Shown: in pieces, positions 1-64,000 of the stretch
How positions within the stretch are numbered: position 1 is the first letter of the stretch
How the letters are laid out: each line of letters opens with the position of its first letter
NCBI RefSeq assembly: GCF_000506985.1
Contig: NZ_KI650982.1
Coordinates: 186,001-250,000, forward strand
DNA from: Advenella kashmirensis W13003
Lineage (GTDB): Bacteria; Pseudomonadota; Gammaproteobacteria; Burkholderiales; Burkholderiaceae_B
Direction of reading: 5' to 3'
Length of the DNA stretch: 64,000 bases
Notes under the pieces: generated by a model
Told to the model about the DNA's origin: nothing
The model's database searches: none
The model's input: only the letters and a program-made list of their open reading frames with translations
Made by a program: the position numbers and the translations under genes

Positions 1-2804
1 TGGATCAGGAAGCCCGCCTGAACAATTACAAATTCTATGCCGCACTGGCCTATGTGCGCGCCAATAAGCTGGACAAAATCATCTTCGACTCGCCTAAGGC
101 ACGGTTTGGTATTATGACCGCCGGCAAGGCCTATCTGGACGTGCGGCAGGCCCTGACCGACCTGGGACTGGACGAGCAAACCTGTGCCGATATCGGCATC
201 CGCCTGTACAAAGTGGGCTGTGTGTGGCCTCTGGAAGCCCAGGGGGCCCGCCAGTTTGCAGAAGGCCTGGATGAAATTCTGGTGGTCGAGGAAAAACGCC
301 AGATCATGGAATATGCGCTGAAAGAAGAGCTCTATAACTGGCGCGACGACGTGCGCCCCGATGTCTATGGCAAATTTGATGCGCGGGATGATGGCGGCGG
401 TGAATGGTCGGTACCTCGCGGCAAATGGCTGCTGCCGGCCAACCACGAACTGTCGCCGGCAATTATTGCAAAAGCCATTGCCAAGCGCCTTGAGAAACAT
501 GCATTGCCCGATGAAGTGCGTGCGCGCATTCAGGCGCGCATTGCGGTGATCCATGCCAAGGAACAGGACGCCAAACGGCCCGTGGTTGTTCAGGATCGCA
601 AGCCCTGGTTCTGCTCGGGCTGCCCGCATAATACGTCGACCCGCGTGCCCGAAGGATCACGCGCCGTCGCCGGCATCGGCTGTCACTACATGACCATCTG
701 GATGGACCGCAGCACCGATACGTTCACCCAAATGGGCGGCGAAGGCGTGCCCTGGATCGGCCAGAAGGACTTTACTACGACCAAGCATATTTTCGCCAAC
801 CTGGGGGATGGCACGTACTTTCACTCAGGCATCCTGGCGATTCGCGCTTCGATTGCAGCCAAGGTCAACATCACGTATAAAATTCTGTATAACGATGCCG
901 TTGCCATGACCGGTGGACAACCCATCGACGGGACCCTGACGGTGCCGCAGATCAATGCGCAACTGCATGCCGAAGGTGCGGCCCGCATCGTGATCGTCAG
1001 CGACGAACCGGAAAAATACAAAGGCGTCAGCCTGATCGGCAACCCTGATATCTTCCACCGCGATTCGCTGGATGATGTACAGCTCCAACTGCGCGACACG
1101 GAAGGCACGACGATTCTGATCTACGATCAGACCTGCGCGACCGAGAAACGCCGGCGCCGTAAACGCAATGCCTATCCCGATCCCGACAGGCGCGTCTTCA
1201 TTAACGAAGCGGTGTGTGAAGGCTGCGGCGATTGCAGCGTGAAATCCAATTGTCTGTCGGTCGAACCGGTAGATACACCGCTGGGTACCAAACGCCGAAT
1301 CAATCAATCGTCCTGCAACAAGGACTATTCATGCCTGAATGGCTTCTGTCCCAGTTTCGTGACCGCCGAGGGCGCCAAGGTACGCAAGCCGCAGACCGCC
1401 ACGCTGTCATTTGAAAAAATCGAAGCCGACATTCCCGAGCCTGCCATGCCGGCAATTGAGCGCTCCTACAATATTCTGGTTCCCGGCGTCGGGGGCACGG
1501 GCGTCGTCACCATCGGCGCCCTGCTGGGCATGGCGTCCCACCTGGAACAAAAAGGCGTTAACGTTCTGGATATTACCGGGCTGGCACAAAAAGGCGGTGC
1601 CGTGGTCAGTCATGTCCAGATCGGCAATCGGCCTGCAGACCTGCATTCAACCCGCATCGGCATGGGCGAGGCAGACCTGATCATCGGCTGCGATGCGATT
1701 GTGGCCGCGTCCCGCGAGATCACATCCAAGACCCGCAAGGGCATCACTGTCGCGGCCATCAACAGCGCGAAAGTGCCGACGGCCGAAATTTTCCAGAACC
1801 CCAAATGGCAATTTCCGTCCGCACTGACCGAGCAGGACATGCAGGATCTGCTGGGCAAAGACAAATGTGATTTCCTGGATGCCAACGGCTATGCGGTAGC
1901 ACTGCTGGGCGACGCGATTTTTGCCAATCCGCTGATGCTGGGTTATGCATGGCAAAAAGGCTGGATCCCACTGCATCACGAAAGCCTGGAACGCGCCATT
2001 GAACTCAACGGCGTTGCCGTGGACAAGAACCTGGCCGCGTTTGAATGGGGACGTTATCTGGCGCATCACGGCCTGCAATCAGTGCCGCTGGCGACAGGCA
2101 AGCGCAGCGCCAGACACGAAAACCTGATCAGCATGCCGGAAAGCACCGAAACGCTGATCAAGCGTCTGGGCGACCATTTGACGAACTATCAAAACGCCCG
2201 CTACGCACAACGCTTCACCAAGGCCGTCGAGCGCCTGCGTGATCACGAACGGCAGCATGGCTTCAAGGGCGATTTTCTGACCACTGCAGTGGCGCGCAAT
2301 CTGGCCAAATTGATGAGCTACAAGGACGAATACGAAGTGGCACGCCTGTATACGGATCCGGCGTATTTCGACAAACTGCGCGAGCAGTTCGAGGGCGAGC
2401 CCGGTCGCGACTATGCGCTGCATGTACATCTGGCACCACCGGCTTTCAGCAAAAAAGACAAAAAGGGCCACTTGATCAAGAAAAAATATGGCCCCTGGGT
2501 CATGAAGGCTTTCGGCGTGCTGTCCCGCCTCAAGGGGCTGCGCGGCACGGCACTGGATCCATTCGGCCGCACAGAAGAGCGGCGTGCCGAACGCGCCCTG
2601 ATCGAAGACTATTTTGCCTTGCTGGATGAATTCCATCTCAGCCTGAATGAAAGCAACTATGAAACAGCGGTTGAACTGGCCCGCCTGCCCGACGATATCC
2701 GCGGATATGGCCACATCAAGGAAGCCAATATGGAAAAGGCCGCCGCCAGGCGGGCCCAGCTGCTTGAAGCCTATCGTCGCACAGCATTAAGCAAGGCAGC
2801 CTAG
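1..2804 (+). CDS. Indolepyruvate ferredoxin oxidoreductase, fused alpha/gamma type (5' partial)
   Basis: This enzyme oxidatively decarboxylates aryl pyruvates, chiefly indolepyruvate, to aryl-acetyl-CoA in the breakdown of aromatic amino acids. The reading frame is already open at the window edge, so roughly the first 270-290 residues of a protein usually near 1,150-1,200 residues are missing. What remains holds the thiamine-diphosphate domain (CSGCPHN and GDGTYFHSG motifs, about bases 610-840), a cysteine-rich iron-sulfur insert (CEGCGDC, SCNKDYSCLNGFC, about 1215-1350), a gamma domain starting GVGGTGVVTIG near 1485, and the long C-terminal domain of the fused aerobic form. An inverted repeat follows the stop. 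Family assignment is firm; substrate preference is inferred. Confidence 0.93.
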   Translation, partial: DQEARLNNYKFYAALAYVRANKLDKIIFDSPKARFGIMTAGKAYLDVRQALTDLGLDEQTCADIGIRLYKVGCVWPLEAQGARQFAEGLDEILVVEEKRQIMEYALKEELYNWRDDVRPDVYGKFDARDDGGGEWSVPRGKWLLPANHELSPAIIAKAIAKRLEKHALPDEVRARIQARIAVIHAKEQDAKRPVVVQDRKPWFCSGCPHNTSTRVPEGSRAVAGIGCHYMTIWMDRSTDTFTQMGGEGVPWIGQKDFTTTKHIFANLGDGTYFHSGILAIRASIAAKVNITYKILYNDAVAMTGGQPIDGTLTVPQINAQLHAEGAARIVIVSDEPEKYKGVSLIGNPDIFHRDSLDDVQLQLRDTEGTTILIYDQTCATEKRRRRKRNAYPDPDRRVFINEAVCEGCGDCSVKSNCLSVEPVDTPLGTKRRINQSSCNKDYSCLNGFCPSFVTAEGAKVRKPQTATLSFEKIEADIPEPAMPAIERSYNILVPGVGGTGVVTIGALLGMASHLEQKGVNVLDITGLAQKGGAVVSHVQIGNRPADLHSTRIGMGEADLIIGCDAIVAASREITSKTRKGITVAAINSAKVPTAEIFQNPKWQFPSALTEQDMQDLLGKDKCDFLDANGYAVALLGDAIFANPLMLGYAWQKGWIPLHHESLERAIELNGVAVDKNLAAFEWGRYLAHHGLQSVPLATGKRSARHENLISMPESTETLIKRLGDHLTNYQNARYAQRFTKAVERLRDHERQHGFKGDFLTTAVARNLAKLMSYKDEYEVARLYTDPAYFDKLREQFEGEPGRDYALHVHLAPPAFSKKDKKGHLIKKKYGPWVMKAFGVLSRLKGLRGTALDPFGRTEERRAERALIEDYFALLDEFHLSLNESNYETAVELARLPDDIRGYGHIKEANMEKAAARRAQLLEAYRRTALSKAA

Positions 2805-2812
2805 TACCGGGA

Positions 2813-2839
2813 AAAGGCCGGCCAGCCGGCCGGCCCTTT
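2813..2839 (+). terminator. Probable terminator hairpin after the indolepyruvate oxidoreductase
   Basis: AAAGG and CCTTT flank a GGCCGGCC-rich inverted repeat, giving about an 11-bp GC-rich stem with one bulge and only a short T run. It starts 8 bases after the stop codon. Confidence 0.5.
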
Positions 2840-2904
2840 CGATTGTAAACTTTGATGCACACCGCTTTATCGCCAGAAGTTAGAACGCGGCTCCCTATCC
2901 TCTC

Positions 2905-2910
2905 TATAAT
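2905..2910 (+). promoter_or_regulatory. Candidate -10 element for the GlcG/HbpS-like gene
   Basis: A perfect TATAAT lies 34 bases before the start codon and follows the upstream hairpin. The only -35 candidate, TTAGAA at 2880-2885, is weak and its spacer is 19 bases. Confidence 0.35.
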
Positions 2911-2943
2911 AGAAGGCTTGATTACTTCTTTTTCGGAGCCCTT

Positions 2944-3357
2944 ATGAAAACCAAGCCCATTCTCGGTCAGGAAGACGTTCAGCAAATCATCGACGCCGCT
3001 GCCGCCCATGCAAACAAAAATAACTGGGCAGTGACCATCGCAGTGACGGATGATGGCGGCCATTTGCTGGGCCTCAAGCGACTGGATGGCGCAGCGCCCG
3101 TCTCTGCACATATCGCCTCCGCCAAAGCCCACGCCGCCGCGCTGGGTCGTCGCGAAACCAAAGGCTATGAAGACATGATCAACAACGGTCGCTTTGCCTT
3201 TCTGTCTGCGCCAGAAATCGAAGGTATGCTCGAAGGCGGCGTACCTGTCATGATAGAAGGCCAGACCATTGGCGCCGTTGGCGTGTCTGGCGTGCAGGCC
3301 AGCCAGGATGCCGAAACAGCCAAGGCGGGCATCGCCGCCCTTACCAGCAAAGGCTGA
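2944..3357 (+). CDS. GlcG/HbpS-family heme-binding-like protein
   Basis: A 137-residue cytoplasmic protein of the GlcG/HbpS (DUF336) family, a small alpha/beta fold found in heme or cobalamin binding and as an orphan protein beside catabolic genes. Family traits visible are ITVAVTDDGGH-like text (here VTIAVTDDGGHLLGLKRLDGA, residues about 29-50), the alanine-rich helix HIASAKAHAAALGR, and the C-terminal GGVPVMIEGQTIGAVGVSGV, with full family length. GGAG at 2935-2938 is a well placed ribosome binding site and fixes the start. The gene appears monocistronic. True ligand and role are unknown. Confidence 0.85.
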   Translation: MKTKPILGQEDVQQIIDAAAAHANKNNWAVTIAVTDDGGHLLGLKRLDGAAPVSAHIASAKAHAAALGRRETKGYEDMINNGRFAFLSAPEIEGMLEGGVPVMIEGQTIGAVGVSGVQASQDAETAKAGIAALTSKG

Positions 3358-5122
<1,765 letters not shown>

Positions 5123-5297
5123 CGACCCCGTGACCACGCCAGGGCAAGCCCGCCTGCGGAACAGTCATCTGTTTACCGCAAGCACGGGTTTGCCAGGGCC
5201 GCGTTCAGACTCATAAAAAAACCGATCGCACGAACAATCAAAAAAAGTCAAAAACAATAAAAAAACGATCACGTAATCGATCAAAAAAAGATCACAC

Positions 5298-5379
5298 AAA
5301 AAAGCCTCGCCATGAAAAACACCCCAAAGGCTGGATTGATGTCCAACTTATGGGGTGCAGTTCAAAAGCGAGGCTTTTG
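5298..5379. repeat. Nested inverted repeat resembling an IS3-family end
   Basis: Outer arms AAAGCCTCGC (5301-5310) and GCGAGGCTTT (5368-5377) enclose inner arms CACCCCA (5320-5326) and TGGGGTG (5351-5357). The + strand ends in TTTTGTTTT, so it can act as a gdhA terminator. Read on the minus strand from 5364 it begins GAACTGCACCCCATAAGTTG, which resembles the terminal repeats of IS3/IS150-group elements from memory. No transposase is present, so this is at most a solo end or relic. Confidence 0.5.
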
Positions 5380-5433
5380 TTTTATAAATGAAGTGCCGGC
5401 TGTGCGCCAAACGTGACCGCGACAAGCCTGCCG

Positions 5434-5461
5434 GGGCATTATTTCAAGTGAAATAATGCCC
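5434..5461 (-). terminator. 3' hairpin after pnp
   Basis: GGGCATTATTTCA (5434-5446) and its exact complement (5449-5461) give a perfect 13-bp inverted repeat starting 10 bases after the pnp stop. No T run follows, so it may protect or end the mRNA rather than act as a classical intrinsic terminator. Confidence 0.55.
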
Positions 5462-5471
5462 TGTTATACAC

Positions 5472-7637
5472 TTACTCTGCAGGCTTGTCAGCAGCCTGTT
5501 CACCGCCTTCGGCAGGCGCATTTTCCTGAGCACCTTCCAGACCGCCCAGTGCCTTGGCTGACAGACGCAGACGACCACGATCGTCCGCTTCAATAACCTT
5601 GACTTTGACTTTCTGGCCGACAGACAACACATCATTGATATTGGCAATGCGATAGTTGGCGATTTCAGAAATATGCAGCAGACCGTCGCGGCCCGGCAGA
5701 ATTTGCACGATGCCGCCAAAATCCAGCAGACGCTGTACGGTACCCTCGTATACCTGACCGACTTCGACAACTGCAGTCAGTTCGGCAATACGACGTTCCG
5801 CTTCTTTGGCCTGATCCAGATCTGCGCTGGAGATGGTGACAACACCTTCATCGCTGATATCAATATGGCAACCGGTTTCTTCTGTCAGCGCACGAATCGT
5901 TGCGCCGCCTTTACCGATCACGTCACGGATTTTTTCCGGATTGATCTTCATGGACAACATACGAGGCGCAAAGGTAGACAATTCTTCACGCGAGCCGGTC
6001 AGCGCTTCTGTCATTTTGCCCAGAATGTGCATACGACCTTCGCGGGCCTGAGCCAGCGCAACCTGCATGATTTCCTTGGTAATACCCTGGATCTTGATAT
6101 CCATTTGCAAAGCGGTAATACCATTTTTGGTACCGGCCACTTTAAAGTCCATATCGCCCAGGTGATCTTCATCACCCAGAATGTCAGTCAGTACAGCGAA
6201 TTTGCCGCCGTCCTTGATCAGACCCATGGCCACGCCGGCCACGTGATCCTTGACCGGTACGCCCGCATCCATCATGGCCAGCGAACCACCGCAAACAGAC
6301 GCCATGGAAGACGAGCCATTGGATTCGGTGATTTCAGAAACCACACGGATGGTGTACTGGAAATCTTCGTGGGCTGGCAGCGTGGAAATCAGCGCACGCT
6401 TGGCCAGACGGCCATGACCGATTTCACGGCGCTTCGGCGCACCGAAACGGCCGGTTTCGCCCGTTGCAAACGGAGGCATGTTGTAGTGAAGCATGAAACG
6501 GTCGCGATGCTCGCCCATGACTGAGTCGATAATTTGTTCGTCCTGCTTGGTGCCCAGCGTGGCAATCACCAGCGCCTGTGTTTCACCACGGGTGAACAAT
6601 GCGCTACCGTGGGTGCGTGGCAAGACGCCCAGGCGAATGGAGATCGGACGGACCGTACGTGTATCACGACCATCGATGCGAGGCTCGCCGGCCAGAATCT
6701 GGCCGCGTACGATTTTTGATTCCAGATCGAACAGAATATTGTCTACAGCGACGCTATCGGGCGCATCCTGGCCCGCCTGCTGCGCCTGTTCGGCCAACGT
6801 CTGCTTGACAGCGGCAGTCACTTCACGCAACTTGGTGGTCCGTTCCTGTTTCTGGCGAATTTCGTAGGCGCTTTTCAGACCTGGCTCGGCAGCTGCCGTA
6901 ACGGCAGCAATCAGCGCTTCGTTTTTCGCTTCAGGCTGCCAGTCCCACTCGGGCTTGCCGGCTTCTGCCACCAGATCATGGATTGCATTGATCGCAGCCT
7001 GCATTTGTTCGTGACCAAAGACAACGCCACCCAGCATGACTTCTTCGGACAACTGCTTGGCTTCGGATTCAACCATCAGCACCGCATTTTCTGTACCAGC
7101 CACGACCAGATTCATTTCCGAATCTTCCAGCTGATCCTGTGTCGGATTCAGCAGGTACTGACCGTTTTTGTAGCCCACACGAGCGGCGCCGATCGGACCA
7201 TCAAAAGGAATGCCGGACACGGCCAGCGCAGCAGAACTGGCGATCAGTGCAGCGATATCAGGATCTACCTGAGGATCAACGGACAGTACATGCACGATCA
7301 CCTGCACTTCATTGTAAAAACCCTCAGGGAACAGCGGGCGCAGCGGACGATCGATCAGGCGGGATGTCAGGGTTTCTTTTTCTGAGGGTTTGCCCTCGCG
7401 CTTGAAGAAACCACCTGGAATGCGGCCGGCGGAATAGGTTTTCTCGACATAATCAACTGTAAGTGGGAAAAAATCCTGGCCGGGCTTGGCATTTTTTGCA
7501 GCAACGACGGTGGCCAGCACAACGGAATCACCCATTGATACTACAACGGCGCCGGAGGCCTGGCGGGCGATTTCCCCGGTTTCCAGCACAACAGTCTGAT
7601 CGCCATACTGAAACGACTTGGTCACTTTGTTAAACAT
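5472..7637 (-). CDS. pnp: Polyribonucleotide nucleotidyltransferase (PNPase)
   Basis: A 3'-to-5' phosphorolytic exoribonuclease of mRNA decay, usually trimeric and part of the degradosome. The 721-residue product has two RNase PH-like domains (about 1-230 and 310-540) with a helical linker. Visible landmarks are the [27 protein letters not shown] loop and [22 protein letters not shown] near the active site. A KH domain follows ([15 protein letters not shown], about 558-615), then an S1 domain (about 622-690) and a short acidic tail. It lies downstream of rpsO in the same direction, with a terminator and a leader hairpin between them, as in many proteobacteria. Confidence 0.98.
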
Positions 7638-7657
7638 TTTTCATTCCTTACAATAAA

Positions 7658-7727
7658 GCCGGGCGGCGTTGTCCGTTTTCAGTCGCACACCACGATTCTG
7701 TGTACGCGCACAAACCGCCGACCCGGC
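7658..7727 (-). promoter_or_regulatory. pnp leader stem-loop (possible RNase III/PNPase autoregulation site)
   Basis: GCCGGGCGGCGTT (7658-7670) pairs with AACCGCCGACCCGGC (7713-7727), leaving two single-base bulges. This makes a long stem whose 3' foot is 20 bases upstream of the pnp start. Escherichia coli pnp mRNA has a comparable leader stem that RNase III cleaves to start autoregulation; the same role here is inferred. Confidence 0.55.
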
Positions 7728-7731
7728 GCAA

Positions 7732-7775
7732 TAAAAAAAACCGTGCCAGGCGCCAGCCTGGCGCTCTGCACGGTT
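7732..7775 (-). terminator. Intrinsic terminator between rpsO and pnp
   Basis: On the minus strand AACCGTGC...GCACGGTT, with an inner GCGCCAG/CTGGCGC pair, is followed by eight T residues. It lies 23 bases after the rpsO stop. It probably lets only part of rpsO transcription read into pnp. Confidence 0.85.
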
Positions 7776-7798
7776 TTGTGTTGGGCACAAACCCAATA

Positions 7799-8068
7799 TC
7801 ACTTACGCAGACCAAGTTTCTCGATCAGTGAGCGGTAAGCGTCAGGATTGCGGCCTTTCAGATAGTCGAGCAGTTTACGGCGACGGCTGACCATGCGCAG
7901 CAACCCACGACGTGAGTGGTGGTCTTTCATGTGTTCTTTGAAATGACCGGTTAATTCGTTGATACGGGCAGTCAGCAATGCGACCTGCACTTCGGGAGAG
8001 CCTGTGTCGCCCTGGGCGCGACCGTATTGAGCAACAATTTCAGATTTTTTGATATCAGCAACTGACAT
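7799..8068 (-). CDS. rpsO: 30S ribosomal protein S15
   Basis: Small-subunit primary-binding protein that contacts 16S rRNA and helps form the subunit bridge. The 89-residue product starting [17 protein letters not shown] has the standard bacterial length, with the conserved [46 protein letters not shown] and [10 protein letters not shown] segments. An in-frame ATG five codons upstream (8083) is less likely because GAGG, the Shine-Dalgarno for the chosen start, overlaps that upstream ATG. The next gene is pnp. Confidence 0.98.
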
Positions 8069-8450
8069 ATTAAATAGCCTCATGAACTGGCGGTAAAACC
8101 GAGGCGTTTTACCGTGAAGGATTAAAATAAAATAAATATTGGATCAATTTCCAACCGAAGCTGCCGCCGATGACAGTGCACATGACATTACATTTGTCAT
8201 TGCATGCACAGAGGCACGCTACAAATACCCTATGGATATTCAAGCATTTGTGTAACGTTTGGATTTTCGGACAGCATTTGCATTCCGAACGACTTGCGAC
8301 GTGGAACTACTACTCCACCGTAACCGAAAGCGCTACAATGAACCAGCTACTCGCGTTGCAGAGCCAACCCATTACTCTTCAGCCAAGACCGTCAATTATA
8401 TATGACTCGGCCAAAAAATGCACGAAAACCTTAGCCAAACAGGTCCAAAC
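8069..8450. other. Divergent intergenic region between rpsO and the lipoprotein gene
   Basis: It should carry the rpsO promoter on the minus strand and a promoter for the lipoprotein on the plus strand. I could not assign either with confidence. No repeat or RNA gene is evident. Confidence 0.45.
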
Positions 8451-9059
8451 ATGCCTCAATTCCGCTTTTTACCCCATTTTTCGGGCAATTTTACCAACAC
8501 TCGACGGTATCGCGAGGCCAATCGCGTACATCTGCCGCGTCCCGCATCCCACAGGCTGCTGCGCATCATGGGTCTTGTCAGCCTGTGCGCCACCCTGGGT
8601 GCCTGCGCCACCTACCGCGATATTCCACCCAATTCGCCCAGATCGGTCGTTCTGGACACCATGGGACAACCCAATTTCACCTGCCCGCTTCCCGATGGCG
8701 GCGTCAGGGCGATCTGGACCCGGCAGCCTAACGGGCAGTACGCATTCGGCACCCGCTTCAACAGCGCAGGGGTTGCAGACCGGGTCGAGTCTATATTGAC
8801 TGACGAAAATTTCCGCAAGCTGGACAAGGGCGTCTGGACCCCCAATGATGTAACATGCGAATTCGGACCGCCCGCCCGCGTCACCCGCGTCGGTCTGGGC
8901 GAAAAAAATGAGGTCGTGTGGGAATACCGCTACAAGCAGTCCAATGTCTGGAACTCGCTGATGTACATTTATCTGGGGCGCGACGGACAGCAGGTCACTC
9001 ACCACCACCCCGGCCCTGATCCTGCCTATGAATACGAATTTGAGTTTATGGGCTTTTAG
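8451..9059 (+). CDS. BamE/SmpA-OmlA-like outer-membrane lipoprotein
   Basis: A predicted lipoprotein. The hydrophobic stretch IMGLVSLCATLGAC ends in an LGAC lipobox, so the mature protein should start at that cysteine. The rest (PRSVVLDTMGQPNFTCPLPDGG, VTCEFGPPARVTRVGLGEKNEVVWEYRY) shows two repeats of the pattern seen in SmpA/OmlA-fold proteins: short helix, G-x-P turn, then strands. The start is uncertain: ATGs at 8418, 8451 and 8568 are all in frame. The last leaves a signal peptide with no positive charge, and the first two leave a long N-terminus. A role in envelope assembly is an inference from the fold. Confidence 0.7.
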   Translation: MPQFRFLPHFSGNFTNTRRYREANRVHLPRPASHRLLRIMGLVSLCATLGACATYRDIPPNSPRSVVLDTMGQPNFTCPLPDGGVRAIWTRQPNGQYAFGTRFNSAGVADRVESILTDENFRKLDKGVWTPNDVTCEFGPPARVTRVGLGEKNEVVWEYRYKQSNVWNSLMYIYLGRDGQQVTHHHPGPDPAYEYEFEFMGF

Positions 9060-9137
9060 CGCTCAACTTGGAGACACGGGCAAAGCGCGCGCGGCCATTG
9101 CATGATGATCCTGCGCTGCCCGGCTCCCTGCCCCGGT

Positions 9138-10061
9138 TCACTCTTCTTTTTTAAACCAGTCCTTCGGTTTGGCTTCTGGCGATGGCTCACCCAGATGCGG
9201 CTCGCTGCGCGGCGTTGACACAGGCTGCCCCGCATTCGTTGTCCCTGCCGCGCTCTGCATGGATCCCGATTCTGCTTTCGCACTGGCATCGAACGTCTCG
9301 CCGCTGCGACTCTCGCGCCGACTGTCATGCAGCTTTTGCGCCCTGCGCCAGCGAAAATACCAGACGATCCAGCCAGACAATCCATACACGATGAACAACA
9401 GGAAAAGCACAATAGGCGGATCAGACGAGACAAAGGCAAAAACCAGTACCAACACCAGCATGATATTTTGTGGTGACAGTTTTTTTTCCAGCGCCAGCGA
9501 TTTGCCACTGAAAAACGGCGCGTTTGAAATCATGCTGATTCCCGCGTAGACCGTTAAAATAAACGCCAGCCACGCCAGCGACTCGTAAGCCGGAATCCGG
9601 TTGTCCACTGACAGCCAGACAAAACCCGCCACAAGTGCAGCCGCAGCCGGACTGGGCAGGCCCTGAAAGAAACGGCTATCGACGACGCCAATGTTGGTAT
9701 TGAAACGCGCCAGCCGCAACGCGGCCCCGGCGACATAAATAAACGCAGCGATCCAGCCCCAGCGTCCGAGCCCCTGCAACTGATATTCATACATCACCAA
9801 CGCCGGCGCAATACCAAAGGACACCATATCTGACATGGAATCGTATTGCTCGCCAAATGCCGATTGGGTATTGGTCAGTCGCGCAACGCGACCATCCATG
9901 GCATCGAGCACCATCGCAACAAAAATCGCAATGGCTGCCACTTCGAAGCGCCCGCTCATGGCCTGCACAACGGCATAGAATCCGGCAAACAGATTGGCGG
10001 TCGTAAATGCATTGGGCAGCAGATAAATGGCGCTGCGCGGGCGTGGCAGATTGTCACTCAT
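9138..10061 (-). CDS. pssA: CDP-diacylglycerol-serine O-phosphatidyltransferase
   Basis: Membrane enzyme joining CDP-diacylglycerol and serine to make phosphatidylserine, the step before phosphatidylethanolamine. The CDP-alcohol phosphotransferase signature is complete: D53, D56, G57, A60, R61, G70, D74 and D78. Several membrane segments follow, up to about residue 245. The last 60 residues are hydrophilic and low in complexity, rich in Ser, Glu and Pro, and look like a variable cytoplasmic tail. The start overlaps the psd stop by 4 bases (ATGA), so the pair is probably translationally coupled and makes two consecutive steps of one pathway. Confidence 0.95.
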
Positions 10062-10741
10062 AATGGTGTGCTCGACTCAGCCGGCGCACCGGCCTCGGGT
10101 AAGTCTGCCAGCGCGGTAGACGTGGCAGACACTTTGTCGCCGATAGCCACGCGCGGGCGGGAAGACGGCGGCAGATATACATCGACCCGCGAACCGAACC
10201 GGATAAATCCATAACGTTCGCCGGCACGTCCCGTGTCACCCGGTTTGACATAGCACAGGATTCTGCGGGCCACCAGGCCGGCGACCTGAACCACAGTAAT
10301 CTGCTCGCCTGACGCCAGTGCAAGATGCACGGCGTTTCTTTCGTTCTCGATCGAGGCTTTGTCCAGCGCCGCATTGACAAACGAGCCGGGATAATACTGC
10401 ACCTGCGTCACGCGCCCGGACACCGGAAACCGGTTCGAATGCACGTTGAACACATTCATGAATACGCTGATTTTCAGAGCCTGTTGCTGAGTATAGGGGT
10501 CAATGGTCTTGTCGACCGACACGATACGCCCGTCGGCAGGCGACAGCACCAGGCGCTCCCCATCGGGTGCCTGACGTTGCGGATCACGAAAAAACTGGAT
10601 AACGAAAATAGCCAGCAGCCAGAAAATCAGGCCAACGCCAACAGACCACCAGGACACCAGTAACGCCAGAACAATGGCGCCGGCGATGAAGGGCCACCCC
10701 TCGCGGGCAAGTACTGGATGCGGATAGGAAGGCTTATACAT
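10058..10741 (-). CDS. psd: Phosphatidylserine decarboxylase (short proenzyme type)
   Basis: Converts phosphatidylserine to phosphatidylethanolamine with a pyruvoyl cofactor made by self-cleavage. Starting at [18 protein letters not shown] gives 227 residues, the size of the short Psd class. An upstream in-frame TTG at 10813 would add 24 residues and is less likely, because AGG lies 11 bases before the chosen ATG. There is one membrane hairpin at about residues 18-50. The catalytic set is visible: SPADG (D70), FNVHSNR (H101) and the cleavage site RFGSR (G183-S184). It is first in the psd-pssA operon. Confidence 0.95.
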
Positions 10742-11078
10742 GTAAAAGAAACCTGCAGATGAAAAATCTATTTTAGTCGCAAACACCTTGTACAAAGATA
10801 ACGGGAGCAACAAAAGTGCAATTTTTGTATTATTCTGTTTGCCCTTATTTCGACCATTTGCCCATTTTGCTGGTGCATGATCGGCCTGTTTTCTTGCAAT
10901 ATGTATCCATGTGTATCTTATGTTTTAAAATACGTTGAAATACATTAAAACTACACTTATTGCAGTAAAAATGATCGTTTCCACACTCACATTGATTTCA
11001 AGCAAATTAGGGTAAAACCTGAAACCGTAGCATGAGCATTTCGTGCATACTGGCAACACCGTTATAAAGGAGTTTTCC
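10742..11078. other. Divergent intergenic region between psd and gltI
   Basis: AT-rich 337-bp stretch that should hold both promoters. Sequence such as TACGTTGAAATACATT around 10930-10947 is AT-rich, but no clear promoter pair or operator could be fixed. Confidence 0.4.
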
Positions 11079-11972
11079 ATGAAGTTATCAACAAGTCTTG
11101 TGCTTGCTGCACTTATTTCCTCAATTGGTTTGTCTGCCCACGCCGAAGGTCGTCTGGACAAAATCAAAAGTACAAAAACAATTTCTCTAGGTTATCGTGA
11201 CTCCTCCATTCCCTTTTCGTATCTTGACGGCGGCAAACCGGTAGGATACTCCAAAGAAATCTGCGACGGCATCGTCAAGGCACTGGAAAAACAGCTTGGT
11301 ACGGAATTGACTGTCAAGCAGGTACCCGTAACGTCGGCCAGCCGTATCCCGCTGATTATGAACGGGACAATCGATCTGGCTTGCGGTTCCGCTACCAATA
11401 ATGCCGAGCGCCAGAAACAGGTCAGCTTCGCGCCCACAACATTTGTAACTGCAACCCGCTTTGTTTCTGCCAAGGCCGACAACATCAAGGACCTGCAGGG
11501 CTTCAAAGGCCAGACAGTGACCTCTACAGCCGGTACCAGCAACATCAAGTGGCTGGCCGCGACCAATGCCAAGGAGAACCTCGGCATGAACATCATTCCG
11601 TCCAAAGACCACGCGGGTGCCTTCCTGACCGTTCAGGCCGGACGCGCCAAAGCCTTCTTCATGGATGATGTGCTCCTGGCCGGTCTGGTTGCGAACTCCG
11701 AAGATCCTGAAAAATGGGTGATCAGCGACAAGGCGCTCACGACCGAGCCTTACGCCATGATCGAACCTAAGGATGATCCCGATTTCAAGAAAGCCGTCGA
11801 TGACGCAGTGGTCGCCATGATCAAAAGCGGTGAAATTGAAAAGCTCTACAAAAAGTGGTTTGAAAGCCCCATCCCTCCGAAAAACATCAATATGAATCTG
11901 CCGATGTCCGAGTCGCTGAAGAAGGCTCTTGCCAATCCGACAGACTCACCAGATCCGGCAAAGTACCAATAA
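11079..11972 (+). CDS. gltI: Glutamate/aspartate-type ABC transporter periplasmic binding protein
   Basis: Captures an acidic or related amino acid in the periplasm for the permease encoded next. A 22-residue signal peptide (MKLSTSLVLAALISSIGLSAHA) is followed by a family-3 solute-binding domain: LGYRDSSIPFSYLDGGKPVGYSKEIC, MNGTIDLACGSATNNAERQKQVSF, and the C-terminal YKKWFESPIPPKNINMNLPMS, which is characteristic of GltI. AAAGGAG at 11066-11072 sets the start, so an in-frame ATG at 11043 is rejected. A strong terminator separates it from gltJ, which would favour surplus binding protein. A paralog is encoded at 36555-37478. Confidence 0.9.
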   Translation: MKLSTSLVLAALISSIGLSAHAEGRLDKIKSTKTISLGYRDSSIPFSYLDGGKPVGYSKEICDGIVKALEKQLGTELTVKQVPVTSASRIPLIMNGTIDLACGSATNNAERQKQVSFAPTTFVTATRFVSAKADNIKDLQGFKGQTVTSTAGTSNIKWLAATNAKENLGMNIIPSKDHAGAFLTVQAGRAKAFFMDDVLLAGLVANSEDPEKWVISDKALTTEPYAMIEPKDDPDFKKAVDDAVVAMIKSGEIEKLYKKWFESPIPPKNINMNLPMSESLKKALANPTDSPDPAKYQ

Positions 11973-11989
11973 GCCGGCATCTGTCCGAC

Positions 11990-12029
11990 GGCACAAAACA
12001 CAGCGAAAGCGGGTTTTGTGCCGTTTTTT
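11990..12029 (+). terminator. Intrinsic terminator inside the gltIJKL operon
   Basis: GGCACAAAAC (11990-11999) and GTTTTGTGCC (12013-12022) form a perfect 10-bp stem followed by G and six T residues, between gltI and gltJ. Partial readthrough would keep the binding protein in excess over the membrane parts. Confidence 0.9.
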
Positions 12030-12055
12030 GTTTTCTATAAATAGCGTTTCAAATT

Positions 12056-12820
12056 ATGTCTATTTCCACATTTTTTTGTGACCCGGCCAATATCGACAAC
12101 GCGTCACTGTTTTGCCAGATGTCTCCTAGCGGAAATACCTATCTGGACGCGTTCGGCACCGCCGTGCTCTGGACGCTGGAGTTGTCGGCCATCGCCTGGG
12201 TGCTCGCGTTTGTCGTGGGTGTCCTGGTGGGTGTCGGGCTGACCAGTCAGAACCGTCTCGTGGCGCGCATCTGCTCGGGTTATGTTGAACTGTTCCGGAA
12301 CATCCCGTTACTGGTTCAACTGTTCCTCTGGTATTACGTTGTGCCGCAGGTGCTGCCTGCCTCGCTGGGAAAGGCCATCATCGGCATGCCCTACCCTTCG
12401 TCCGTATTCTGGCCGGCGGTACTCTGTCTCGGTTTGTTCACCTCTTCGCGGATTGCCATTCAACTGTCTTCGGGCATACGATCGCTGCCTCGCGGTCAGT
12501 CCATGGCGGCTACTGCACTGGGTCTGACCCGCTTTCAGATGTATAAGTATGTCTTGTTGCCCATGGCGATGCGTATCATCACACCGCCGCTGACATCCGA
12601 AATGCTTAACCTGCTGAAAAACTCTTCCGTTGCATATACCATCGGCCTGCTTGAGATCACCGGTGCCGCTGCGTCCATGCAGGAATCCACATTCCAGACA
12701 TTCCCCTCATATATGGCGGCCACCGCCCTGTATGTGATTATCAATTTACTGATTCTGGTCATTATGTCAGCCGTTGAACGTTTCTTCAGTGTTCCTGGCT
12801 TTATTTCAGGCAAAGGATAG
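12056..12820 (+). CDS. gltJ: Amino-acid ABC transporter permease (GltJ-like)
   Basis: One of two inner-membrane subunits of the importer. The 254-residue product has the HisM/GltJ layout: a hydrophilic start, then about five membrane helices. The polar amino-acid permease motif GYVELFRNIPLLVQLFLWYYVVP (residues about 76-98) and the EAA loop GIRSLPRGQSMAATALGLTRFQMYKYVLLPMAMR (about 140-175) contact the ATPase. No clear Shine-Dalgarno precedes the ATG. gltK begins 9 bases after its stop. Confidence 0.9.
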   Translation: MSISTFFCDPANIDNASLFCQMSPSGNTYLDAFGTAVLWTLELSAIAWVLAFVVGVLVGVGLTSQNRLVARICSGYVELFRNIPLLVQLFLWYYVVPQVLPASLGKAIIGMPYPSSVFWPAVLCLGLFTSSRIAIQLSSGIRSLPRGQSMAATALGLTRFQMYKYVLLPMAMRIITPPLTSEMLNLLKNSSVAYTIGLLEITGAAASMQESTFQTFPSYMAATALYVIINLLILVIMSAVERFFSVPGFISGKG

Positions 12821-12829
12821 GAGCACACG

Positions 12830-13597
12830 ATGAATTTTCAAGATTTGCTTATCTCCGCCTCCTCGGTCAGTGTCGCTGCCTTTGACTGGGAAGTCATCCA
12901 GCATGCCGCACCTGCATTGCTCAAGGAAGGACTGGTCTTCACGCTCAAGCTGACACTGTACTCTACAGTGCTGGCGCTGATCTGGGGCACCATACTGGCC
13001 ATGATGCGCCTGTCGTCCATCAAGCCGTTCCGATGGTTTGCCGGTTCGTACGTAAACGTCATGCGTTCGCTCCCGCTGATTCTGATCCTGTTCTGGTTCT
13101 TCTTCCTGGTACCTTATATTCTGGGATGGATCGACTTCATGTGGGCAACGTATATCGACGGCAACGAGTCTGCCAGAATGGTGTCGCGACCGCTTAACGG
13201 CTTTACCTGCGCGCTGATTACCTTCACGCTGTTTGAAGCAGCCTATTTCTGCGAAATCATGCGTGCCGGTATTCAATCGATCCCGCGCGGACAGGTCGGC
13301 GCCGGGTATGCACTGGGTTTGCGTTACTTTCAGGTCATGCGCCTGATCGTGCTGCCCCAGGCGTTCCGCAATATGCTGCCGGTGATCTTTACCCAAATGA
13401 TCGTACTGTTCCAGGATACCTCCCTGGTAACCGTACTGTCGCTGAATGACCTGCTGGGCATGGCGCGCATCAATGCCGATATTACCGGCCGGCCGGTAGA
13501 GCTGTATATCTTTGCGGCCGCCATCTATTTTATTATTTCTTTAGTTTGCTCTCGTCTGGTCAAAGTGGTCGATCGGCGTTTGACGATTATTCGATAA
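12830..13597 (+). CDS. gltK: Amino-acid ABC transporter permease (GltK-like)
   Basis: Second permease subunit, 255 residues, predicted to pair with the gltJ product. It has the HisQ/GltK motif [26 protein letters not shown] (about 73-98) and the EAA loop [39 protein letters not shown] (about 145-183). AGGAG overlapping the gltJ end serves as its ribosome binding site. The ATPase gene begins 11 bases downstream, so the three are one transcription unit. Confidence 0.9.
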
Positions 13598-13608
13598 GGT
13601 ATTTCTCC

Positions 13609-14349
13609 ATGGCTATGATTGAATTTAAAAACGTTAGTAAATGGTATGGAAAATTCCAGGTTCTGACCGACTGCACCACTGACATCAAGAAAGGCGAAGT
13701 GGTTGTGGTTTGCGGTCCGTCCGGATCCGGCAAATCCACGCTGATCAAAACCGCCAACGGCCTGGAGCCCTTCCAGAAGGGCGAAATTTTCTTCGATGGC
13801 GTGTCGGTCGGCAGTCCGAAAACGGATCTGCCCAAACTGCGCTCCAAAATCGGCATGGTGTTCCAGCACTTTGAACTGTTCCCTCACCTGTCGGTCATGG
13901 AAAACCTGGCGCTGGCGCAGGTCAAGGTTCTGGACCGCTCAAAAAGCGAGGCCATGGAACGCGGGCGCAAGCTGCTGGAGCGGGTCGGCCTGCTTGAACA
14001 TAAAGACAAGTTTCCCGGCCAACTCTCTGGTGGTCAGCAACAGCGTGTCGCAATCGCGCGCGCACTGGCGATGGACCCCATGGCCATGCTGTTTGACGAA
14101 CCAACGTCAGCCCTGGATCCTGAAATGGTCAATGAGGTGCTGGACGTCATGGTGGATCTGGCCAAGGAAGGCATGACCATGATGGTCGTGACGCACGAGA
14201 TGGGCTTTGCCCGCAAAGTGGCCGACCGCGTGATATTCATGGACGCCGGACAGATCGTGGAAGACTGCGACAAGGAAGAGTTTTTCGGCAATCAGGAAGC
14301 CCGCTCCGAGCGTGCGCGGCATTTCCTGTCGAAAATCCTGGGTCATTAA
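13609..14349 (+). CDS. gltL: Amino-acid ABC transporter ATP-binding protein (GltL-like)
   Basis: Powers the importer. The 246-residue protein shows Walker [10 protein letters not shown] (about 36-44), the Q-loop region [17 protein letters not shown], the signature [15 protein letters not shown] (about 138-152), Walker [15 protein letters not shown] and the H-loop VTHEMGFA. The start [14 protein letters not shown] was chosen because AAGGT precedes it; an in-frame ATG at 13546 would lie inside gltK. A bidirectional terminator follows. It is very similar in style to the paralog at 34350-35075. Confidence 0.95.
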
Positions 14350-14380
14350 CGCATACACGCATCGCTGTTGGAAGCAGTCA

Positions 14381-14416
14381 AAAAAAGTCGGGCAGGATAA
14401 CTTGCCCGACTTTTTT
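14381..14416. terminator. Bidirectional terminator between gltL and pcaF
   Basis: AGTCGGGCA and TGCCCGACT arms (within 14381-14394 and 14403-14416) are flanked by A6 on the left and T6 on the right. It can therefore end both convergent transcripts. Confidence 0.9.
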
Positions 14417-14461
14417 CATTTGTGATATTGCCAATTATCACAGGAGCGCTGCAAAAACGGA

Positions 14462-15664
14462 TCAGACGCGCTCGATAATGACCGCTGCGCCCTGACCCAC
14501 GCCGATGCACATGGTGCACAAAGCGTACTTGCCACCCGTGCGCTGCAGTTGATACATGGCAGTGGTGACCAGACGCGCACCCGACGCCCCAAGAGGATGC
14601 CCCAGCGCGATGGCGCCGCCATTCGGATTGACGTTAGGTGCGTCATCTTTCAAACCCAGATCCCGCGTCACAGCCAGCGCTTGTGCAGCAAAGGCTTCGT
14701 TCAGCTCGATCACATCCATCTGCTCGATGGTCAGGCCGGTTTTTTCCAGAACCTTGCGCACGGCAGGAATCGGACCCACGCCCATGACGCGGGGTGCCAC
14801 ACCCGCCACTGCCATACCGACCACACGGGCCTTGGGCTTCAAACCATATTTTTTGACGGCTTCATCGGAAGCCAGCAGCACGGCGCAAGAACCGTCGTTC
14901 ACACCGGAGGCATTACCGGCAGTGACGCTGCCATCAGGACGCACAACGCCCTTGAGTTTTGCCAGGGCTTCCGGCGTCGTCGCGCGTGGGTGTTCGTCAG
15001 TGTCCACAACGACCGGATCACCCTTGCGTTGCGGCACGCTCACAGGAATGATTTCTTCCCTGAAAACGCCATCGGCAATCGATTTGGCAGCGCGCTGCTG
15101 ACTGCGCAATGCAAAGGCGTCCTGGTCGGCACGGGAAATTTTGTAGTCATCTGCTACGTTTTCAGCTGTTTCGGGCATGGAGTCTACACCAAAGGCAGCT
15201 TTCATTTTGGGGTTGACGAAGCGCCAGCCGATAGTGGTGTCTTCGACTTTCGCCGCACGCGAAAAGGCCGTGTCTGCCTTGCCCATCACGAAAGGCGCAC
15301 GGGACATGCTTTCAACGCCACCGGCAATCATCAGATCGACTTCGCCGGATTTGATTGCACGGGCTGCCGTACCGATCGCATCCAGACTGGACGCGCACAG
15401 GCGATTCAGGGTCGCACCCGGAACCTGCACATCAAGACCAGCCAGAAGCAAGGCCATACGCGCTACGTTGCGGTTGTCCTCGCCTGCCTGGTTGGCACAA
15501 CCGTAGATCACATCGTCCAGTTTGCTCCAGTCCACATCCGGGTTGCGCTCCATAAGCGCTTTGATTGGCAGCGCTGCCAGGTCATCGGTGCGCACTGATG
15601 ACAGACCACCACCGTAGCGGCCAATCGGCGTACGGACAGCATCGCAAATATAGGCGTTATTCAT
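14462..15664 (-). CDS. pcaF: 3-oxoadipyl-CoA thiolase
   Basis: Thiolytic cleavage of 3-oxoadipyl-CoA to succinyl-CoA and acetyl-CoA, the last step of the beta-ketoadipate and adipate routes. The 400-residue length and the sequence details (VRTPIGRYGGGLSSVRTDDLAALPIKAL, NRLCASSLDAIG, NPNGGAIALGHPLGASGAR) are those of the PcaF subgroup. Catalytic residues are C90, H356 and C386 (CTMCIGVGQGA). The gene is 53 bases downstream of pcaJ and ends the minus-strand cluster. No protocatechuate ring-cleavage genes lie nearby, so adipyl-type substrates from beta-oxidation are equally plausible. Confidence 0.93.
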   Translation of the reverse strand: MNNAYICDAVRTPIGRYGGGLSSVRTDDLAALPIKALMERNPDVDWSKLDDVIYGCANQAGEDNRNVARMALLLAGLDVQVPGATLNRLCASSLDAIGTAARAIKSGEVDLMIAGGVESMSRAPFVMGKADTAFSRAAKVEDTTIGWRFVNPKMKAAFGVDSMPETAENVADDYKISRADQDAFALRSQQRAAKSIADGVFREEIIPVSVPQRKGDPVVVDTDEHPRATTPEALAKLKGVVRPDGSVTAGNASGVNDGSCAVLLASDEAVKKYGLKPKARVVGMAVAGVAPRVMGVGPIPAVRKVLEKTGLTIEQMDVIELNEAFAAQALAVTRDLGLKDDAPNVNPNGGAIALGHPLGASGARLVTTAMYQLQRTGGKYALCTMCIGVGQGAAVIIERV

Positions 15665-15717
15665 AGCTTTCCTCAGTATTTAAATAATAGTGTGATATTG
15701 AAAATCGGGCCAGGCAA

Positions 15718-16356
15718 TCAATTGAAGATCAGCTTGGCGCCGGTGAGCGCCTGCAATTCTTCATCTGTCATATCCACGAGTTTTTCCACTACCGTCATGC
15801 CGGCGGGAGTCACTTCGAGCACGGCAATGTCGGTGTAGACACGACTGACCACGCCCAGACCGGTCACCGGCAGCGTGCATTGCTCCAGAATCTTCGGCGA
15901 GCCATCTTTCGCATTATGTTCCATCAGGATGAACACTTTGCGTGCGCCAACGGCCAGGTCCATCGCGCCACCAACGGCCGGCGGCTCTCCAGGCCGACCA
16001 AGTGACCAGTTGGCCAGATCGCCTGTGGCCGATACCTGCATGCCGCCCATGATGCACAAGTCCAGATGACCGCCACGCATGATTGCAAATGAATCCACGT
16101 GGTGGAAAAAAGCACCGCCCGTCAGCAGGGTCACCGGCTTTTTGCCGGCATTGATCAATTCGCCATCGATATCGTCACCCGTGGCGGCCGGGCCCATGCC
16201 CAGGATGCCGTTTTCACTGTGCAGCAAAATCTCGTCTTCGGCTTTCAAATAATTGGCGACCAGCTCCGGCATACCAATACCGATATTTACATAGCTGCCC
16301 GGCGCAATATCGCGGGCCAGGCGTTCTGCCATTTGGTTTCTGTTCAATTTATTCAT
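15718..16356 (-). CDS. pcaJ: 3-oxoacid CoA-transferase subunit B (PcaJ/DcaJ-like)
   Basis: Beta subunit of the succinyl-CoA:3-oxoadipate CoA-transferase type, which activates an oxoacid or dicarboxylate by transferring CoA from succinyl-CoA. The 212-residue product has the catalytic glutamate in SENG (E48) and the family segments YVNIGIGMPELVANYL and GGAMDLAVGARKVFILMEH. It starts 12 bases after pcaI, so the two subunits are co-expressed. Whether the acceptor is 3-oxoadipate or adipate cannot be told from sequence alone. Confidence 0.92.
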   Translation of the reverse strand: MNKLNRNQMAERLARDIAPGSYVNIGIGMPELVANYLKAEDEILLHSENGILGMGPAATGDDIDGELINAGKKPVTLLTGGAFFHHVDSFAIMRGGHLDLCIMGGMQVSATGDLANWSLGRPGEPPAVGGAMDLAVGARKVFILMEHNAKDGSPKILEQCTLPVTGLGVVSRVYTDIAVLEVTPAGMTVVEKLVDMTDEELQALTGAKLIFN

Positions 16357-16368
16357 GATATGACCTGC

Positions 16369-17049
16369 TTAACTGGAGATGGCCGGATTGGCAACTTCCA
16401 CAATCCGGTTTACAAAAATGCCCGGCGTCACAATGGTTTCCGGATCGAGTTCGCCCAGTTCCACTTTCTGCTTGACCTGAACGATCGTGGTTTTTGCCGC
16501 CATGCACATGACCGGCCCGAAATTGCGGGCAGCCTTGCGATAAATCAGATTGCCCCAGCGGTCGCCCTTTTCTGCCAGCACCAGGGCAAAGTCGCCATGG
16601 ATCGGCTTTTCGAAAACATAGTTCACGCCATCAATATTGCGTGTTTCCTTGCCATCAGCCAGTTCTGTACCGTAGCTGGTCCGGGTATAAAAGCCGCCGA
16701 TGCCGGCACCCGCTGCGTGCAGCCGTTCTGCGATCGTGCCCTGCGGCACGCATTCGAGTTCAATCTTGCCCGCTTTGTACATTTCGTTGAAAACGTAGGA
16801 ATGAGACGCTTTGGGAAACGAGCAGATCATTTTGCGCACGCGGCCAGCCTTGATCAGCGCGGCCAGGCCTGTATCGTGATTGCCCGCGTTGTTGTTGACA
16901 ACCGTCAGTTCACGCGCACCCTGCTCAATCAGGGCATGAATCAGCTCTGTCGGATGGCCCGCGCCACCGAATCCACCGATAAGCACGGTGGCGCCATCAA
17001 AGACGTCGGCGACCGCCTCGTGTATATCGTCCAAAAATTTATTGATCAT
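16369..17049 (-). CDS. pcaI: 3-oxoacid CoA-transferase subunit A (PcaI/DcaI-like)
   Basis: Alpha subunit of the CoA-transferase, 226 residues. The glycine-rich CoA-binding loop VLIGGFGGAGHPTELI (about 22-37) is intact, as are the segments NNAGNHDTGLAAL and SFPKASHSYVF. It precedes pcaJ in an operon-like arrangement and lies 87 bases after the upstream acyl-CoA ligase gene on the same strand. Subunit pairing is certain from gene order and family; the exact substrate is inferred. Confidence 0.92.
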   Translation of the reverse strand: MINKFLDDIHEAVADVFDGATVLIGGFGGAGHPTELIHALIEQGARELTVVNNNAGNHDTGLAALIKAGRVRKMICSFPKASHSYVFNEMYKAGKIELECVPQGTIAERLHAAGAGIGGFYTRTSYGTELADGKETRNIDGVNYVFEKPIHGDFALVLAEKGDRWGNLIYRKAARNFGPVMCMAAKTTIVQVKQKVELGELDPETIVTPGIFVNRIVEVANPAISS

Positions 17050-17136
17050 CTCGATTACCTGTATTTTCCTTTGTCTGAATCTCTTTATGCGTCATTGCTG
17101 GCGCAAGCCATTATTTCATATTTCGATCGTGTTAAT

Positions 17137-18786
17137 TCAACCCAGGGTACGCCACAGCACTTTTCCCGACGACGTTTTGGGCAATGCGTCGGTAAAGGCC
17201 ACGATTTTAGGCGCTTTGTATGACGCCATTTTCTCCCGGCACCAGGCCAGCAGTTCCTGCTCGGTGACCTTGCCCCGGCTGTGCTCCTGCAGAACAATCC
17301 AGGCCTTGACGGTTTCGCCGCGCTTTTCATCAACCACGCCGACCACGCAGGCTTCCAGGACGGCCGGATGCGCGTACAGCATGGTCTCGACTTCTGCCGG
17401 CCATACCTTGTAGCCCGAAGCATTGATCATACGCTTGAGGCGATCCACCATAAAATAGTAGCCTTCTTCATCCATGCGACCCAGATCGCCGGTGCGCAAA
17501 AAATGCTTGCCATCCAGTTGAATGAAGACATCGGCGGTTGCCTGCGGATTATTCCAGTAACCCTGCATCAGTTGCGGGCCATGCACGATGATTTCGCCTA
17601 CTTCACCCTGCGCCACTTCCTGCAGCGTGGCCGGATCGATAATGCGCGCATCCACGTCGAATATCGGAATACCCAGGCACTGCCGTTTCGGATGCTGTTC
17701 CGGATTGATATGCGTCGGTGCCATGACCTCGGACATACCGTAACCTTCCAAATAGGTCAGGCCGAAATCGCGATGCAATTTTGCTGCGACCGCTTCGGGC
17801 ATGGCGGCACCGCCCCCGCTGACACGTGAGATACTGGACAGGTCAAAATCAGCCAGATCCGGCATCGCCAGCAGGTCAACAACCATCGCGGCAATCAGCG
17901 CCAATCTGCCGACGCGATAACGTTCGATGCATTGGGCGGCGACAACGCGATCCCAGCGAGTCATGATGACTGTGGTGGCACCCAGATAAATGGCGCTGTT
18001 CATGACGCCTTCCATGCCCGTCACATGAAAGAATGGCAGGACGCCCAGATAAACCGCATCCTGATTGCCGGCGTCATACCATACGGCCGGTGAGACCGTG
18101 TTGTACATGGTCGAGCGATGGGTATGCATACAACCTTTAGGATGCCCGGTCGTACCCGAGGTATAGGGCATCACCGCCAGATCCGCTGGCGTGACAGTCG
18201 AAGGCAAGGGCACACGCTGTTTGGCAAGTGCTTGCTGCCAGAGCACGACCCCGTGTCCCGGGACGCTTTTGGCTGACGTGGCAACGACCTCGGGCACAGC
18301 CAGATCGGTGCCCGACGCAGGCAGATAGTCGTGATACGCCGCTACCAGTTTGTGCGCAGGGGCGTTCCGGCCCAGCGTAGCGATATGTTCATGCAGTTCC
18401 TGGCCATACACAATGACCGATGCCTCGGTATCACGAATGTAATGCTGCAGTTCATCGGCCCTGTTCATTGGGTTGACCGGCACCACCACGGCATCGGCAC
18501 GCAAAATGGCGTAGTAGGCCAGCACGAATTGGGGACTGTTCTGCATGTACAGCAGCACGCGATCACCCTTGCTCACACCGCAATCGTGCTGCAAAAATCC
18601 GGCCAGCGCCTGGACCTGTTCCAGCACCTGCCGGTAACTGTAGCGGGCGTCGTAATACACCAGGCAGGGCTTGTCCGGATAGCGCTGCGCGGATATCTCC
18701 AGATTGGTGTGCAGCGCCGTGTCGGGTACGCTCAGCGATGTGCTGCGCCCGCGCGGCCAGACTGCAGAATAGTCGGGGCGGGTCAT
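17137..18786 (-). CDS. Acyl-CoA ligase, AMP-forming
   Basis: Activates a carboxylic acid to its CoA thioester through an acyl-adenylate. The product is 549 residues. Motifs are the P-loop [18 protein letters not shown], the A5 region [12 protein letters not shown], the A7-A8 segment [39 protein letters not shown], and the C-terminal lysine motif [10 protein letters not shown]. The start MTRPDYS overlaps the thiolase stop (ATGA at 18783-18786), which argues for coupling and against a longer form from 18831. Its place between thiolase and pcaIJ suggests a medium-chain or dicarboxylic acid substrate, comparable to PimA. The substrate is not proven. Confidence 0.88.
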
Positions 18787-19961
18787 GCCACTTCGAACAG
18801 TCCTGCCGCACCCTGTCCGCCACCGATACACATGGTCACCACCACATATTTGACGCCACGGCGCTTGCCTTCGATCAAAGCATGCCCCACCATGCGCGCG
18901 CCCGAGACCCCATATGGGTGACCGACCGCAATGGCGCCGCCGTTTACATTCAGGCGGTCATCGGGAATGCCCAGTTTGTCGCGACAATACAGTACCTGGC
19001 AGGCAAAGGCTTCGTTCAGTTCCCATAAGCCGATATCGTCCACTTTCAGCCCACTGCGCTCCAGCAAACGGGGTACGGCAAAGACCGGGCCGATGCCCAT
19101 TTCATCCGGCTCACAACCGGCGACAGCAAAGCCGCGAAAAATGCCCAATGGCGCCAGGCCACGTTCGCGCGCCACTTGTGCATCCATCAGGACACACGCC
19201 GATGCGCCATCTGAAAACTGGCTGGCATTGCCGGCAGTAATCACACCTTTGGGAAAGACCGAGCGGATTTTCGACACCCCTTCCAGAGTGGTATCGGGAC
19301 GAATACCTTCGTCTGCAGAGATCGTCACCTCACGCCGCGCGATACCGCCGGTGGCTTTGTCAAAGACGCTCATGACCGTGGTCATGGGCACGATTTCATC
19401 ATTGAAGCGTCCATCGGCCTGCGCCTGCGCGGCCCGTTGCTGACTGCGCGCGCCGTATTCGTCCTGGGCCTGACGCGAAATACCATAGCGCTTTGCCACC
19501 ATCTCCGCCGTCTGCAGCATGCTCCAGTATATTTCGGGCTTGTGTTCGCGCAGCCATGGGTCCTGGCGCATGAGCGTGTTGGCATCATTCTGTACGCAGG
19601 AAATGCTCTCGACACCGCCGGCGACCATCACGGGAACCTGATCCACAATAATGCGCTGCGCAGCCATTGCAATGGCCTGCAGGCCAGAGGAACAAAAACG
19701 ATTGACGGTCACGCCCGCGGTGGTTACCGGCAGCCCGGCACGCAGGGCGATGGCCCTGGCGATATTACCGCCGGTCGTGCCTTCGGGCAAGGCCGATCCG
19801 ATAATCAAGTCTTCGACGTCGGCCGGATCAATACCAGCGCGGGCGACGGCATGCGATACGGCATGCGCGCCCAGCGTGGCGCCATACGTCATGTTGAACG
19901 CGCCTTTCCAGGATTTGGCCAATCCGGTGCGGGCAGTGGAAACGATAACGGCTTCTCTCAT
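18783..19961 (-). CDS. Acetyl-CoA acyltransferase (thiolase), PimB-like
   Basis: Second thiolase of the cluster, 392 residues, distinct from pcaF. It would cleave 3-oxoacyl-CoA during chain shortening. Catalytic residues C90 ([12 protein letters not shown]), H348 ([13 protein letters not shown]) and C378 ([12 protein letters not shown]) are present. It is translationally coupled to the acyl-CoA ligase gene and lies 112 bases downstream of the fadB-like gene. That position fits beta-oxidation of an imported acid, as in pim-type dicarboxylate operons. Confidence 0.9.
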
Positions 19962-20035
19962 GTCTCTTCTCCTGGTCTGTGCCGGGTGAGCAGGTACGCG
20001 AACCGATCACGCCTGGCCAGTCAATGCAAATGCCA

Positions 20036-20060
20036 CGACAGGCCCGAAACAGGCCTGTCG
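20036..20060 (-). other. Hairpin between fadB-like gene and thiolase
   Basis: CGACAGGCC (20036-20044) and GGCCTGTCG (20052-20060) form a perfect 9-bp stem 13 bases after the fadB-like stop. There is no T tract. It may be an mRNA processing or stabilising element in the operon. Confidence 0.45.
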
Positions 20061-20073
20061 CTATTTTGTTATC

Positions 20074-22158
20074 TTACTTCAGCGCTTCGCCACTTTGAGC
20101 GTGTTGCTCCAGCAGCGCAGCAGGTTGCCACGCCTGAGGCCGGCTCGACGTCGCGCCGAACTGCCTGATCGCACGCACGACATTGAACAGCCCGGCCTGT
20201 TGCGCATAATGCATAGGGCCGCCGCGATGCAGCGGGAAGCCATAGCCATTCAGATAAACGATATCGATGTCCGAAGCGCGTAACGCAATGCCTTCTTCAA
20301 GAATTTTGGCACCCTCATTGGCCAGCGCATATACACAACGCTCCACGATTTCCTGATCGCTGAAGCTGCGTGGCGTAACGCCCTTTTCCTTGCGGAACGT
20401 CTCGATCAGTGTCTCGACTTCCGGGTCTACATGGGGTTTGCGATCACCCGCAACATAGCGATACCAGCCGGCACCGGTCTTCTGCCCGAAGCGTCCGGCC
20501 TCGCACAGGCGGTCGGCCACCACTTCTTCGTAGCCTTGCGGGTTCGCTTCTTTCTTGCGTTTGCGAATCGCCCAGCCGATATCCAGCCCGGCCAGATCGC
20601 CTACACGATAGGGGCCCATGGCAAAACCAAAGCTCTCCAGCGCACGATCGACCTGCGACGGCGCTGCACCCTGCAACATGACCTCGTCCGCCGCATCACG
20701 ATAGGCGTACAGCATGCGATTGCCGATAAACCCGTCGCATACGCCGGATACCACCGGCTGTTTGCCGATTTTCTTGGCCATGTCGATACATGTGGCCAGC
20801 ACATCATTGGCGGTTTTCTCACCGCGCACAATTTCAAGCAACTTCATGACATTGGCCGGGCTGAAAAAATGCAGACCGATGACATCCTCCGGACGCTTGG
20901 TAAACGAAGCAATCTTGTCGACGTCCAGCGTTGAGGTATTGGAAGCCAGAATCGCACCGGGCTTGACTACGCGATCCAGTTCACGAAATACGACTTCCTT
21001 GACCCCCATGTCCTCGAATACGGCTTCGATCACCAGATCCACTTCATTGAGTGCATCATAGGACAAGGAAGTGCTCAGCAGATTCATGCGCTCTTCGACC
21101 TGTTCAGCCGTGATGCGCCCTTTTTTCATGGTGTTTTCGTAGTTCTTGCGAATCGTTGCCACACCACGCTGCAAGGCTTCTTCCTTCTGTTCGAGCAGAA
21201 TGACGGGAATGCCTGCATTCAGATAGTTCATGCTAATGCCGCCGCCCATGGTGCCTGCGCCGATGACGCCAACCAGTTTGATGGGGCGCAAGGCGATATC
21301 GGCCGCAATACCCGGGATTTTTGTAGCGGCGCGCTCGGCCGCAAACACGTGGCGCAGGGCCAGCGATTCGGGCGAAGTCAGCAGTTGCGTAAAGAGTTGC
21401 CGCTCCAGGGCCAGACCGTCATCAAAAGATTGATTGGTGCTGGCCGCCACGGCTTCAACGCAGGCTGCTGGTGCAGGAAAGCGCGCGGAAGCGGCCTTGA
21501 CCGCATTGCGTGCGTTCAGCAGCAACGCATCGGCATCCGCATCAGGCACGTTCAAGTCACGAATGCGTTTCAGGGGTGCATCGCTTCCCAGGCCTTTGGC
21601 AAACTCAACGGCAGCAGCCAGCGGATCAGTGTCAACGACTTTGTCAAACAAGGCGCTACCGGCAAACGCAGAGGCCTTGCTGATCTGACCGGACACGATC
21701 AGGTTAAGCGCCTTTTCCAGACCAAGCACGCGCGGCAACCGCTGGGTACCGCCGGCGCCAGGCAAAATGCCCAACTTGACTTCAGGCAAGCCGACTTTGG
21801 CGCCTGCGGCGGCGACGCGATAATGCGCACCCAGTGCCAGCTCCAGCCCGCCCCCAAGACACACACCATTGATCGCGGCCACAACCGGCTTGGCCGATTG
21901 CTCCAGCACCTCAATGACCGTGCGCAGCGTGGGTGCCTGCGAAGATTTAGGCGTACCGAATTCGGTCACATCGGCACCCGCCGAAAATGCACGCTCGGAA
22001 CCACTCAATACAATCGCGCGGACCGCAGCGCTGCCGTTGGCGCGATCGACGCCCTCGACAATCGCCTGACGCAAACCGTGGCCAAGACCGTTGACCGGGG
22101 GGTTATTGAATGTAATGACGGCAACCCCGTCCTTTTCTTCGTAAAAAGCGTGATCCAT
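20074..22158 (-). CDS. Enoyl-CoA hydratase / 3-hydroxyacyl-CoA dehydrogenase (FadB/PimF-like)
   Basis: Bifunctional beta-oxidation enzyme of 694 residues. The N-terminal crotonase domain (about 1-190) has [15 protein letters not shown] and [18 protein letters not shown]. The middle holds an NAD-binding dehydrogenase domain starting [20 protein letters not shown], with the [15 protein letters not shown] region. The C-terminal helical domain follows (GFIGNRML). The start [11 protein letters not shown] is preceded by AAGGAG, so the 19-residue upstream extension is not used. It heads the minus-strand run leading to thiolase, ligase, pcaIJ and pcaF, and is divergent from the two dehydrogenase genes. 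Confidence 0.93.
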
Positions 22159-22505
22159 GGCGAGAAGTCTCCTTGTCTGGCCAGTTTGAAGGCATGACGA
22201 ACGGCTGCCGTGCATGATAGTTTTGCATAGCAGAATTGTTGCGCCGCGATTAATTTTTTGATGATACTCTGAGCGGGCATCGGGTGTAAAGCGATTTGTC
22301 GATTGGAAATATTTCCGTCATTTCCTCTTTTTCTCTTGCCTGAACTTTCCATTTTTGGAATAGCTGGCTATAATCAATTCCATAAAACGAATTTTAATTC
22401 CACAATGCAGAATTAATTGCGCATTTTCATCTTGTTCCACAGACAGAATCTGCGCAAAATAGCCATATGCATTTGCGGCTTAACAAACTAAAAGGAATAT
22501 CGTCC
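22159..22505. promoter_or_regulatory. Divergent control region between fadB-like and pimC-like operons
   Basis: AT-rich 347-bp region. A promoter for the rightward operon is plausible: TTTCCA (22346-22351), a 17-base spacer, then TATAAT (22369-22374). The inverted repeat TTCCATTTTTGGAA (22347-22360) overlaps its -35 element. An IclR-type palindrome lies at 22397-22413. These sites could control both directions. Confidence 0.55.
22397..22413. promoter_or_regulatory. Candidate IclR operator 1
   Basis: ATTCCACAATGCAGAAT has ATTC/GAAT arms around CACAATGCA. It agrees at 13 of 17 aligned bases with the complement of the site at 26538-26554, upstream of the nitronate monooxygenase operon. It lies about 20 bases downstream of the TATAAT, where a repressor would block transcription. 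Confidence 0.5.
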
Positions 22506-23702
22506 ATGGATATCCGCTACACCCCTGAACAAACGGCATTTCGCGAGTCAGTTCGCCAATTCCTGCAAACCGCGGTGCCTGCGTCGGTTCGCGACAAAAC
22601 CCATCAGTGCCTGCCCCTGTCCAAAGAGGAAAAGCAGCAATGGCAGCGCAGCCTGTACGCTCAGGGCTGGGGTGCGCCCTCATGGTCCAAGGAATTCGGC
22701 GGTACCGGCTGGGACGCTATCGAACGCCATATTTTCGAAGAAGAATGTGCCGCTTTCGGCGCCCCCGAACAACTGCCCTTCGGCTTGAAAATGGTCGCTC
22801 CCGTGATCCAGAAATACGGCAGCAAAGCGCAGCAGGATCGTTTCCTGCCCCGTATTCTGTCAGGTGAAGACTGGTGGTGTCAGGGATACTCGGAACCTGG
22901 CGCCGGTTCGGATCTGGCTTCGTTGAAGACAGCGGCGGTTCGTGATGGCGATGACTATATCGTCAATGGCCAGAAAACATGGACCACACTGGCCCAGTAC
23001 GCCGACTGGATATTTTGTCTGGTGCGCACCAATACGGAAGTGCGCAAGCAGGAAGGCATTTCATTTCTGCTGATCGATATGAAGACCCCGGGCATTACCG
23101 TGCGCCCCATCATTATGCTGGATGATGGGCATGAGGTAAACGAAGTCTGGTTCGAGAATGTCCGCGTTCCCGCCGCCAACCTGATCGGCGAGGAAAACAA
23201 AGGCTGGACTTATGCCAAATTTCTGCTGGGTCACGAACGCACCAACATTGCCCGGGTCGGTCGCTCCAAAGCCGCCCTGCAGCATGTGAAAGCAGCAGCG
23301 GCCCGGCAGATTGGCAATGACGGACAGCCGCTGCTGCAGGACGCCCGTTTTCGCGACCGGCTGGCGCAGGTCGAACTCGATCTGCTGGCACTGGAAATCA
23401 CCAACCTGAAGCTGGTATCACAGGAAGGCAGCCGTCACGCTCCCGGTCCTGAAGCATCCATTCTCAAAGTCAAAGGCTCCGAAATCCAGCAGGCGATCAC
23501 CGCACTGGCCTCGCAGGTTGCAGGCCCCTATGCTGCTGCGCGTATTCTGCCCAGCGATCCGCTGCACGATCTGTCCGCCGCGTTCCCCGAGTCCCAGGAA
23601 CATATGACGGCTCAGTATTTCAACTATCGCAAAACGACCATCTACGGTGGGTCCAATGAAGTGCAAAAAGGCATTATCTGCCGGATGATTCTGGGGCTGT
23701 AA
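22506..23702 (+). CDS. Acyl-CoA dehydrogenase, PimC-like large subunit
   Basis: FAD enzyme that puts a trans-2 double bond into an acyl-CoA, 398 residues from MDIRYTPEQ. AAGGA about ten bases upstream supports this start over the ATG at 22467. The layout is that of pimeloyl-CoA dehydrogenase large subunits: WSKEFGGTGWDAIERHIFEEE, the flavin segment CQGYSEPGAGSDLASLKTAA, WTTLAQYADWIF, and the C-terminal FNYRKTTIYGGSNEVQKGI. The glutamate found near the C-terminus of MCAD-like enzymes (YEGTSQ) is replaced here by YGGSNE, so the base must be elsewhere. A second dehydrogenase follows after 55 bases and is probably its partner. Confidence 0.88.
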   Translation: MDIRYTPEQTAFRESVRQFLQTAVPASVRDKTHQCLPLSKEEKQQWQRSLYAQGWGAPSWSKEFGGTGWDAIERHIFEEECAAFGAPEQLPFGLKMVAPVIQKYGSKAQQDRFLPRILSGEDWWCQGYSEPGAGSDLASLKTAAVRDGDDYIVNGQKTWTTLAQYADWIFCLVRTNTEVRKQEGISFLLIDMKTPGITVRPIIMLDDGHEVNEVWFENVRVPAANLIGEENKGWTYAKFLLGHERTNIARVGRSKAALQHVKAAAARQIGNDGQPLLQDARFRDRLAQVELDLLALEITNLKLVSQEGSRHAPGPEASILKVKGSEIQQAITALASQVAGPYAAARILPSDPLHDLSAAFPESQEHMTAQYFNYRKTTIYGGSNEVQKGIICRMILGL

Positions 23703-23757
23703 CGCCTCGCCATCCCTTTTCGACCACTGACACAGAATACGCTACGGAGTCATCCAA

Positions 23758-24924
23758 ATGGACTTTACCTTTACCGAAGAACAGCTCGCCCTGCAAGATA
23801 CCCTGACTCGCTTTGTCGAGAAAGATTACGCTTTCGAACAACGCCGCAAGAATCTCGCCGCCAACCGCCATTTCGATGAAGCGACCTGGCAGGCATTTGC
23901 CGAGCTGGGCATTCTGGCCCTGCCCTTTGCCGAAGAAGATGGCGGCCTGAACGGCACCCCCCTGGATACCTATCTGGTCATGCGGTCGCTGGCCCGGGGC
24001 CTGGTTCTTGAACCCTATATCAGCACGGTTGTGCTGTCGGGCACCTTTTTGCAACAGCACGCCACGGCAGAACAGCGCAGCGTGCTGATCCCGGCCATCG
24101 CCGACGGCTCGGCCCGCTTTGCCTTTGCCCACTACGATGTCGAATCCCGCTACGAGGAATCCCGCATCCAAACCCATGCGGCCAATCACGCCAATAAATG
24201 GATACTGAATGGCCACAAGGCCATGGTGATTGATGCGCCCGTATGCAATCACTGGCTGATCACGGCCAGAACATCCGGTGAACAACAGGACCAGAACGGG
24301 TTGTCCGTCTTTCTGGTCAAGGCCGACCACCCCGGTATTACCGTCAAATCGTATCAGTTGCATGACGGGCACCTGGCTGCCGATCTGATCCTCGACAATG
24401 TCGAACTGCAGCCGGAAGCGCTCATCGGCGCGGCCGACACGGCGTATCCTGCTATCATGCAAGCCCTGGCAGCCACCCATGCCGCCCTGGCCGCCGAAGC
24501 CGACGGCCTGATGGCTGCGCTGAACGATGCCACCCTGGAATACCTGAAGACCCGCAAGCAGTTTGGCGTGGCCATCGGCACATTCCAGGCCGTGCAACAT
24601 CGTATGGCAGACATGGCCATTGCCGCTGAACAGGCCACATCCATGGCCCTGCTGGCCGCCATCAGCCAATCGGCTGATGATCCTCAGGAGCGGATTCTGA
24701 AAGCGTCCGGCGCCCGGGCGTTGCTGGCCCGGCTGGCCCGTCAGGTAGGCGAAGAAGCCGTTCAGTTGCACGGCGGGATGGGCGTAACCGATGAACTGGT
24801 GGTGGCCCATTATTTCAAACGTGTTACCGTGCTGAACACTCAATACGGCGACGCAGACTTCCATTTGAAGCGATATAGTGATAGTTTGCTGACATTTAAT
24901 CAAGGAGAGCAGGCCCACGCCTGA
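23758..24924 (+). CDS. Acyl-CoA dehydrogenase, PimD-like small subunit
   Basis: A 388-residue member of the acyl-CoA dehydrogenase superfamily beginning MDFTFTEEQLALQDTLTRFVEKDYAFEQRRK, a style typical of PimD-type subunits. Family landmarks include LALPFAEEDGGLNG, FAHYDVESRYEESRI and FGVAIGTFQAVQHRMADM. The C-terminal region reads LNTQYGDADFHLKR, without the usual catalytic glutamate motif. It follows the PimC-like gene directly, so an alpha2beta2 complex is likely. The thioesterase gene begins 15 bases after its stop. Role in dicarboxyl-CoA oxidation is inferred from context. Confidence 0.85.
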   Translation: MDFTFTEEQLALQDTLTRFVEKDYAFEQRRKNLAANRHFDEATWQAFAELGILALPFAEEDGGLNGTPLDTYLVMRSLARGLVLEPYISTVVLSGTFLQQHATAEQRSVLIPAIADGSARFAFAHYDVESRYEESRIQTHAANHANKWILNGHKAMVIDAPVCNHWLITARTSGEQQDQNGLSVFLVKADHPGITVKSYQLHDGHLAADLILDNVELQPEALIGAADTAYPAIMQALAATHAALAAEADGLMAALNDATLEYLKTRKQFGVAIGTFQAVQHRMADMAIAAEQATSMALLAAISQSADDPQERILKASGARALLARLARQVGEEAVQLHGGMGVTDELVVAHYFKRVTVLNTQYGDADFHLKRYSDSLLTFNQGEQAHA

Positions 24925-24939
24925 AGAAACACCCGAATC

Positions 24940-25365
24940 ATGACTGACCAGACACTTCCAGAACACTATCGCCCGTTAAACCGCTTCAGCTCTTTCTCTG
25001 ACCTGACCGGACCCTTTTATGAAAAAGTGGTCGACGGCCGCCATATCGGCATCGGCATCCGGGTCGAGGAGTCTCATCTGAACAAAGTGGGCGTTGCGCA
25101 CGGCGGGCTGATCATGACTGTCGCAGACAATGCCTTTGGTGATGCCATTCTCAATGCCAACGAGGAACCCGTCTCCTTTGTCACGATGTCACTGACCTGC
25201 GAATTCATGTCTGCAGTCCATGCGGGCGACTGGCTGGAAGCCACGGTCGATATTCAACGCAAAGGCAAGCGGGTCGTCTTTGCCAACTGTGATCTTCGCG
25301 TGGGGGACAAAAAAGTGGCGTTCGCAACGGCGCTTTTTTCCATGATCAACACAACTAAAGCCTGA
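24940..25365 (+). CDS. PaaI-type hotdog acyl-CoA thioesterase
   Basis: Hydrolyses acyl-CoA thioesters, probably to release CoA from dead-end intermediates. The 141-residue single hotdog domain has HLNKVGVAHGGLIMTVADNAFGDAI (about 44-68), the family core helix, followed by VSFVTMSLTCEFMSAVHAGDWLEATVDI. It is the last gene of the dehydrogenase operon. A 10-bp hairpin lies beyond it. The acyl substrate is unknown. Confidence 0.87.
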   Translation: MTDQTLPEHYRPLNRFSSFSDLTGPFYEKVVDGRHIGIGIRVEESHLNKVGVAHGGLIMTVADNAFGDAILNANEEPVSFVTMSLTCEFMSAVHAGDWLEATVDIQRKGKRVVFANCDLRVGDKKVAFATALFSMINTTKA

Positions 25366-25393
25366 GATCAGTCCGATGGCGCCTGAGCGCAAT

Positions 25394-25424
25394 GGCCGAT
25401 CCCGTCGTGCCCGAGGGATCGGCC
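25394..25424. terminator. Hairpin between convergent thioesterase and iclR genes
   Basis: GGCCGATCCC (25394-25403) and GGGATCGGCC (25415-25424) form a perfect 10-bp stem with an 11-base loop, and no T run on either side. It is a possible transcript end for the thioesterase operon. Confidence 0.5.
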
Positions 25425-25431
25425 GATTCAG

Positions 25432-25527
25432 CCCGCCTCAGGCATGAGAACGGGTCCGGCCCGGCTCAGACGGGATCATTAACCTGCCCCGCTCAGACGA
25501 AACGACTACCCCGCCGGCTCAGGCGGG
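25432..25527. repeat. Cluster of four CCCG-CTCAG-type short repeats
   Basis: CCCGCCTCAGGC (25432), CCCGGCTCAGACGGG (25460-25474), CCCCGCTCAGACGA (25487-25500) and CCGGCTCAGGCGGG (from 25514) recur every 22-28 bases. The last copy covers the iclR stop codon. No function is known to me. Confidence 0.5.
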
Positions 25528-26340
25528 CTGACCGACGGTTTCCTTCAGCCTGCGCACGATGTCCAGTAATTTGGGCCGCGCCTCATCCAGCAGGAACGAT
25601 TCGGACAAATGAAAAGACGGTCCGCCGCAACTGATCGCCATCACCGGAAACTGACGGCCCAGGTCCAGCCCAACCGCAATGGCATTGACATCCTTTTGCC
25701 AGTCTCCGAACGAACACGTGCAGCCCAGTCTTTCATAATCACTCAGGGATGACGCAATGCCGACCATTAAGGCATCGCTCGCCTGTTCATCCAGTTCGCG
25801 AACACGCCCGAAAATCTCTTCGCGCTCCTGCAGGGGAATTTCCGCCAGATAAGCACGGCCCATTGCAGTAGAGACAATGGGAATCCTGGCGCCCACATCC
25901 ATACTGAGCGTAAGCGCCGAGCGACTGCGGCAATTTTCCAGATACAGCATGGACAGCCGGTCTCGTGTTCCCAGAGTGACCATGCCCTGGGTTTCGTCGG
26001 CCAATGTCTGCATGAGCGGGCGCGCGACCTGACGAATATCCAGCTTGGCCAGCAGGCCCACGCCAAGCGAAAGCGTCGCCATGCCCAGTTGATACTTGCT
26101 ACTTTCCTCATCGTGCGTCAGATAGCCAAGCCGGGTGAGCGTATATGTAATACGCGACACGGTTGACTTGGGCAATTTGCAGCGTTGCGCAATCTCCTGA
26201 TTGCCCAGCACTTTATTGCCCGAGCGGAAGCAGGCAAGCACATCCAGGCCCCGAGCGATTGCCGTGATGAAATGTCGGTCATCCTCATATTGATTGGCAA
26301 GAGGCGGCTTATTAATGGTTTTCCGGATATCAGCGGTCAT
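25519..26340 (-). CDS. IclR-family transcriptional regulator
   Basis: A 273-residue regulator. The N-terminal winged helix (about 18-80) has ITAIARGLDVLACFRSGNKVLGNQEIAQRCKLPKSTVSRITYTLTRLGYL. The effector domain contains the family stretch VGARIPIVSTAMGRAYLAEIP and ends with GCTCSFGDWQKDVNAIAVGLDL...VMAISCGGPSFHL. An ATG at 26340 is preferred to the longer form starting at 26415, because the family normally has about 20-30 residues before the helix. It is divergent from the nitronate monooxygenase operon. Palindromes in the shared region and before the pimC-like gene make both operons likely targets. Confidence 0.92.
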   Translation of the reverse strand: MTADIRKTINKPPLANQYEDDRHFITAIARGLDVLACFRSGNKVLGNQEIAQRCKLPKSTVSRITYTLTRLGYLTHDEESSKYQLGMATLSLGVGLLAKLDIRQVARPLMQTLADETQGMVTLGTRDRLSMLYLENCRSRSALTLSMDVGARIPIVSTAMGRAYLAEIPLQEREEIFGRVRELDEQASDALMVGIASSLSDYERLGCTCSFGDWQKDVNAIAVGLDLGRQFPVMAISCGGPSFHLSESFLLDEARPKLLDIVRRLKETVGQPA

Positions 26341-26444
26341 AAGTAAAAAGCGTCTGAAAATTCCAATACGCAGAATAAACAATAAAAGATGGTGTACGGC
26401 CCAAAAAGGATCCACGACGAGCCCGATATCGTAATAATACCCGT

Positions 26445-26461
26445 TTTATACGGTGTATAAA
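26445..26461. promoter_or_regulatory. Palindrome in iclR promoter region
   Basis: TTTATAC (26445-26451), GGT, GTATAAA (26455-26461): a perfect 7+7 inverted repeat about 105 bases upstream of the iclR start. A candidate autoregulatory operator. Confidence 0.5.
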
Positions 26462-26537
26462 CAGAAAATTTCGTTGCCCCACGCTTCAGAGTAGTCTATT
26501 ATAAGGCCTGACCGATAAACTGGAAATATGAGTTTTG

Positions 26538-26554
26538 TACCGCATTGCGGAATA
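26538..26554. promoter_or_regulatory. Candidate IclR operator 2
   Basis: TACCGCATTGCGGAATA contains the perfect 11-base palindrome CCGCATTGCGG (26540-26550). Its complement matches the site at 22397-22413 at 13 of 17 positions. Confidence 0.55.
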
Positions 26555-26709
26555 TTATTTCAGTTTTCACCATCCAGACGGCTTCGCACGTTCACACTGC
26601 GCCCGCCGGTTGCGCCGCCGACGTCCGCCTCGGCGATTTTCGTATCCGGCCGATGCCCAGCTTCTCTGTTGCCGGCTACAACTGACCCTTTCTGATCGAG
26701 GTTGTTTTC

Positions 26710-27678
26710 ATGACTCATTCTGTCGTACAAGCATTGCGCGCCCAAATGACGCTCCCCGTGATCTGCTCGCCCATGTTCATCGTGTCCAATCCCAATATGG
26801 TCATCGAGCAGTGCAAAAGCGGTCTGATCGGCTCATTTCCGGCTCTGAACGCGCGCCCTGCTTCATTGCTTGATGAGTGGCTGGCCCATATTACCAACAC
26901 ACTGGACGAGGAACGCAAGCAACACCCAGACCGCAAAATCGCCCCGTTTGCAGTCAATCAAATCATTCATACCTCGAATGACCGGCTCGAACACGATATG
27001 CAAACCTGCGAAAAATACCGGGTGCCCATCATCATCACCAGCCTGCGCGCGCCCACCGATGTGGCCCATGCGGTCCACGGCTGGGGCGGCCTGGTCTTTC
27101 ATGACGTTACCACTATTCGTCACGCCGAAAAAGCGCTTGAGGCCGGAGTTGACGGCCTGATCCTGGTGGCCGCCGGCGCTGGCGGCCATGCCGGCACGCT
27201 CAGTCCATTCGCACTGGTGTCCGAGGTGCGCAAATTCTACGACGGCCCGATTATTCTGTCCGGTTCAATCACCAGCGGCGATGCCATTCTTGCAGCGCAA
27301 GCCATGGGCGCCGATTTTGCCTATATTGGCACCCGCTTCATTGCCAGCCAGGAAGCCAACGCCGATCCGCGTTACAAGCAAATGATTGTCGACACCACAG
27401 CCAAGGATATTTTATACACGCCCTTTTTCACCGGCATTCCAGGCAACTACCTGACCCCCAGCATCACCGCCTCCGGGCTGGACCCACAGAATCTGAACGT
27501 GGAAGAAAAATCTTCCACCAATTTCGGCTCGACCCGGGTCAAGGCCTGGAAAGATGTATGGGGCGCAGGCCAGGGTGTGGGCACGATTGATTCGATTGAT
27601 CCGGTTGCCACCATCGCCCAGCGCATGCAACAGGAATACGATGCCGCACGCCAGCGCCTTGCCGGCGACAGCCGCTAA
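26710..27678 (+). CDS. Nitronate monooxygenase-family FMN enzyme
   Basis: TIM-barrel FMN protein of 322 residues related to 2-nitropropane dioxygenase. Landmarks are the start LPVICSPMFIVSNPNMVIEQCKSGLIGSFPALNARP, the central phosphate-binding stretch LILVAAGAGGHAGTLSPFALV, and ILSGSITSGDAILAAQAMGADFAYIGTRFIA. The family oxidises alkyl nitronates; some members act on other activated carbanions. It is the first gene of an operon with enoyl-CoA hydratase (15 bases on) and acyl-CoA dehydrogenase, so it may act on a nitro or unsaturated acid rather than in general detoxification. That last point is inference. Confidence 0.88.
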   Translation: MTHSVVQALRAQMTLPVICSPMFIVSNPNMVIEQCKSGLIGSFPALNARPASLLDEWLAHITNTLDEERKQHPDRKIAPFAVNQIIHTSNDRLEHDMQTCEKYRVPIIITSLRAPTDVAHAVHGWGGLVFHDVTTIRHAEKALEAGVDGLILVAAGAGGHAGTLSPFALVSEVRKFYDGPIILSGSITSGDAILAAQAMGADFAYIGTRFIASQEANADPRYKQMIVDTTAKDILYTPFFTGIPGNYLTPSITASGLDPQNLNVEEKSSTNFGSTRVKAWKDVWGAGQGVGTIDSIDPVATIAQRMQQEYDAARQRLAGDSR

Positions 27679-27693
27679 CCCAGGAGCCCGAGG

Positions 27694-28443
27694 ATGACAA
27701 ATAATACAGACACCACATTACTGAGTGACGTGAGCGATCGGGTTCTGACCCTCACGATCAACCGACCCGCACAGAAAAATGCCCTGGATAGCGCGACCTA
27801 TGCAGCCCTGACCCACGCTTTGCAACAGGCCAGCGCAAGAGAAGACCTGAACGCGATTGTGCTGACCGGCGCGGGCAGTTATTTTACGGCTGGCAACGAC
27901 TTGCACGATTTCGTCAAAGCACCCGAAGGCGCCAGTCCGGGCCTGACTTTTTTGAAAGCCATTAGCAAGGTCAATATCCCCATTATTGCCGCTGTCGAAG
28001 GCGGTGCCGTGGGAATCGGTGTCACCATGCTGCTGCATTGCGATTTTGTGATTGCAGGCAGCGGCGCACAGTTGCGCATTCCATTTGTACCGCTGGGACT
28101 GTGCCCGGAAGGTGCCTCCAGCCTGCTATTGGCGCGCTACGTAGGTATTCGCAAAGCCAATGAATGGCTTTATCGCGGCACGCCCTTCTCGGCAGAAGAC
28201 GCCCAGCAGGCCGGACTGATCAATCGCGTAGTGGTGGCCGGCGAAGCGCTCGACACCGCCATGACCCTGGCCCGCGAGATGGCAAGCCAGTCCCGGCTGG
28301 CCCTGACCAGCACCAAGGCGCTGCTGCAGCGCGCCTCGGCCGACGAGGTCGCCGTAACACTGGACGCCGAACGGGACCTGTTCGCACAATGCCTGGCCTC
28401 GCCCGAAGCCAGGGCTGCATTCAACCGATTTTTGACCAAATAA
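27694..28443 (+). CDS. Enoyl-CoA hydratase/isomerase family protein
   Basis: A 249-residue crotonase-fold enzyme. The oxyanion-hole segments are AGSYFTAGNDLHDFV (about 64-78) and AAVEGGAVGIGVTMLLHCDFVIAGSGAQLRIPFVPLGLCPEGASSLLLARYVG (about 100-150). The acidic residue in CPEGAS occupies the position of the second catalytic glutamate region. It sits between the nitronate monooxygenase and acyl-CoA dehydrogenase genes and should act in the same acyl-CoA route. Hydratase and isomerase cannot be told apart here. Confidence 0.9.
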   Translation: MTNNTDTTLLSDVSDRVLTLTINRPAQKNALDSATYAALTHALQQASAREDLNAIVLTGAGSYFTAGNDLHDFVKAPEGASPGLTFLKAISKVNIPIIAAVEGGAVGIGVTMLLHCDFVIAGSGAQLRIPFVPLGLCPEGASSLLLARYVGIRKANEWLYRGTPFSAEDAQQAGLINRVVVAGEALDTAMTLAREMASQSRLALTSTKALLQRASADEVAVTLDAERDLFAQCLASPEARAAFNRFLTK

Positions 28444-28476
28444 GATACATCATTTTTACAAGGATAAAATACCGCC

Positions 28477-29631
28477 ATGATTCGTGACCAGGAAACCCAG
28501 ACGCTTCTCGAAGAAGGTGTTCGCCGCTTCGTACAAGAAGTGCTCGTGCCCGCCGAGAACGAGGTTGCCGAGACTGACGAGATTCCGCAGTCGATTCGCC
28601 AGCAAATGAAAGAACTGGGTCTGTTCGGGCTGACGCTGCCAGAAGAATACGGCGGCCTGGGCCTGACCATGGAAGAAGAAGCACGCATCGCCATGGAACT
28701 GGGCCGCACCTCGCCGGCCTTCCGTTCCTACATCGGCACCAACAATGGCATCGGTTCCTCGGGTATTGTGATTGATGGCACGCCTGAACAGAAAGAAAAA
28801 TATCTGCCGCAACTGGCTGCGGGCGACCTGATCGGCTCTTTTGCCCTGACCGAGCCGGAAGCCGGTTCCGATGCCGGTTCCCTGCGCACAACAGCGGTTC
28901 GCGACGGCGACGATTACATTATCAATGGCACCAAGCGCTTCATTACCAATGCGCCTCACGCCGGCATCTTTACGGTCATGGCGCGCAGCAACCCCGATAT
29001 CCGGGGCGCATCCGGCATTTCTGCGTTTATCGTTGAAGCCGGCACCCCGGGCCTGAGCCTGGGCAAGCGCGACAGCAAAATGGGCCAGAAAGGCGCGCAT
29101 ACCAGCGACGTGATTCTGGACAATTGCAGAGTCCCTGCCTCGCAACTGATTGGCGGCAAGGAAGGCGTGGGCTTTAAGACCGCGATGAAAGTGCTGGATA
29201 AGGGGCGGCTGCATATTTCGGCCGTGGCAATCGGCGCGGCCAAGCGCATGCTGGCCGATGCCCTGGCCTTTGCCAAGGACCGAAAGCAGTTTGGTCGCCC
29301 CATCGCCGATTTCCAGTTGATCCAGGGCATGCTGGCCGACAGCAAAACTGAGATCTATGCTGCAGAATGCATGCTGCTGGATGCGGCGCGTCGGCGCGAC
29401 GACGGGGAAAACGTGTCGGCCCTGGCCTCCTGCGTCAAATACTTCGCCACTGAAATGTGCTGTCGCGTTGCCGACAGGGCTGTACAGATTCATGGTGGCT
29501 CGGGCTATATTTCCGAATACGCGGTTGAACGCTTCTACCGCGACGTGCGCCTGTTCCGTCTTTATGAAGGCACATCGCAGATCCAGCAGATTATTATTGC
29601 AAAAGATCTGATAAAACAGGATACCATCTGA
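28477..29631 (+). CDS. Acyl-CoA dehydrogenase (short/medium-chain type)
   Basis: FAD flavoprotein of 384 residues. Unlike the pair at 22.5-24.9 kb it has the canonical C-terminal base E364 in RLYEGTSQIQQIIIAKDL. Other family segments are LTLPEEYGGLGLTMEEEARIAMELG, SFALTEPEAGSDAGSLRTTA, KRFITNAPHAGIFTVMARS and AIGAAKRMLADALAFAKDRKQFGRPI. AAGGATAAAATACCGCC before the ATG supplies a ribosome binding site. It is the third gene of the IclR-divergent operon, followed 107 bases later by a Bug-type binding protein. Confidence 0.94.
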   Translation: MIRDQETQTLLEEGVRRFVQEVLVPAENEVAETDEIPQSIRQQMKELGLFGLTLPEEYGGLGLTMEEEARIAMELGRTSPAFRSYIGTNNGIGSSGIVIDGTPEQKEKYLPQLAAGDLIGSFALTEPEAGSDAGSLRTTAVRDGDDYIINGTKRFITNAPHAGIFTVMARSNPDIRGASGISAFIVEAGTPGLSLGKRDSKMGQKGAHTSDVILDNCRVPASQLIGGKEGVGFKTAMKVLDKGRLHISAVAIGAAKRMLADALAFAKDRKQFGRPIADFQLIQGMLADSKTEIYAAECMLLDAARRRDDGENVSALASCVKYFATEMCCRVADRAVQIHGGSGYISEYAVERFYRDVRLFRLYEGTSQIQQIIIAKDLIKQDTI

Positions 29632-29738
29632 TCAGGATGGATCATTGCTGGCTTGTATGATCTGCCAGTGAGCAGACGGGCGCAGACCCGTCGCACACAC
29701 TGCCATTTATCCGCACTATCAAAAACAAGGAGACAAAC

Positions 29739-30722
29739 TTGATCAAATCAGCCACATTCATGTATACCGCAGCCATCGCAACATTCATGGCAGGCGGTAT
29801 GCAGCCAGCCCAGGCCATGTCCGAAGCTGCAAAAAACTTCCCCGACAAACCTATCACAATCGTCATCGGCTATACCGCTGGCGGCTCAACGGACATTCCC
29901 TTTCGGGTCCTGGCCGAGAATCTGACCGGCATTTTCAAGCAGCCGGTTATCGTTGAAAACAAACCCGGCGCCGGCGGCGTGCTGCCGGCCATGCAGTTGC
30001 ACAACAAAAAACCCGATGGTTACACACTTGCACAAACGCCAACTCCCGTTTTTCGCCTGCCATATATCAGCAAGATCGACTGGAATCCGGCCACCGACCT
30101 GACCTACGTGATCGGCCTTGCCGGCTATTCGTTCGGACTGGTGGTGCCCGCGGACTCGCCCATCAAGTCAATGAAAGAATATATCGACTTCGCCAGGAAA
30201 AATCCCGAGAAGCTGACCTACGGGACGCCCGGTATCATGACCACGCTGCATATCACCATGGAGGCCATTGCCCAGGACGCCGGCATCAAACTGGTGCACG
30301 TTCCCTACAAGGGCAACGCGGAATCACTCAAAGCCATTATTGGCGGCTTTGTCATGTCGGTGGCTGACACGCCCGCGTGGGCGCCCTATGTCGAAAACGG
30401 GAAACTGCGCCTGCTGTCTACCTGGGGGGAAAAACGCAGTAAAAAATTTCCGGATGCCCCCACGCTCAAGGAATCGGGTATCGATCGGGTCCAACTGTCT
30501 CCATTTGGACTGGCCGTCCCCAAAGACACCGATCCGGATATTGTCAAAAAACTGCATGACGGACTCAAACAGGCCATGGAAAAACCCAACTTCCGGGAAG
30601 CATTGGAAAAATACGATATGGAACCCTTGTATATGAGTACGCAGCAATACACTGAGTTTGCCAAAAACACCACCGCTGACGAAGGCAAGGTACTGGAATC
30701 CCTGGGGTTCCAGAAAAAATAG
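29739..30722 (+). CDS. Bug-family (TctC-like) periplasmic solute-binding protein
   Basis: A 327-residue secreted binding protein of the tripartite tricarboxylate transporter receptor family. A signal peptide ends near AQA at residue 26. The Bug ligand-binding core follows: ITIVIGYTAGGSTDIPFRVLAENLTGIFKQPVIVENKPGAGG, then VPYKGNAESLKAIIGGFVMSVADTP. No TctA or TctB membrane genes are nearby, which is common for orphan Bug proteins. Its position after the acyl-CoA genes suggests it captures the carboxylate that the operon degrades. The ligand is unknown. Confidence 0.9.
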   Translation: MIKSATFMYTAAIATFMAGGMQPAQAMSEAAKNFPDKPITIVIGYTAGGSTDIPFRVLAENLTGIFKQPVIVENKPGAGGVLPAMQLHNKKPDGYTLAQTPTPVFRLPYISKIDWNPATDLTYVIGLAGYSFGLVVPADSPIKSMKEYIDFARKNPEKLTYGTPGIMTTLHITMEAIAQDAGIKLVHVPYKGNAESLKAIIGGFVMSVADTPAWAPYVENGKLRLLSTWGEKRSKKFPDAPTLKESGIDRVQLSPFGLAVPKDTDPDIVKKLHDGLKQAMEKPNFREALEKYDMEPLYMSTQQYTEFAKNTTADEGKVLESLGFQKK

Positions 30723-30959
30723 AAACGCCTCGCAGGCAGACCGCTGTTGACCACGATGCCGCAGCCCCTGGCCCTGGCCGCGGCATTCCCGTGCGCTGTT
30801 TGATCTCTTTATCATTCAAATATTTTGAATATACTCAACAAACCGGATGAAACACATTCACCCTGCAATGCAGCATAATGTTGACTATACAAACCGCACA
30901 AAGATCGGTTTCTGAGATAAAGACTCATTTCATCGGATACACTTAAAGGTTTAAACATT

Positions 30960-31559
30960 ATGTCTGCACAGTTTCTGAAGCACCTGAAAAACCGTCGTAC
31001 CATTTATGCGCTTGACCGCAACCTCCAACTCAGCGACGAGGAACTCGTCGGCCTGATCCAGAGCGTGATCAAGGAAGCCCCCTCTTCTTTCAACTCCCAG
31101 ACCTCACGCGCTGTCATCCTGCTGGGCAAACAGCAGGACCGCCTGTGGGAAATCGCCAAGGAAACACTCAAAGCCATCGTCCCCGCCGACGCCTATCCGG
31201 CCACAGATGCGAAGCTCAGTGGCTTTCAGGCTGCCTACGGCACAGTGCTGTTCTTTGAAGACCAGGACGTGGTAAAAGGCCTGCAGGAAAAATTTGCGCT
31301 TTACGCGGACAATTTCCCGATCTGGTCCGAACACTCCACCGGCATGGCGCAACTGGCCGTCTGGACAGCCTTGGCTGAACATGGTATTGGCGCGTCGCTG
31401 CAGCATTACAACCCGCTGATCGACGACAAAGTCAAAGCGGAATGGAATCTGCCTGCCAGCTGGAAACTGCGTGCACAAATGCCATTTGGCAGCATTGTCA
31501 GCCCGGCCGGAGAAAAAGAATATATGGACGATAACGAACGTTTCCGTGTATTTGCCTGA
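30960..31559 (+). CDS. Nitroreductase-family FMN oxidoreductase
   Basis: A 199-residue protein of the nitroreductase fold. It begins FLKHLKNRRTIYALDRNLQLSDEELVGLIQSVIKEAPSSFNSQTSRAVILLG, the RR-x-S/T-type FMN-binding start of the YdgI/HBN-like subfamily. FPIWSEHSTGMAQLAVWTALAEHGIGASLQHYNPLID follows, as in these proteins. It probably reduces quinones or nitro compounds with NAD(P)H. It stands alone, with its own terminator at 31675-31713. The physiological substrate is unknown. Confidence 0.9.
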   Translation: MSAQFLKHLKNRRTIYALDRNLQLSDEELVGLIQSVIKEAPSSFNSQTSRAVILLGKQQDRLWEIAKETLKAIVPADAYPATDAKLSGFQAAYGTVLFFEDQDVVKGLQEKFALYADNFPIWSEHSTGMAQLAVWTALAEHGIGASLQHYNPLIDDKVKAEWNLPASWKLRAQMPFGSIVSPAGEKEYMDDNERFRVFA

Positions 31560-31674
31560 GTCAGTCTTCCGATTTCATCTGCCATACAGCACGAACACGA
31601 CCCGACTTAACCGTGTCGGGTCGCAGGAAAACAAGAACGCACCTTAAGCCCCATTCTGATGTCTGTTCCGCTGT

Positions 31675-31713
31675 GCAAAAAGCCCGCCAGGACTCGTTCT
31701 GCGGGCTTTTTGC
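31675..31713 (+). terminator. Intrinsic terminator after the nitroreductase gene
   Basis: GCAAAAAGCCCGC (31675-31687) and GCGGGCTTTTTGC (31701-31713) form a perfect 13-bp inverted repeat with T5 in the right arm. The symmetry would work in both directions. Confidence 0.85.
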
Positions 31714-31817
31714 ATATTTGGCGAATTCCTTTTTTATTTCAACAGAAATTGTCTTATTTGCAATCAATGTTTGCTATCCTTTAGTGGTTATCCAAATCAG
31801 ATAAAAGGATTTTTCCA

Positions 31818-32777
31818 ATGAAAACAAAAGGGACATCTCTTCTGGCGCTGTCTGTCATCGCTGCTCTTGTGACCCCCATGGCAGCACAGGCTGCCTGGCC
31901 GGATAAACCCATCAAGGTCATTGTTCCGTATACGCCGGGGGGCGCCACCGACACAGTGACTCGTGTCGTGATGCAAAAACTGTCCGAAAAACTCAAGCAG
32001 CCGATTGTGATTGAAAACAAGCCAGGCGCAAACAGCACGATCGGTACAAGCCAGGCGGCGCGCTCCAAGCCCGATGGCTACACTTTCGTCACAGTCCTGG
32101 CCGCCTATTCCGCCAATCCCCATCTGTACAAGCTGAACTACAGCAACAGCGATTTCGTGCCTGTGTCGCATATTGCCGACCTGCCGCTCTTCCTGTTTGT
32201 CAGTAAACAAGTACCTGCCAATAACGTCAAGGAACTGGTCGAGTATGGCAAGAAGAACCACCTGACGTATGCCTCCAGCGGCACAGGCTCCAGCGCGCAT
32301 CTGACCGGCGCCCACTTTGCCGGCGAAGCAGGAATCGAAATGACGCATGTGCCGTACAAAGGCAGCGCGCCCATTCTGGCCGACCTGCTCAGCGGCCAGG
32401 TGTCCATGGTCTTTGATCCCATTCTGGTTCCCATGGGCTATGTCAAAGAAGGCAAACTCAAAGCCCTGGCCATTACGTCCGCCAAACGCTGGGAAGGGGA
32501 AGACGACATCCCCACCATGGAGGAAGCCGGTTTTAAAGGTTTTGTCATGAACTCCTGGACCTCGCTGCTGGCGCCCAAAGGCACACCGCAGGACATTGTT
32601 GACCGGGTTTCGACTGAGATTGCGCAAATCGTGCAGGAGCCCGATGTGAAAGAGAAATTCAAAACGGCCGGCTTTGTACCCGTGGGAGGCTCTGCTGCGG
32701 AGCTGGGCGAATTGATCAAGCGCGACTCGGAACTGTATGAAAAAATCATCAAGGACAACAATATCACCGTGCAATAA
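31818..32777 (+). CDS. Bug-family (TctC-like) periplasmic solute-binding protein
   Basis: A 319-residue binding protein. The signal peptide ends at MAAQA (residue 25). The mature protein shows the Bug signature IKVIVPYTPGGATDTVTRVVMQKLSEKLKQPIVIENKPGANSTIG, then YASSGTGSSAHLTGAHFAGEAGIEMTHVPYKGSAPILADLLSGQVSMVFD. It stands alone between a terminator and the riboswitch-controlled dadA, with no partner permease in the window. The ligand is likely a carboxylate but is not known. Confidence 0.92.
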   Translation: MKTKGTSLLALSVIAALVTPMAAQAAWPDKPIKVIVPYTPGGATDTVTRVVMQKLSEKLKQPIVIENKPGANSTIGTSQAARSKPDGYTFVTVLAAYSANPHLYKLNYSNSDFVPVSHIADLPLFLFVSKQVPANNVKELVEYGKKNHLTYASSGTGSSAHLTGAHFAGEAGIEMTHVPYKGSAPILADLLSGQVSMVFDPILVPMGYVKEGKLKALAITSAKRWEGEDDIPTMEEAGFKGFVMNSWTSLLAPKGTPQDIVDRVSTEIAQIVQEPDVKEKFKTAGFVPVGGSAAELGELIKRDSELYEKIIKDNNITVQ

Positions 32778-32827
32778 TCTTCAGCATGCGAGGGCATTGA
32801 GCTCACCGGCATCGGGTAAGTCCCTAG

Positions 32828-32855
32828 TTGCGCTTCTGTCGCAGACGACTATCAT
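32828..32855 (+). promoter_or_regulatory. Candidate promoter for the riboswitch-dadA transcript
   Basis: TTGCGC (32828-32833), a 16-base spacer, then TATCAT (32850-32855). Transcription would begin about 10-15 bases before the first glycine aptamer. Confidence 0.45.
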
Positions 32856-32874
32856 ACCCGGTGTCGACAAGCGC

Positions 32875-33041
32875 TTTTGCAGGAGAGTTCAGCCCTGCTG
32901 ACGCCGACGGAGCAACCACCCCGGAAACTCTCAGGCAAAAGGACTGTAAAAAGGCGCGACAATCTGGAGAGAGGCGCATGCGCCCACCGAAGGGGAACCG
33001 GTTCGACTGAACCGGTGAAGCTCTCAGGTACCGTGACAGAT
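32875..33041 (+). promoter_or_regulatory. Tandem glycine riboswitch
   Basis: Two adjacent glycine aptamers. Aptamer 1 (32875-32951) has P1 arms TTTTGCAG and CTGTAAAA, GGAGAG at 32882, and the conserved CTCTCAGGCAAAAGGAC. Aptamer 2 (32962-33041) has P1 arms ATCTG and CAGAT, GGAGAG at 32966, CCACCGAAGGGG, and CTCTCAGGTACCGTGACAGA. These words are the family consensus. It ends 46 bases before the dadA start. Such RNAs usually activate glycine-catabolism genes when glycine is abundant. Confidence 0.95.
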
Positions 33042-33046
33042 GGGGT

Positions 33047-33068
33047 ATGCAGATCAGCTGATCTGCAT
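33047..33068 (+). promoter_or_regulatory. Perfect 22-bp palindrome between riboswitch and dadA start
   Basis: The halves ATGCAGATCAG and CTGATCTGCAT are exact complements. In RNA this is a stable hairpin 9 bases before the dadA Shine-Dalgarno. It is a candidate expression platform, though an intrinsic-terminator T run is absent. As DNA it could also be an operator. Confidence 0.55.
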
Positions 33069-33087
33069 CACTCTATCGGAGATATTC

Positions 33088-34353
33088 ATGTCACGCGTCG
33101 TTATCATCGGAGCCGGCATCACCGGCATTACCACCGCCTATACGCTTGCAAAACGCGGCTATGCCGTCACGGTCATCGACAAACACCGGGATGCCGCTAT
33201 GGAAACCTCGTTTGCCAATGGCGGACAGCTGTCGGCCAGCAATGCAGAGGTCTGGAACAATACCGCCACCGTGGCCAAAGGTCTGCGCTGGTTGGGCAAG
33301 CGCAACGCTCCGCTGTTATTCAACCCGGCTTTCAGCTGGCACAAATATGGGTGGATCGCCGCCTTTGTCCGGAACATTCCCAATCACCAAGCCAACACCA
33401 TCGAAACCACGCGACTGGCCATCGAAGCACGCCAGTATCTTTACGATATGGCCGAGAAAGAACAGATCCAGTTCGATCTGGAAAAGCGCGGCATTCTGCA
33501 CATTTACTATGACCGAGACAGCTTTGACAAGGCCGTCAAAACCAACGCACTGTTGCAGGCTGGTGGCCTGGAACGCTATGCCGTCACGCGCGAAGAAGCC
33601 AAAGCCATTGAACCGGCATTGACCCAGGATTTTTTTGCCGGTCTGTATACGCCGTCCGATGCCACCGGCGATATCCACAAATTCACCAGCGGTCTGGCGG
33701 CGGCATGCCGGCGGCTGGGCGGGCGGTTTGAAATGGATGCGTCCGTCACAGCAATTTCAACAGCAGGACAGCAACACCGGATTGCCCTGGCGCGTTACGC
33801 CCATGCCGAACCTGGTGTGATAGAAGCCGACCAGATCGTTGTGTGCGCCGGCACCGGCAGTCATGCCATTGCGCGCATGCTGGGCGACCGCATGAACGTG
33901 TATCCGGTCAAAGGCTATTCCATCAGCGTTCACCTGGATGACGCGGATAGCCTTGCCGCAACACCGCGCGTCAGCCTGCTGGATGAAGATGCCAAAATCG
34001 TCACCAGTTTTCTGGGCGATCGGTTCCGGGTTGCAGGCACAGCGGAATTCAACGGCTACAACAAAGACATTCGCGCCGACCGGGTGCAGCCGCTGGTCGA
34101 CTGGACCCGGCGCCTGTTTCCTGATATTTCTACGCGACGCGTCGTGCCTTGGTGCGGCCTGCGCCCGATGATGCCCGATATGATGCCGCGGGTGTGCCGG
34201 GGTCGCAAAGCTGGTGTCTTCTATAACACCGGGCACGGACACCTGGGCTGGACTTTGTCTGCGATTACGGCGCAACGACTGGCCCGGTTGCTGGAAGAAT
34301 CGTCGCAGCGCTCCACGTTGCAGAAAAGTTCATCCCAATCAGCGGTTGCCTAA
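33088..34353 (+). CDS. dadA: D-amino-acid dehydrogenase / glycine oxidase-like FAD enzyme
   Basis: Membrane-linked flavoprotein that oxidises D-amino acids, or glycine, to the oxo acid and ammonium. The 421-residue product from [24 protein letters not shown] has the FAD-binding GxGxxG motif near the start, the [20 protein letters not shown] segment typical of DadA, and the C-terminal [17 protein letters not shown]...[17 protein letters not shown] (33078-33081) fixes the start; an in-frame ATG at 33040 lies inside the aptamer and lacks such a site. A tandem glycine riboswitch controls it. The stop overlaps the convergent gltL-like stop by three bases. Glycine as substrate is inferred. Confidence 0.9.
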
Positions 34354-35075
34354 AGCAGAATTTTTTCCAGAAAATCCCGGGCCCGCTCGCTCTTGGGCTG
34401 GGTGAAAAAATCCTTCTTGTCCGACTGCTCGACAATGGCGCCGGCATCCATGAAAACCACCTTGTCAGCAACCTGCCTGGCAAAGCCCATTTCGTGCGTG
34501 ACACAGAGCATGGTCATGCCCTCCCTGGCCAGCTCGATCATCACATCCAGCACTTCGTTCACCATTTCAGGATCCAGTGCCGAGGTCGGTTCGTCAAAGA
34601 GCATGACTTCAGGGTCCATGCACAGGGCACGCGCAATGGCCACCCGCTGCTGCTGTCCTCCCGACAGCTGGCCTGGATGTTTTTCTGCATGTGCTTGCAA
34701 CCCCACCCGTTTCAATAACGTTTGCGCCTTTTCCGTGGCCTCGGATTTGGATCGTCCCAGAACCTTTTCCTGGGCAATGGTCAGATTCTCCAGAACGGTG
34801 AGATGCGGGAAGAGCTCAAAGTGCTGAAAAACCATTCCTATCCGAGTCCGCAGCAGATTCATATCCCCGCCGTTGGCACTAATCTGATGGGTTTTAAAAT
34901 AAATCTCCCCTTCCTGATAAGGCTCCAGTCCATTGATGGTTTTGATCAGCGTCGACTTTCCGGAACCCGATGGGCCGCAAAAAACGACCACCTCCCCTTT
35001 TTGAATCGAAACGCTGCAGTTTTTAAGCGCCTGAAATTTCCCATACCATTTGGATACATTCTTAAGTTCAATCAT
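34350..35075 (-). CDS. gltL: Amino-acid ABC transporter ATP-binding protein (second glt-type system)
   Basis: A 241-residue ATPase: Walker [10 protein letters not shown], signature [15 protein letters not shown], Walker [24 protein letters not shown] and H-loop VTHEMGFA. It is clearly paralogous to the 13609-14349 gene. Its start overlaps the permease stop by 4 bases (ATGA). It ends the minus-strand operon headed by the beta-propeller gene at 38782. Its TAG and the dadA TAA overlap in CTAA, with no terminator between the two genes. Confidence 0.94.
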
Positions 35076-35749
35076 ATTTCACTCTTTTTCTGCACGAGTT
35101 TTACAAGTATTGTGGCCACAGAGCAGATCACCCAATACGTCAGGCCTGCAAACAGCAGCATTTGAATCAGCGTGCCGTCCCGTTCGCCCACACTTTTTGC
35201 CCGGCTGAAGAAATCACCCAGCGCAATCACATACACCAGCGAGGTGTCCTGGAAGATCACGATGCATTGCGTCAGCGTGATCGGCAGCATTTTCCTGAAC
35301 GCCTGCGGCAGAATGATCAGACGCATGGATTGGGCCCAATTCATACCCAGCGCCTTGGCCGCATTGAACTGACCGGCAGGCAGACTCTGAATGCCGGCAC
35401 GAATGATTTCACAGAAAAAAGCCGCTTCAAGCAGGGAAAAGGCCACCATCGCCGAGATCAGGCGGATGTCCACGCTCGGGGAAATGTTCAGCACAGCCTT
35501 GAGCACTTGCGGCACGATCAGGAAAAACCACAGCAGCAACATGACAAGTGGAATCGAACGAAACAAAGACACATACATCTTTGCCAGCCAGTTCAGCAAC
35601 GGCACGCGCACAACGCTCATCGCTGCGAGAACGACCCCGAAACCCAGCCCGGCAAGAATCGCGACGACGGTCACCTGAAGGGTCAGCCACATGCCCGTCA
35701 ACAGCAGCTGGCGGGATTGGAAGATCATGTTCCAGTCAATATCAAGCAT
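35072..35749 (-). CDS. gltK: Amino-acid ABC transporter permease (GltK-like, second system)
   Basis: A 225-residue inner-membrane subunit with the motif [26 protein letters not shown] (about 58-83) and the EAA loop [39 protein letters not shown] (about 119-157). It begins a single base after the upstream permease stop and overlaps the ATPase start, so translation is probably coupled. Specificity follows the binding protein at 36555-37478. Confidence 0.92.
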
Positions 35750-35750
35750 C

Positions 35751-36488
35751 TCAGTCTCCCAACAGGCCAGGAATATGGCTGCGGTTTTTGATGAATCCCA
35801 TCAGGCGGATAATTACAAAATTGATGAGCATATAGGCCAGCGTGACGCAAACAAAAGACTCATAGGGCTGGGCCGTATAGTCAACCAGTTGACGCGCCTG
35901 GCCTGACAGCTCCAGCAGGCCGATGGTCGAGGCGACCGCCGAGTTTTTCGAGATAATCAGGAACTCGGATGTCAGTGGCGGGATGATGGCGCGATAGGTC
36001 ACCGGCAGCAGCACAAAGCGATAGGTCTGAAACAGCGTGAAGCCCAATGCGAGGCCCGCGCTTTTCTGTCCGCGAGGCAGGCCTTGTATGCCGGCGCGTA
36101 CTTGCTCGCAAATGCGCGATCCCGTATATACGCCCAATGAGAGAACCGATACCACAAAGAACTGCATGGATGGGTCCAGGTTTTTGATCCAGTCGCCCAT
36201 GGAAACCGGCAACATTTCCGGCACCACAAAATACCAGATAAAGAACTGCACAATCAGCGGCACATTCCGAAAGATCGACACATAAGCCGTGCCCAGAAAA
36301 GCCAGCCCACGATTGGGCAAGGTACGCATGACGCCGAACACCGACCCCAGCACGAGCGCCAGCACCCAGGCGGAAGCGGTCAGCAGAATGGTATTGACCA
36401 GCCCGATGCCCAGCCAGCCCAGATAAGTTGTGTTTTCACCGGTGGCCACCTGCTCCAGCAGAAAGCCCCAGTTCCATTTGTAATCCAT
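35751..36488 (-). CDS. gltJ: Amino-acid ABC transporter permease (GltJ-like, second system)
   Basis: A 245-residue permease. The start MDYKWNWGFLLEQ matches the usual GltJ beginning; a GTG four codons upstream (36500) is possible but less likely. It has AYVSIFRNVPLIVQFFIWYFVVPEMLP and the EAA loop GIQGLPRGQKSAGLALGFTLFQTYRFVLLPVTYRAIIPPLTSE. It pairs with the GltK-like product. The binding-protein gene stops 66 bases upstream of it. Confidence 0.92.
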   Translation of the reverse strand: MDYKWNWGFLLEQVATGENTTYLGWLGIGLVNTILLTASAWVLALVLGSVFGVMRTLPNRGLAFLGTAYVSIFRNVPLIVQFFIWYFVVPEMLPVSMGDWIKNLDPSMQFFVVSVLSLGVYTGSRICEQVRAGIQGLPRGQKSAGLALGFTLFQTYRFVLLPVTYRAIIPPLTSEFLIISKNSAVASTIGLLELSGQARQLVDYTAQPYESFVCVTLAYMLINFVIIRLMGFIKNRSHIPGLLGD

Positions 36489-36554
36489 TGAAGACACCAC
36501 TGTAAAACGCGGTCAGCCCGCGTTGTTTATTGCACGAAACACACGCCCACGCTG

Positions 36555-37478
36555 CTAGGAAGCAGGTTTGTCACTGGGCTGTGCAAAGAGTTTTTTCATC
36601 CCTTCGGACATCTCGAATTCCAGATTCAGATTTTTCGGTGGAATCGGACTTTCAAACCATTTGTGATAAATCTGGTTCGCCTTGCCCGATGTTTCTGTTT
36701 CTGCAATGACCTTGTCCAGCAATGACTTGATGCCCGCATCGTCCTTGCGGACCATGCATCCATAAGACTCATACGATTGCGGGGTTCCCGTAATCACATA
36801 GTCGTGCGGATTGGCAGTTTTGGCACGCTCTCCGGCCAGCAGCGCATCATCCATCATCATGGCCTTGGCCCGTCCGGTGGACAATGTCAGGAAAGACTCG
36901 CTATGGTCCTTGGCACTGATAATACGCATGCCCAGCTTCTGTTCAACATTGAGTTTTCGCAACAGCACCTCCGAGGTCGTACCCGCACCCACCACAACGG
37001 TCTGATCCTTCAGGTCTGCAAAATCACTTATTCCAGATGATTTTTTAGCCAGCAGCCGGGTGCCAACCTGGAATATGCTATTTGAAAAGGTCACCTGTTT
37101 GGCGCGCGATTCATTGTTGGTCGTTGTAGTGCATTCAAAATCGATGGTGCCATTTTGCAGCAGCGAGATACGATTCTGAGATGTGATGGGAATCATGCGC
37201 ACGTTCAGATCCGGCTTGCCGGTGACCTCTTTGATTTTGTCCAGAATCAGAGTCGTAAAATCCATGGAATAACCAATAGGCTTCTGATTCGAATCGTAAT
37301 AGGAAAACGGGATAGAGGCTTCCCGATAGCCGACAACGACAACGCCGTCATCCTGTATTTTCTTGAGTGTCCCCTCCAGTACCTGCGGCGTTTGCGCGAC
37401 AGCCAAGGGTGCACAAACCAGGCCTGCAAGCGCAAGACCGGCCAGTGTTCTGATATGCTTTATGACGTGTGTGTTCAT
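36555..37478 (-). CDS. gltI: Glutamate/aspartate-type ABC transporter binding protein (second system)
   Basis: A 307-residue secreted protein. A signal peptide ends near VAQ at about residue 29. The family-3 binding domain has VVVGYREASIPFSYYDSNQKPIGYSMDFTT, LLQNGTIDFECTTTTNNESRAKQVTFS, and the GltI-like C-terminus YHKWFESPIPPKNLNLEFEMSEGMKKLF. Compared with the first system, the substrate loop reads ECTTTTNNES instead of ACGSATNNAE, so the two may differ in ligand. It lies 26 bases downstream of the beta-propeller gene. Confidence 0.9.
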   Translation of the reverse strand: MNTHVIKHIRTLAGLALAGLVCAPLAVAQTPQVLEGTLKKIQDDGVVVVGYREASIPFSYYDSNQKPIGYSMDFTTLILDKIKEVTGKPDLNVRMIPITSQNRISLLQNGTIDFECTTTTNNESRAKQVTFSNSIFQVGTRLLAKKSSGISDFADLKDQTVVVGAGTTSEVLLRKLNVEQKLGMRIISAKDHSESFLTLSTGRAKAMMMDDALLAGERAKTANPHDYVITGTPQSYESYGCMVRKDDAGIKSLLDKVIAETETSGKANQIYHKWFESPIPPKNLNLEFEMSEGMKKLFAQPSDKPAS

Positions 37479-37504
37479 GGTTTTCTCCCTGTTCTGGTAT
37501 GAAC

Positions 37505-38782
37505 CTAACCTACGATATGAGATACATCAATTAAGTAAAGCTGCCTCTCGGATTCGTGCACCGAGTCTATACAAATCTGCATGCCGTCGCGACGCCAGCG
37601 CGGATGCAGGTCACAGCGATTGACTTTCTTTAACGCGGGATCGGTGTAGAAGCTGCCCAGTTTATGACAAACATTGTTGTCCATGTCAAACAGGATCAGC
37701 AGCCGCTGATTCGTGTCCGCATCGGGATAGGTATCGCTCAGCAGCCAGCGCTTGTTGACCGGAGAATAGGTCATATGGCCGTTCTCGGTCAGAATGTCCT
37801 TGCCTACGACCTGCACCTGACCGGCATCCGTATCGTGATAAAGATGATAATGAATCTGACCGTCGTGCGGACTCCAGACAATAATCCGCTGATCGTCGCA
37901 CCATAACGGATGAGATATCTGATACTCGGACTTTTCGTAATCGAACGTCCCCACCGCCTCGGGGTCAAAATCATCGGCCAGCTGCGGCAACGGATGATCG
38001 GAGTCTTCCAGCAGGCGCAGATTTGAGCCGTCGGGGTCCATGGTAATGAGCCGATGCAAAAAGCAGGTTTCATCTTCTACCCGCTCGGTCCAGCGATGAA
38101 GGAAAAGCACGCGACTGGAGGATGGATTGATTTCTACATGGGAAATCCAGTGAATCGCCTTGTCCATGGATTCGACATGGTGAAACTCGCTCAGTTGCTG
38201 CAAACTGACGGCCAGCCGGTAGGCGCCGGTATCCAGGTCCAGATAGTAGATGCCGTCATCGTCGGCCAGATTCGGTATGGACGGCGGGTTGTTCTGCCAA
38301 TATCCAATGGTTTCATGGGTAATAAACAGGCGGCTGTAATTGACGCCCAGTGCGTAACGGCTATTGGGCGCCACGACCGTAATCGGGACCGGCAAGCGGG
38401 TTTTCTCGCCGGTATCCACATTGCATATGGTGGATTGAAAGCCTGGGTACGGCCCGTCGGTCGATTCGCTGCGGGTATTGTAAATGCAATAATTGCCTTC
38501 CCGGCCATCCAGCCACTGCAGCTGGCAACCCATTTGCCAGTTCCAGGTTGTGGTTGAATCGACCGTCACAAACTTTTCGTTGTCAGCAAGATCGAAGTAT
38601 CCCACTTCTGCGGCGAGGCCCGGCGCCAGCTGCGCGGTCATGAAAGGAACACGGTTGGCCAGCAAACGGGTGCCCACCTTGTTCCAGTTTGATTTGTTGT
38701 AGTAGCCGAAGAAATGATGCATGCCATCGTCGCCAACGCGCCGGCATGGCGACATACTCGATATGTATTTTGTGTGGTCCAT
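37505..38782 (-). CDS. Oligogalacturonate-lyase-like beta-propeller protein
   Basis: A 425-residue cytoplasmic protein without signal peptide. Repeated blade-like strands and the sequences HHFFGYYNKSNWNKVGTRLLANRVPF, FYDLADN-type starts (here GYFDLADNEKF) and WCDDQRIIVWSPHDGQIHYHLYHD suggest a TolB/PD40 propeller near the oligogalacturonate lyase family (PL22). The tail RCDLHPRWRRDGMQICIDSVHESERQLYLIDVSHIVG fits the last blade. It heads a minus-strand unit with the second glt transporter and is divergent from a LysR gene. I do not know its reaction; lyase activity on uronides is only a family-based possibility. Confidence 0.7.
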   Translation of the reverse strand: MDHTKYISSMSPCRRVGDDGMHHFFGYYNKSNWNKVGTRLLANRVPFMTAQLAPGLAAEVGYFDLADNEKFVTVDSTTTWNWQMGCQLQWLDGREGNYCIYNTRSESTDGPYPGFQSTICNVDTGEKTRLPVPITVVAPNSRYALGVNYSRLFITHETIGYWQNNPPSIPNLADDDGIYYLDLDTGAYRLAVSLQQLSEFHHVESMDKAIHWISHVEINPSSSRVLFLHRWTERVEDETCFLHRLITMDPDGSNLRLLEDSDHPLPQLADDFDPEAVGTFDYEKSEYQISHPLWCDDQRIIVWSPHDGQIHYHLYHDTDAGQVQVVGKDILTENGHMTYSPVNKRWLLSDTYPDADTNQRLLILFDMDNNVCHKLGSFYTDPALKKVNRCDLHPRWRRDGMQICIDSVHESERQLYLIDVSHIVG

Positions 38783-38886
38783 AAAAAAATCTGCACTAAG
38801 TGACTGAAATTGTGTAGGGAGTCAGACTAAAACCGCAGCCGCATACATACAAATTCTTTTTTAGGTGAATACTATGCAAAATTGAT

Positions 38887-38906
38887 ATACTTCATAGGAT
38901 AAGTAT
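38887..38906. promoter_or_regulatory. Candidate LysR binding site
   Basis: ATACTT (38887-38892) and AAGTAT (38901-38906) form an inverted repeat spaced by 8 bases, containing the T-N11-A pattern. It lies 24 bases upstream of the LysR start, in the 147-bp divergent region. The sequence TACTATGCAAAATTGATA just to its left may hold the leftward promoter. Confidence 0.55.
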
Positions 38907-38929
38907 GTCATTCGTACGGGATTGTCCTA

Positions 38930-39832
38930 ATGAGCAAATCACTCAATTTTCAGCAACTGGCGGCGTTTCGCGCGGTTATGCAGACGGGCACCACCACCAC
39001 CGCAGCCCAAATGCTCAATACTACCCAGCCGTCGATCAGCCGGCGCCTGCAGGAATTGCAGGCATCCACACAATTGAAATTATTCGAGTTGCATGGCGGA
39101 CGGTTGCGCCCGACCAGCGAAGGCAGGATGCTGCACAAAACCATTGAACGCTATTTCAGCGGTCTCGAACGCATTGAAACCGTTGTCGATTCAATGCGTA
39201 AGGCGGGCGTGGGTACGCTGCGTATCGGTTGTACCCCGACGCTGGGCATCGGACTGCTGCCACAGGTCATCTCAACATTATTGAAAAAATTCCCGAAAAC
39301 CCATATCGACCTGGAAACTGCCGGTACGCCGCAATTATCCAATTTTCTGCAACAGGATCTGGTGGATATTGTGCTGACCACTGGGCGAATCGAAGATAGC
39401 GATCTGCACACCGAGGTGCTGACCAGTACCTCGGCGGTTTGCGTGCTCCCGCTGGATCACCGACTCAAACAGGCCGATCGCATCAATCTGGAAACCATCA
39501 AGAGCCAGAAAATCATCTCATTAAGCGACTCGGACGAGCTGACCCAGCAGATCAAGCACTTTCTGGACACGCATCACATTTCTCATGATTTTATTATCGA
39601 AACGCCGTCTTCAATCACAGTCTGTGCACTGGTCGCCGCCGGAACGGGAATCGGTATCGTCAACCCATATGTGGCCACCACTTTTGAGGGGCGGCTGCTC
39701 ATCAAGCCCTTTCATCCACAGATTGCCACGCCAGTGCAGCTGGCCTTGCCTACGCACACTGCCCCGTCTTTGCTGACCACGCACTTCATCGATATTCTAC
39801 GCGCTCATATTCAGCAGTTGAAATTCGAGTAG
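38930..39832 (+). CDS. LysR-family transcriptional regulator
   Basis: A 300-residue regulator with an N-terminal winged helix-turn-helix: LNFQQLAAFRAVMQTGTTTTAAQMLNTTQPSISRRLQELQ (residues about 4-43). The periplasmic-binding-like effector domain begins near TLRIGCTPTLGIGLLPQVISTLLKKFP. It is divergent from the beta-propeller/glt operon and so is its likely regulator. A terminator follows, shared with the convergent Bug gene. The effector is unknown; a ligand imported by that transporter is the natural guess. Confidence 0.93.
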   Translation: MSKSLNFQQLAAFRAVMQTGTTTTAAQMLNTTQPSISRRLQELQASTQLKLFELHGGRLRPTSEGRMLHKTIERYFSGLERIETVVDSMRKAGVGTLRIGCTPTLGIGLLPQVISTLLKKFPKTHIDLETAGTPQLSNFLQQDLVDIVLTTGRIEDSDLHTEVLTSTSAVCVLPLDHRLKQADRINLETIKSQKIISLSDSDELTQQIKHFLDTHHISHDFIIETPSSITVCALVAAGTGIGIVNPYVATTFEGRLLIKPFHPQIATPVQLALPTHTAPSLLTTHFIDILRAHIQQLKFE

Positions 39833-39874
39833 CGACACGGTGGCAAAAATTGCACCATAAAGGCTGAACAGAAT

Positions 39875-39909
39875 AAAAAAAGCAGCGTCGTGTATGACGC
39901 TGCTTTTTT
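39875..39909. terminator. Bidirectional terminator between lysR and Bug gene
   Basis: GCAGCGTC and GACGCTGC with a 6-base loop, flanked by A7 on the left and T6 on the right. It serves both convergent transcripts. Confidence 0.92.
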
Positions 39910-39928
39910 GCCGGACATTCAGCCCGAA

Positions 39929-40918
39929 TCAGTTAAGTGAGATATTCGCGGTTTTGATCACCTCGGCCCACTTCTGGGTTTCACTCTGGATAAACTTGGC
40001 AAAGTCTTCAGGCGTGCCGCCAGCGGACTGGCCACCCGTGCTATCAAACGCTTTTTGCACTTCAGGCTTTTTCAGAATATTGTTGAACGCGGTGTTCAGT
40101 TTGCTGATGATGGGTTCGGGTGTGCCGGCCGGGGCAATAACGCCCTGCCAGTTATACGACTCGAAATTTTTCAGGCCGGCTTCCTGCATGGTAGGCACGT
40201 CGGGCAACAGCGGCAGGCGCTTGCTGCTGGTCACGGCCAGCGGATGCACTTTTTTCGCATCAATCGCCGGCATGGCGGCATAGCCCATTTCAAACATCAT
40301 ATCGATATGGCCCGCCATCAAATCACTGCCTGCCGGTGCACCGCCCTTGTAGGGCACATGCGTGAGTTTCAATCCTGCCTCAGACGCAAACAATTCGCCT
40401 GACAGGTGATGAGCACCGCCCACGCCAGACGAACCGAAAGTCAGCTTGCCCGGCTCCTTTTTCGCCTGGTCGATCAACTCCTGAAGGCTCTTGACCGGCA
40501 GTTTATTGCTGACACTCAGGATCAGGGGGCTTTCCTCGATCAGAATCACAGGCGCCAAATCTTTTTTAACATCATATTTGACATTTTTGGGCATCAGCGT
40601 CGGATTGACGGACAGCGGCGCCAGATTGCCGCTGCCGATCGTATAGCCATCAGGCTTGGCCTTGGCAATAAACTCGGTGCCGATAATGCCACCCGCGCCG
40701 GCCTTATTTTCGACCACGATGCTTGTTTTGAGTTCGTCGGCCAGTTCACGCGCCAGCAGGCGCATGCGGGTATCGGCAAATCCACCGGCGGCATAAGGAA
40801 CGATAAAGGTGATAGGTTTGGACGGCCAGTTGTCCTGCGCTGCAGCCGGGGCAGACAATGCCACCATGCCGCTTGCGCCCAAGACGGCGCATAAGGTCAT
40901 TTTTTTGACGAATTGCAT
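39929..40918 (-). CDS. Bug-family (TctC-like) periplasmic solute-binding protein
   Basis: A 329-residue binding protein, the third Bug protein of the window. The signal peptide ends near APAAAQ (about residue 28). Core motifs are ITFIVPYAAGGFADTRMRLLARELADELKTSIVVENKAGAGGIIGTEFIAKAKPDGYTIG and LTHVPYKGGAPAGSDLMAGHIDMMFEM. It follows the aminotransferase gene by 33 bases on the same strand, so the two may be co-transcribed. No TctA or TctB genes are present. The ligand is unknown. Confidence 0.92.
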   Translation of the reverse strand: MQFVKKMTLCAVLGASGMVALSAPAAAQDNWPSKPITFIVPYAAGGFADTRMRLLARELADELKTSIVVENKAGAGGIIGTEFIAKAKPDGYTIGSGNLAPLSVNPTLMPKNVKYDVKKDLAPVILIEESPLILSVSNKLPVKSLQELIDQAKKEPGKLTFGSSGVGGAHHLSGELFASEAGLKLTHVPYKGGAPAGSDLMAGHIDMMFEMGYAAMPAIDAKKVHPLAVTSSKRLPLLPDVPTMQEAGLKNFESYNWQGVIAPAGTPEPIISKLNTAFNNILKKPEVQKAFDSTGGQSAGGTPEDFAKFIQSETQKWAEVIKTANISLN

Positions 40919-40951
40919 ATGATTTTCCTTGAATGAATGAACGGAATCGGG

Positions 40952-42094
40952 TCAGAGTTTGCAAAGGCGCCGGGCACCCTCTTCCAGGGTGGCGTCATCC
41001 TTTGCGAACGACAGGCGGATCACGCCCAGGTCGGTCTGGTCCGAATAGAAGGCGGACACCGGAATCGTGGCCACGCCAAACTCCTCGATCAGTTTGCGCA
41101 CCATTTGCACATCAGACAAATAGCTGAACTGGCGAAAGCTGGCCAGCATGAAAAAGCCACCCCTGGACGGAAGAATATCAAATTTCGAATTTCTGAGTGC
41201 ATGCGCCAGCAAATCCCGCTTTTCCTGATAAATGGTAGGCAAATTCAGGTAGTGGTTGGGCGTTTCCATCATGGCGGCCAGAGCGTACTGCATGGGCGTA
41301 TCAGCGCTGTACATCAGGAATTGATGAATCTTGCGGATTTCAGCCGTGATAGCAGCCGGCGCGACACAGGAGCCGACCCGCCAGCCGGTCACATGAAATG
41401 TCTTGCCGAACGAGGTGACCACCACGGCCCGTTCCCGCAAGTCTTCGTAACGTGACATACTGCGATGTATATCCTGGTCGAACACCATATGTTCGTAGAC
41501 TTCGTCAGACAAAATCACGATATCGGTATCGGCAACGATCTGCTGCAACGCCACGATATCGGCGTCCGACAAAATGGAACCGGTGGGATTGTGCGGCGAA
41601 TTAATGATAATCATGCGGGTACGATCATTGACCGCGTCCCGGACTGCATCCCAGTCTATTGCATAGGCAGGCGCCTGCAGTTTGATGGCTACCGGTTTGG
41701 CCGATTGCAATTGCAATAACGGTGCATAACTGTCAAAGCAGGGCTCGAAATAGATTACTTCGTCGCCCGGATGAATCAACGCAGCAATCGCGCAATACAA
41801 CGCTTCGCTGGCGCTGCCCATAACGGTCACTTCAGCAACTTCGTCATAGTTATGCCCATACAGCAACTGGATTTTTTCGGCGATCTTGTTGCGCAAAGGT
41901 TCGATGCCGATCATGGGAGCGTACTGGTTATGACCTTCGGACATGGCGTCGATCGCGTGATCAATCAGCTCGGGCGCGCATGGAAAATTAGGCGCGCCCT
42001 GCGAAAGATTGATGGCCTGATGACGTTCGGCAAGATCACCGATAACGCTGAAAACAGTGGTGCCCACATCGGGCAGCTTGGAACGGATCTGCAT
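40952..42094 (-). CDS. PLP-dependent aminotransferase class I/II (YbdL-like)
   Basis: A 380-residue fold-type I aminotransferase. Key residues are NSPHNPTG (N165-G172), the PLP contacts D197 and Y200 in SDEVYEHMVFD, and the Schiff-base K231 in SFGKTFHVTGWRVG. The short N-terminus and the YbdL/kynurenine-aminotransferase-like sequence suggest methionine or aromatic amino-acid donors. It lies downstream of an amino-acid-binding protein gene, but a strong terminator (42117-42144) separates them. The substrate is inferred from the subfamily only. Confidence 0.88.
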   Translation of the reverse strand: MQIRSKLPDVGTTVFSVIGDLAERHQAINLSQGAPNFPCAPELIDHAIDAMSEGHNQYAPMIGIEPLRNKIAEKIQLLYGHNYDEVAEVTVMGSASEALYCAIAALIHPGDEVIYFEPCFDSYAPLLQLQSAKPVAIKLQAPAYAIDWDAVRDAVNDRTRMIIINSPHNPTGSILSDADIVALQQIVADTDIVILSDEVYEHMVFDQDIHRSMSRYEDLRERAVVVTSFGKTFHVTGWRVGSCVAPAAITAEIRKIHQFLMYSADTPMQYALAAMMETPNHYLNLPTIYQEKRDLLAHALRNSKFDILPSRGGFFMLASFRQFSYLSDVQMVRKLIEEFGVATIPVSAFYSDQTDLGVIRLSFAKDDATLEEGARRLCKL

Positions 42095-42116
42095 GATCGT
42101 TACCTGAAAAACAGAA

Positions 42117-42144
42117 TGAAAAAAACCGGCCGCCAGGGCCGGTT
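42117..42144 (-). terminator. Intrinsic terminator after the periplasmic amino-acid-binding protein gene
   Basis: AACCGGC (42124-42130) and GCCGGTT (42138-42144). Read on the minus strand, the stem is followed by a T-rich tail (TTTTTTTCATTC). It starts 21 bases past the stop at 42165. Confidence 0.88.
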
Positions 42145-42164
42145 GTGCTCGTCACACAATTGAC

Positions 42165-42944
42165 TTATCTGGCGACCCAGTCGGCGTTGAAATATTTTTG
42201 AGTCAGTTTGCTAATCGTACCATCTTTCTTGAGAGCATCAATCGCCCCGTCAAGACGCTTTTTAAGTTCCTGGTCGCCCTTGCGTATGCCAAAACCTGTG
42301 CCAACACCCAATACAGACGGATCATTGAGGGGATCACCCGTAATTTCGTAGTCCTTGCCAGCGGGCTTTTCCAGAAAACCACTGACTGCACTTGGCGTCT
42401 TCTGCACGGCGGCCTGGATACGGCCACTTTGCAGATCCTGGTAAATCTGGTCCTGTGAGGCGTAGGAGACAATTTTAACGCCTTTGGGTGCCCAGTGCTT
42501 TTTGACGAATGCTTCCTGGGCAGATCCCTGCAACACCCCTACTACGGTGGATTTGAGACTTTCGGTATTAGACTGCAGGCCTGAGCCTTTTTTGGCGATC
42601 AGCTGGCTGGGGACATCATAAATGGGCACCGTAAAATCAATGACTTTCTGCCGGGGCTCGGTAATATTCATGGCCGAATTGATGTAGTTGAACTTGCGTG
42701 CGTTGAGCGCGGGAATCAGGCCGTCAAAGCTGGTTTCCACCCATTCGCATTTGACTTTGAGCTGTGCACAGACGGCATCATTGAGTTCAACGTCAAACCC
42801 CACCAGCTTGCCATCGGGTGTTTTGCTTTCAAAGGGCGGATAAAGGGCTTCGACCCCGACCTTCAGAACATCCTGTGCCCATGTCGTGCTGCCAATCGCT
42901 GTCACGGCAAGAATGCCCGCCGCGATGATTGTTTTGATCTTCAT
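42165..42944 (-). CDS. Polar amino-acid ABC transporter binding protein
   Basis: A 259-residue family-3 binding protein. The signal peptide ends near TTWA (about residue 23). Segments are VLKVGVEALYPPFESKTPDGKLVGFDVELNDAVCAQLKVKCEWVETSFDGLIPALNARKFNYINSAMNITEPR, as in HisJ/ArgT-type proteins for basic amino acids. No permease or ATPase genes adjoin it; it probably shares those of another system. It lies between ilvC and the aminotransferase, on the same strand as both. Confidence 0.9.
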   Translation of the reverse strand: MKIKTIIAAGILAVTAIGSTTWAQDVLKVGVEALYPPFESKTPDGKLVGFDVELNDAVCAQLKVKCEWVETSFDGLIPALNARKFNYINSAMNITEPRQKVIDFTVPIYDVPSQLIAKKGSGLQSNTESLKSTVVGVLQGSAQEAFVKKHWAPKGVKIVSYASQDQIYQDLQSGRIQAAVQKTPSAVSGFLEKPAGKDYEITGDPLNDPSVLGVGTGFGIRKGDQELKKRLDGAIDALKKDGTISKLTQKYFNADWVAR

Positions 42945-43013
42945 AGCTTGCCGCCTTCAAAAAAGAAAACCCCTGCAAAACAGAGGTTTGAAATCATAAA
43001 GTAGCGCGTCAGA

Positions 43014-43114
43014 CCTGTTTCGGCAGGCCGGCACGCCAGATGGGTGCGGCCGCCCGAAACAGGGTCATATTGCATTTGTGTTGCGCCAGGACCTGGATGA
43101 TGCCTCTGGCGCAA
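43014..43114 (-). terminator. Two successive hairpins after ilvC
   Basis: The hairpin closest to ilvC pairs TTGCGCCAG (43081-43089) with CTGGCGCAA (43106-43114). The next pairs CCTGTTTCGG (43014-43023) with CCGAAACAGG (43054-43063), with GGCC-rich inner complementarity. Neither has a T run. Together they likely end or protect the ilv transcript. Confidence 0.5.
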
Positions 43115-43124
43115 AAGCCTACTC

Positions 43125-44141
<1,017 letters not shown>

Positions 44142-44207
44142 TTAAAGCCTCAAGAATTAGTTGAATTTGTTAGTTTGAATGTCTGCTGTACTGCTGTTGC
44201 CGCTCGC

Positions 44208-44702
44208 CTAGACTACCCGCAAGATGCGCTCGCCCCGTCCGATGCCGGACACGCCGGTGCGCACCGTTTCCAGGATGGAGCTGCGATCCAGCGCAGACAG
44301 AAAGGCCTGGATCTTGTCCTGCACGCCGGTCAGTTCGATCGTGTAGGATTTGTCGGTGACGTCCACAATGTGGCCCCGGAAGATATCGGCCAGGCGCTTG
44401 ATTTCCTCGCGTTCTTTGCCCACCGCCCGGACCTTGACCAACATGAGTTCACGCTCGACGTGAGCACCCTCGGTCAGATCGACTACTTTAACCACATCAA
44501 CCAGCCGGTTCAAGTGTTTCGTGATCTGCTCGATCACGTCTTCCGAACCGGTAGTCATAATGGTCAGGCGCGACAGGGTGGCGTCTTCGGTCGGGGCCAC
44601 GGTCAGGGTTTCAATATTGTAGCCCCGTGCCGAGAACAGGCCCACCACGCGCGAGAGCGCACCGGGTTCATTTTCCAGCAGAATGGAGATAATGTGTTTC
44701 AT
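44208..44702 (-). CDS. ilvH: Acetolactate synthase small (regulatory) subunit
   Basis: Regulatory subunit that gives the synthase full activity and valine feedback inhibition. The 164-residue length is typical. It has an N-terminal ACT domain (MKHIISILLENEPGALSRVVGLFSARGYNIETLTVAPTED) and the C-terminal IlvH domain (VKVRAVGKEREEIKRLADIFRGHIVDVTDKSYTIELTG). The gene starts 9 bases after the ilvB stop, so the subunits are made together. The start ATG is preceded by AGGGGAAACC, a good ribosome binding site. Confidence 0.97.
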   Translation of the reverse strand: MKHIISILLENEPGALSRVVGLFSARGYNIETLTVAPTEDATLSRLTIMTTGSEDVIEQITKHLNRLVDVVKVVDLTEGAHVERELMLVKVRAVGKEREEIKRLADIFRGHIVDVTDKSYTIELTGVQDKIQAFLSALDRSSILETVRTGVSGIGRGERILRVV

Positions 44703-44711
44703 GGTTTCCCC

Positions 44712-46430
44712 TTACAAGTCTTCTGAACCCAGCAACATTTCCGTCAGGCCCTTGCCTGCCTTGACCATGGGCCAGACATTTTCAGTCCGGTCCGTGATGA
44801 AGTCCAGGAAGACCAGGCGGTCTTTGTGCTTGCCGAATGCTTCCTTGATCGCCGGCTCGACATCTGCAGGCTTATCGATCTGCAGGCCGATATGGCCATA
44901 GCTTTCGACCAGTTTGACAAAATCGGGGATGGAATCCATGTAGGACTCGGAATAGCGCGACTGATAGTCAATTTCCTGCCATTGACGCACCATGCCCAGA
45001 TAGCGATTGTTCAGACACAGTACTTTGGGCGTGAAATGATATTGCGTGCAGGTGGCCAGCTCCTGAATGTTCATCTGGATCGAGGCCTCGCCGGTAACCA
45101 CGGCGATCTGTGCATCAGGGTGTGCCATTTGCACGCCCATGGCGTAAGGCAGGCCGACGCCCATGGTACCCAGGCCGCCCGAGTTGATCCAGCGCCGCGG
45201 ATGGTTGAAGCGATAGTATTGCGCCGCCCACATCTGGTGCTGGCCCACGTCGGAGGTCACAAAGGCATTGCCCTCGGTGACCTTGCACAGGGTTTCAATC
45301 ACAAATTGAGGTTTGATGAGGTCGCTGTCATGATCATATTTCAGGCAATCGCGACCGCGCCATTCATTGATTTGTTTCCACCAGTCCTGCAGGGAACGCG
45401 CCGTTTTCTGTTCGGCTTGCGCATCTGATACCAGCTGGTTCATTTCCTGCAGCACGTCCTTGACGTTGCCCACGATGGGAATATCCACCTTGACGCGCTT
45501 GGAAATGGAGGATGGATCAATATCAATATGAACTATTTTGCGCTGGGCCTGGGCAAAATGCTTGGGGTTGCCGATCACGCGATCATCGAAACGTGCACCC
45601 ACAGCAATCAGCACATCGCAATTTTGCATGGACATATTGGCTTCATACGTGCCATGCATGCCCGGCATGCCCAGGTACTGCCCGGAATCGGGATTCTGCG
45701 CACCCAGCCCCATCAGTGTCGTTGTCACCGGCGCGCCGCTCAGGCGCACCAGCTCGCGTAGCTCTTCCGATGCGTCGGACAGAATGACGCCGCCGCCTGC
45801 ATAAATCATGGGGCGCTCCGCAGAAGCCAGCAACTGGGCGGCCTTCTTGATCTGTCCCAGATGCCCCTTGACCACAGGCGCATAAGAGCGCATTTTGATT
45901 TCCGACTTGGGAGGCGCGTACTTGCACATTGTCATGGAGACATCCTTGGGGATATCCACCAGAACCGGGCCAGGACGGCCTGTGCGTGCAATAAAAAACG
46001 CCTTGCGCATTGTATCGGCCAGGTCTTTGACGTCGCGCACCAGGAAGTTATGCTTGACACAAGGCCGGGTAATACCGACCGTGTCGCATTCCTGAAAGGC
46101 GTCTTCGCCAATGGCCTTGGTAGGCACCTGCCCGCTGATAATCACCAGCGGAATCGAATCCATATACGCGGTGGCGATACCGGTGACCGCATTGGTCAGG
46201 CCCGGGCCGCTGGTCACCAAGCACACGCCAACCTTGTTGGACGAGCGCGAATAGGCATCGGCCGCATGCACGGCAGCCTGCTCGTGGCGCACCAGGATAT
46301 GCTTGAAGTCTTTCTGTTTATAGATTGCGTCGTATATATAGAGCACCGCGCCACCCGGATAACCGAAAACGTGCTCGACGCCCTCTTCGGCCAGGCAACG
46401 CACGACGATGTCGGCGCCATTGAGTTCCAT
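44712..46430 (-). CDS. ilvB: Acetolactate synthase large (catalytic) subunit
   Basis: Thiamine-diphosphate enzyme that condenses pyruvate with pyruvate or 2-oxobutyrate, the first common step for branched-chain amino acids. The 572-residue product has the catalytic glutamate region FGYPGGAVLYIYDAIY...VRHEQAAVHAADAY, the FAD/central domain, and the ThDP motif GEASIQMNIQELATCTQYHFTPKVLCLNN. In this ThDP motif the usual GDG-type start reads GEA. AAAGGA lies 7 bases before the chosen ATG, so upstream ATGs at 46445 and 46454 are not used. It heads ilvBHC. Confidence 0.97.
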   Translation of the reverse strand: MELNGADIVVRCLAEEGVEHVFGYPGGAVLYIYDAIYKQKDFKHILVRHEQAAVHAADAYSRSSNKVGVCLVTSGPGLTNAVTGIATAYMDSIPLVIISGQVPTKAIGEDAFQECDTVGITRPCVKHNFLVRDVKDLADTMRKAFFIARTGRPGPVLVDIPKDVSMTMCKYAPPKSEIKMRSYAPVVKGHLGQIKKAAQLLASAERPMIYAGGGVILSDASEELRELVRLSGAPVTTTLMGLGAQNPDSGQYLGMPGMHGTYEANMSMQNCDVLIAVGARFDDRVIGNPKHFAQAQRKIVHIDIDPSSISKRVKVDIPIVGNVKDVLQEMNQLVSDAQAEQKTARSLQDWWKQINEWRGRDCLKYDHDSDLIKPQFVIETLCKVTEGNAFVTSDVGQHQMWAAQYYRFNHPRRWINSGGLGTMGVGLPYAMGVQMAHPDAQIAVVTGEASIQMNIQELATCTQYHFTPKVLCLNNRYLGMVRQWQEIDYQSRYSESYMDSIPDFVKLVESYGHIGLQIDKPADVEPAIKEAFGKHKDRLVFLDFITDRTENVWPMVKAGKGLTEMLLGSEDL

Positions 46431-46917
46431 GTTATTTCCTTTCATAACCAGCATTCCCGCGTTGATTGGTCTTGCGACCTGTGGCGTCGGGCGGAGTCGT
46501 CGACATCTGCAGCGCTTTGTTCCTCACGGAGGAACGCCACCTGCAGACATGGATGAACCGGCCTTGGCCATCAATCTGGGTCTGCGCGCACACTGGGTGC
46601 GGGAGAGTTCGAAATGGAGACGTTTATTCACGCTTTTGGCACGAATAACCGCTATTGTTCGTTAAATTCAGGCGCACTGCATTTGAAGCGGATAGCTAAA
46701 AAAGAGAATGCGTAATGACCAGCGACGGATTGTCCGCAGGTATAGTCCTCAAATGTACCGCATTGCAACAACAAACGCAATCGGGAATTTTCATTATGCA
46801 TAAATATATTGGCGCATGACGGTACAATAGGAATCCTTGCCGTGGCTCGTTCGCTGGCATGACCGGAAACGGTCTGGGCGGGCGTTGGGAACGCGGAGCT
46901 TTTCACTGGTTGGGTGT
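46431..46917. promoter_or_regulatory. Divergent region upstream of ilvB and the FUSC gene
   Basis: A 487-bp region with no long gene. On the ilv side it carries a candidate leader (46507-46571). On the far side it carries AT-rich sequence with a TACAAT at 46823-46828 that could serve the rightward gene. TGTACCGCATTGC at 46754-46766 is also found at 26536-26548. Promoter positions are not resolved. Confidence 0.5.
46507..46571 (-). promoter_or_regulatory. Possible ilv leader: short ORF ending in a hairpin
   Basis: A 15-codon reading frame, MAKAGSSMSAGGVPP (46571-46524), ends V-P-P-stop. Its stop codon lies within the hairpin GTTCCTC/GAGGAAC (46519-46535), enclosed by CTGCAG arms (46507-46512, 46541-46546). 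A ribosome paused at Pro-Pro-stop would hold this hairpin open. There is no strong Shine-Dalgarno, so translation is unproven. Confidence 0.35.
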
Positions 46918-49107
46918 ATGGATATACGCGCGGAAAATTTCGTCAAATTCTTCTACAGCTCCAATTTTTTCCACGGCACGCGCCAGGCCACAGGGGTCTT
47001 GTTGCCCGTATTCGTCATGGCCGGCCTGTTCAACCAGCCCATGATCGGGGTCGCACTGGCCACGGGCGCGTTGTGCCCGGCCATCATTGACCAGGTAGGC
47101 GGCACCAAGCGCTCACGACTCAATGAAATGCTAGGCGGTATTGTGCTGGGGCAACTATCGGGCCTGCTGACCGGACTGGCCAGCCCCTACCCCGCGCTGC
47201 TCTGGCTGGTTGTGTCGGCCCAGGTGTTCTTTTACTCCATGCTCTCGGTCTACGGCCGCCGCGGCGGCCTGATCGGCTTCGGTTGTCTGCTGCAGATGAT
47301 GCTGTCCATGCATACGCCCCTGTCGGTTGATCAGGCCCTGATGCATACCAGCTATACCGCCATGGGTGGTATTTTCTATATTCTGTACAGTACGTCCATC
47401 AGCCATTTGTTCAAATTGCGCGAAGAACGGCAAACGCTGTCTGCAGCGCTGTATGCCACTTCCTCTTATGTCAGTACGCGTGCTGATTTCTACGATACCC
47501 ATAAAAACCTGGATGACAGCTACCGGCGGCTGATCCCGCAAATGATCGCCATGACCGAGCAGCACCAGAGTGCACGCGATGTGGTGCTGCGTAATCTTCC
47601 GCGCAGTAACGATGCAGGGGACCAGCAGCGTATTTTGCTGTGGAACGTGTTTATCGATATGATCGCGCTGCTCGACACCATGGTAGCTTCGCAGACCGAC
47701 TATGCCACGCTGCGGGCACGTTTCCAGGATCACGACATTCTGCTGTTCATGCGCGATACCCTGTTCAAAATCAGTCGCACGTTGAACAGAACCGCCTACA
47801 GCCTTGCCCGCAACAAACCGGTAGACTACCGCAATAGCGTCAAGGCAGAACTGCGTGCAATGGAATACGAGTTGCTGCAACTGAAGCAGGAAGGCATACA
47901 AAAGACCGAGCCGGAAACCTATCTGCTGCTGGTGCAAATTGTGCGCCGCCTGCGTAACGCCAGCCGGTTCGTGGACCGCATTGCCGATAATCTGCGCGGC
48001 TCGCGGCTGGAGCCGGTTGACAGCCTGAAGCGGGATCAATCGCTGCGCCGCTTCATTACCCCCCAGGCCATCACGCTGGACCCGTTCAAGCGTAATCTGA
48101 ATTTGCAGTCGTCCATTTTCCGCTATGCACTACGCACCACATTTGTGGTAACGCTGGTGCTGCTTATTTCAACTGTGGTCAGCCTGGTCTATGGTCATTC
48201 GGAGTTGGTGCGCACCTTTACCTCGCACAGTTACTGGATCATCCTGACTGTCCTCATTATTATGCGGCCGGGGTTCGCGCTCACGCGCCAGCGCACGATC
48301 GGCCGGCTGGCCGGCACACTGGTCGGCTGCTTGGTAACGATTGCCCTTTTCAACCTGACCAGTAATCCGTTTATCCTGATCGCTATCATGATTCCGGCCA
48401 TGGTACTGGGCAACGCCTTTGTTCTGACCAATTATCCGCTCAGTTCCGCGCTGATGACGGTCTACATTCTGATCGCCTTTCACTTCCTGAGCCCGGGCAA
48501 TTTGCTGATTATCGGAGAACGGGCACTGGATACCCTGGCCGGCTGTGTGCTGGCCCTTGCCTGCGCCTCAATCCTGCCGTGGTGGGAAAAGCAGCGTATC
48601 ATGCCACTGGCCCAGGACGCCATTGCCGCCGCGCATGATTATATCCAGGCCGTTCAGGAATATATCAATTCGGTTCATGCCGATCCCGAACACAAGGTGC
48701 CCTCTGCCGACAATGAACGCTATGTGCAGGCGCAGCTATGCCGCAAGAATATGCACTCGGCCTTCGGCGCGTTCGCCGACAGTTTCTATCGCATGATGAA
48801 CGAGCCCAAATCGAAACAGATTCATATCAAGGAACTCAATACCATTCTTGTGCAGACCGATGCCGTGGCCAGTCAGATTGCCGCCATTGCGCCCGTGCTG
48901 GCCGGACTGGACAAAATTCCGCCCAATATGCAGCAGACCCTGAGCAATGTCTCTGATTTGCTGAATAAGGATGCCCAGTCAATAACGGAAGCGCCATCGC
49001 AGATTGAAACCGAAGGTCAGTACGGCAGCCTGGTGTTCCCGCTCAAGCAGATGCAGCAGGCTGCGCTGCGGATCCGTCAGCAGGCCACCAATATCGGACT
49101 GCTTTAA
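46918..49107 (+). CDS. FUSC/YccS-family inner-membrane protein
   Basis: A 729-residue protein with the aromatic-acid-exporter-like FUSC layout: a first cluster of about six membrane helices (residues about 20-150), a cytoplasmic helical region (about 160-400), a second cluster beginning ALRTTFVVTLVLLISTVVSLVYGHSELVRTFTSHSYWIILTVLIIMRPGFALTRQRTIGRLAGTLVGCLV, and a cytoplasmic tail. The PGFALTRQRTIGRLAGTLVG stretch is the family hallmark. The start at 46918 begins with the same short amphipathic helix as YccS relatives; an in-frame ATG at 46837 is less likely. Its transport substrate is unknown. Confidence 0.88.
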   Translation: MDIRAENFVKFFYSSNFFHGTRQATGVLLPVFVMAGLFNQPMIGVALATGALCPAIIDQVGGTKRSRLNEMLGGIVLGQLSGLLTGLASPYPALLWLVVSAQVFFYSMLSVYGRRGGLIGFGCLLQMMLSMHTPLSVDQALMHTSYTAMGGIFYILYSTSISHLFKLREERQTLSAALYATSSYVSTRADFYDTHKNLDDSYRRLIPQMIAMTEQHQSARDVVLRNLPRSNDAGDQQRILLWNVFIDMIALLDTMVASQTDYATLRARFQDHDILLFMRDTLFKISRTLNRTAYSLARNKPVDYRNSVKAELRAMEYELLQLKQEGIQKTEPETYLLLVQIVRRLRNASRFVDRIADNLRGSRLEPVDSLKRDQSLRRFITPQAITLDPFKRNLNLQSSIFRYALRTTFVVTLVLLISTVVSLVYGHSELVRTFTSHSYWIILTVLIIMRPGFALTRQRTIGRLAGTLVGCLVTIALFNLTSNPFILIAIMIPAMVLGNAFVLTNYPLSSALMTVYILIAFHFLSPGNLLIIGERALDTLAGCVLALACASILPWWEKQRIMPLAQDAIAAAHDYIQAVQEYINSVHADPEHKVPSADNERYVQAQLCRKNMHSAFGAFADSFYRMMNEPKSKQIHIKELNTILVQTDAVASQIAAIAPVLAGLDKIPPNMQQTLSNVSDLLNKDAQSITEAPSQIETEGQYGSLVFPLKQMQQAALRIRQQATNIGLL

Positions 49108-49169
49108 ACGGAGATGACGAGGGGCTGATTGTGGTAGCGGCGCGCGACCTGCCGTGTGCGCCGATATCT

Positions 49170-50402
49170 TTACTCAAATAACTGCTCGTCAACCGTGAGC
49201 GTGCCAGGCCACAGATACAGCACGGCCGACGCCAGTTGCGCCGCGACCATAATGCCCCAGGCCGTCAGATGCGCCTGCGCCGGGTAATGGCCATTCTCTG
49301 ACGTCCAGAAATCCAGCACATAACCGACGCCCACCTGCATGGAGAAGATGCTGATGAAGAAAATCATATTGAACGCCGTGGTGACGCGGCCAACCACCTT
49401 GCGCGGAAACACTTCGGCCAGAAGCGCATAGGCCAGAATGCAACTGGCGGCCAGAAAACCGTAGGCACCCCAGATCAACGCTGCCGGCATCGGCACCCGG
49501 AAGACGATCAGGACCTGCACCAGCACGAACAACAGCATGCCCAGTCCGCAAAAAGCGCGCAATCCCAAGCCGTAGCGTTCAATGCGACGCGCCAGCATGC
49601 CGGTGATGAATGTGCCGGCTACCATGGTCAGCCCCAGCATGGATACGAGGCTGTCGGCCTGGCGGGCGGTAAAGCCCGATACATCGGTCAGATAAGGCTT
49701 GACCCAAAGCGATTGCGCAGCGTAAAAAGCACCACCTACCGCACACGGAAACGGGACGACGCGCCAGAACACCGGATTTTTCAAAATGATGCGCACGCCC
49801 TGAATCTGCTTGCTGACCGACTCATGGGCGGTGTGGCGCTGTTTTGTTTCCGGCACCAGCAACCAGATGACGGTCGCAACGGCAAGCGTCACAACAGCCA
49901 TGCCGACGCTGACTTCCCGCCAGGTGTTGTGAGTCAGCACAATAGCCAGCGGCGTGCCCACGACCACCCCGCCCAGGCCACCCAGCGCGACCATCAGCCC
50001 GTTCAAAAGTGGCCAGCGCGAGGAGGGAAAATTCTGCGCGATCGCCAGAAACGCCGCTCCGAGGCAAACGGAAACGCCCACGCCGATCAGAATGCGCCCG
50101 ACAATCAGACCCTGCATGCTGTGCGTCATGCCATAAAGTACGGTACCGGCCGCGGCAACCAGCAATAGCACGGCGTCGGTGCGCCGCGCACCATAGCGGT
50201 CCAGCGCCAGCCCTGCAGGCAATTGCGCCAGCGCAAAGCCGATGAAGTAAAAACTGGTCAGCAGGCCAAGGTCACCGGCCGTCAGATCCATTTCGCGAGA
50301 CAGAAACGGCGCAAAGCCGATATTCAAGCCCCGATAAACATAGGATAGAAAATACCCCAGCGCAAACAGAACAAAAATTCTGATCGCCGCCTGGCGGCTC
50401 AT
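49170..50402 (-). CDS. Major facilitator superfamily transporter
   Basis: A 410-residue protein with about twelve predicted membrane helices. The first cytoplasmic loop motif D-R-Y-G-A-R-R follows helix 2 (AGLALDRYGARRTDAV, about 62-77). The start is FVLFALGYFLSYVYRGLNIGFAPFLSREMDLTAGDLGLLTSFYFIGFALAQLP, typical of NNP/CynX-like or anion:cation-symporter relatives. It overlaps the yaaA stop by 4 bases (TCAT at 50399-50402), suggesting coupling. The substrate is unknown. Confidence 0.9.
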   Translation of the reverse strand: MSRQAAIRIFVLFALGYFLSYVYRGLNIGFAPFLSREMDLTAGDLGLLTSFYFIGFALAQLPAGLALDRYGARRTDAVLLLVAAAGTVLYGMTHSMQGLIVGRILIGVGVSVCLGAAFLAIAQNFPSSRWPLLNGLMVALGGLGGVVVGTPLAIVLTHNTWREVSVGMAVVTLAVATVIWLLVPETKQRHTAHESVSKQIQGVRIILKNPVFWRVVPFPCAVGGAFYAAQSLWVKPYLTDVSGFTARQADSLVSMLGLTMVAGTFITGMLARRIERYGLGLRAFCGLGMLLFVLVQVLIVFRVPMPAALIWGAYGFLAASCILAYALLAEVFPRKVVGRVTTAFNMIFFISIFSMQVGVGYVLDFWTSENGHYPAQAHLTAWGIMVAAQLASAVLYLWPGTLTVDEQLFE

Positions 50403-51169
50403 TTTTTTCTCCGGAAAACCAGTTTGTCGTCCGTAGATTCTTTTTCTGCGAATGCGTAGCCTTCAACATTGAATTTTTTCAGGGCGGCGGGCGTTTTCGC
50501 TTTGGTTTCAATGGCAAAACGCGCCATCAACCCACGGGCCCGTTTGGCGTTGAAACTGATGATTTTGTATACGCCGTTTTTGTAATCCTGGAAAACACAC
50601 TGCACCACGCGGGCATTCAGCGCTTTCAGATCAACGGCCTTGAAATACTCCTCGGACGCCAGATTAATCACGATCCGCGAGGTTTCATCATCGAGTCTTT
50701 CATTCAGATAGCCGGCAATCTGATCACCCCAGAATTCATACAGATTTTTCCCAGCGGGTGTTTGCAGGCGCGTGCCCATTTCCAGGCGGTAGGGCTGCAT
50801 CAGATCCAGCGGACGCAACACGCCATACAGGCCGCTCAGAATCGCGACATGCTCCTGCGCCCATTGCAATTGTGATTGGGTCAGCGTGTCGGCCTGCAGG
50901 CCCTCGTACACATCACCATTGAACGCCAGCACCGCCTGGCGGGAATTTTTCTGGTCGAATTTGGGTTTCCACTCGGCATAACGCTGCACATTCAGCTCGG
51001 ACAACGCCGGACTCAGCTTCATCAGACCCGCAATATCGTCTGCGGTCTTGGTTTTCAGTACCTTGATCAGTTCAGTGGAACGCTTCACGAAGAGCGGCTG
51101 AGTATGTTCAGTCGTCGTAACGGGTGAGTCGTAATCGAGTTTTTTAGCGGGAGAAAGCAGAAAAAGCAT
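50399..51169 (-). CDS. yaaA: YaaA family protein (peroxide-stress, UPF0246)
   Basis: A 256-residue protein of the YaaA family, which in Escherichia coli lowers free intracellular iron during peroxide stress. Landmarks are the start MLFLLSPAKKLDYDSP, VLAFNGDVYEGLQADTLTQSQLQWAQEHVAILSGLYGVLRPLDLMQPYRLEMGT and the C-terminal SFNAKRARGLMARFAIETKAKTPAALKKFNVEGYAFAEKES. The start was set by this family N-terminus, which removes 41 upstream residues. It lies between serS and the MFS gene. Confidence 0.95.
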   Translation of the reverse strand: MLFLLSPAKKLDYDSPVTTTEHTQPLFVKRSTELIKVLKTKTADDIAGLMKLSPALSELNVQRYAEWKPKFDQKNSRQAVLAFNGDVYEGLQADTLTQSQLQWAQEHVAILSGLYGVLRPLDLMQPYRLEMGTRLQTPAGKNLYEFWGDQIAGYLNERLDDETSRIVINLASEEYFKAVDLKALNARVVQCVFQDYKNGVYKIISFNAKRARGLMARFAIETKAKTPAALKKFNVEGYAFAEKESTDDKLVFRRKK

Positions 51170-51255
51170 GACGGACAACCTTGTATCGAATGAAGGTGAT
51201 GAATCGTAAAAACATGGTGGCTCGCAGCGGGCACATGCATCATGCCTGATGAACC

Positions 51256-51289
51256 GCGGCAGCCGGCCCGCGTTTGGTCCGGCTGCCGC
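51256..51289 (-). terminator. Hairpin after serS
   Basis: GCGGCAGCCGG (51256-51266) and CCGGCTGCCGC (51279-51289) form a perfect 11-bp stem 14 bases past the serS stop, without a T run. It is a probable mRNA end or stabiliser. Confidence 0.55.
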
Positions 51290-51303
51290 CATTGTGAAAC
51301 GTT

Positions 51304-52698
<1,395 letters not shown>

Positions 52699-52714
52699 TC
52701 ATTATATACAGCTA

Positions 52715-52763
52715 TGCGCGCCCGGTGGGCGCGCAAGCCGAACCGCAGGCCTTCCAGGCCTGC
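52715..52763 (-). other. Two adjacent perfect hairpins upstream of serS
   Basis: GCGCGCCC/GGGCGCGC (52716-52723, 52727-52734) and GCAGGCCT/AGGCCTGC (52745-52752, 52756-52763), both with 3-base loops. They lie between the small secreted-protein gene and serS. Either end the upstream transcript or shape the serS leader. Confidence 0.55.
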
Positions 52764-52838
52764 CAGTCCCAAAAATACTGTCACCGAAAATTGCGATTCA
52801 TGCCCACTGCGGCTGCATTCCCCTGGCAGACAAAGTAT

Positions 52839-53297
52839 CTACATACCCGGTTTGGGCATCTCGCCCTTCTTGACGGGCACCACGTTGCTGTCGGATTTCA
52901 TACTGGGATCTTGCTGCATAGGCATCGCACCGTTTTGCGTGGCCGGCTTTGCTGCACCAGACTTCATTTTCCCGTCATGCTCTTTTTTCGACATGTGTCC
53001 CGCTTCGTGCGACATCGTCATTCCGCTGCCCGCCTTATGCTCGGGTACAACATTACTGTCCGTTTTCATATTGGCGCTATGCTGCATGCCCGTGCCCGAT
53101 TCCGTCGATTTCCATTTTTTGCTTTTGCTGAGTTTTTCCCAGCCCGGGGTGGGCGCCTTCGTCGTACTGCCCTGCTGCATTGGTTTCTGATCTATTTTAC
53201 TGTCGGTGTTCATCTGCGTATTTGCCGCCAGGGCCGATTGCATGCCCAGCGCCAGCGTAATAACGCCAGCCATCGCAGAGATAGTCATCCTGTTCAT
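52839..53297 (-). CDS. Small Met/Lys/Ser-rich secreted protein
   Basis: A 152-residue protein I do not recognise. A signal peptide (MNRMTISAMAGVITLALGMQSALA) is cut near residue 24. The rest is hydrophilic, low in complexity, and rich in Met, Lys, Ser, His and Gln. The nonapeptide MKTDSNVVP (77-85) recurs as MKSDSNVVP (133-141), with a weaker MNTDSK copy at 29-34, and PMQQ recurs twice. The AAGGAG ribosome binding site lies 7 bases before the ATG. Metal binding through Met/His is conceivable but unproven. Confidence 0.7.
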   Translation of the reverse strand: MNRMTISAMAGVITLALGMQSALAANTQMNTDSKIDQKPMQQGSTTKAPTPGWEKLSKSKKWKSTESGTGMQHSANMKTDSNVVPEHKAGSGMTMSHEAGHMSKKEHDGKMKSGAAKPATQNGAMPMQQDPSMKSDSNVVPVKKGEMPKPGM

Positions 53298-53539
53298 TTG
53301 TCGCTCCTTGTTGTTGATGAAGTTATCTGCCCCATCGTGCGCGCCGCAAGATTACCCATTGCGACAGGACTCCAGGGGACGTCCGACAATCGTTGCCGTC
53401 TGTATCTAACTTACTCCTTAGACCGGTTCAATTGGCGCTTTTGCACGTTGTATTACGCGACATTCTGTAACTGTATTTGTGCTGAACGGTTAAGGAAGAC
53501 GCTTTCGGCCTCTTTGACCCGCAACACGGCACCGACTAT
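53298..53539. other. Intergenic region upstream of the small secreted protein gene
   Basis: No gene found. It should hold the promoter of the minus-strand secreted-protein gene, and it receives the 3' end of rarA. No repeat or terminator was recognised. Confidence 0.4.
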
Positions 53540-54877
53540 TCAGCGTTTTTTCTTCTGTCGGGCCTCTTGATCGAGCGACCGCAGATAATTGAGCTTCTCG
53601 GTAATTTTGGTTTCCAGCCCCTGTTGCACAGGGCGATACCAACGCGGTTCGCGCATCCCCTCGGGCAGGTACGTCTCGCCGGCAGCATAGGCATCGGGCT
53701 CATCGTGCGCGTAACGATATTCATGTCCGTAGCCCAATTCTTTCATAAGCTTGGTCGGTGCGTTTCTCAGATGGACCGGCACTTCCCGTGATTTATCTTG
53801 CTTGATGAACGCACGAGCCTGATTGAAAGCATTGTAGCCCGCATTGCTTTTGGCCGCGACAGACAGATAAATCACCGCTTGCGCCAGGGCCAGTTCGCCT
53901 TCCGGAGACCCCAGCCGTTCATACGTCGCCGCCGCTTCGTTGGCCATTTGCATGGCCCGCGGATCGGCCAGACCGATATCTTCCCATGCCATACGCACGA
54001 TCCGGCGCGCCAGATAGACCGGATCAGCACCCCCGTCCAGCATGCGCGTGAACCAGTAAAGGGCGGCATCGGGATGGGAGCCGCGCACCGATTTGTGCAA
54101 GGCCGAGATCTGATCGTAGAAGTTGTCACCGCCCTTGTCGAAGCGCCGCAAATTGAGGGTCAATGCGTTCTGCATGAACTCCGGCGTGATCTGCGTCACC
54201 TGCGCGGCGGCCGCTGCAGTACTGGTCTGCTCCAGCAAATTCAAAAAGCGTCGCGCATCGCCATCGGCATAGCCGGTCAGGATGGCAATGGCCTTCTCGT
54301 CAAAGTCAAGATCAATGGCGCCGCTCTCTTTGGCCCGCTTCAAAAGCTCGCCCAACTCCTCTTCAGACAGCGAGGTCAGCACATATACCTGAGCCCGCGA
54401 CAACAGCGCCGAATTGACTTCAAACGACGGGTTTTCGGTGGTTGCGCCGATGAACGTAAAGAGGCCGCTTTCCACATAAGGCAGGAACGCATCCTGTTGC
54501 GCTTTGTTAAAGCGATGCACTTCATCCACAAATAGAATGGTCTTGCGACCCTGCGCCTGGGCAACCTGCGCGTTGACTACCGCTTCGCGGATATCCTTAA
54601 CTCCGCCCAGCACGGCCGAGATCGCAATGAACTGGGCATCAAAACCATCGGCCATCAGCCGGGCCAGTGTGGTTTTGCCCACCCCTGGCGGACCCCAGAA
54701 AATCATGGAATGAGGCCGACGCGCCTCGAACGCCACGCGCAGCGGTTTGTCAGGCCCCAACAGATGCGACTGCCCGATCACCTCGTCGATCGTGCGCGGG
54801 CGCAACCGCTCGGCCAGCGGGGCGTTGATCCCTGCTCCGGCACCATTGAACAGATCGCTATCGGAAATATCGCTCAT
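53540..54877 (-). CDS. rarA: Replication-associated recombination protein A (RarA/MgsA)
   Basis: AAA+ ATPase acting at stalled replication forks, a relative of the clamp-loader family. The 445-residue product has [21 protein letters not shown], Walker [16 protein letters not shown] (about 55-70), Walker [27 protein letters not shown], sensor 1 [22 protein letters not shown], and the C-terminal oligomerisation domain with [38 protein letters not shown]. It lies 127 bases downstream of lolA, after a terminator. The order lolA-rarA-serS is common in Betaproteobacteria. Confidence 0.97.
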
Positions 54878-54930
54878 AACACCATTTTCACCGAACCCGC
54901 AAGAAGGCGACGCCTTCTCACAGGCTCATC

Positions 54931-54963
54931 AACAAAAAGAAAAGGGGCCGTCATAGCGGCCCC
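54931..54963 (-). terminator. Intrinsic terminator between lolA and rarA
   Basis: GGGGCCG (54944-54950) and CGGCCCC (54957-54963). On the minus strand the stem is followed by TTTTCTTTTTG. It lies 41 bases past the lolA stop. A second small palindrome, AGAAGGC/GCCTTCT, follows at about 54902-54918. Confidence 0.88.
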
Positions 54964-55004
54964 AATACATTGGAATGCGGCAAGGGCACGTGCCCTCTGA
55001 CTCT

Positions 55005-55736
55005 TTACATTTTAACGGTATCCACGCCGGGAGGGGCCTTGAACTGGTATGCGCTGGCCGGAATTTTCGCGTTGGGCTTGAAGTTGCGCAATTTGATGGA
55101 TGTAGTCTGGCCGAAAGAATCCAGAATAATCAATTCAGCCGGCAGATTGTTGGCAAAGCCGATATCCACATGGGACAGACCGGCATCGGTCACCTTGGGT
55201 GTGGCGCGCATCCACACCATGCCCTGGTTATCCGGCAGCGCAGACAGTTTGAATGAGTCGTCCAGCGTTCCCGAGCCAAACAGAATGGCTGCAGGCGAGG
55301 CGCCCACGGCCTTGCTTACCGGTCTCTCCGTGACCTGACGCAAATCCGGGTCGTACTGATAGACCGTTTTGCCGTCGGAAATCACGCTTTGCGCATAAGG
55401 CTTGGTAACGCTCCAGTTGAATTTTCCGGGGCGTTCAAAAGAAAAGGTGCCGGTTTGCGCGGCCCGGTTTTTACCCTTGCCTCCGGACGTTTTCTGGGCA
55501 AACTCGCCGCTGGCCGATTTGACCTGTGCCACAAAGTCCTTCAGCTGTTGGCGCGCATCGGTCTGCTGCGTGTTTTTTACTTCAGGGATTTTTTCAAAGG
55601 TGACCCCGTCCAGCGTGGTCGACAAACCCGCGTCGGGGTTCATCAGATCGGGGTTCACCTTGATATCCTGAGCAAATGTCGTGGCCGGCACTGCGATCAC
55701 CGTTGCCAGGCAAAAAGCAAGTACAGATTTTTTCAT
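55005..55736 (-). CDS. lolA: Outer-membrane lipoprotein carrier protein LolA
   Basis: Periplasmic chaperone that carries lipoproteins from the LolCDE complex to LolB. The 243-residue precursor has a signal peptide (MKKSVLAFCLATVIAVPATTFAQ) followed by an unusually long spacer, and the LolA core: DARQQLKDFVAQVKSASGEFAQKT, GTFSFERPGKFNWSVTKPYAQSVISDGKTVYQYDPDLRQVTERPVSKAV, and the C-terminal LRNFKPNAKIPASAYQFKAPPGVDTVK. The start was fixed at the signal peptide; a longer form from 55814 lacks one at its N-terminus. Between the signal and the core, about 30 residues form an insertion. It is downstream of ftsK. Confidence 0.95.
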   Translation of the reverse strand: MKKSVLAFCLATVIAVPATTFAQDIKVNPDLMNPDAGLSTTLDGVTFEKIPEVKNTQQTDARQQLKDFVAQVKSASGEFAQKTSGGKGKNRAAQTGTFSFERPGKFNWSVTKPYAQSVISDGKTVYQYDPDLRQVTERPVSKAVGASPAAILFGSGTLDDSFKLSALPDNQGMVWMRATPKVTDAGLSHVDIGFANNLPAELIILDSFGQTTSIKLRNFKPNAKIPASAYQFKAPPGVDTVKM

Positions 55737-55884
55737 AAGTGGACTCCTGTTGTTGTTGCTTGCGGCAGCTCGCGTGTTCATTCTGCTGCCGATGACATGG
55801 TCCTGTTTTACCATTAATTCTGCGCCAGGGGATGTAACAGAATCGTAAATACAATTGCGTCTTTGAAATCTGGCGGGCGCTGCA

Positions 55885-55913
55885 AATAAAACGGCATCCG
55901 TTAAAGGGATGTC
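55885..55913 (-). terminator. Intrinsic terminator after ftsK
   Basis: GGCATCC (55893-55899) and GGATGTC (55907-55913) pair with one G-U. On the minus strand they are followed by GTTTTATTT. It lies 81 bases past the ftsK stop, so lolA likely has its own promoter too. Confidence 0.65.
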
Positions 55914-55993
55914 GCCATTTGAAGAAAAGCCATGAGCTCAAAGCGGATGTGTCACTGTATTACGGCACCAATCACCGCGCGCCGGGGCCCGCA

Positions 55994-58381
55994 TCAGGCG
56001 TCGGGTTCTTCCTGGCCGGCCGGCACCAGAATTTCCCGGTTGCCGTTGGACTGCATGGTCGACACGATACCGGACTGCTCCATCTGTTCCAGCAAGCGTG
56101 CTGCGCGGTTATAACCGATGCGCAAATGACGCTGGACCGAGGAGATGGATGCACGACGGTTCTTCAGGACCACGGCAACGGCCTGATCATACAGCGGATC
56201 GGATTCATTATCGGTAAAACCGGTCACACTGCCCACGCCATCACCCGTTTCGCCGCCCACGCCACCTTCCAGCAAGCCGTCAATATAGTCCGGCTCACCC
56301 TGCTCTTTCAGATAATCCACCACGCGATGCACTTCATCGTCATCAACAAAGGCGCCGTGGACACGATTGGGCAGCCCTGTTCCGGGCGGCAGATACAGCA
56401 TATCGCCCTGCCCCAGCAGCGTCTCTGCACCCATCTGGTCAAGAATGGTGCGCGAGTCAATTTTGGAAGAGACCTGAAACGCAATACGCGTCGGAATATT
56501 GGCCTTGATCAGACCGGTAATCACATCCACACTGGGACGCTGTGTCGCCAGGATCAGATGAATGCCGGCCGCCCGTGCCTTTTGCGCCAAACGGGCAATC
56601 AGCTCTTCAATTTTCTTGCCCACCACCATCATCAGGTCGGCCAGCTCGTCAATGACCACCACGATCATGGGCAGCGTTTTGAGCGGTTCGGGCTCCTCGG
56701 GCGTGAGCGAAAACGGATTGGGAATGGACTCCCCTTTCTTGGTGGCTTCGCGGATTTTGCTATTGAAGCCGCTGACATTACGCACGCCCATCTTGCTCAT
56801 GAGCTTGTAGCGTTTTTCCATTTCGCCGACACACCAGTTCAGCGCATTGGCCGCCTGGCGCATGTCGGTTACCACGGGTGCCAGCAGATGCGGGATGCCT
56901 TCGTAAATGCTCATTTCCAGCATTTTCGGGTCGATCAGGATCAATCTGACCTGCGAAGCATCGGCCTTGTACAGCAATGAAATAATCATGGCATTGATCC
57001 CCACCGACTTGCCAGAGCCGGTCGTACCGGCCACCAGCAGGTGGGGCATTTTGGCCAGATCGGCCACGACCGGGTTGCCGGCAATGTCCTTGCCCAGCGC
57101 CATCGTGAGCGACGAGCCGTTGTCATGGTAGGTCTTGGAACCGATAATTTCCGACAGGCGCACCATTTGCCGACGCGGATTGGGCAATTCCAGGCCCATC
57201 AGGTTCTTGCCGACAATGGTTTCCACCACGCGGATACTGACCAGGCTGAGCGCACGCGCCAGATCCTTGGACAGATTCACAATCTGGCTACCCTTGACGC
57301 CGGTGGCCGGCTCAATTTCATAGCGGGTAATGACCGGTCCGGCCTGGGCCGCAACAACTGTGACCGAAACGCCAAAATCACGCAGTTTTTTCTCGATCAG
57401 ACGCGAGGTGTACTCAATGGTCTCGGGCGAGACCGATTCAATATTTTCACTGGCCGGATCCAGCAATTCCAGTGCAGGCAATTCGCCACTGGCATTTTTG
57501 GGTGGCTCAAACAGAGTGCGCTGTTTTTCTTTTTGCACGCGCTCGGAGGTGGGAAACACAGTAATCTGCGGCTCAATGCGCACTGAGGTTTCATGCACCA
57601 GTTGCTCTTTCTGCGTGACCACCTGTTCTTCGCGGGCCACCTGGGCAATCTCGCCGACCTTGCGGTCCTGCCGCGCCGTTTTCAGATTGATTACAGCAGT
57701 CAACATACGCAAAATACCTGAGCCGATTTTCTCTGCCAGCGACAGCCAGGAGAAATCCAGGAATAACCCAAGCCCGAGTACAACCATGAAAAAGAGGATC
57801 AGGACCGCGCCGGGCACGCCCACTGCAGTCGAAAAAAGCAGGCTGATATATTGGCCCAGTACGCCGCCGGCCCCGCCAGGCAATTGCGCACCCACATGGG
57901 CCAGTTGACTGGCCTCAAAGCCAAGTGAACCGATAAACAGCAGCGCAAATCCGACACCCTGCTCCCAATGCACACGCGGCAACGCGGCATCGGCATTAGG
58001 CACCAGCCGGTGCATCAACAGTTTGTAGCCCACCCACATGCGTTTCAGGCATAAGGCCACGAACCACCAGGCAGACAGCCCGAACAAATACAGCAGAATA
58101 TCGGACACATACGCCCCGACAGCACCCAAGCGGTTATGTACGAGCGTAGACGAAGACGTGCTGACCCAGCCTGGATCGTTCGGATGCCAGGTGAAAAACA
58201 TGACCGACAGGGCGGCGGCCAGCGCAGCATACAGGACCCACTTAGCTTCCGTAAACATGGAAGCCAGCCGGCTGGGCTCGGCATTCTGTGCATTGCGCGC
58301 GTTCCTGGCGGACGAGCGGGATCCCGTATTGCGTGTATTGCGGGCGGATCGGGTGGAGACGGTATTTGAAGTGCGTGCCAT
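55994..58381 (-). CDS. ftsK: DNA translocase FtsK
   Basis: Divisome-linked ATPase that pumps chromosome termini apart and activates XerCD at dif. From MARTSNTV the protein has 795 residues, shorter than Escherichia coli FtsK because its linker is short. Four N-terminal membrane helices (about 35-200) are followed by the linker and the alpha/beta motor, with Walker [18 protein letters not shown] and Walker [16 protein letters not shown]. The C-terminal gamma winged helix ([44 protein letters not shown]) reads KOPS. The first ATG is weak in Shine-Dalgarno; an in-frame TTG at 58399 adds six residues. It is divergent from trxB. Confidence 0.97.
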
Positions 58382-59638
<1,257 letters not shown>

Positions 59639-59682
59639 CAAGGATCGGCCCGTCTCTTTCACCAGTGCGGGCCGCAATCGCT

Positions 59683-60411
59683 ATGGTCACTCCCATCAAA
59701 GGCAAGCTCGAAGAGCTGCGCCAGTTGCAGAAAACCCGGGCGCGCGAAGAAGTCCGTCTTGAAAAAGCCCGGAAGGCTACAAGCCATCCCTCGGCAAAGC
59801 AGGCCGGTGCAGCTTCTGCCGTTTTCTCCCAGGAAGATATTGCGCTTTTCCGGCAGACGGTCAAATCCGTCACGCCCCTGCCCCAGGCCAACCGCTATGA
59901 ACGCAGCGCGATTGATCGTTCCCGCAACGAATACTTTCAGGCAAAGCGACGCCAGGCCGAAGGCGCACCCGCCAATGCCCCTCACAAGCCAACCGGCAAG
60001 CCCGATTCGCGTGTACAGAAACGGCCCGCGCAGCCTGGCAAAGCAGGACGCCGAATCGACCTTCCCGAGGGAGCCTATGTGCAACGCGCCGACAGCGTGG
60101 ATCTAATCAAAAAGCTGCTATCGGGCCAATGGCCTGTGGCCGCCACCCTGGATCTGCATGGCGCCAATTCGGCACAGGCCGCCGAGCGCTTCGATCGCTT
60201 CCTGCATTCCTGCCTGGAACATCGGGTGCGCTGCGTTTGTATTGTGCACGGCAAAGGATATGGGTCTGCAGAAGGCACAGCGGTGCTCAAAGACCAGGTG
60301 CAATCGTGGCTGAAAAATCTGGATGCGGTGCTTGCGTTTGCACCAGCGCCCGAGAACATGGGTGGCACCGGCGCGCAGATTGTATTGCTGAAGGCGGCCG
60401 AGGCGGCCTGA
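59683..60411 (+). CDS. Smr-domain protein
   Basis: A 242-residue protein. A basic, helical N-terminal half (GKLEELRQLQKTRAREEVRLEKARKATS, then disordered KPTGKPDSRVQKRPAQPGKAG) leads to a C-terminal Smr domain with LDLHGANSAQAAERFDRFL and VCIVHGKGYGSAEGTAVLK. The LDxH and HGKG motifs mark the endonuclease-type Smr fold, as in Escherichia coli SmrA/SmrB. SmrB-like members cleave mRNA at collided ribosomes; that role is possible here but not shown. It is likely co-transcribed with trxB. Confidence 0.92.
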   Translation: MVTPIKGKLEELRQLQKTRAREEVRLEKARKATSHPSAKQAGAASAVFSQEDIALFRQTVKSVTPLPQANRYERSAIDRSRNEYFQAKRRQAEGAPANAPHKPTGKPDSRVQKRPAQPGKAGRRIDLPEGAYVQRADSVDLIKKLLSGQWPVAATLDLHGANSAQAAERFDRFLHSCLEHRVRCVCIVHGKGYGSAEGTAVLKDQVQSWLKNLDAVLAFAPAPENMGGTGAQIVLLKAAEAA

Positions 60412-60536
60412 TGTTTCAGCATTGAAAGATGATGGTGTCAATGCCGGGGAGTAACGTACGAAACAACGCCGAAGCAGGTTCACATGAGGAATAACTCAGC
60501 CAGGACAAATAGACGGCCGGAAGAATACGCGGTTAA

Positions 60537-60574
60537 TAAAATACTCGGTCAAAAATAAAATACTCGGCCAAAAA
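60537..60574. repeat. 19-bp tandem duplication
   Basis: TAAAATACTCGGTCAAAAA (60537-60555) is immediately repeated as TAAAATACTCGGCCAAAAA (60556-60574), with one mismatch. Confidence 0.85.
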
Positions 60575-60580
60575 GCAGAA

Positions 60581-60612
60581 AGGCGGAATCAATTTATATT
60601 GATTTTCCGCCT
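60581..60612. terminator. Hairpin in the smr-trhO intergenic region
   Basis: AGGCGGAATCAAT (60581-60593) and ATTGATTTTCCGCCT (60598-60612) form a stem with a small internal bulge and a TTAT loop. It probably ends transcripts entering from the left, or serves both. Confidence 0.5.
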
Positions 60613-60788
60613 CTCGGATTATAGTTCTTATGGGTACAGCTTTTCGCGAAGACCCCTTAACGAATACTTCTGCTAACGGGTAAAACCTGCTCATGCAGAG
60701 CGTTTGTCTCCTCACCTGCATGAAACAAATTATGCACCCGATTCGTATATATGACACTTAGGGAATGCACTAGTTTTTAGCATATCGA

Positions 60789-61817
60789 CTATTTTGCTGC
60801 ACCACCAGGTGCGTCTTTTTGCATGGCAAGCTGGCGCGCGCGCTCTTTTCGGGCTTCCTTGAGCGCCCGGCGGCGCCGGATCTGTTCTTCCATATCTGCA
60901 CCAATATGTTCTTCGTGCCGGGCAGCTGCCAGATCGACCTGACGCTGACGCTCGCGAAAGCGCTCCCGCTGCTCTTCGGTTTTGGCATCCCAGCAGTGCG
61001 GGCAGCTCTCTCCGCGGATATATTTAGGCGAGGCACGGTCTTCATCGCTCAACGGATGGCGGCAGGCGCGGCACTGTATATATTGGCCGGGCTTGAGGCC
61101 GTGCCCGACAGAGACCCGCTCGTCAAATACAAAACACTCGCCTTCCCACAGGCTTTTTTCAGGTGGAATAGTTTCGAGGTACTTCAGAATTCCGCCCTGC
61201 AGATGGTAGACCTCATCAAAGCCCAGTGATTTCATATAGGCGGTGGATTTTTCGCAACGGATCCCGCCGGTGCAGAACATGGCAACCTTGCGTGTTTTGC
61301 TTTTGTCCAGCACCCCGCCTTCAGCAGACTGAGTTTGCACCCAGTTCGGAAACTCGCGAAACGTGACGGTGTTCGGATTGACCGCACCCTTGAAGGTGCC
61401 GATATCCACTTCATAATCGTTGCGCGTATCGACCAGCACCACCTCGGGGTCGGAAATCAGGTCATTCCAGTTTTCGGGCGGCACGTAGGTACCTGCATTG
61501 CGGGCGTTCACATTGGGTTGCCCCATGGTCACGATCTCTTTTTTCAGACGAACCCGCATGCGATGAAACGGATCGCGCTCATCGGACCATGACTCTTTGT
61601 GCTCCAGATCGGCCAGGCGTGGATCCTTGCGCAGATAGGCGAGCACCGCGTCAATACCTTCCTTGGAACCGGATATCGTGCCGTTAATTCCTTCGCGGGC
61701 AAGCAACAGCGTGCCCTTGACCTCGTGCTGCTCGCAAAAGGCCTGCAAAGGGTCCTTAAGCGATTCAAAATCGGGCAGATCAACAAACTTGTATAGCGCG
61801 GCAATAGTATGAGACAT
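60789..61817 (-). CDS. trhO: tRNA uridine-34 hydroxylase, rhodanese type
   Basis: TrhO/YceA family: oxygen-dependent hydroxylation of the wobble uridine in tRNAs that carry 5-substituted uridine, per the Escherichia coli homolog. The 342-residue product from [15 protein letters not shown] has an N-terminal ferredoxin-like domain (about 1-95), a rhodanese domain ending in the loop [20 protein letters not shown] that carries the active cysteine, and a C-terminal Cys pair motif CRACRHPLS...CPHC followed by a charged coiled tail. A longer start at 61853 is less likely. The hairpin at 60581 lies downstream. Confidence 0.94.
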
Positions 61818-61949
61818 AGAACTGAGTACGGGTTTAAGTGGCAAGCCTTGCATTTTAGCCGTCCTGCCCGTGGCAGAACAGCTGTCTATTTGATTATTCG
61901 CAAGCTACCAGAAAATTAATTTACTATTGTAAATCAAACCCTTGTGTTT

Positions 61950-63044
61950 TCAGTGCGATGCCGGCTGTTCCTTTGCATATTTGATGAGCGCCCCTGTGCG
62001 GTAAAAACCATGAACGAACTTGCCGAACGGCATGGTGATAAACAACGACAAAATAACGGCCAGATGGATCACCAGCAGCGGCGCCAGCGCGGATGTTTCG
62101 CGGAACACCATCAGCAGCAGCCCCGTTACTGCAGCCAGAAACAGCTGGGCAATAAAGGCGTAATCCATGCCCATTTGCCGGATGTTGCGAATATCGGGAT
62201 CCGCCTTGCGCTTAAGCCAGAACTGTCCGGCCGTACCAATGGCCAGCATGATGCCGCCGACGGTACCGGTCAGCTTGGGCAGGCTGAAAAACGCATACGG
62301 TGCATGCCAGCCAAAGACATAATGGAAAATGGTGCCGAACACCGTGGCCGCAAAACAAAGCATGAATCCATAAAACGTAAAATGATGGAAGCGTCGGCGC
62401 CAGGGTGAAATATTGTCGTCCGGATACGTGCAGCCGGTCTTGACGTTACCGTGCAAATACTTCAGGCTGAACGCGTCGGATAAGCCCTGACGAACATGTG
62501 CGGCGGTCAACAGCAGCGAGGGTGACTCCCCAACGTCACGCAGAAAATTGCGAAACCCCATTCCCACTGCCAGCAGGACCCACAAGGCCGCGAGGCCAAA
62601 GACCGTCGCCAGTACGCCGTGCGGAAAGATGGCATAAAACTGCCCATCCAGGTCGGCCTGCTGAGGGCCACCAATAATAGAGGCAAGCCCCAGCAGTACA
62701 ATCAGGGCCAGCAAAAAGCCCAGACTGGCCAGCAACCCGCTGCGGTTGAACCCGCGCGCAATACCCGCCGGCCAGGCGTACGTCTCGTATGTCGTCTGGC
62801 GCACTGCCGCCAGTTGAACCGGAAGATTGACATTGAATTCATGGGGTGGCGCGTACTGGCATGCGTAATAACACTCGCTGCAGTTGTGGCATAAATTGGC
62901 CAGGTAATGGATATCCCCGCGCGTGAAATCCAGCCTTTGTTCCAGCGCGGGAAAGACCGCACAGAAACCTTCGCAGTAGCGACAGGAATTGCAAATGCCC
63001 ACAGAATTGCGGGCGTCCTCGATCAATTGTTCAAGCTGTTGCAT
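61950..63044 (-). CDS. tcuB: Tricarballylate utilisation protein B (4Fe-4S membrane oxidoreductase)
   Basis: Membrane electron-transfer partner that reoxidises the flavin of TcuA. The 364-residue protein has two iron-sulfur cysteine clusters near the N-terminus (CNSCRYCEGFC and CHNCSECYYACQY), then about six membrane helices including HHFTFYGFMLCFAATVFGTIFHYVFGW with candidate heme histidines. GGAGG before the ATG sets the start. Its first 14 bases overlap the end of tcuA, so translation is coupled. The TcuA/TcuB pair oxidises tricarballylate, or a similar acid, in Salmonella. Confidence 0.92.
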   Translation of the reverse strand: MQQLEQLIEDARNSVGICNSCRYCEGFCAVFPALEQRLDFTRGDIHYLANLCHNCSECYYACQYAPPHEFNVNLPVQLAAVRQTTYETYAWPAGIARGFNRSGLLASLGFLLALIVLLGLASIIGGPQQADLDGQFYAIFPHGVLATVFGLAALWVLLAVGMGFRNFLRDVGESPSLLLTAAHVRQGLSDAFSLKYLHGNVKTGCTYPDDNISPWRRRFHHFTFYGFMLCFAATVFGTIFHYVFGWHAPYAFFSLPKLTGTVGGIMLAIGTAGQFWLKRKADPDIRNIRQMGMDYAFIAQLFLAAVTGLLLMVFRETSALAPLLVIHLAVILSLFITMPFGKFVHGFYRTGALIKYAKEQPASH

Positions 63045-64000
63045 GCTTTGCTGCCTCCGTACCTGCAATGCGACCAAATACCGTACCGATAGCCATGCCA
63101 AAGCCGGCTACGTACCCTTTGCTCAGAATATTTCCGGCCATAATTTCCCCTGCGGCGAACACATTGGTGGCCAGCGCGCCATCTTCCATGATGACTTGTG
63201 CCTGTTTGGTGACCTTTACTCCCATATAGGTAAAAGTGATGCCCGTGGCCAACGGATAGGCATAAAAAGGACCCGTGTCGATTTTTTGCGCCCAGTTGGT
63301 TTTCTCAGGCTGCAAACCCTGCGTGCGACAACCGTCCAATACGCTGTGGTCGAATGTGCCCGGCTCAACGGCACGATTGAAAGCCTTTACAGTTTCCACC
63401 GTTGTCGCCACCGGCAAGCCCAGGCGTTCGGCCAGGGTTTCAATCGAATCGGCCGCGATGGATTTGAACACAGAGGGCATAAACCGCCCGATGGCCTTGG
63501 AATCAATAATGCAATAGGCAATCTGATCCGGCTGCTGGGCGACCAGGCGTCCCCAGATCGCGTAACGCTTGGGCCAGAAGTCCTCGCCTTCGTCGTAAAA
63601 GCGGCGGCCTTCCTTGTTAAGTACGATACCCAGCGACACGCAATCGACACGCGTCACAATACCGCCGTCATATTTCGGCGCCCTGGCATCAATGGCCACG
63701 GCGTGTCCCTGGGTGGGGTCGCCGATAATACAGGCCTTGTTGCGCATCAGCTCTCGCAGCATGACACCCTGGTTGTAGCGGGTGCCACGAATCAGAAAAT
63801 TGCGCGCCGCCGGACCCCAGGCCTCTTCCAGCCAGGCCACATTGGATTCAAACCCGCCCGATGCAATAACCACCGACTTGCCGTGAATGCGCAAGGGCTT
63901 GCCGTCGGCGACCAGATCAACGCTATCACACGTGTCATTGGAAAAATTCAGGCTTTTGGCTTCGGTTTCGTACAGAATCTGTACCCCCGCTTTCTCGGCC
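63031..64000 (-). CDS. tcuA: FAD-dependent tricarballylate dehydrogenase TcuA (5' partial)
   Basis: The C-terminal 322 residues or so are present; the frame stays open to the window edge, so the start and FAD-nucleotide motif are outside. The visible part has the fumarate-reductase-like segments IHGKSVVIASGGFESN, TRYNQGVMLRELMRNKACIIGDPTQGHAVAIDARAPKYDGGI and the C-terminal FAD contact FAAGEIMAGNILSKGYVAGFGMAIGTVFGRIAG. It probably oxidises tricarballylate to cis-aconitate with electrons passed to TcuB, encoded just downstream. Family is firm; the substrate could be another polycarboxylate. Confidence 0.92.
   Translation of the reverse strand, partial: AEKAGVQILYETEAKSLNFSNDTCDSVDLVADGKPLRIHGKSVVIASGGFESNVAWLEEAWGPAARNFLIRGTRYNQGVMLRELMRNKACIIGDPTQGHAVAIDARAPKYDGGIVTRVDCVSLGIVLNKEGRRFYDEGEDFWPKRYAIWGRLVAQQPDQIAYCIIDSKAIGRFMPSVFKSIAADSIETLAERLGLPVATTVETVKAFNRAVEPGTFDHSVLDGCRTQGLQPEKTNWAQKIDTGPFYAYPLATGITFTYMGVKVTKQAQVIMEDGALATNVFAAGEIMAGNILSKGYVAGFGMAIGTVFGRIAGTEAAKHATA

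Follow-up and report, generated by a model that had tools for sequence, protein, structure and literature searches.

A tandem glycine riboswitch forms a conserved unit with genes of the PRK12409 flavoenzyme family

A tandem glycine riboswitch lies directly upstream of a single gene for an FAD-dependent amino acid dehydrogenase of the PRK12409 family in Advenella kashmirensis, and the pairing of riboswitch and gene is a conserved unit that is widespread in alpha- and betaproteobacteria. We lean towards the view that the RNA is a translational ON switch for a stand-alone flavin enzyme that oxidises glycine to glyoxylate. In those parts of the literature that were available to us, glycine riboswitches are described on genes for glycine cleavage, transport, serine and a few other functions. 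Neither this pairing nor a second set of riboswitch-linked genes in genomes without gcvP, described below, was found in the searched portions of that literature (PMC2211319, PMC3766115, PMC12452182, PMC5666159, PMC4710047, PMC12827605, PMC5760752, PMC12593503, PMC6944388), and supplementary tables of surveys, such as Additional file 5 of Sun 2013, may list such a gene.

The riboswitch and its gene in Advenella

The window is the whole stretch of 64,000 nucleotides that was analysed, and a window position is the contig position minus 186000. The original prediction placed a tandem glycine riboswitch before a DadA-like gene rather than gcv genes and named a covariance-model search as one of its checks; that search returned two RF00504 matches, both above the gathering cut-off of 32 bits (Table 1). 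Whole-Rfam scans show aptamer 1 only, with one lower-scoring overlapping match left out, which is taken to be aptamer 2, since the two overlap by 3 nt. The RNA itself is unremarkable within its known riboswitch class: it shares the aptamer pair, the core words and a linker of the GACAGA-GGG type with the gcvTHP tandem riboswitch, but precedes a single flavoenzyme gene instead of a glycine cleavage operon or a transporter. A second tandem glycine riboswitch in the same genome stands before an ORF read as gcvT, with gcvP downstream.

Table 1. Features of the riboswitch locus, in window coordinates
Feature	Position	Strand	Basis or remark
Glycine riboswitch aptamer 1	32870..32956	+	RF00504, 66.7 bits, E 1.1e-11
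Glycine riboswitch aptamer 2	32954..33049 (contig 218954-219049)	+	RF00504, 55.4 bits, E 1.9e-10
P1 5' strand of aptamer 2, ATCTG	32962..32966	+	complementary to 33037-33041
CGTGACA	33032..33038	+	perfectly complementary over 7 nt to TGTCACG 33089-33095, which overlaps the start codon
P1 3' strand of aptamer 2, CAGAT, then GGGG 33042-33045	33037..33041	+	read from the letters
GATGGGG	33039..33045	+	can pair with CTCTATC 33071-33077; alternative predicted glycine-free helix
22-nt palindrome ATGCAGATCAGCTGATCTGCAT, a hairpin of 9-bp stem and 4-nt loop	33047..33068	+	exact palindrome
Ribosome-binding site GGAGA	33078..33082	+	sequence
PRK12409 family FAD-dependent amino acid dehydrogenase, 421 aa	33088..34353	+	NF009074, 678.3 bits; PF01266 DAO

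The gene start was taken as the ATG at 33088 because of the ribosome-binding site and because this start column is common to alignment A1, in which the other 14 proteins begin at the same place; a longer ORF from the ATG at 33040 would start inside the riboswitch. Neither a sigma-70-like promoter nor a terminator-like site was found at 32600-33200, and the palindrome was rejected as an intrinsic terminator since it has no T run. Elsewhere in the window, three binding-protein-like genes stand within 11 kb (29739-30722 and 31818-32777 on the forward strand, 39929-40918 on the reverse strand); we take them to be periplasmic Bug-type (tripartite tricarboxylate) binding proteins, and an NCBIfam scan of two of the three gave no match.

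Conservation of the pairing

Among 61 relatives, 57 glycine riboswitch sites were found in 44 genomes, followed by a PRK12409 gene at 16 sites, another DadA-like gene at 4, gcv genes at 31, a UPF0126/TRIC-like gene at 5 and an AGCS-like symporter at 1, the last three kinds being named by eye from sequence without a family scan. All 16 PRK12409 genes that pass the family cut-off in these relatives are preceded by the tandem. A class sample of 369 genomes added 7 further genomes with a PRK12409 gene, 5 of them with the riboswitch; the remaining two are a leader cut by a contig end and a 1.2 Mb genome (518 bits) without riboswitch. The sole new case in an order sample of 90 genomes has the riboswitch, as do 9 of 10 PRK12409 genes in an order sample of 81 genomes around a Bradyrhizobium; the tenth, without one, is a split match (502 bits) in a 1.3 Mb genome. 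Pooled over the whole-genome samples, PRK12409 genes number 34, of which 33 are readable and 31 stand behind a glycine riboswitch, with only one of the two aptamers above the Rfam cut-off in some of the 31.

The pairing also holds in a set of named loci that comprises the best 80 of 590 relatives, at 58 to 82% identity: both core words occur within 500 nt in 80/80, and RF00504 is present in all 20 that were scanned. Five of the 80 are on contigs already in the relatives sample, and L113 and L208 are one locus. By comparison, the core word occurs in 4 of 54 readable leaders of DadA-like loci below the family cut-off (56 loci). No neighbour family is common to most loci among the 68 parsed of these best 80 of 590, where the largest multi-genus clusters of mechanically called neighbour ORFs hold 12 and 9 ORFs. 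As the pairing is near-universal and no neighbour family is shared by most loci, riboswitch and gene have been kept together while their surroundings vary. The same survey bears on the idea of an enzyme that produces glycine, with sarcosine or some other N-substituted glycine as a possible starting compound, and that is repressed by glycine as its end product: no pathway genes recur across most of these 68 loci, and the model for sarcosine oxidase beta (soxB) gives the window enzyme a low 40.6 bits, which makes this reading distinctly unlikely.

PRK12409-like genes without a glycine riboswitch were seen in three genomes of 0.9 to 1.3 Mb (L175 in G236, L176 in G091 and L232 in G555). L176 is under the family cut-off; in the tree, L175 and L176 are placed next to the riboswitch-linked clade (support 0.96 and 0.50). 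That clade has a support of 0.50 alone and 0.99 with two riboswitch-less sisters, in a tree whose midpoint rooting is affected by one misread row (L197) and which omits three rows truncated at contig ends. The UPF0126/TRIC-like membrane proteins that follow riboswitch pairs (L029, L024, L065, L028, L081) come from five genomes, four of them of the window's genus. An nhaA-I RNA (RF03057, 46.2 bits) was also seen near one PRK12409 locus (L169:145-208).

The flavoenzyme

The window enzyme is well above the curated cut-off of 494 bits for PRK12409 (NF009074), and above that of the DAO superfamily PF01266 (245.6 vs 27.9 bits). It falls below the cut-offs of DadA (PRK00711, NF001933; 339.9 vs 383 bits) and of ThiO (TIGR02352; 150.1 vs 250.8 bits), so the name dadA given in the original prediction was apt as DadA-like and loose as a family assignment. 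With DadA of E. coli the enzyme shares the superfamily and the motif frame GHGxLGWT, but it has His for Thr in GHG-H-LGW, a residue present in 94/94 riboswitch-linked proteins and also in some proteins without riboswitch. Its closest solved structures by sequence and fold are those of the glycine oxidase ThiO. In terms of sequence families DadA (340 bits) is closer to it than ThiO (150 bits), proline dehydrogenase and sarcosine oxidases have the same fold with similar Z, and the active-site loops of the predicted structure are of low confidence; these three points weigh against our favoured reading. In a further difference from ThiO, no thiamine gene is present among the 9 neighbouring ORFs scanned. 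One PRK12409 gene behind an intact riboswitch (L049 in G007) has an apparent one-base frameshift near codon 36, which could reflect gene decay or a mistake in the assembly.

NCBIfam names the family "D-amino acid dehydrogenase", a name that says nothing about glycine; the association with the riboswitch comes from the present analysis. This annotation agrees with a reading in which the switch is ON, the enzyme dehydrogenates D-amino acids in general and glycine serves only as a signal of conditions rich in amino acids or peptides. Among the genes read, however, the riboswitch goes only with PRK12409 and with a single DadA subgroup that has its own motif, and not with DadA at large, and we consider that reading quite unlikely.

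The expression platform

Leaders were compared in a set of 95, made up of the 80 named loci (best 80 of 590 relatives) and 15 others, and excluding G007 (frameshift), G465 and the genomes of the Bradyrhizobium-order sample. In 76 of the 95, GACAGATGGGG follows aptamer 2, and then come a hairpin and the ribosome-binding site. Of 27 Alcaligenaceae-type leaders, 17 have this hairpin at a common register, with a 9-bp stem, a 4-nt loop, letters that differ and 8 or more of the 9 pairs formed; in the other 10 the fixed register gives fewer than 8 of 9 pairs, and some of these fold in a shifted register. The hairpin's own arms pair at 6.9 of 9 positions on average, arms combined across species at 4.8, and 84 of the 600 cross-species combinations also attain 8 of 9 pairs. 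The window palindrome, predicted to be perfect over 22 bp and indeed exact, is one version of this 9-bp hairpin, in which pairing is kept through changed letters. The suggestion that it may be the expression platform is borne out in so far as it is a conserved hairpin of the leader, and its palindromic character is incidental; a conserved DNA operator is disfavoured, as the letters vary and the pairing is kept.

The direction of the switch is addressed by the letters around the ribosome-binding site. CTGGA is present there in 20 of the 38 dereplicated leaders with GGA (43 leaders in all), against 10 of 195 ORFs with GGA in the same loci, control ORFs that were called mechanically and many of which may not be genes. 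Because CTGGA repeats the P1 5' strand (ATCTG-GAGAG), it can pair with CAGA of the P1 3' strand, and this repeat of a P1 strand at the ribosome-binding region in about half of the leaders would favour a translational ON switch. It is missing in 23 of the 43 dereplicated leaders, the window leader among them, which reads ATCGGAGA. In the window, the alternative helix GATGGGG-CTCTATC (7 bp), with CTCTATC just 5' of the ribosome-binding site, has -8.0 kcal/mol, is seen in the free fold and is equalled by 0.153 of shuffles. CGTGACA, which overlaps the core and P1 of aptamer 2, occurs together with TGTCACG in 5 of 95 leaders, all Advenella-type, and their pairing is likewise seen in the free fold; the fold of 33018-33100 has a z of -3.5 vs shuffles. 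Across the set, 12 of 95 leaders reached p<0.05 in a duplex test, with P1 mislocated in some, and the modelled accessibility of the ribosome-binding site did not rise consistently, changing by more than 0.1 upwards in 31 and downwards in 17 of 94 leaders, again with P1 mislocated in some. The ON direction is therefore a prediction, held with moderate confidence.

The mixed modelling leaves room for an opposite reading, an OFF switch that spares D-alanine, in which the enzyme degrades D-alanine and other D-amino acids and is shut off at high glycine; this would preserve D-alanine for cell-wall synthesis, in which glycine competes with it. Glycine toxicity arises through D-alanine replacement, and the score of the enzyme on the DadA model also suits this reading. 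A P1 strand that recurs at the ribosome-binding site is more in keeping with an ON switch, the window genome has further DadA-like paralogues (272 bits and lower), and the loss of gcvP in the second set described next points to glycine removal; overall we judge D-alanine sparing to be fairly unlikely.

A second set in genomes without gcvP

Genes of the DadA clade behind glycine riboswitches were found in four relatives (G020, G021, G047, G052) and in four genomes of the 90-genome order sample (G428, G449, G461, G476). The gene gcvP was missing in the first four genomes of this set and, when then tested in the new four, was missing in all of them, that is, in 8/8 genomes compared with 37/125 overall (hypergeometric probability 3.3e-5, and 0.0048 for the new sample alone, values that overstate the evidence because the genomes are partly related, G047 and G461 being of one genus). 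All 8 proteins carry the motif GHGTLGWTH, whose last position is M, L, E or N in most others compared, E. coli DadA included; one relative without riboswitch (L051) also has H there. In four DadA-clade leaders (L199, L200, L201, L202), the CTCTCAGG core word stands in aptamer 2, and aptamer 1 has CGCTCAGG or a similar word in its place; L202 has a terminator-like hairpin by eye.

For all riboswitch-linked DadA-type genes of the first sample, the link with gcvP loss was not significant (p 0.38). A tie between gcvP loss and PRK12409 itself is not supported, and replacement fails as an explanation for this family: of 35 PRK12409 genomes tested, 27 have gcvP. Among the 8 that lack it, one (G236) is also without the riboswitch and another (G030) is 75% complete. 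The window genome has gcvP; since it keeps both this gene and the gcvT riboswitch, the enzyme would be a second or extra route in Advenella and not a replacement.

Proposed function and significance

The near-universal pairing with PRK12409, together with the second DadA-clade set in genomes without gcvP, strengthens the link between enzyme and glycine. We infer the ON direction, glycine as the substrate and the electron acceptor. In the proposed mechanism, the P1 3' strand of aptamer 2 and the following GGGG would pair, without glycine, across the hairpin with bases around the ribosome-binding site, and in Advenella a neighbouring stretch could also cover the start codon. With glycine bound, P1 would close on its own 5' strand and free the ribosome-binding site. 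The enzyme made would then turn glycine into glyoxylate and ammonia, with the electrons probably passed to the respiratory chain. The likeliest role of the enzyme is oxidation of glycine to glyoxylate, either alongside glycine cleavage or in its place, and the PRK12409 route would be an addition to the glycine cleavage system and the DadA-clade analogue a replacement for it.

A cytochrome-linked glycine dehydrogenase activity (EC 1.4.2.1) was described long ago in Nitrobacter. It is a tentative and somewhat doubtful proposal that PRK12409 and the GHGTLGWTH subgroup of DadA are two lineages of respiratory glycine dehydrogenases controlled by glycine riboswitches, the second replacing missing glycine cleavage, and that PRK12409 could be the missing gene for this activity.

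A near-obligate pairing with an uncharacterised oxidising enzyme in two proteobacterial classes would add a regulated function to those of glycine riboswitches. It would also predict a substrate for a family whose name rests on similarity, and would help to explain how glycine is handled in some bacteria without glycine cleavage. The recurrence of the pairing across related bacteria suggests an unrecognised way to dispose of excess glycine.
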